Virus record (IMG/VR): IMGVR_UViG_3300028569_000206
Span: 1 to 20,267 of that record
DNA length: 20,267 nucleotides
Reading direction: 5' to 3' (one strand)
From: a virus
Shown piece after piece: positions 1 to 20,267 of the stretch (its first letter is position 1; each line of letters opens with the position of its first letter). The position numbers were made by a program, and so were the translations under genes. The notes under the pieces were generated by a model that did not search any database, was not told where the DNA came from, and worked only from the letters and a program-made list of their open reading frames with translations.

Positions 1-155
1 TAAACGACTTGACCTTGAATTAAATTAGCACCCGCTGTAAATGTTTGTGTTGTGGGAAACGTAGTCGTTACACCAGCACCATTTATTAGATAAACCTCTG
101 TGCCACCAGGATTAAATGAGGTGTATTTACGATTAAAAATTGCCCTGTTGGTCAT
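1..155 (-). CDS. Partial virion-type protein, N-terminal 51 residues
   Basis: An open frame starts at an ATG at 155-153 and runs off the left edge of the window after 51 full codons with no stop. The protein begins MTNRAIFNRKYTSFNPGG and continues with a Thr/Gly/Val-rich stretch (GAGVTTTFPTTQTFTAGAN), the composition of beta-rich phage fibre or base-plate proteins. There is no clear Shine-Dalgarno upstream, which is common in this window. It lies just downstream of a terminator (196-227), so it may have its own promoter, or be reached by read-through. The function is not recognised; a structural role is inferred from composition and neighbours only. The last two bases in the window (TA on the minus strand) could be a stop codon or part of a sense codon. 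Confidence 0.55.
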   Translation of the reverse strand, partial: MTNRAIFNRKYTSFNPGGTEVYLINGAGVTTTFPTTQTFTAGANLIQGQVV

Positions 156-195
156 AATAACGAGCTGGCAATTGATACCCTATAAGCATTCTAGC

Positions 196-227
196 AAAAA
201 TAAAAACAAAAGCCTAAGACTCTTGTT
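196..227 (-). terminator. Low-GC intrinsic terminator, leftward
   Basis: On the minus strand the arms at 227-220 (AACAAGAG) and 212-205 (CTTTTGTT) form an 8-bp stem with one G-U pair. The loop is 7 nt. A T-rich tail (TTTATTTTTG) follows directly. It begins 5 bases after the stop of the 81-residue gene, where a leftward operon would end. The stem is GC-poor, so efficiency is uncertain. Confidence 0.6.
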
Positions 228-231
228 TATT

Positions 232-477
232 TTAGAAATTCTGTTGTTCTGCCCTGATGATTGCTGTTGATGATGCACGATCAATTTTTAAAAACCCTTG
301 ACAGGTGATGTTATAGTCTTGTCCGTTTAAATCTTTTTCGCTTTTGACTGGCACCGAGATATCTAAATTTTTAAATAGGTATTCTTTGCCGTCTTCAAAG
401 ACTCGCCAGACATGATCCATAGTGCCACGACCATTTTGACCTCGCGTCTTATTGAACCGTATTTGGTAAGTTTTCAT
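232..477 (-). CDS. Conserved cyanophage-type protein, 81 aa, function unknown
   Basis: This is an 81-residue protein starting MKTYQIRFNKTRGQNGRG, then DHVWRVFEDGKEYLFKNLDI, and ending with a beta-rich segment. From memory it resembles a small protein of unknown function in cyanomyoviruses; this was not searched. It has no signal peptide or membrane segment. Its ATG (477-475) overlaps the stop of the upstream oxygenase gene as ATGA (477-474), so the two are probably translationally coupled and may work together. A terminator follows its stop. Aromatic and charged residues alternate in a way that suggests a small beta-sandwich, but this is inference. Confidence 0.85.
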   Translation of the reverse strand: MKTYQIRFNKTRGQNGRGTMDHVWRVFEDGKEYLFKNLDISVPVKSEKDLNGQDYNITCQGFLKIDRASSTAIIRAEQQNF

Positions 478-1175
478 ATTACTTCAGCAGGTGCTGGGCA
501 GGCAGCTTGAGGAGCAGGAATCACTGTCAAATTAAAATGAACAAATTTAATGGGTGTGTTTGCTGCATGGCGAGTAAACGAATGAGGCAACCATGAGTTA
601 GAAAAAATCATCATGCCAGGTTTGGGCGTGAAATTAATCATTTTGCTGGCAGGAGTTGCCATGTTTACGTCTTGTTCCGGCAAATCAATTTGCACTTTGG
701 CAGCGCGTGGGTCGTAAAACACAACATTAGAACAATTCTCTGGGGTCTCTAGAAAATAAAAACCTACTATTTGTGAGCCATAACCATGCACATGCGCATC
801 CATTGCGGAATGTTTGTGATGCTCTTGTATCCACATCTCAGTAAAAGAAACAGCTTTATCCCCCATCGCATAGCCCTGCTCATTAAGAATATTCCAGGCT
901 GTAGCACCTACAAACTCAATAAACTTGGTCATGCAAGGAGCATCAAAAAAATTACCCGTCATGTAGACAGGGTAAATTTCGTTTAAGTCATGTTCTTTGC
1001 GTTGAATCTCTAAATTTTCTTCAGCTATTTTGCTAACTTCTTCCAAAAAATCAGGTCGCTCAATAATGTAGATAGGGCAGGGGAAATGGTGTGCAACCTG
1101 AAGTTGTATGTTATTGGTAGCTATAGAATTTTTACATATTTTTTGTTTTGGTTTTTTGCTTGTGGTCTTTGGCAT
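474..1175 (-). CDS. 2OG-Fe(II) oxygenase, PF13759/TIGR02466 type
   Basis: This is a 233-residue protein whose C-terminal half carries the double-stranded beta-helix pattern of the putative 2OG-Fe(II) oxygenases common in cyanophages. The iron-site histidines appear at H128-x-H130 (DAHVHGYGSQIVGFYFLE), where Asp or Glu is often the second ligand in other families. The distal His is H198 in PKPGMMIFSNSWLPHSF. The position that usually holds the 2-oxoglutarate-binding Arg is K210 (PIKFVHFN), an unusual substitution. Known members hydroxylate proteins or small molecules, but the substrate of phage members is unknown. The N-terminal 20 residues are Lys-rich. The stop overlaps the next gene's start (ATGA), and the gene sits at the end of a tail-fibre run, so modification of a virion or host surface protein is possible (inference). 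Confidence 0.85.
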   Translation of the reverse strand: MPKTTSKKPKQKICKNSIATNNIQLQVAHHFPCPIYIIERPDFLEEVSKIAEENLEIQRKEHDLNEIYPVYMTGNFFDAPCMTKFIEFVGATAWNILNEQGYAMGDKAVSFTEMWIQEHHKHSAMDAHVHGYGSQIVGFYFLETPENCSNVVFYDPRAAKVQIDLPEQDVNMATPASKMINFTPKPGMMIFSNSWLPHSFTRHAANTPIKFVHFNLTVIPAPQAACPAPAEVI

Positions 1176-1211
1176 GGTTTTTTGTGGCTTGTTGAATGTT
1201 TAGTTTACAGC

Positions 1212-1592
1212 TTAGAGCTGCTCCTGTTCAGATACTAGCACCCAACTTGTAGTTTCTTCGTCCCACACATACTTTTTACCATCAGTCGGATACGGTATTG
1301 GCGCATTCCAACTACAAGTATCTTCGTTTAACACCCAAGAATTATAAGGTTTTGGTGGAATAAAAGCATTTAGGTGCGAATTGAAACTGTAACCAATTCC
1401 AGCATAGTTTTTGTATATGCGTCCGTTGTAACTGGTCTGAATCCATTTGGTATGTGTGCCATAAAGGCTTTGGCAAAATTGTTCGCCAAGCCAAGCGTCT
1501 TCAACTCCTAAATCATTTTTTATGACATCGTTATTTACCACGATGACTTGTTCAACAATCCAATTTTCGTTTACCCGTGCAAAGTGTGCCAT
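1212..1592 (-). CDS. Conserved cyanophage tail-associated protein, 126 aa
   Basis: The protein opens MAHFARVNENWIVEQVIVV and has the blocks KNYAGIGYSFNSHLNAFIPP, PYNSWVLNEDTCSW and VWDEETTSWV. I recall this pattern from a very widespread cyanophage protein of unknown function found beside tail-fibre genes. It is rich in Trp, Tyr and Pro, soluble, with no signal peptide. Its ATG shares the A of the upstream glycine-rich gene's TAA (TAATG at 1595-1590), so it is probably translated by reinitiation after that adhesin. This supports a role with it, for example as a fibre tip, a fibre-assembly helper or a virion part. Identification is from memory of the sequence pattern; no search was run. Confidence 0.85.
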   Translation of the reverse strand: MAHFARVNENWIVEQVIVVNNDVIKNDLGVEDAWLGEQFCQSLYGTHTKWIQTSYNGRIYKNYAGIGYSFNSHLNAFIPPKPYNSWVLNEDTCSWNAPIPYPTDGKKYVWDEETTSWVLVSEQEQL

Positions 1593-2467
1593 TAAAAAGT
1601 AATGCTCCCAGATCCAGTAAATTTGTAGTTGCGGTAACCACCGTTAATGGTAATCGTCGGACTACCGGTAGTGGAGACTGCTGCAAAAAATGTATCTGGA
1701 TAACGGATAATAGCAATGCCCGAACCACCGCTGCCGCCGTTTGTATTTTCGTTAGTAGTAGCGTGACCCCCTCCACCACCGCCACCTTTATTGGTAGCAC
1801 CTTGTCCAGCAGGAGCACTTGCATTACCTCCACCACCACTTCCGCCTGTCCCTGGAGTTCTAGTTATGAAATTCATTTGCGCTCCCCCGCCACCGCCGCC
1901 AGCGTAAAAAATGTAGTCAAAAGCTTGTTGTCCTGCACCACCATTTCCACCTGCCGATTGCGTTCCATTATTGCCCACTGCACCGCCACCGCCACCGCCA
2001 CCCGCAGCAAGACAACCTGTCAAAGTGGGACTACCTCCATTAAACCCTTCACCTGGGTTACCAGTCCCTGGGCTGCCAGGGCTACCATTACCCGCTCCCT
2101 CACGTGTTCCACCTCCACCGGAACCTCCAGATCCACCAGAAAAAGCAAAATTACATCTAGTTCCGCCGCCGCCGCCACCAGTAGATGTAATAGAAGAAAA
2201 ACTTGAATTGCTACCGTTAAACCCTCGATAATTTACGTTGCAGTAAATGCACGAGAAGCCCCCACCACCTCCACCGCCGATCGTAATTGTATATGTGGTT
2301 CCTGCGCTAACACTAAATCCTGCAGCAGTTTTAAACCCACCAGCGCCACCGCCACCGCCGCATTTGCCGCCGCCAGCACCGCCAGCAACTACCAAGTATT
2401 CAACGGTAGGTGTAACAGACCCAAAACTACGTTGATTCATAAATACAGCTTGTAAAGCGCCGCTCAT
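1592..2467 (-). CDS. Glycine-rich tail adhesin-like protein
   Basis: This 291-residue protein begins MSGALQAVFMNQRSFGSV, then a beta segment VEYLVVAGGAGGG, and then about 200 residues of Gly runs (blocks of 5 to 8 Gly) broken by Ser/Thr/Asn. It ends with GSGIAIIRYPDTFFAA and a short beta C-terminus. The Gly-block pattern matches phage fibre-tip adhesins and Gly-rich tail proteins, in which polyglycine-II helices pack and the loops contact the host surface (family knowledge). The start at 2467 is chosen because ATGA overlaps the upstream stop (2467-2464); an ATG nine codons earlier (2494) is possible. A Cys-x2-Cys pair (CIYC) and other Cys residues are unusual for such proteins. Proline-rich antisense frames here are by-products of the Gly codons. 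Confidence 0.8.
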   Translation of the reverse strand: MSGALQAVFMNQRSFGSVTPTVEYLVVAGGAGGGKCGGGGGAGGFKTAAGFSVSAGTTYTITIGGGGGGGFSCIYCNVNYRGFNGSNSSFSSITSTGGGGGGTRCNFAFSGGSGGSGGGGTREGAGNGSPGSPGTGNPGEGFNGGSPTLTGCLAAGGGGGGGAVGNNGTQSAGGNGGAGQQAFDYIFYAGGGGGGAQMNFITRTPGTGGSGGGGNASAPAGQGATNKGGGGGGGHATTNENTNGGSGGSGIAIIRYPDTFFAAVSTTGSPTITINGGYRNYKFTGSGSITF

Positions 2468-3270
2468 GTTAGACCGCTCCCGCTGATAAGCCAAGATGTT
2501 GATGTAATCTTAATGCAAGTTGCAGAGCCATATTGAGCTAATGTGCGCGAACCTGTGGTGCCAGCAGATGACAACGTTAAAGTATCAGTTGTTATTGCAA
2601 TTGTAACGGCTGCTGCTGCCATATTAATGAATGTAAGGGCTGTACCGATTGGATAAGCTACAGAACTGTTGGCTGGTATTGTAAATGTCCTTGCGTTGTT
2701 ATCGCCAACAGGGTGGAATATAACTTTACCTGAATCAGTTAAAATCAACGTATAAGCAGCTGATTGAGAATTAACAGGTAGACTGAGGAACCCAACTGCA
2801 TCGGTGCCATCCACTGTGCAACTGGATAGTGTGCCAGATGTAGGTGTACCTAGTACTGGGGCTGTGAGTATAGGAGAAGTAAGTGTTTTGTTGGTAAGAG
2901 TCTGGGTGCCAGCAAGAGTAACATCGCCTTTTGAAACCGCGACAGTTAATGCAGCATTACCAGAAGCTAATGCAGTAGTACCAGTACTTTGCGCAAAATT
3001 ACCCGAAGATAACGCATTCAGTCCTGTACTAATTCCAGCATTACCCGAAGATAACGCATTCAGTCCTGTACTAATTCCAGCATTACCAGAAGCTAGTGCA
3101 GTATTAGCCGTACTTTGAGCAAAATTACCGCTAGCAACAATAAAGTAACGTTGATCTAACGCACCTACTTGAATACTCTTATTAGTTACTCCAGATGCCT
3201 GGACTACAGGAAAAAAATCACCACTGGCAAGAGTGACAATTTGTGTAAATTGAGATATTTTTTGGCTCAT
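2464..3270 (-). CDS. Tail-fibre protein with short tandem repeats
   Basis: This is a 268-residue fibre-like protein. The N-terminus (MSQKISQFTQIVTLASGDFF, then PVVQASGVTNKSIQVGALDQ) resembles the virion-attachment end of phage fibres. The middle holds repeats of the type ASGNAGISTGLNALSSGN, including a perfect 14-residue duplication, followed by TLAGTQTLTNKTLTSPILT. The C-terminal half (from about residue 160) has the pattern SQSAAYTLILTDSGKVI... FTIPANSSVAYPIGTALTF... LISGSGLT, common in phage fibre and appendage proteins. There are no membrane segments. It overlaps the adhesin gene by 4 nt, so the two probably form one fibre assembly. The upstream gene stops 5 nt before its start. Confidence 0.8.
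   Translation of the reverse strand: MSQKISQFTQIVTLASGDFFPVVQASGVTNKSIQVGALDQRYFIVASGNFAQSTANTALASGNAGISTGLNALSSGNAGISTGLNALSSGNFAQSTGTTALASGNAALTVAVSKGDVTLAGTQTLTNKTLTSPILTAPVLGTPTSGTLSSCTVDGTDAVGFLSLPVNSQSAAYTLILTDSGKVIFHPVGDNNARTFTIPANSSVAYPIGTALTFINMAAAAVTIAITTDTLTLSSAGTTGSRTLAQYGSATCIKITSTSWLISGSGLT
2999..3082 (-). repeat. Perfect 42-bp tandem duplication within fibre gene
   Basis: Two adjacent identical 42-bp copies lie at 2999-3040 and 3041-3082. They encode a 14-residue unit (AGISTGLNALSSGN) twice. Diverged copies flank them on both sides (ASGNFAQST..., ASGNAALTV...). Perfect DNA identity suggests recent expansion by slippage or recombination. Confidence 0.9.
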
Positions 3271-3275
3271 TTAGA

Positions 3276-3743
3276 TTAATTTTCTAACTCAATTGTAGCT
3301 CCATCTTCAGCCAAAATGAACCCAGGAAAAAATCCGCCTTCTAAAAGCAGATAACCGCCGGTAATATCTATTGAAACTGGCTTAGCTACTTCTACACTAA
3401 CACCTGAACTCGTTACAGCTCTTCCTACAGTCGTAACATAAGCGTTAGTTAACGGTGTGGAAAACACCTCATCGAGCCAAGTAACATACGAATTATTTAA
3501 GGAACCTGAAACTACGCTCAAATAAACAGGAGACCCTGGTGTTAATCCCGAGCTAGAAGCAGAATAACTGTCTTTATTAACGAATATTAACTCGTTTGCT
3601 TGTCCAGCGTTAGTCGCTATTCCAACCACACGGGCGTTACGCTCCTCAATTGCTGATGCTTTGTACAGCAGCCCACTGGGATTAATTGTGACAACATCCC
3701 CCTGATTTATATTTTCAGAAGCAATAAAAGAAACTAAGGCCAC
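3276..3743 (-). CDS. Small beta-rich virion protein, possibly decoration-like (DUF2190-like)
   Basis: This is a 155-residue protein. Its first half (SFIASENINQGDVVTINPSG, LYKASAIEERNARVVGIATN, then GQANELIFV) resembles the small beta-barrel of phage head-decoration proteins of the DUF2190 type. The second half has TPGSPVYLSVVSGSL, a common continuation, and a C-terminus rich in Gly and aromatics. The start is a GTG at 3743-3741; no in-frame ATG lies nearby and there is no Shine-Dalgarno. It sits inside a fibre module rather than beside the capsid gene, so it may instead be a fibre-trimer or base-plate component with the same fold. The resemblance is by eye and moderate. Confidence 0.7.
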   Translation of the reverse strand: MALVSFIASENINQGDVVTINPSGLLYKASAIEERNARVVGIATNAGQANELIFVNKDSYSASSSGLTPGSPVYLSVVSGSLNNSYVTWLDEVFSTPLTNAYVTTVGRAVTSSGVSVEVAKPVSIDITGGYLLLEGGFFPGFILAEDGATIELEN

Positions 3744-3778
3744 GGGGACAAATTTAGTGCTTTCTTTCTTAGTCTAAT

Positions 3779-3901
3779 CTATTTTTTACCTTGGCCCCTT
3801 GATTTCTTACGTCCGTGGCTTGCTTTAGAGTGTTTGCCATCACCTTGTAAGCTCTTTTTAGGCTTGGACTGGATTTTGTTGACGTTATCTTTAACTGACA
3901 C
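3779..3901 (-). CDS. Possible small basic protein, 40 aa
   Basis: A 40-codon frame runs from a GTG at 3901-3899 to a TAG at 3781-3779 in the gap between two virion genes. The product is VSVKDNVNKIQSKPKKSL, QGDGKHSKASHGRK, KSRGQGKK. It contains 12 Lys and 2 Arg, with Gly/Ser/Gln, so it is a strongly basic, probably unstructured peptide. It fills most of the 189-bp gap and reads in the direction of its neighbours, which supports it. The GTG start and lack of a Shine-Dalgarno weaken the case. A nucleic-acid or polyanion-binding role can be guessed from charge only. Confidence 0.45.
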   Translation of the reverse strand: MSVKDNVNKIQSKPKKSLQGDGKHSKASHGRKKSRGQGKK

Positions 3902-3932
3902 GATAGAAGAGGTTAGTTTCTAATTAAGAATA

Positions 3933-4817
3933 CTAAACCCAAGCGGTGCCGTTCCAAACTCGTAAAACACTAGCGCCGCTGTCGTACCAGAGACCACCTT
4001 GTTGAGTAGCGGCAGGAGCGGCAACTCCATAGGCAGCATCTCTAGTAGCTCCTGTTTCGTACCAACCAGAACTGACGGCATCATAAATAAACAGGTTACC
4101 CATCAACTGGTTAAACCACAGTGTTCCGTCCCTCGGCGGCGCGTTTAAACCAGTGCCGGATGGGGGAACTTCTGATTTAATTGCAAAAGCTTCAGCATTT
4201 GTTTGATACCAGTCTGGGTCAGAAACTCCGTTTCCACTGGCATAAACGAATAAACGCCCTTCTTGAGTATCAAACCACAAGGAACCTGCGTTATACCCCG
4301 CACCTGGATTACCCGAGATTGTAACTGCTGAAGATACAGAACTACCGCCAGCGGTACCACTAATAATTACTGAGTTACCACTATAAGAAACAGTATTACT
4401 TCCTTGACCAAAAACGTGACCTGAGACAGAATTTTGAAATACGTTGTTGAAATTTACATTGAAATCTGTGCCGTTTACTAGATATAAACCTGAGCCCGCC
4501 GTATAGACAACACCAGAAGCAGACGTTACCGTAGCATTAATAACCGTAGTAGTACCACTTGCTGTAAAGAATATTCCAGAACCTGCTTGGATCTGGGAAC
4601 CACCGCCACCAGAAACTCCGCTAATCGTCAGATTTAAATCTTCTAAAGCTTGAACGACACCATCAAAATTCGCTGCATAACCGCTGGGATCTATTGTAAA
4701 ACTTACAGTTCCCACACCGCTTACCGTGTAAATAATTTCTGTTACAGCCCCAATTATACCCCGAAAATTCGCTTCGTGAAGTCCCTTTCTAGAAGGGTAG
4801 TGGATACACGCTGACAT
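3933..4817 (-). CDS. Virion/fibre protein with three W-rich repeats
   Basis: This is a 294-residue protein. Residues 20-160 are a Gly/Ser/Val/Thr-rich beta region (TISGVSGGGGSQIQAGSG, FFTASGTTTVINATV). The C-terminal third carries three copies of a short motif, roughly G-x-L-W-[FY]-[DN]-x4-G-x-L-x-[VI]-[YW]-x-G-x-W. They lie at about residues 178-204 (GSLWFDTQEGRLFVYASG), 231-253 (GTLWFNQLMGNLFIYD) and 275-294 (GGLWYDSGASVLRVWNG). This motif recurs in phage appendage proteins and is probably a surface-exposed beta-hairpin module. The start is an ATG at 4817 without a Shine-Dalgarno. It is the largest gene of the left-hand fibre run and the first long one transcribed. Confidence 0.75.
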   Translation of the reverse strand: MSACIHYPSRKGLHEANFRGIIGAVTEIIYTVSGVGTVSFTIDPSGYAANFDGVVQALEDLNLTISGVSGGGGSQIQAGSGIFFTASGTTTVINATVTSASGVVYTAGSGLYLVNGTDFNVNFNNVFQNSVSGHVFGQGSNTVSYSGNSVIISGTAGGSSVSSAVTISGNPGAGYNAGSLWFDTQEGRLFVYASGNGVSDPDWYQTNAEAFAIKSEVPPSGTGLNAPPRDGTLWFNQLMGNLFIYDAVSSGWYETGATRDAAYGVAAPAATQQGGLWYDSGASVLRVWNGTAWV

Positions 4818-4873
4818 CGTATATTTACCCGAGAATACTCTAGTTTAAACACTATTTCTGCAGTCTAAAGACT

Positions 4874-5038
4874 TTACTTCTTCGTGTGAGTGTGAATCTT
4901 CTCGGGATGCATAAAACCCTCCTCAGCAAGCATCCAAGCTGGTATATTTAAAATTTCAGCGCGACGTTTACATTCTAACCAAAAGGAGTTATCAGGAGTT
5001 GCTTGCTTTTCTAGAAGAACAGGCAGTGTAGAACTCAT
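4874..5038 (-). CDS. Small protein, 54 aa, function unknown
   Basis: A 54-codon frame runs from an ATG at 5038-5036 to a TAA at 4876-4874. The protein starts MSSTLPVLLEKQATPDNSFW, continues LECKRRAEILNIPAWMLAEE and ends GFMHPEKIHTHTKK. It is charged and helical in the middle, with a His/Lys tail and no membrane segment. It is the first leftward gene after the divergent region at 5039-5387 and about 56 bp before the next start. The codon make-up and amphipathic composition look real. I do not recognise the family. Confidence 0.6.
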   Translation of the reverse strand: MSSTLPVLLEKQATPDNSFWLECKRRAEILNIPAWMLAEEGFMHPEKIHTHTKK

Positions 5039-5387
5039 GGTTTGGTTTTAGGTTAAGTGGCATACCTGCATATTAACACACAATGTAAAGAAATAACTAA
5101 ATAGTATGACGCCACGGATGGTTTTCATCCATACTTGAACTTAAAACTCTTCTAAATCTCTGTCATAGTCGTGATTTGCGTATAAACTGAAATCTTTAAA
5201 TATAATTAAAAATTAAATTAGTAAACTACTACTGGTCGCGAATCTGCTCGCATTTAAAATTTATTTAAATACCTGAATTCCCTTGCATTTTCTGACTCGA
5301 AAACGATTAGTAAAAAAGAAGTTAAAACTATAGGTCAGAGCACGACACACTATGCTAAGGTATCTCCCATAGCACTACGTACACACC
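5039..5387. other. Divergent intergenic region, AT-rich
   Basis: These 349 bp separate leftward virion genes from the rightward regulator cluster, so promoters for both directions are expected. I see AT-rich blocks (5198-5222, 5251-5271), a small hairpin (GGATG/CATCC at 5116-5130), and a weak rightward sigma70-like pair: TTGCAT at 5283-5288, 17 bp, ATTAGT at 5306-5311. A TATGCT at 5351-5356 could be another -10, but it has no -35. No open frame longer than trivial size and no tRNA was found. Confidence 0.4.
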
Positions 5388-6077
5388 ATGACCCCCGATC
5401 CCTACGTAAGCGTCTTTGGCTTACTGGTTCGCACTCCTCCTGACCCACCCGAAGGTCCCGTCTTAAAGGAATACGACCTGGACTCGTTTCGAGTGGTGGA
5501 GCAGGCCAAAACAGTCACGTTGCATTGCAAATGTGGGCGCAGTGAGTCATTGCTTCTTTCCCTCGCAGACGTATCGCGTATTCATCCGGTGCATGGGTTC
5601 TATGCCTGCCCGAAGTGTCTGTACGAGCTCCAGGCAGCTCACACTGTCGCTCAGAAGGTCTCCGTTTGGCTGCGGCAGAACAACTCCGCCATAACAGCTC
5701 GAGAACACCTGCGTTTACCTAATAATTTGACTCGTTTTATGGACCCAGAGTCTCGTTTGGCTACTAGACCACGCCGATTTATTTACAGTTCCTATTTCGA
5801 CGTAGATCTAAGCTCGAAAGAAAACATTGTTTCAACCTGCTCAGATCCACACTGTGTAAATCCGTTACACTGCCAAATTGCTAGTAGTCCCGCTACTAAA
5901 GTCACAACACAAATGATCGAGGATGTAGCCAAGTGGATACAAAAAGGTATATCAAACAGAACACTACAGGAACTTATAGAAATAAAATACGGAATATCAC
6001 TGAGTATGCGCAGCATAAACAACATAAAGCGATCTGCGCTCTTGTTAACCGCAACACAGAATTGTTATGCGTGTTAA
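5388..6077 (+). CDS. Cys-rich HNH-like protein with C-terminal HTH
   Basis: This 229-residue protein has a probable zinc ribbon, C47-x-C49 (LHCKCGRSE) with C74-x2-C77 (YACPKCLYE). A second metal-binding site of HNH type follows: C151-x4-C156-V-N-P-x-H161 (CSDPHCVNPLHC). A C-terminal helix-turn-helix-like region lies at about residues 173-216 (EDVAKWIQKGISNRTLQELI). HNH enzymes with CVNP-x-H usually have a catalytic His just before the first Cys (as in dHxC); here that place reads VSTC, so nuclease activity is doubtful. It may be a DNA-binding regulator or a decayed homing-type nuclease. It is the first gene of the rightward cluster. Its first 500 bp are more GC-rich than the following genes, which hints at a separate origin. 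Confidence 0.65.
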   Translation: MTPDPYVSVFGLLVRTPPDPPEGPVLKEYDLDSFRVVEQAKTVTLHCKCGRSESLLLSLADVSRIHPVHGFYACPKCLYELQAAHTVAQKVSVWLRQNNSAITAREHLRLPNNLTRFMDPESRLATRPRRFIYSSYFDVDLSSKENIVSTCSDPHCVNPLHCQIASSPATKVTTQMIEDVAKWIQKGISNRTLQELIEIKYGISLSMRSINNIKRSALLLTATQNCYAC

Positions 6078-6283
6078 TATACGAGCAGGTAATGTCTGCC
6101 AATGAACTTATTCAATCGTTAAGCTTTCCAAAAGCCAGAGTATTTAAAGGGCTCAAAGAACTTCAAAGTTGCAAATTTGTAATTAGATTAAACTTTGAAA
6201 ACCACACGCTCTACGCTATAAACGGACTTTATCTTCACTTTATAAAAAATCTACTGAAATACGATGAGCTATCCGGAATCTAA
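6071..6283 (+). CDS. Small winged-helix-like DNA-binding protein
   Basis: This is a protein of about 70 residues whose core (MSANELIQSLSFPKARVFKG, LKELQSCKFVIRL, LYAINGLYLHFIKNLL) has the helix-turn-helix-wing order of small transcription regulators. The recognition helix would be PKARVFKGLKELQ, followed by a short beta wing. The start is unclear. GTG at 6071 overlaps the previous gene's end by 7 nt; ATG at 6092 would remove the first helix; the frame is open back to 5933, but that would overlap the previous gene by about 145 nt. The 3' end overlaps the next gene by 20 nt. It probably regulates phage or host promoters (inference). Confidence 0.55.
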   Translation: MLIYEQVMSANELIQSLSFPKARVFKGLKELQSCKFVIRLNFENHTLYAINGLYLHFIKNLLKYDELSGI

Positions 6284-6680
6284 GCCTTGTCTTTGGAACG
6301 AAAAGTATGTTATTGAGAACTTACCGGCTTGGTTATACACAGATAACGAAGAACCAAGCTCAGTAATACAATGTAGAGCTAAGATTTCTGCTTTACAATA
6401 TACGGTTCAGGATATTGACCTACAAGTTGAAATCAGAGAACTAGAGCTTAAAACTGGCAATGGTCGCCACGTGTCAGCTTTTGAGTTTGAAAAATGGAAA
6501 GTACAGGCTCTTAGGGCAAAACAAACGCACATTTACCTACTGAACGCCTACAGTTATTGGCTTCTCTTGAATGAAAAAGATACTTGTATTCCCAGTATCA
6601 GTGAATTATTGCAAAAATTAATAAAACTTCTGATCGAAGAGCCGGTTGATTTCACTTCCCAACTAGAAAAATTACTCTAA
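6264..6680 (+). CDS. Hypothetical protein with coiled-coil-like middle, 138 aa
   Basis: This 138-residue protein begins MSYPESKPCLWNEKYVIENL. The middle (about residues 40-90, QYTVQDIDLQVEIRELELK and following) has heptad-like spacing of Leu/Ile and many Glu/Lys, suggesting a coiled coil. The C-terminus (SISELLQKLIKLLIEE) is amphipathic. No catalytic motif or membrane segment is visible and I do not recognise the family. The ATG at 6264 lies within the last 20 nt of the preceding winged-helix gene, so the two are probably co-translated. A 144-bp regulatory gap follows. Confidence 0.75.
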   Translation: MSYPESKPCLWNEKYVIENLPAWLYTDNEEPSSVIQCRAKISALQYTVQDIDLQVEIRELELKTGNGRHVSAFEFEKWKVQALRAKQTHIYLLNAYSYWLLLNEKDTCIPSISELLQKLIKLLIEEPVDFTSQLEKLL

Positions 6681-6697
6681 ACTACGGAGACCGGCTA

Positions 6698-6726
6698 TTG
6701 AAAGAAGGGTCTTTAGTCGGTATCGT
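6698..6726 (+). promoter_or_regulatory. Sigma70-type promoter for the HTH gene at 6825
   Basis: TTGAAA at 6698-6703 (5 of 6 match to the -35 consensus) is followed by exactly 17 bp and TATCGT at 6721-6726 (4 of 6 to the -10). It lies in the only sizeable gap inside the rightward cluster and points at the HTH gene. The two TAGTAC-containing sites lie just downstream, where a repressor could block it. Confidence 0.45.
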
Positions 6727-6794
6727 GAAGGTGCTAGTACTTTTCACCCTTTCGGACTAGCAGTAATCGATCTCTTGTGCCTAGTACTAGGTGC
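6725..6794. promoter_or_regulatory. Paired TAGTAC sites, candidate operators
   Basis: Two related sites lie about 46 bp apart downstream of the candidate promoter. The first, GTGCTAGTAC (6731-6740), is flanked by GTGAA/TTCAC (6725-6729 and 6743-6747). The second, GTGCCTAGTACTAGGTGC (6777-6794), contains a perfect 12-bp palindrome (CCTAGTACTAGG, 6780-6791). The next gene encodes an HTH protein, so autoregulation is a natural model. Confidence 0.4.
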
Positions 6795-6824
6795 TTGAGC
6801 GGCCTTCACACTAATTACAACATC

Positions 6825-7163
6825 ATGCTTACCGACAGAATCACTGCTGCCCTTCCGTTTAAAGAATTACTTACAATTTTTAGAAGCATCGACACTTCGT
6901 TACAAGTTTTAGCGAATACAAAGTCTGGAAATTTAACCACGGCATTTATCAGTAAAAAAGCGATAGCTGAAAGACTAGGTGTAAACCCTATAAACATAGA
7001 TAAGTTGATACATCAAGGAATTACATCAAAAGGGAAGTCTGGCTTAGTCGAAGGCAGACACTACTGCAAGCTGAGTAAGGATGAAAACAATACTAGTAAT
7101 TTTCTGTACGATTCTGCTAAAGTCCTGACAGATGCCTGGTCCTCGTTTCAAAATTATGATTAA
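6825..7163 (+). CDS. HTH DNA-binding protein, 112 aa
   Basis: This 112-residue protein starts MLTDRITAALPFKELLTIF. It carries a helix-turn-helix at about residues 42-66 (ISKKAIAERLGVNPINIDKL), followed by IHQGITSKGKSGLVEGRHYC, which resembles the wing of excisionase- or MerR-like DNA-binding folds. The start at ATG 6825 is preferred. The frame is open from a GTG at 6777, but that GTG lies inside the palindromic site and the extra 16 residues do not look like protein. It is preceded by a promoter-like pair and two TAGTAC sites. It is probably a repressor or regulator of the cluster (inference). Confidence 0.65.
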   Translation: MLTDRITAALPFKELLTIFRSIDTSLQVLANTKSGNLTTAFISKKAIAERLGVNPINIDKLIHQGITSKGKSGLVEGRHYCKLSKDENNTSNFLYDSAKVLTDAWSSFQNYD

Positions 7164-7572
7164 TCTCGGAGAAAAAGCCAAAAAACTAGCTTCCTCCTTA
7201 TTCGGAGTGAGTGAAATAAAGAATCGGATCGCAAAGAACGCGATGAAACTCCTCATTAATGACATTATAACTATGTCAACTGAGTTTGCCGACGCAAAAG
7301 GACAGGGAGCCTTGTTTTTTAACTCTAGTTGCCCAGATAACAGTCATTATCTGACTCTTAAAGAAATACAAAACGATATTGTTATAGCGGAAGAGTATAT
7401 GGACAACACAACAGCAGAATTTTTAAAAAAACTTATAAATTTAATTCAAAAAGATAGCGAAGCTAAAGAAAGTGTTGTTGTGATGGTTAACAACACAGGT
7501 TTATCTGCGCACAAAATAGACTTAAACTCTATTGATGAGCGTATTGACTCTTTAATCAATGCCGTTAGCTAA
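7156..7572 (+). CDS. Hypothetical helical protein, about 138 aa
   Basis: The protein begins MINLGEKAKKLASSLFGVSE and is largely helical and charged (IKNRIAKNAMKLLINDIITM, FLKKLINLIQKDSEAKES), ending in IDLNSIDERIDSLINAVS. There is no recognisable domain, Cys cluster or membrane helix. ATG 7156 overlaps the previous stop by 8 nt (ATGATTAA); an ATG at 7132 would add eight residues and is equally possible. The 3' end overlaps the methyltransferase-like gene by 14 nt, so the two are probably co-translated. I do not recognise it. Confidence 0.7.
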   Translation: MINLGEKAKKLASSLFGVSEIKNRIAKNAMKLLINDIITMSTEFADAKGQGALFFNSSCPDNSHYLTLKEIQNDIVIAEEYMDNTTAEFLKKLINLIQKDSEAKESVVVMVNNTGLSAHKIDLNSIDERIDSLINAVS

Positions 7573-8137
7573 CCAAGATTTTGTTTCACCTCCAGAAATA
7601 ATCGGAGTAACCACGGCGTTTTTTAATGGTCAGATTGAATTAGACCCCGCATCAAGCGATACAGCGAACAGCATGGTCTGTGCGAATAAATACTTTACAC
7701 ACGACCATAACGGGTTAAAACAAGAATGGAAAGCTAAAAATATATATTTGTATCCTCCTAGAGATTTTTTGTTTTTAAGTGAGCAACCAGCTGAAACAAA
7801 TATATTTTTTAGAAAAAGACGATTTGTTAAATCCGCACAGCGAGTTTGGTTAGAAGAGTGCCTTCGTCGGTATAGAAAAAACGAATTTGACGAGGGTATT
7901 GTGTTTCTTACATCCACAGAAGTGGCGTTGCTGGTTACACAGAAGTTAGACATAGATATGCCGATTTGCATCCTGAACAAGAGACCAGAACTTTATATAG
8001 ACATGCCTGGTTTGCCAAAACTTATAAACACTAAATGCCTGGGTTTTATTTTATATTTTCCTTGCTTGTTGAATCCCCTTAAGAGAATACAGGAGTTTAA
8101 CGAGCTGTATAGTGATCTTGGTCGTGTGTACTTTTAA
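7559..8137 (+). CDS. Dam-like DNA N6-adenine methyltransferase, probably degenerate (PF05869 type)
   Basis: This 192-residue protein follows the order of phage Dam-like methyltransferases. It has S-PPEII (residues 10-15, family TPPelf), an IELDPAS block (26-32, family FdLDaAA) with N37, then KYFTHDHNGLKQEW (44-57, family YyteedDGLaqdW). The catalytic [ND]PP[YF] position reads YPPR (65-68), and the C-terminal half has a hydrophobic IVFLTSTEVALLVTQ strand region. Loss of the Asn/Asp and the aromatic residue predicts weak or no methylation in the usual way. Family members methylate adenine to protect phage DNA from restriction; here the protein may only bind DNA or AdoMet. It is the last gene of the rightward cluster, and its 3' end overlaps the convergent gene by 41 bp. 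Confidence 0.7.
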   Translation: MPLANQDFVSPPEIIGVTTAFFNGQIELDPASSDTANSMVCANKYFTHDHNGLKQEWKAKNIYLYPPRDFLFLSEQPAETNIFFRKRRFVKSAQRVWLEECLRRYRKNEFDEGIVFLTSTEVALLVTQKLDIDMPICILNKRPELYIDMPGLPKLINTKCLGFILYFPCLLNPLKRIQEFNELYSDLGRVYF

Positions 8138-8399
8138 GGTTTTCTTTAGTTTGAAATGAATCGTCTGGCCCGAAGTTATCGTTCAGACCAAAACCAAGTC
8201 GATTAAACCCACGGATGGAATCGTACTGTGCATTTCTACGTTGGGATACCGCTTCTCCCCTCTCTGAAGTTTTCCAAATATCTCCAGCAATTCGTAAAGG
8301 AAAATACCTGTTCGCTCTTCTTTCGTGTTTGTTAAAAGGTCTTTCGTTTAATGACTTAACCCTACTTTCGTGAACGGAAGTTTTTATAGGGTTAGACAT
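8097..8399 (-). CDS. Basic protein, 100 aa, function unknown
   Basis: This 100-residue protein (MSNPIKTSVHESRVKSLNER, PFNKHERRANRYFPLRIAGD, IWKTSERGEAVSQRRN...) is rich in Arg, Asn and Lys and has no membrane segment. The ATG at 8399 lies inside the 3' end of the upstream virion gene (8-nt overlap), so the two are coupled. Its 3' end runs 41 bp into the convergent methyltransferase-like gene. It probably belongs with the internal virion proteins, but I do not recognise the family. The last 14 residues lie in the antisense overlap. Confidence 0.65.
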   Translation of the reverse strand: MSNPIKTSVHESRVKSLNERPFNKHERRANRYFPLRIAGDIWKTSERGEAVSQRRNAQYDSIRGFNRLGFGLNDNFGPDDSFQTKENLKSTHDQDHYTAR

Positions 8400-9114
8400 T
8401 GTATTTGTAAAGGTCCCGCATGGATCCTACGTCCGAGCGTTGAGTAATAGGTGCAGAAGCAATACGCATAAAATAAGGATTGTATAAGTTAGAGAAAGCT
8501 TGATTCCCTTGTATCTTTTGAAAAGCTGTTATAGGAGTGGATAATGTCCCATATAGCCTTTCGGAACCACGTTGACCTGTTCCACTTATTAAGCCAGTTC
8601 CAGCAGCAGTGGTATTCCTAAGACTCCCTACATTTGAAGCAGCAATATTGGTTAAATTCTCTACTCCAGCTTTAGTTGTATTTATTGCAGCATTCGAATA
8701 CATAAGTGCTTGAGAACCTACTCGTTCGGATGCAGCTTCAGCAGCAGTAGCTAACGCAGAATTAACAGTGCCCATATCTTTCATCACTGCTGTACTGTAG
8801 TTTTTCATCTGACCTCCTATCTCACCCATAGATCCCTTGTATGATGAAGAACCTAGAAGACCTGGTGTGTAATTAGCTAAAGCCGAAGAGAACTTAGTTG
8901 TAGTCTCCGTCATTATTTTATTAAAGTAATCTCGAAATTGCTTACTTAAGTCTTTAGTTGCAGTTCCGGATAAACTTTCTAACTTACCTAAAGTTACGTT
9001 CCTTTCTCCTTTGGCCCTGGATGCATCCTCAGCAAATTTAGCGGTATTTGTATTAATCTGGTTAACTGCGTTTTGAGCAGCAATAATCTTGTAATAATTT
9101 TCTGCTGCAGACAT
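8392..9114 (-). CDS. Probable internal virion protein, 240 aa
   Basis: This 240-residue, Ala/Ser/Thr/Asn-rich protein begins MSAAENYYKIIAAQNAVNQI. It is predicted mostly helical for residues 1-170 (many Ala, Asn and Gln, with heptad-like hydrophobics) and ends with a Tyr/Arg-rich tail (SNLYNPYFMRIASAP, MRDLYKYNV). There is no signal peptide or classical membrane helix. In position, downstream of a transglycosylase virion protein, and in composition it resembles the gp14-like ejected inner proteins of podoviruses. Sequence similarity to T7 gp14 is not evident, so the role is inferred from context. Confidence 0.65.
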   Translation of the reverse strand: MSAAENYYKIIAAQNAVNQINTNTAKFAEDASRAKGERNVTLGKLESLSGTATKDLSKQFRDYFNKIMTETTTKFSSALANYTPGLLGSSSYKGSMGEIGGQMKNYSTAVMKDMGTVNSALATAAEAASERVGSQALMYSNAAINTTKAGVENLTNIAASNVGSLRNTTAAGTGLISGTGQRGSERLYGTLSTPITAFQKIQGNQAFSNLYNPYFMRIASAPITQRSDVGSMRDLYKYNV

Positions 9115-9159
9115 TTTTACAAAATACCAGTTTCTTGTTTCAGTCTACCACGGAGGGAC

Positions 9160-10500
9160 CTAACTAGGCGCAGATTTAGCATAGGAAAATATAGGTTTAC
9201 CTGCGGCCATTCGATCCCGCATTAAATTCTTTAAGGCAACAATGTCAGACGTAGCTGTAGTCGCACCTGGACTATAAATATCGGCAGATACATGTGCTCC
9301 TGTAGTGGACCCCGTTCTACCTTGAGTCCCTAAAAAAGTACCAGCTGAAATAGTAGTTCCTACTTTTAAAGCGGGGTTCAGTTCATCAAAGTGAGCAAAT
9401 AAACCATCGAATTTTTTGCCTTCTGGCGTTGTAAATCGTAGTTCTACATTATTTCCGTAAGCTCGCTGTGTGGCACCTCTTTCTAAATTAAATTCTCTCG
9501 GGTCTTTTGAGATTTTTAAAACTTCAGCAGATAACGGAGAAGTAAAGGGAGCACCCCGCTTACCTCCAGCAATAACAAAGTCAAATCCTTTTCCGCCTGT
9601 GTCGTTAGGGTTTGTTACTTCTATCTTTTGCGAAACAAACGAGTTTGTGGGTTTAGCAGTTTCTATATTTCTATTTGCCGTTTGTACCACGTTGCTTTGT
9701 TTTAACCTATTTACAAGTTCTTCAATTTTAGAAGCTGACTCATTGTAAGCTTGTTGCTTTCCAACAGTGTTAATTACCGTTTTAATTAAGCCACCAGGGT
9801 CAAATTCAGTTGGTTGCTCCTCTGTAAGATTTGAAGCAACCATGCGGTACTGATCGGCAAGCGCAGGATCATCCTCCTCTACATCTATAGCTTGTTGATT
9901 TAAAGCAGCTAATTTAGAATAAACGTCTGCTGTTTCTGAATTACCTGTTGGTTTAATCAAATTACCCGCTAACGAGGCAATTAAATTTTCATTAAAGTCA
10001 AACTCCTTCATTTTAAAAGGAGCTGATTGATCTGGTTCAGCAACAGAGCTTGCATCTGATACTGGTATACCAGAAATCTTTTTACGTAAAGCGTCAGTAA
10101 AACTAAATGTGCTAGGTCCTATGATCTTATTAACGTACTCGTTCGTCTCGTCGTAACGCTTACTGGCTTCTACCGCTCCAGGTCCTGCGTTATAAGCTCT
10201 TAGAGCTTTTTCATAGGCACCGCGCATTTTTACAGGATCTTTTGTACCTCCCCCGTAAGTTTTGACATAAGCAGCCATATTTTTGGCTGCTGCGTCCAAA
10301 GCGGCCACAGGGTCTCGTGGATTTACCCCCCAACCACGAGCCGTATCAGGCATTATCTGAGCAATACCTATAGCACCTGCACTTGAACCCGCTGTTGGGT
10401 CAAAGTTTGACTCTGCCTGAATTTGACGCTCAAATACTTCAGGAAGTAAGCCGTATCTTGCCGCTTTCTGTCTTGCTATCTCTCTGTAATTTGGAGGCAT
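9160..10500 (-). CDS. Virion transglycosylase with degenerate M23-like C-terminal domain
   Basis: This is a 446-residue two-domain protein. Residues 1-130 are a lytic transglycosylase (SLT) domain: catalytic Glu E30 in RQIQAESNFDP, AGAIGIAQIMPDTA (41-54) and RAYNAGPGAV (101-110). It would cut peptidoglycan glycan strands, probably at DNA entry. Residues 131-300 form a charged linker. Residues 305-415 match the M23 metallopeptidase/lysostaphin fold: FDFVIAGGKRGAPFTSPLSA, YGNNVELRF, FDGLFAHFDEL, VGTTISAGTFLGTQGRTGST and GAHVSADIYSP. Of the zinc ligands, D307 and H403 are in place, but the first His is missing (GGKGFD) and the HxH second His is S405. This domain is therefore probably inactive and may bind the cell wall. 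No signal peptide is present, consistent with a virion-delivered enzyme. Confidence 0.85.
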   Translation of the reverse strand: MPPNYREIARQKAARYGLLPEVFERQIQAESNFDPTAGSSAGAIGIAQIMPDTARGWGVNPRDPVAALDAAAKNMAAYVKTYGGGTKDPVKMRGAYEKALRAYNAGPGAVEASKRYDETNEYVNKIIGPSTFSFTDALRKKISGIPVSDASSVAEPDQSAPFKMKEFDFNENLIASLAGNLIKPTGNSETADVYSKLAALNQQAIDVEEDDPALADQYRMVASNLTEEQPTEFDPGGLIKTVINTVGKQQAYNESASKIEELVNRLKQSNVVQTANRNIETAKPTNSFVSQKIEVTNPNDTGGKGFDFVIAGGKRGAPFTSPLSAEVLKISKDPREFNLERGATQRAYGNNVELRFTTPEGKKFDGLFAHFDELNPALKVGTTISAGTFLGTQGRTGSTTGAHVSADIYSPGATTATSDIVALKNLMRDRMAAGKPIFSYAKSAPS

Positions 10501-10554
10501 AACTAAAGAGGAGGGATACTAAGTAAGGGTTACTATATTCTAAAACAACAAATT

Positions 10555-10812
10555 TTATTTCTGCGCTAAGTCAGGAGTATCATCAAATAAATCTATATTT
10601 ACGTCTATAAGGACACCCATATCGCTTATTACGGACCTATACGCTCGTTCACGACAAACTAAACGATAAATCGTGGTCCATAAAAATTGATCTCTCTCTT
10701 TGCTCTGTAGCTCATAGGCTTTATTACGTACTCTAGTCAACGTAAACTCATCTTCTAATGTGAGGCCACACTGAAGATTGACAAGTTGACCATCAGGATG
10801 ATTTTCCCCCAT
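10555..10812 (-). CDS. nblA-like: NblA-like protein (phycobilisome-degradation adaptor family)
   Basis: This 85-residue protein has a core at residues 17-63 (LTLEDEFTLTRVRNKAYELQ, SKERDQFLWTTIYRLV, CRERAYRSVI) that fits the NblA/ycf18 pattern. In NblA, an L-S-L-E-x-E-F helix start leads into a first helix, then Q/D-x-F-L and a second helix ending R-E/D-x-x-Y-R-x-L/I. NblA links phycobilisomes to the Clp protease, freeing amino acids and lowering light capture. It is longer than usual NblA (about 60 residues), with a 16-residue N-terminal and a 20-residue acidic C-terminal extension. Homologues are known in cyanophages such as Ma-LMM01. It lies between virion genes. A sister family with the same helical hairpin cannot be excluded by eye. 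Confidence 0.55.
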   Translation of the reverse strand: MGENHPDGQLVNLQCGLTLEDEFTLTRVRNKAYELQSKERDQFLWTTIYRLVCRERAYRSVISDMGVLIDVNIDLFDDTPDLAQK

Positions 10813-10883
10813 TGGACTCGTACGGCTACCTTGATTGTAGCTAGATCTTAGAACAGAGTAAAGCAGTCACATCTGTGAACGTA

Positions 10884-11132
10884 CTACCACGCTTTACAAG
10901 ACCAATATCCGGCTGTTAGTTTGCTTTTCTTCTCATCACAGTTATGACGCGCACGGAAATTACGTCGTCTTTCTGGGTCATCACGTTTTATTTCCATGTT
11001 TGCGTCACCAAATCTAACTAACCGAACTTCATCGCCCTCTTTGGCTGCTACAACAGACTTTTTACCTCCCTGAATGTCCCTACGGGGCTTGTTATATTCT
11101 TGAAACACCTCGCCTGCAATTCTAATTGTCAT
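10884..11132 (-). CDS. Conserved phage Cys/His protein, 82 aa
   Basis: This 82-residue protein has a C-terminal signature that I recall from many marine and cyanobacterial phages: VRFGDANMEIKRDDPERRRN, FRARHNCDEKKSKLTAG, YWSCKAW. H63, C65 and C79 could form a metal site. The N-terminal part (MTIRIAGEVFQEYNKPRRDI) is basic. Similar proteins often lie near head or maturation genes and have no assigned function. It is the first leftward gene after the divergent region at 11133-11286, with a perfect TATAAT at 11160-11155 on its strand. No Shine-Dalgarno is seen. Identification is by pattern memory. Confidence 0.8.
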   Translation of the reverse strand: MTIRIAGEVFQEYNKPRRDIQGGKKSVVAAKEGDEVRLVRFGDANMEIKRDDPERRRNFRARHNCDEKKSKLTAGYWSCKAW

Positions 11133-11154
11133 ATAAAAGTCAAAGTCTATTTAA

Positions 11155-11160
11155 ATTATA
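11155..11160 (-). promoter_or_regulatory. Leftward -10 (TATAAT)
   Basis: A perfect TATAAT lies on the minus strand about 23 bp before the ATG of the 82-residue gene. No good -35 is visible at the 16-18 bp spacing. Phage middle promoters often depend on an activator instead of a -35. Confidence 0.35.
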
Positions 11161-11224
11161 GATTAAACTGAGAAAATCACTAATTTTCACAAGTATGAAA
11201 TTTCTGTGAGGTTAAGAAATTATG

Positions 11225-11252
11225 TTGCGCACAGAGCGGACTACGCTAATAT
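11225..11252 (+). promoter_or_regulatory. Rightward sigma70-type promoter for HTH-Dps pair
   Basis: TTGCGC at 11225-11230, 16 bp, then TAATAT at 11247-11252 (both 4 of 6). It lies 34 bp before the ATG of the HTH gene, in the divergent gap, and points at the HTH-Dps pair. Confidence 0.35.
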
Positions 11253-11286
11253 AAGCTCGCCTGATCATCTTCATCGTACAATTCGT

Positions 11287-11553
11287 ATGGACACCAAAAC
11301 ACTTTTGACTATTGCTGAAACAGCAGAATTACTGAATTGCAGTTCTGGTTTTGTCCGTAAGCGCATTTCTTTATCCGAATCCAATCAAGAAGGTGGTTGG
11401 CCTAAGAATGTTTATATAAACCTGCAACCAAACGGTGCGAAATCTCTGTACAGAGTAAACAAAACGGCATTAGAGACTTATCTTCAGACATCCGTGGAGG
11501 AAATTATAGAAGATGAAATAGATAGTGCTCCTTGTTCCGTCTGTGTTATCTAA
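11287..11553 (+). CDS. Excisionase/MerR-type HTH protein, 88 aa
   Basis: This 88-residue protein starts MDTKTLLTIAETAELLNCSS. The helix-turn-helix (residues 7-27, then FVRKRISLS) leads to GGWPKNVYINLQPNGAKSLY and RVNKTALETYL. This is the usual order of excisionase-type winged HTH proteins: binding helices, a wing, and a beta strand in place of the Tyr-recognition segment. The C-terminus is acidic with C83 and C86. The frame stays open to a GTG at 11206, but the ATG at 11287 begins the domain cleanly and follows a promoter-like pair. It stops 2 bp before the Dps-like gene and may regulate it (inference). Confidence 0.65.
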   Translation: MDTKTLLTIAETAELLNCSSGFVRKRISLSESNQEGGWPKNVYINLQPNGAKSLYRVNKTALETYLQTSVEEIIEDEIDSAPCSVCVI

Positions 11554-11555
11554 CG

Positions 11556-12101
11556 ATGACCTATTCAGATTCCTTTACTACTTCTCCTATGCAACCCACA
11601 GAAATTGCTGTTATAGATCAGACTTCAATTCAACCAGAAATTGAACAGCCGAGTACGACAGTACAAGGATTGGTCGAACATTTAATTGATTACGCCTCGT
11701 ATCTACATCAACTCTACGCGCAGGCACATTTAATACACCTAAATATCGAAGGACCTTTGTTTTTCCCGATACATGAGTTTTTAAACAAACAGTACGAAGC
11801 TCATATAGTGCAGTTCGATAAAACTTCGGAGTACGTTAGGACACTTGATTACTTAATGCCTATGTGCCAACGAGGCTTGATTCAGACTCATAAGAATTTC
11901 AAGCACGTTAAAGATTACGACACCAGAAATATGCTGACGACTTATCTTAAAAATGTAGAAGATGCTGGTATGGCAGCAAAAGATGTTTGTGACTATGCCC
12001 GCGAAATTGAAGCCGTGGATGTTGAAAACTTTATGGCTGAGACAGCAGGAGCTATGTTTAAAGCAGCGTGGATGCTTAAATCTACTTTACGTTCTAAGTA
12101 A
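11556..12101 (+). CDS. Dps-like ferritin
   Basis: This is a 181-residue protein with a 35-residue N-terminal tail and a four-helix ferritin-like body. Its ligands keep the exact spacing of the E. coli Dps ferroxidase site: H61 and H73 (12 apart), D88 (15 on) and E92 (4 on), matching H51, H63, D78 and E82. The fifth, D67, is N77 here. The surrounding pattern (AHLIHLNIEGPLFFPIHEF, QFDKTSEYVRTLDYL) follows the Dps HWnv.G..F..lHe and D..aE blocks. Dps oxidises Fe(II), stores iron and protects DNA from peroxide. In a phage it may protect DNA during infection of a light-stressed cyanobacterium. It shares an operon with the HTH gene; its stop meets the convergent fibre gene with an 8-nt overlap. Confidence 0.75.
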   Translation: MTYSDSFTTSPMQPTEIAVIDQTSIQPEIEQPSTTVQGLVEHLIDYASYLHQLYAQAHLIHLNIEGPLFFPIHEFLNKQYEAHIVQFDKTSEYVRTLDYLMPMCQRGLIQTHKNFKHVKDYDTRNMLTTYLKNVEDAGMAAKDVCDYAREIEAVDVENFMAETAGAMFKAAWMLKSTLRSK

Positions 12102-12729
12102 AAGCCCATCCGTTAAGTACACGAATAAATAAACCGCTCGGCGTTGTACCAGAACTCTGTATCTGGTACACCAGTGTACCTGAAGCATATGAAGCAGGAC
12201 TAGGAATACCACTTAGTAAAACTAGTACTGAAGGTGTTCCTGCTGCAGTGACTACTCCACTAGAAAGTACTGCACCACTAGCGAGAGTTGCTGTATTTGC
12301 AATTAAAGCACCGCTGGCAAGTATCGCACCACTAGCGAGAGTTGCTGTATTTGCTATTAAAGCACCGCTGGCAATTGAAGACGAGTTAGCTTGTCCTGCA
12401 ACTGTCGCCGAATCAGCAAAACCAGAGTATATCTTTTGCCACGTTGATCCCGTCCATACTTTTAAATAGTAAGCAGCTGCGTTTGTATCTACCCACTGCT
12501 CTCCAATTGAATTACCTGGAAGTCCAACGGGGACTGCGTTAGGTGCTGTGTTACCAAAAGAAGAAGGTCCGAGCTTTACGATACCTCCAGCGGAATTCTC
12601 AAAATAAACTCCTGGATCAGCAGCACCAAAGTTCGTTGCTAATTCACCGTTAACTAAAATATTGCCGCTAGGTCTGTCAGACGCATTACCTGATCTTTTT
12701 AGTAGCAGTGTTACAGGAGTGGATGTCAT
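12094..12729 (-). CDS. Fibre-like protein with 18-residue tandem repeats
   Basis: This is a 211-residue protein. The N-terminal third (VTLLLKRSGNASDRPSG, NILVNGELATNFGAADPGVY) matches the start of many phage fibre and tail-spike proteins. A Trp-rich motif (YYLKVWTGSTWQKI, 87-100) follows. Residues 120-155 contain two near-identical 18-residue units (ASGALIANTATLASGAIL type), probably a trimeric beta or coiled-coil shaft. The C-terminus (SGLFIRVLNGWAFT) is aromatic. The overlap with the Dps-like gene is antisense and 8 nt. It is the last gene of the leftward virion run from the capsid. Confidence 0.75.
   Translation of the reverse strand: MTSTPVTLLLKRSGNASDRPSGNILVNGELATNFGAADPGVYFENSAGGIVKLGPSSFGNTAPNAVPVGLPGNSIGEQWVDTNAAAYYLKVWTGSTWQKIYSGFADSATVAGQANSSSIASGALIANTATLASGAILASGALIANTATLASGAVLSSGVVTAAGTPSVLVLLSGIPSPASYASGTLVYQIQSSGTTPSGLFIRVLNGWAFT
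12272..12374 (-). repeat. 54-bp-period tandem repeat in fibre gene
   Basis: Two 49-bp copies (12272-12320 and 12326-12374) differ at one base (A or T) and are spaced 54 bp apart. They encode two successive 18-residue units, so the expansion keeps the reading frame. Confidence 0.85.
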
Positions 12730-12730
12730 G

Positions 12731-14269
12731 TTAGTAAGTTCCTCCGTTTATATATGAGGGAGGAGAAGCTGGTGGTAAAAGACTACCGTTATTATACTGA
12801 CCCCCGTCTAAATCAAGTGTCGTAGTAGAGGTAGCTATTCCATTTAAATACGTTCCTCCATCGTACGTGTCTTGCGGTAAGTTTGCAGGATCTAAAGGAT
12901 TGAACTGATCTATAGTAAACAATTCAAAATTCGTGTCTTGAAGTTCTGTTACGTCATCTAACTGACCAAAGTTCAGTGTTTTAGCGATCATATTATATTT
13001 ATCTGAGTAAAGAAGCTGCTTAGGTAAACCAGACAGTGAAGGACTATACCTCTGCCACCAGTTAAAGTCATGGCTTCTTTTTAAGAAGCTCATTTGTTTT
13101 GTTAGATCGACTTCAAACTTCTCCCTGTAATATTCATTCATAGGCTCGTCGGTAGGTTGAGGTAACCACGAGGACGTTACGTTAGACAAGTTAAATTTAC
13201 GTTGCATATCCCAGAAGGAGGCAAAGATGTGTTTACACCACTTAGGTTGGAAGTAGTAAAGAGAGGGATCCGAATAACTTGCAACATCAACATATGTAGG
13301 CGCAGTGTACAACTGATCTAAATAGATAAAACCAAATGTTCTAGCGTAACCCGGATAATCATTGGAATTAGATACACGAGTAGCTGCATCTGGTCCAGCA
13401 TCGTAAGTACCAGGGTCAATGTTCATTACTTTTGCGTAAGGATATCTTTGATTTAAAGAAGAATTGTAAAAATTAAACCCTTCTCTATTTAAAAAGTCTT
13501 GACAGGTACATTGCATCCGTATCTCAGTTGAAAGAAATTCTCCTACAGCTGGAGGCCCAATCGCCGGTACAGAGAGTGTAGTGCTGTTAATAACAGACCA
13601 ACTTTCTTGTTCAGAAAACGATAAAAATAAAGTATCAAAATCTGGGTTTATAGTTGGTGTTGTTTTAACGCCGTTTAAACCCACAGCGATAACCGTATAG
13701 TTGTTATAACCAACGAGTTTCTCAGTGCCGTTTGAATTAAATCTATTAGACAACACCTCCCCTGTAAAAAACGAAATCGGGGATCCAAATCTTTGACTTA
13801 AGATAACGGCGTAGGTAGTCGCGTCAAATTGAGTTACAGATTGTACAGATATACCAAAGTCCAAGAAGTTAAAAGTATCTCGTGGTCGAATGCCCACTAT
13901 GTGCATCCTTGTGTCGGCACGTACAGTCGGATATACAAAGAAAATTCCAGGTATATACCCTCCAACGCCAGCTGTACCAGATATGTAATATTTAAACGAA
14001 GAATACACTAGACCAGAGTATGCTCCCTGTGTGTACATACTTAGTTCATAACCACGTCGCCATCTAACCCACAAAGATGCGTAGTTGTAATCGCTTAAAA
14101 CACTAAAATTCTTAGTACCTGTGGCAGGTCTAAAGCGACGTTCAAAAGATAAAGGATTTGCTAATTGATTTGTATTATCTGATCCCGCAATAGTTGAAAT
14201 AGATTTTACAGCGTCTAGACCTCCGTGCCCTCTAAAGGAAAAATTATCTGATCCTTTCTTTCGGGACAC
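12731..14269 (-). CDS. Large virion protein with CxC...CxH site, 512 aa
   Basis: This is a 512-residue protein with a Gly/aromatic-rich N-terminal half (SLWVRWRRGYELSMYTQGAY, then beta-rich to residue 245). A striking pair of sites follows: C254-x-C256 (MQCTCQDFLNREG) and C345-x-H347 (PKWCKHIFASFWDMQR). The CxC...CxH order and the flanking DF and KHIFA residues resemble the SWIM zinc finger, but the 88-residue insert is far longer than usual. The C-terminus is Gly/Asn/Pro-rich with GGTYLNGIA, GGQYNNG and INGGTY repeats. It starts with GTG (14269-14267), 3 nt after the previous stop. A base-plate, tail or spike role is inferred from size and place. Confidence 0.7.
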   Translation of the reverse strand: MSRKKGSDNFSFRGHGGLDAVKSISTIAGSDNTNQLANPLSFERRFRPATGTKNFSVLSDYNYASLWVRWRRGYELSMYTQGAYSGLVYSSFKYYISGTAGVGGYIPGIFFVYPTVRADTRMHIVGIRPRDTFNFLDFGISVQSVTQFDATTYAVILSQRFGSPISFFTGEVLSNRFNSNGTEKLVGYNNYTVIAVGLNGVKTTPTINPDFDTLFLSFSEQESWSVINSTTLSVPAIGPPAVGEFLSTEIRMQCTCQDFLNREGFNFYNSSLNQRYPYAKVMNIDPGTYDAGPDAATRVSNSNDYPGYARTFGFIYLDQLYTAPTYVDVASYSDPSLYYFQPKWCKHIFASFWDMQRKFNLSNVTSSWLPQPTDEPMNEYYREKFEVDLTKQMSFLKRSHDFNWWQRYSPSLSGLPKQLLYSDKYNMIAKTLNFGQLDDVTELQDTNFELFTIDQFNPLDPANLPQDTYDGGTYLNGIATSTTTLDLDGGQYNNGSLLPPASPPSYINGGTY

Positions 14270-14272
14270 AGA

Positions 14273-14839
14273 TCAATAGAACCCGCCTTGTGCAAATACT
14301 GTGATTCCAGAAGGGCTTAAGCCGCCAGATATTGCAGAAGGTCCATTACCTATAAGACCAACACAAAGAATATATCCTTTTTCTAAGTAAAGACCTTCAC
14401 CTTTTCCAACTTCAATAGGACGTAATAGTGATGTGTCCCCTACTGATGGAACAGGTGCGTTGATTGCAGGAAGTTCAATGCGCTGTATGCTTCCTTCGGT
14501 TGCACCGCTCAAACCTACTTCTACTTTCTGAAGCATTAAAGCAGTAGATGTCGACGGAGCTGCTTGGTTAGGAGCGTAGATATAAAAAGCTAACTCGCAA
14601 CTTCTAACACCGCCGGTATTAGGGTAACCTTCATTACTGACTAAAAATACGTCTTCTACCAGCGCCGCATCTTCTGTAGGAAGATCGCCCACGCGGACTA
14701 ACTGAACCAAATCCGAAAACGCTGGGTTAGTCGGATTAACCGTAGTTGTGCCGTTGTTGATCCGAGCCCCTCTAAGGAAGGGACGGTCAATAAGGCAGGG
14801 TTGCTTGTTCGTTGATGTAGAAGCTATACCTTTAAACAC
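14273..14839 (-). CDS. Virion protein, 188 aa, beta-rich
   Basis: This 188-residue protein begins with a GTG at 14839-14837 (MFKGIASTSTNKQPCLIDRP). It is beta-rich with Thr/Pro/Gly turns (NNGTTTVNPTNPAFSDLVQL, YIYAPNQAAPSTSTALML) and ends GLSPSGITVFAQGGFY. There are no motifs I recognise; a tail or connector role is inferred from position. The start codon lies at the foot of a hairpin (14837-14862) that could affect translation. The next gene downstream starts 3 nt after its stop. Confidence 0.7.
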   Translation of the reverse strand: MFKGIASTSTNKQPCLIDRPFLRGARINNGTTTVNPTNPAFSDLVQLVRVGDLPTEDAALVEDVFLVSNEGYPNTGGVRSCELAFYIYAPNQAAPSTSTALMLQKVEVGLSGATEGSIQRIELPAINAPVPSVGDTSLLRPIEVGKGEGLYLEKGYILCVGLIGNGPSAISGGLSPSGITVFAQGGFY

Positions 14840-14862
14840 CCCTATCCGTTGAGATTAGGGTG
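14837..14862 (-). promoter_or_regulatory. Hairpin at the GTG start of the 188-aa gene
   Basis: On the minus strand CACCCTAA at 14862-14855 can pair with TA-GGGGTG at 14843-14837 (one bulge), placing the GTG start inside the stem. This could lower or time translation. It is not followed by a T-run, so it does not look like a terminator. Confidence 0.3.
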
Positions 14863-14929
14863 CCTCCGAACTCTCTTCCTAGAGTATAGCAGAGACTTTA
14901 TTAAAATAAATAAGTGTTAGATCTAAAGA

Positions 14930-15376
14930 TCAAAGCATAGGTTGACCGCTGCCTGCTGATTTTAAATAGTCACCCATGTATTTGCTGAATAAACCTGCGA
15001 CTAAAGGAGCAAGATCCTCGGTGTTCGTAGAAGAAGATCCAAAATAACGCCCAAGAAGATCCCCGGCCATACTTTCTTTGCTCTTTTTTTGATTAAGTAA
15101 AGAAGGTCCGAATACAGGGTCTTTGCCCTGTGTGCCTCTAATAATATCGCCTGCAACGCCTGCTCCTAACCCGGCAATGTCAAGAAAACTAAGACCTCTA
15201 GCCTTTTTTTGTTGATCTAGACCGTATTTCGCTGTATCGACACCTAAACCTGAGGTGTAAGCTGTCTCCTGCATAGATGGGCTAAAATTAAAGCCAAGAT
15301 CAGGAGCAGCAACTCCAAATTGTTGGTTATCCACGGGGCTAAACCCGCCAGAGAAGTCAAAATCAGAAATAGCCAT
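14930..15376 (-). CDS. Virion-associated protein, 148 aa
   Basis: This 148-residue protein opens MAISDFDFSGGFSPVDNQQF and contains a Gly/Ala-rich hydrophobic stretch at about residues 62-79 (LSFLDIAGLGAGVAGDII), which may be a membrane-inserting helix. The end is APLVAGLFSKYMGDYLKSAG. Such a protein beside long Pro-rich and inner virion proteins may form part of a DNA-ejection apparatus, but that is inference. The ATG lies 2 nt after the stop of the 624-residue gene, so the two are coupled. I do not recognise the family. Confidence 0.65.
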   Translation of the reverse strand: MAISDFDFSGGFSPVDNQQFGVAAPDLGFNFSPSMQETAYTSGLGVDTAKYGLDQQKKARGLSFLDIAGLGAGVAGDIIRGTQGKDPVFGPSLLNQKKSKESMAGDLLGRYFGSSSTNTEDLAPLVAGLFSKYMGDYLKSAGSGQPML

Positions 15377-15378
15377 GA

Positions 15379-17253
15379 TTAATTACCGTAGAAAAGGTTT
15401 GGTTGTCCGGATCTACCCATTTTAAGCTCCATTGCGCGACGCAACATGTCATTGGAGACCTCAGCTGTAGCCTGCATTCTTTCGGGAGCTTGACTAGTGT
15501 ATTGATCTTCTGTTTGCAGTGTAGGTTGAACAAGCGCTTGCGTAGCATCAGCGAGATCAGTGGCGGTCTGACTACCTGTTACGTACGCCTCAGCAGCATA
15601 ATGACTATTTCCTATAGCGTTATTTGAGAAATTAGATCCCATAGGAGTGTTGACCATGTAGTCCGAGACATTACCTACAGGTTTATAATTAACAGGATCA
15701 CGGGGTTGTATCTCAGCAGGAGAGGGGAATTCGGAACGAACATTTAAGTTACTGGCTAAAGATCCCCTCTGAATTTGTCGGTTGTACTCTGCTAAAGCTA
15801 ACTCTGGATGTGTCCTAGCCCACTCAGCTAAACCTGCTGTTTCGTTTGTCGTGTACCCTAGACCACGGAGAATATCGGGCATCAAAGCACGACCTGCTTC
15901 ACGCTGTGCTTGAACGTTAAGCAGCGCTTCTTGCTGCATTTTATTTGTATCTAATTTAGACGACCCCATGTCTTGTTTGGCATATTGCTGCTTTTGTTCA
16001 TTAACAGCTTGCTCCCGTGCGCCGGTAAGCATTAGTTTTGGCGTACCCGTTAAAGGATTACCTGCCATAAAACTTGGGGAGTCTGACATTGCTTGAGCCG
16101 AACCCACGCTGTTAAGTAGGCTTTCTAGATCCGCTGCTCTTAATCCAGATGTAAGAGAACCCAGATCACGAGTTTGTACACCACCCGTGGCGGTAGCTAA
16201 CTCTCTCGTTGTTGGACTAAGACGATTAGCGTCATCTACAAAAAACTTAGTGAAAGGATTGGATGCGGGGACCATGGTATTACCGGGAGGGTTGTTTTGG
16301 GGAAGAGGAGCTCGCTCATTTAAAGGTCGACTAGCTGGCCCATTGTCAATATCCCGGTAACTATTATTTCTCTTGGTATCAAATGCGTTCCTAACGTTAC
16401 CCATATTATAACCTTCTCGCTTAGGTATGGATTGTTGTTGACTACCTGGCACATAGCGCCCACTTTCTAAAAGCTCTTGAGCCCCTATTCTTCCTCTCAT
16501 CTCGGCTTCTGACGCATAACCTAAATTTCTATAATTAGGTTCGGGAGTCGAACGCTCTGCAAGAGCAGCTAAACCTGCTGCCCCTCCACCACGAACAGCA
16601 GCAGCGGTTCTGAGCAAGTCCATTATAGAAGGAGAAGGTCCTCCTCCTGTAAGTGCAGGTGGAAGACTAGGTGCTCTAAACCTTTCAGGCCCAATTAAAG
16701 ACCTTTGAGGTCCCGCCGCACCCATAGGTGTGCGAGTGCCTTCGGGCATAACCCGAAATGAACCTACTTCTCCAGCAGGGGCTTCAGGAAATACAGGAAA
16801 ACTAGATAAAGGTCGTGCTCCAGGAGCACTTAAACGGGGACCAGTACGTTCAAGTGATGGATCAAAGGAAGACGGACGCGGAGGCATAACCCGAAATGAA
16901 CCTACTTCTCCAGCAGGGGCTTCAGGAAATGACGAGTAGTTTGCAGGCAGAGTAGATAAAGGTCGTGTCGAAGGAACACTCAAACGTGGACCAGTACGTT
17001 CAAGTGATGGATTAAAAGAAGAAGGAGTATTCGCTCTGACATCAAAAAGACCTAATTGACCTGGTGAAACAGGCTCAGGACGAAAAGAAGGGGGTATCGG
17101 TGTGCGACCTTGATTTACAGGTACTGGATCCGAACCTATAAAAGGCTTCCTGCTCCCAGAGAAATTCTGTGGATTCCCACTTTTAGTAAAAAGAGAACCT
17201 TGCTTAATTGCTTGCGAAAAAAGTTTTACAGCTTCGAGTAAGTTAGGTTCCAC
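15379..17253 (-). CDS. Large Pro-rich virion protein with internal duplication, 624 aa
   Basis: This 624-residue protein has a short helical N-terminus (EPNLLEAVKLFSQAIKQ) and a Pro/Ser/Arg/Gly-rich part to about residue 340. Inside it, a block of about 46-50 residues is repeated (about 77-124 and 127-170: PSSFxPSLERTGPRLS ... APAGEVGSFRVMP). The C-terminal half (350-624) is helical, Ala/Gln/Asn/Leu-rich (TGAREQAVNEQKQQYAKQDM). It starts with GTG at 17253-17251. The composition suits a virion protein that is partly disordered and helical, for example an ejected inner protein or tape-like component. No enzyme motif is seen. Confidence 0.65.
   Translation of the reverse strand: MEPNLLEAVKLFSQAIKQGSLFTKSGNPQNFSGSRKPFIGSDPVPVNQGRTPIPPSFRPEPVSPGQLGLFDVRANTPSSFNPSLERTGPRLSVPSTRPLSTLPANYSSFPEAPAGEVGSFRVMPPRPSSFDPSLERTGPRLSAPGARPLSSFPVFPEAPAGEVGSFRVMPEGTRTPMGAAGPQRSLIGPERFRAPSLPPALTGGGPSPSIMDLLRTAAAVRGGGAAGLAALAERSTPEPNYRNLGYASEAEMRGRIGAQELLESGRYVPGSQQQSIPKREGYNMGNVRNAFDTKRNNSYRDIDNGPASRPLNERAPLPQNNPPGNTMVPASNPFTKFFVDDANRLSPTTRELATATGGVQTRDLGSLTSGLRAADLESLLNSVGSAQAMSDSPSFMAGNPLTGTPKLMLTGAREQAVNEQKQQYAKQDMGSSKLDTNKMQQEALLNVQAQREAGRALMPDILRGLGYTTNETAGLAEWARTHPELALAEYNRQIQRGSLASNLNVRSEFPSPAEIQPRDPVNYKPVGNVSDYMVNTPMGSNFSNNAIGNSHYAAEAYVTGSQTATDLADATQALVQPTLQTEDQYTSQAPERMQATAEVSNDMLRRAMELKMGRSGQPNLFYGN
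16745..16930 (-). repeat. Perfect 48-bp direct repeats, 138 bp apart
   Basis: Copies at 16745-16792 and 16883-16930 are identical. Part of the sequence between and after them is also repeated with changes, including an identical 24-bp block. The period of 138 bp equals 46 codons, so this is an in-frame internal duplication of the Pro-rich protein. Confidence 0.9.
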
Positions 17254-17289
17254 GTAAAATAAAGGATGCTTCTTGTCTAAATATAGCCA

Positions 17290-17910
17290 CTACCTCCATT
17301 TAGTGTAAAAGTAGATGCGGTCTGCTCTTGCTGTATCAGGAGGTCCGGGTATAGCTTGAATAAATTCACCTCCACTTCGCTCAAAGCGATAACGAGCTGT
17401 AACGGGATCTTTATAATTAGCAACATAAAGCATATGCGCTAAACGATCGCACTCAAATTGATAATTCTCTCGCCAAATTCTCGACGTTTCACGCTTGTCT
17501 TGAACGTTAATTGAGCGACTTACGTCACCAAAAATTGTTTCTTGCCTACTAGTGGCTCGTCCGGTTGCTAATTCAGTTAAACGTTCGGCTTCTTCACACC
17601 TTTCAACTTGACCGACGATTTTATCGTAATAAAACTCAGAGGGTATGCTGCTTGTAGCTTCTAAAAGTCGAGCGTAGTCTCCGGCAGGTACAGTAGCTAT
17701 GTTGTAGCCTAAATGATACGCTACACGGCTAAAGTTGAAATCATCAAGTCTATACCCGAAAGTCTGAGCAGGATTTCGAGTAAGTTGGTTAACCGCAGCA
17801 TAAATTATCTCTCGCTTTGTAGCATCCGTAGTTGTTGCTTGGAATACAACACCCTGCTGAGCTAAATAGCTTTGAATTTGCTCAAGTTCTTGTTGAGAGA
17901 ATTGAGACAC
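17290..17910 (-). CDS. Virion or connector-type protein, 206 aa, function unknown
   Basis: This 206-residue protein starts with GTG (17910-17908; MSQFSQQELEQIQSYLAQQG). It is helical in the N-terminal half, with a mixed C-terminal half (QETIFGDVSRSINVQDKRET, SGGEFIQAIPGPPDTARADR, IYFYTKWR). No Cys cluster or membrane segment is present. Its place between the helix-hairpin-helix protein and the large Pro-rich protein suggests a head-tail connector or tail-adaptor role (inference). A short AT-rich gap (17911-17964) precedes it, with TAGAAT on the minus strand as a possible -10. I do not recognise the family. Confidence 0.6.
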   Translation of the reverse strand: MSQFSQQELEQIQSYLAQQGVVFQATTTDATKREIIYAAVNQLTRNPAQTFGYRLDDFNFSRVAYHLGYNIATVPAGDYARLLEATSSIPSEFYYDKIVGQVERCEEAERLTELATGRATSRQETIFGDVSRSINVQDKRETSRIWRENYQFECDRLAHMLYVANYKDPVTARYRFERSGGEFIQAIPGPPDTARADRIYFYTKWR

Positions 17911-17964
17911 TTTATTTATGCACTAGATATTGTTATTCTACCAAATTTAAATTAAAAATTTATA

Positions 17965-18402
17965 TTATTCTACGTATACGACTCCAGCAGACAAAACTTC
18001 GTCCCAATCAACACGAGTTATAGATTTAAGTTGATCTAATTTTGTAAATCTCTCCCCTGGCATGGATTGTTGCAGTTCTTTGATCTCAACAGCGGTTTTA
18101 ATTCCTACACCTTTAAGAATTTGTGTTAAACGCTCAGGAGTAGCCCCGTTTATGTTGATTCTGTTGTCAAAAGGAATCTCTGGCTGAATAATTTGACGTC
18201 CACGTCGTTTTAAGGCGGGTTTTGCCTCCTTTTTGTCCTCGCTACCTTCTACAATCTCGATTTGACCTCTGTGCGCAAAAAACACTTTGCCCGTCGTGAC
18301 GGAGCGGACCATTTTGTACTCACCTTCGTCGTGCTCACTTAAAATTTCAACTTTAACCCCGCTTGGTTTGTACAAAACGTCTTGGATTGAAGTAGTGGTC
18401 AT
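17965..18402 (-). CDS. Helix-hairpin-helix DNA-binding protein, 145 aa
   Basis: This is a 145-residue protein. The N-terminal part is a small beta domain (VKVEILSEHDEGEYKMVRSV, TTGKVFFAHRGQIEIVEG), then a basic linker (KKEAKPALKRRGRQ). A helix-hairpin-helix pair lies at about residues 82-137: INGATPERLTQILKGVGIKT with its GVG hairpin at 98-100, then FTKLDQLKSITRVDWDEVL. This is the ComEA-like arrangement, which binds the DNA backbone without sequence preference. It would bind DNA in head completion, connector or packaging steps, or hold phage DNA. The ATG at 18402 is chosen; the frame is open to a TTG at 18444. A terminator upstream separates it from the capsid pair. Confidence 0.7.
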   Translation of the reverse strand: MTTTSIQDVLYKPSGVKVEILSEHDEGEYKMVRSVTTGKVFFAHRGQIEIVEGSEDKKEAKPALKRRGRQIIQPEIPFDNRININGATPERLTQILKGVGIKTAVEIKELQQSMPGERFTKLDQLKSITRVDWDEVLSAGVVYVE

Positions 18403-18468
18403 TATGTAAGCAGTGTCTACGGATAGTTTACTAACAAATTTCAATTTCAGTTGTCATATTGCCATACA

Positions 18469-18496
18469 TAAAAAAACCCCCTCCGAAAAGGGGGTC
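18469..18496 (-). terminator. Strong intrinsic terminator, leftward
   Basis: On the minus strand ACCCCCT (18495-18489) pairs with AGGGGGT (18482-18476) across a six-base loop (TTTCGG), followed by a T-run (7 T, 18475-18469). It lies about 19 bp after the stop of the 290-residue gene and would insulate the capsid transcript from the downstream virion genes, lowering their expression. Confidence 0.85.
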
Positions 18497-18514
18497 TGTT
18501 CTTCACTAAATAAA

Positions 18515-19387
18515 TCAGGAAGGAACGGTAGAGGTGAAAACGTTGGACTCAATGATACCCGCAGGTTGAAGAGCCAAGTCGTCACGATTGGCTGCCTCAT
18601 CAGACAAGAACCAACAAATCTCACAAATACCCAACGCCTTGTTTTTACCACGGAGTTGGTTATTAGAAGCACGGGGGTCAAAAACACCCGAAGCTTGTGC
18701 AAGACCAGAAGCGGCTGCGCCACCAAGGTTGGCAACGGCAAACACTTTATACTGTGTCTCGGCTCCATTACGGAACAAGTTGTTGGTGTTGAACACGTTG
18801 TTGGTGTTGTAGGAACCGTTGGCAATACGGCTGCTACTACCAGCAAGTGTTACAAAGAAACCAGACGCGGAAGGAGTGGTGTTAAGACCAACGCCCACAG
18901 CAGGACCAAGGCCCAGTGTTGGAGTTGCAACGCCACCGCCAACGCCGCTGCTGATCACATCGCCACCGTCAACACGGAGAGCTAGACGATAAACATAAGC
19001 ACCGGAAGGAACTTTGATACCGTCAGTGATGTCAGCACGTACGTCTTTGTAAGCATCCGGTGAAGGAATGATTACATTAGCGTTAGTGAAAGCAACGTTA
19101 GCTCCGTTTAGACCAGAGCTATAAGCCTGAGTGTAATACTCAAGTTGACTAGTGGTGCCCAGAGCTTGGTACGACAGATCGACGTAGCCAATAGCTTGTT
19201 GAGCAATCCAACCAGGGGTGAACACCACACCAACAGGACCGCCGACCGGCTGGTTGGAGTAGGTGGTCTCCGTATCGTTAGCGTTACGGAACTGGAAGGT
19301 TTTTTCTTCGTGCCAGTAACGAAGAACGTTTGTGTAGTTCCCAGGATAGATCTTGGAAACTGAGATCTGGTTAGCGTTAGTTGTCAT
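18515..19387 (-). CDS. Capsid-associated structural protein, 290 aa
   Basis: This 290-residue protein begins MTTNANQISVSKIYPGNYTN, is beta-rich with Gly/Ser/Asn loops, and has two Cys near the end (GICEICWFLSDEAANRDDL). It is preceded by GAGGAGGTAAC 7 nt before the ATG, the only strong Shine-Dalgarno in the window, which overlaps the capsid stop. It is followed by a strong terminator. This high-output setting next to the capsid gene suggests an abundant virion protein, such as a decoration or second capsid protein. Sequence alone does not identify the family. GC content and codon choice look like those of the capsid gene. Confidence 0.75.
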   Translation of the reverse strand: MTTNANQISVSKIYPGNYTNVLRYWHEEKTFQFRNANDTETTYSNQPVGGPVGVVFTPGWIAQQAIGYVDLSYQALGTTSQLEYYTQAYSSGLNGANVAFTNANVIIPSPDAYKDVRADITDGIKVPSGAYVYRLALRVDGGDVISSGVGGGVATPTLGLGPAVGVGLNTTPSASGFFVTLAGSSSRIANGSYNTNNVFNTNNLFRNGAETQYKVFAVANLGGAAASGLAQASGVFDPRASNNQLRGKNKALGICEICWFLSDEAANRDDLALQPAGIIESNVFTSTVPS

Positions 19388-19393
19388 AGTTAG

Positions 19394-19404
19394 TTACCTC
19401 CTCA
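19394..19404 (-). promoter_or_regulatory. Strong ribosome-binding site
   Basis: On the minus strand GAGGAGGTAAC lies about 6 nt before the ATG of the 290-residue gene. It overlaps the TGA of the capsid gene (19404-19402). It is near-perfect to the 16S anti-Shine-Dalgarno, in contrast with the weak or absent sites of other genes here. Confidence 0.85.
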
Positions 19405-20259
19405 AACGTTGAAAGAGTAGGCAACAGTAACGAAGTCAGCGTTTAGAAGTTCAAAACCTGCGTACAGGCTCCAAATCATCATGATGAAACGGCTGAAGTC
19501 GTCGTTGTTGTTTAGGAGCACCTGAGCATTGTTACCGCCGATACCGACGCCAACACTCTGGGGACCAAAGAACATACCGATAGCACTGTCGTATGTAGTC
19601 GAAGTACCACCAATAGTTGCTGTAGCACTCTGAGAAGGCATGTTAGTGGATTCGAAGAATCGCACACCTTCAAATACAAACCCGGTAGGCATGATGGGTT
19701 CGCCAGCCACGAAGGAGGCTTGTCCAAAACCTTGGCCCATGTAGATAGCAGCGTTAGGCTGCATCGCAGACATGAGTGGGTTGATCTGACCGTTACCTGG
19801 GTAGCGAGCCACTTCGCGGAAATCGCTGTTCTGACGCAAGTGCATCAGGAACGTGGGATCGCAAACGCAACGGTAGAAACCGTCTTGGTAAGTAGGAGTA
19901 TTCCGCTTACGCAAAGACTTAACCACGCGGAGGAGGTCGTCCTTAACGTCAAACTTGGCTTGCTCTGAGTTGGTGTAGGTCAGTGACCCAACAGCCAAAT
20001 CACCAGGGTAGTAGTAACCACCTTGGGTATCAGAGGACTTACCCTTAGAAACAGCTTTCAGGAGTTCGTTAATGAACACCCGATCGCGCCAACGACGATA
20101 GTCGTCGAGCAGGGTTAAGGAACCAATTGATTGGTGGAAGGCAGTGAGATTACCGGTATCCAACAGCAAACGTTGGGCGGTAATTAGTGTCTCACGTGCA
20201 ATCTTAAATGTACTAGCTTGTGTTGGATCACTAGGGTCGGCAGGACCGGTGTCACATTG
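19402..20259 (-). CDS. Major capsid protein, 5' end unresolved
   Basis: The in-frame region covers 286 codons with no ATG at its start. It encodes an HK97-type capsid protein, shown by blocks such as RCVCDPTFLMHLRQNSDF, FVFEGVRFFESTNMPS and SAIGMFFGPQSVGVGIGG, and an aromatic C-terminus (MIWSLYAGFELLNADFVTVA). By eye it is closest to the N4 gp56/P22-like coat group. Residues before TTG 20169 (ASTFKIARETLITAQR) look coding, and the frame meets a TAA at 20262-20260, seven bases from the edge. The true N-terminus is therefore either outside the window, with a frameshift or sequence error at the edge, or a non-ATG start near 20169. It probably forms the capsid shell and is highly expressed. Confidence 0.75.
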   Translation of the reverse strand, partial: QCDTGPADPSDPTQASTFKIARETLITAQRLLLDTGNLTAFHQSIGSLTLLDDYRRWRDRVFINELLKAVSKGKSSDTQGGYYYPGDLAVGSLTYTNSEQAKFDVKDDLLRVVKSLRKRNTPTYQDGFYRCVCDPTFLMHLRQNSDFREVARYPGNGQINPLMSAMQPNAAIYMGQGFGQASFVAGEPIMPTGFVFEGVRFFESTNMPSQSATATIGGTSTTYDSAIGMFFGPQSVGVGIGGNNAQVLLNNNDDFSRFIMMIWSLYAGFELLNADFVTVAYSFNV

Positions 20260-20267
20260 TTACCCTA

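Follow-up and report, generated by a model that had tools for sequence, protein, structure and literature searches.

Phage-borne NblA proteins are known from Ma-LMM01, MaMV-DC and PaV-LD, and those tested cause phycobilin loss, at least some of them despite divergence (PMC9602691). The N-terminal motif of NblA is reported to bind ClpC, and its C-terminal motif to bind phycobiliproteins (PMC4103541). Distant marine phage NblAs have also been described (Nadel et al. 2019; S-SCSM1 ORF237; PMC9602691). These are presented as divergent NblA relatives that only profile methods recognise, and are placed in other cyanopodoviruses, S-TIM5 and T4-like phages. In our searches, S-SCSM1, S-TIM5, Syn5 and P60 gave no match to the family reported below or to PF04485, and no report of NblA in S-EIV1-type phages was found in the part of the literature covered.

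Here we analyzed a 20,267-nucleotide viral stretch from IMG/VR (record IMGVR_UViG_3300028569_000206, hereafter the window), in which an earlier note had proposed an NblA-like protein encoded among virion genes. Its premise that cyanophage NblA exists, with Ma-LMM01 as example, agrees with the literature. The NblAs of Ma-LMM01 and PaV-LD are phage-borne in cyanophages, as is the window gene, but they are of the short NblA form and exceed the Pfam cut-off (52 and 45 bits), and the window phage belongs to another lineage. A separate set of 57 IMG/VR contigs (L204–L260) carries canonical NblA, which in most of them is of a single, closely similar type; some of these contigs may be cellular or prophage.

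The NblA-like gene and its setting

An open reading frame of exactly 85 codons is present at the position named in the earlier note, which had not given the strand (Table 1). The two motifs quoted there, LTLEDEF and RERAYRSVI, occupy residues 17–23 and 54–62, a spacing equal to that of L-x-L-E-x-x-F and R-E-x-x-Y in NblA. Homologues with 43–57% identity were found across dozens of IMG/VR contigs, 18 columns are invariant over 37 family sequences, and dN/dS was 0.02–0.12 for the family pairs in which dS could be estimated, with synonymous sites saturated in several pairs. These results demonstrated that the frame is a real gene and no chance frame, and that the family is under strong purifying selection.

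The location among virion genes was upheld as well. The late genes form a minus-strand run whose first member, at the right edge of the window, is the capsid gene; two plus-strand genes (HTH and Dps-like) break this run. Upstream of the NblA-like gene, and on its strand, are the major capsid and structural genes, and the gene directly downstream is of the transglycosylase/M23 type. The intervals are 71 bases to the small conserved gene upstream and 54 bases to the transglycosylase/M23 gene. The Dps/ferritin-like gene, on the strand opposite to the virion genes and beside the HTH gene, is conserved in the whole lineage. Elsewhere in the window, a 2OG-Fe(II) oxygenase-like gene (474–1175, minus strand) was not found in the sampled stretches of relatives, and a very glycine-rich 300-aa ORF (1592–2494, minus strand) lies among tail-type genes; the long proline-rich frames opposite the latter are unlikely to be genes.

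Table 1. Coordinates of the NblA-like gene, its parts and its neighbours in the window.
Feature	Position	Strand	Remarks
NblA-like gene, 85 aa	10555–10812	minus	ATG start; family members; purifying selection
NblA-type core, residues 17–63, with two predicted helices (19–34 and 38–65)	10624–10764	minus	ungapped profile alignment; models
LTLEDEF motif, residues 17–23, equivalent of the NblA N-terminal L-x-L-E-Q-x-F	10744–10764	minus	invariant in 37 members
C-terminal extension, residues 64–85	10558–10623	minus	G-V/I-x-h-D-x-N-x-x-h-F conserved, followed by an acidic tail
Conserved small neighbour gene (phrog_7595)	10884–11132	minus	anchor for unbiased synteny test
SLT transglycosylase with an M23 peptidase-like domain, next gene downstream; for lysis or virion entry	9160–10500	minus	
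Dps/ferritin-like gene	11532–12101	plus	45% identical to S-EIV1 counterpart; lineage marker
Major capsid gene, cut by edge of usable frame	19402–20259	minus	~64% identical to S-EIV1; places the phage

Resemblance to NblA over the whole domain

In the Pfam search, NblA (PF04485) was the sole match of the window protein, spanning residues 17–62 (10627–10764) with 18.2 bits and an E-value of 0.0035. The PF04485 search proposed in the earlier note thus returned the NblA family, but with a score below the curated cut-off of 25 bits. The model was matched by 20 of the 27 relatives, the best with an E-value of 0.0012. Since megabase genomes also yield chance matches to this short model at about 20 bits, we did not rely on the Pfam score. 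NCBIfam returned weak matches only (NblA at E 0.11 for one member), and in PHROGs the window protein had no match, its relatives having isolated weak ones. Pfam matches of relatives to Imm51, CLAG, DUF5517 and similar families were dismissed, as each occurred in one or two members only.

Profile comparison was therefore carried out against a reference alignment of 57 NblA sequences from cyanobacterial and viral loci. The family profile aligned with it in one ungapped stretch of 47 columns (score 30.0, hhalign probability 76%). None of 1000 core-column shuffles reached the observed 29.3, the highest scoring 21.3. Of 300 shuffles of the whole profile, the best came to 26.9 against the observed 30.0. 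Among 36 natural decoys, which were other small-protein families taken from these contigs, the top score was 14.7. These results support statistical homology over the whole NblA domain and the proposal of an NblA-type core. A DNA signature with NblA residues and spacing, run over all of IMG/VR, gave 57 matches, all of them recognisable NblA, so the NblA-spaced signature is specific. Profiles of the family alone reached the solved NblA 1ojh in the PDB at E-values of 0.46–1.2 only, and a profile of both phage groups (window-type and the S-EIV1-type described below) ranked solved NblAs first, with 1ojh at 4.9e-7. Judged on these comparisons, the window protein is very likely a homologue of NblA. 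We class it as NblA-like and not as a PF04485 member, because the cut-off is missed and the C-terminal residues are not kept.

Two AlphaFold2 models, neither built with cyanobacterial NblA sequences, place helices at residues 19–34 and 38–65, a predicted helical hairpin in register with the NblA helix-loop-helix. The confidence of the models is low (mean pLDDT 63–64, with the core mostly in the 70s), and Foldseek searches with them against the PDB and viral models returned no solved NblA and nothing meaningful.

A kept N-terminal motif and a changed C-terminal end

Beyond the ungapped core, NblA/ycf18 (PF04485; 1OJH, 3CS5, 2Q8V, 2QDO) and the window protein share the L-x-L-E-x-E/Q-F start and R-E-x-x-Y in helix 2. 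In NblA numbering, L7, L9, E10, F13, R44, E45 and Y48 are unchanged in every or almost every family member, L34 is kept in most, and M25 is present as L. Throughout the family Q11 is replaced by D, V22 by A and A30 by R, and F18 by I or V. In the N-terminal motif, which is the ClpC side in NblA, the residues L, L, E, E and F are kept in 37 of 37 members, with the Q11 to D change.

The C-terminal end differs. L51 has become V, K53 is lost, its place being taken in most cases by D, N, S or a similar residue, and G stands at the W56 position in every member, whereas Lys53 and Trp56 are almost invariant in the 57-sequence NblA set; L51 and K53 are residues which we take to bind phycobiliproteins. 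NblA has about 60 residues and the window protein 85, and the extra N- and C-terminal extensions around the core, as claimed earlier, were confirmed. The conserved C-terminal extension stands in place of the phycobiliprotein-binding end of NblA. Lake and marine members alike show this phage-specific end in conserved form, and the intermediate proteins of loci L375 and L377 have a similar one (GIDADVNFHF).

Distribution of the family

Scanning IMG/VR with the window protein yielded 52 loci (50–63% identity in the matched segment), and scanning with the family yielded 59. An Asp-form DNA signature gave 64 matches in IMG/VR, all belonging to this family, and added a marine subfamily. The combined scans comprise 58 distinct proteins, which recur throughout an uncultured lake-and-ocean cyanophage lineage. 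The family is phage-only: the family scan of a species-level genome collection found no cellular relative, and 194 sampled cyanobacterial genomes gave short matches only, three of the four with stops, and no convincing cellular relative. A tblastn search against annotated phages gave chance matches only. Lake-type members and marine-type ones (loci such as L308) share about 90% identity in the capsid protein (window 19402–20259), and their NblA-like proteins are only about half identical.

A second NblA-like branch in S-EIV1 and its relatives

The window phage is most closely related to cyanophage S-EIV1, with identities of about 64% over 288 aa for the capsid, 45% for the Dps-like protein, 53% for the phrog_29158 protein and 25–40% for others. 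The host of S-EIV1 is Synechococcus sp. PCCC-A2c, and this relationship suggests a cyanobacterial, phycobilisome-bearing host for the window phage; the marine members may infect either phycobilisome-bearing Synechococcus or Prochlorococcus. The window capsid was unmatched in the 194 sampled cyanobacterial genomes, in a search run without a positive control. Searches of 16–26 related records found no gene of the PSII CP43/47 type, the Hli type or the reaction-centre type. A survey table lists hli and ptoX in marine genomes of the group of S-EIV1, whereas its entry for S-EIV1 names no photosynthesis gene (PMC5332604).

The S-EIV1 protein AHV82245 matches nearly the full PF04485 model at 17.4 bits, below the cut-off, and its near relatives score higher. 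The window-family model missed this ORF in a profile search, whereas the Pfam model found it. AHV82245 (KJ410740, 73902–74222; L113, 32696–33016) is a 106-aa protein annotated as hypothetical and encoded beside the lysozyme gene. It is an NblA-like protein that apparently went unannotated in this cultured isolate. The S-EIV1 capsid gene, for its part, looks misannotated: one open frame (L113, 19647–20801; KJ410740, about 60853–62007) matches the window capsid, and GenBank divides that stretch between AHV82227, an ORF on the minus strand, and AHV82228, a short one on the plus strand.

Synteny was examined in loci fetched with the neighbour gene phrog_7595, NblA not being consulted. In all ten neighbour-gene loci that carry other window-lineage genes, the NblA-like gene adjoins this anchor. 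Nine more loci encode an NblA-like protein about 0.9–2.2 kb downstream; six of these nine proteins score 18.6–22.5 bits against the 57-sequence NblA profile, and the other three are weaker (9–12 bits). The remaining 61 neighbour-gene loci show neither arrangement.

AHV82245 and the proteins of L373, L376 and L378–L382 resemble the window protein in having an NblA-like core and an acidic C-terminal tail, and their genes sit in the same module of late genes, close to the shared anchor. The S-EIV1-type gene, however, follows the lysozyme gene, whereas the window gene precedes a lysis gene, and direct similarity between the two groups is not significant. With a profile built from the S-EIV1-type proteins, the match to NblA stands at 95%, but hhalign gives only 2% between the S-EIV1-type and window-type groups. 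Given this poor mutual match and the weak family-only profiles, what links the two phage groups is mainly the resemblance of each to NblA, together with gene position.

Function and alternative explanations

We favour, as the reading with somewhat better than even prospects, a divergent NblA-like proteolysis adaptor that would pass phycobilisome proteins to the host Clp protease during infection. The protein would form a small helix-loop-helix, as in NblA, which is a dimer; its N-terminal motif would dock on host ClpC, and phycobilisome proteins would be brought to the ClpC–ClpP protease. The residues with which NblA usually binds phycobiliproteins are missing here, so the cargo would instead be gripped by the second helix and the C-terminal extension of the phage protein itself. 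Amino acids would be freed for phage proteins, and excitation of the infected cell would be lowered. That pigment protein may be redirected into amino acids, as the earlier note supposed, is inferred from the studied phage NblAs (PMC9602691, PMC4103541). In favour of this adaptor function are NblA as the sole Pfam family, the ungapped match beyond shuffles and decoys, the specificity of the signature, the S-EIV1 NblA-like gene near the same anchor with its 95% profile match to NblA, the first rank of solved NblAs with the profile of both phage groups, the constant synteny in ten loci, the Synechococcus-infecting relative and the phycobilin loss caused by tested phage NblAs (PMC9602691). Against it stand the sub-cut-off score, the lost Lys53 and Trp56, the empty fold searches (with low-confidence models), the 2% hhalign match between the phage groups, the family-only E-values of 0.46–1.2, and the lack of any other photosynthesis gene in the relatives searched.

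The invariance of the N-terminal motif, set against the loss of K53 and W56 on the cargo side, would also suit an adaptor that keeps the NblA scaffold and ClpC docking but delivers another host protein, chosen lineage-wide by the surface of the second helix and the C-terminal extension, so that its Clp target differs from that of canonical NblA. The conservation of the new end across lake and marine members fits this retargeting too, but other phage NblAs are likewise divergent and some nevertheless cause phycobilin loss (PMC9602691), and we consider it unlikely, yet the strongest competitor of phycobilisome delivery. The same combination of a kept docking motif and lost cargo residues would suit a competitor of NblA that occupies ClpC and blocks host phycobilisome degradation, with light harvesting continuing during infection; as the phage NblAs examined so far promote phycobilin loss (PMC9602691), such a decoy seems very improbable.

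A further reading is that the protein is a helical hairpin of the virion or lysis module, unrelated to phycobilisomes, whose likeness to NblA arose by convergence. The position of the gene in the late virion/lysis module, the Pfam score under the cut-off and the empty fold searches are in line with it. However, not one of the 1000 shuffles or the 36 decoy families matches NblA as well, the alignment is ungapped over the whole NblA domain, and a second NblA-like gene lies in the same module of the S-EIV1 relatives, which makes convergence quite improbable.

Few phage genes are known to dismantle the light-harvesting system of the host, and phage NblA is among them. A divergent form across an uncultured lineage of lakes and sea, together with the unannotated one in S-EIV1, suggests that this strategy is wider than annotation shows. 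The kept docking motif and changed cargo end amount to a natural experiment on target recognition by NblA, and S-EIV1, with its Synechococcus host, would make the adaptor reading directly testable.
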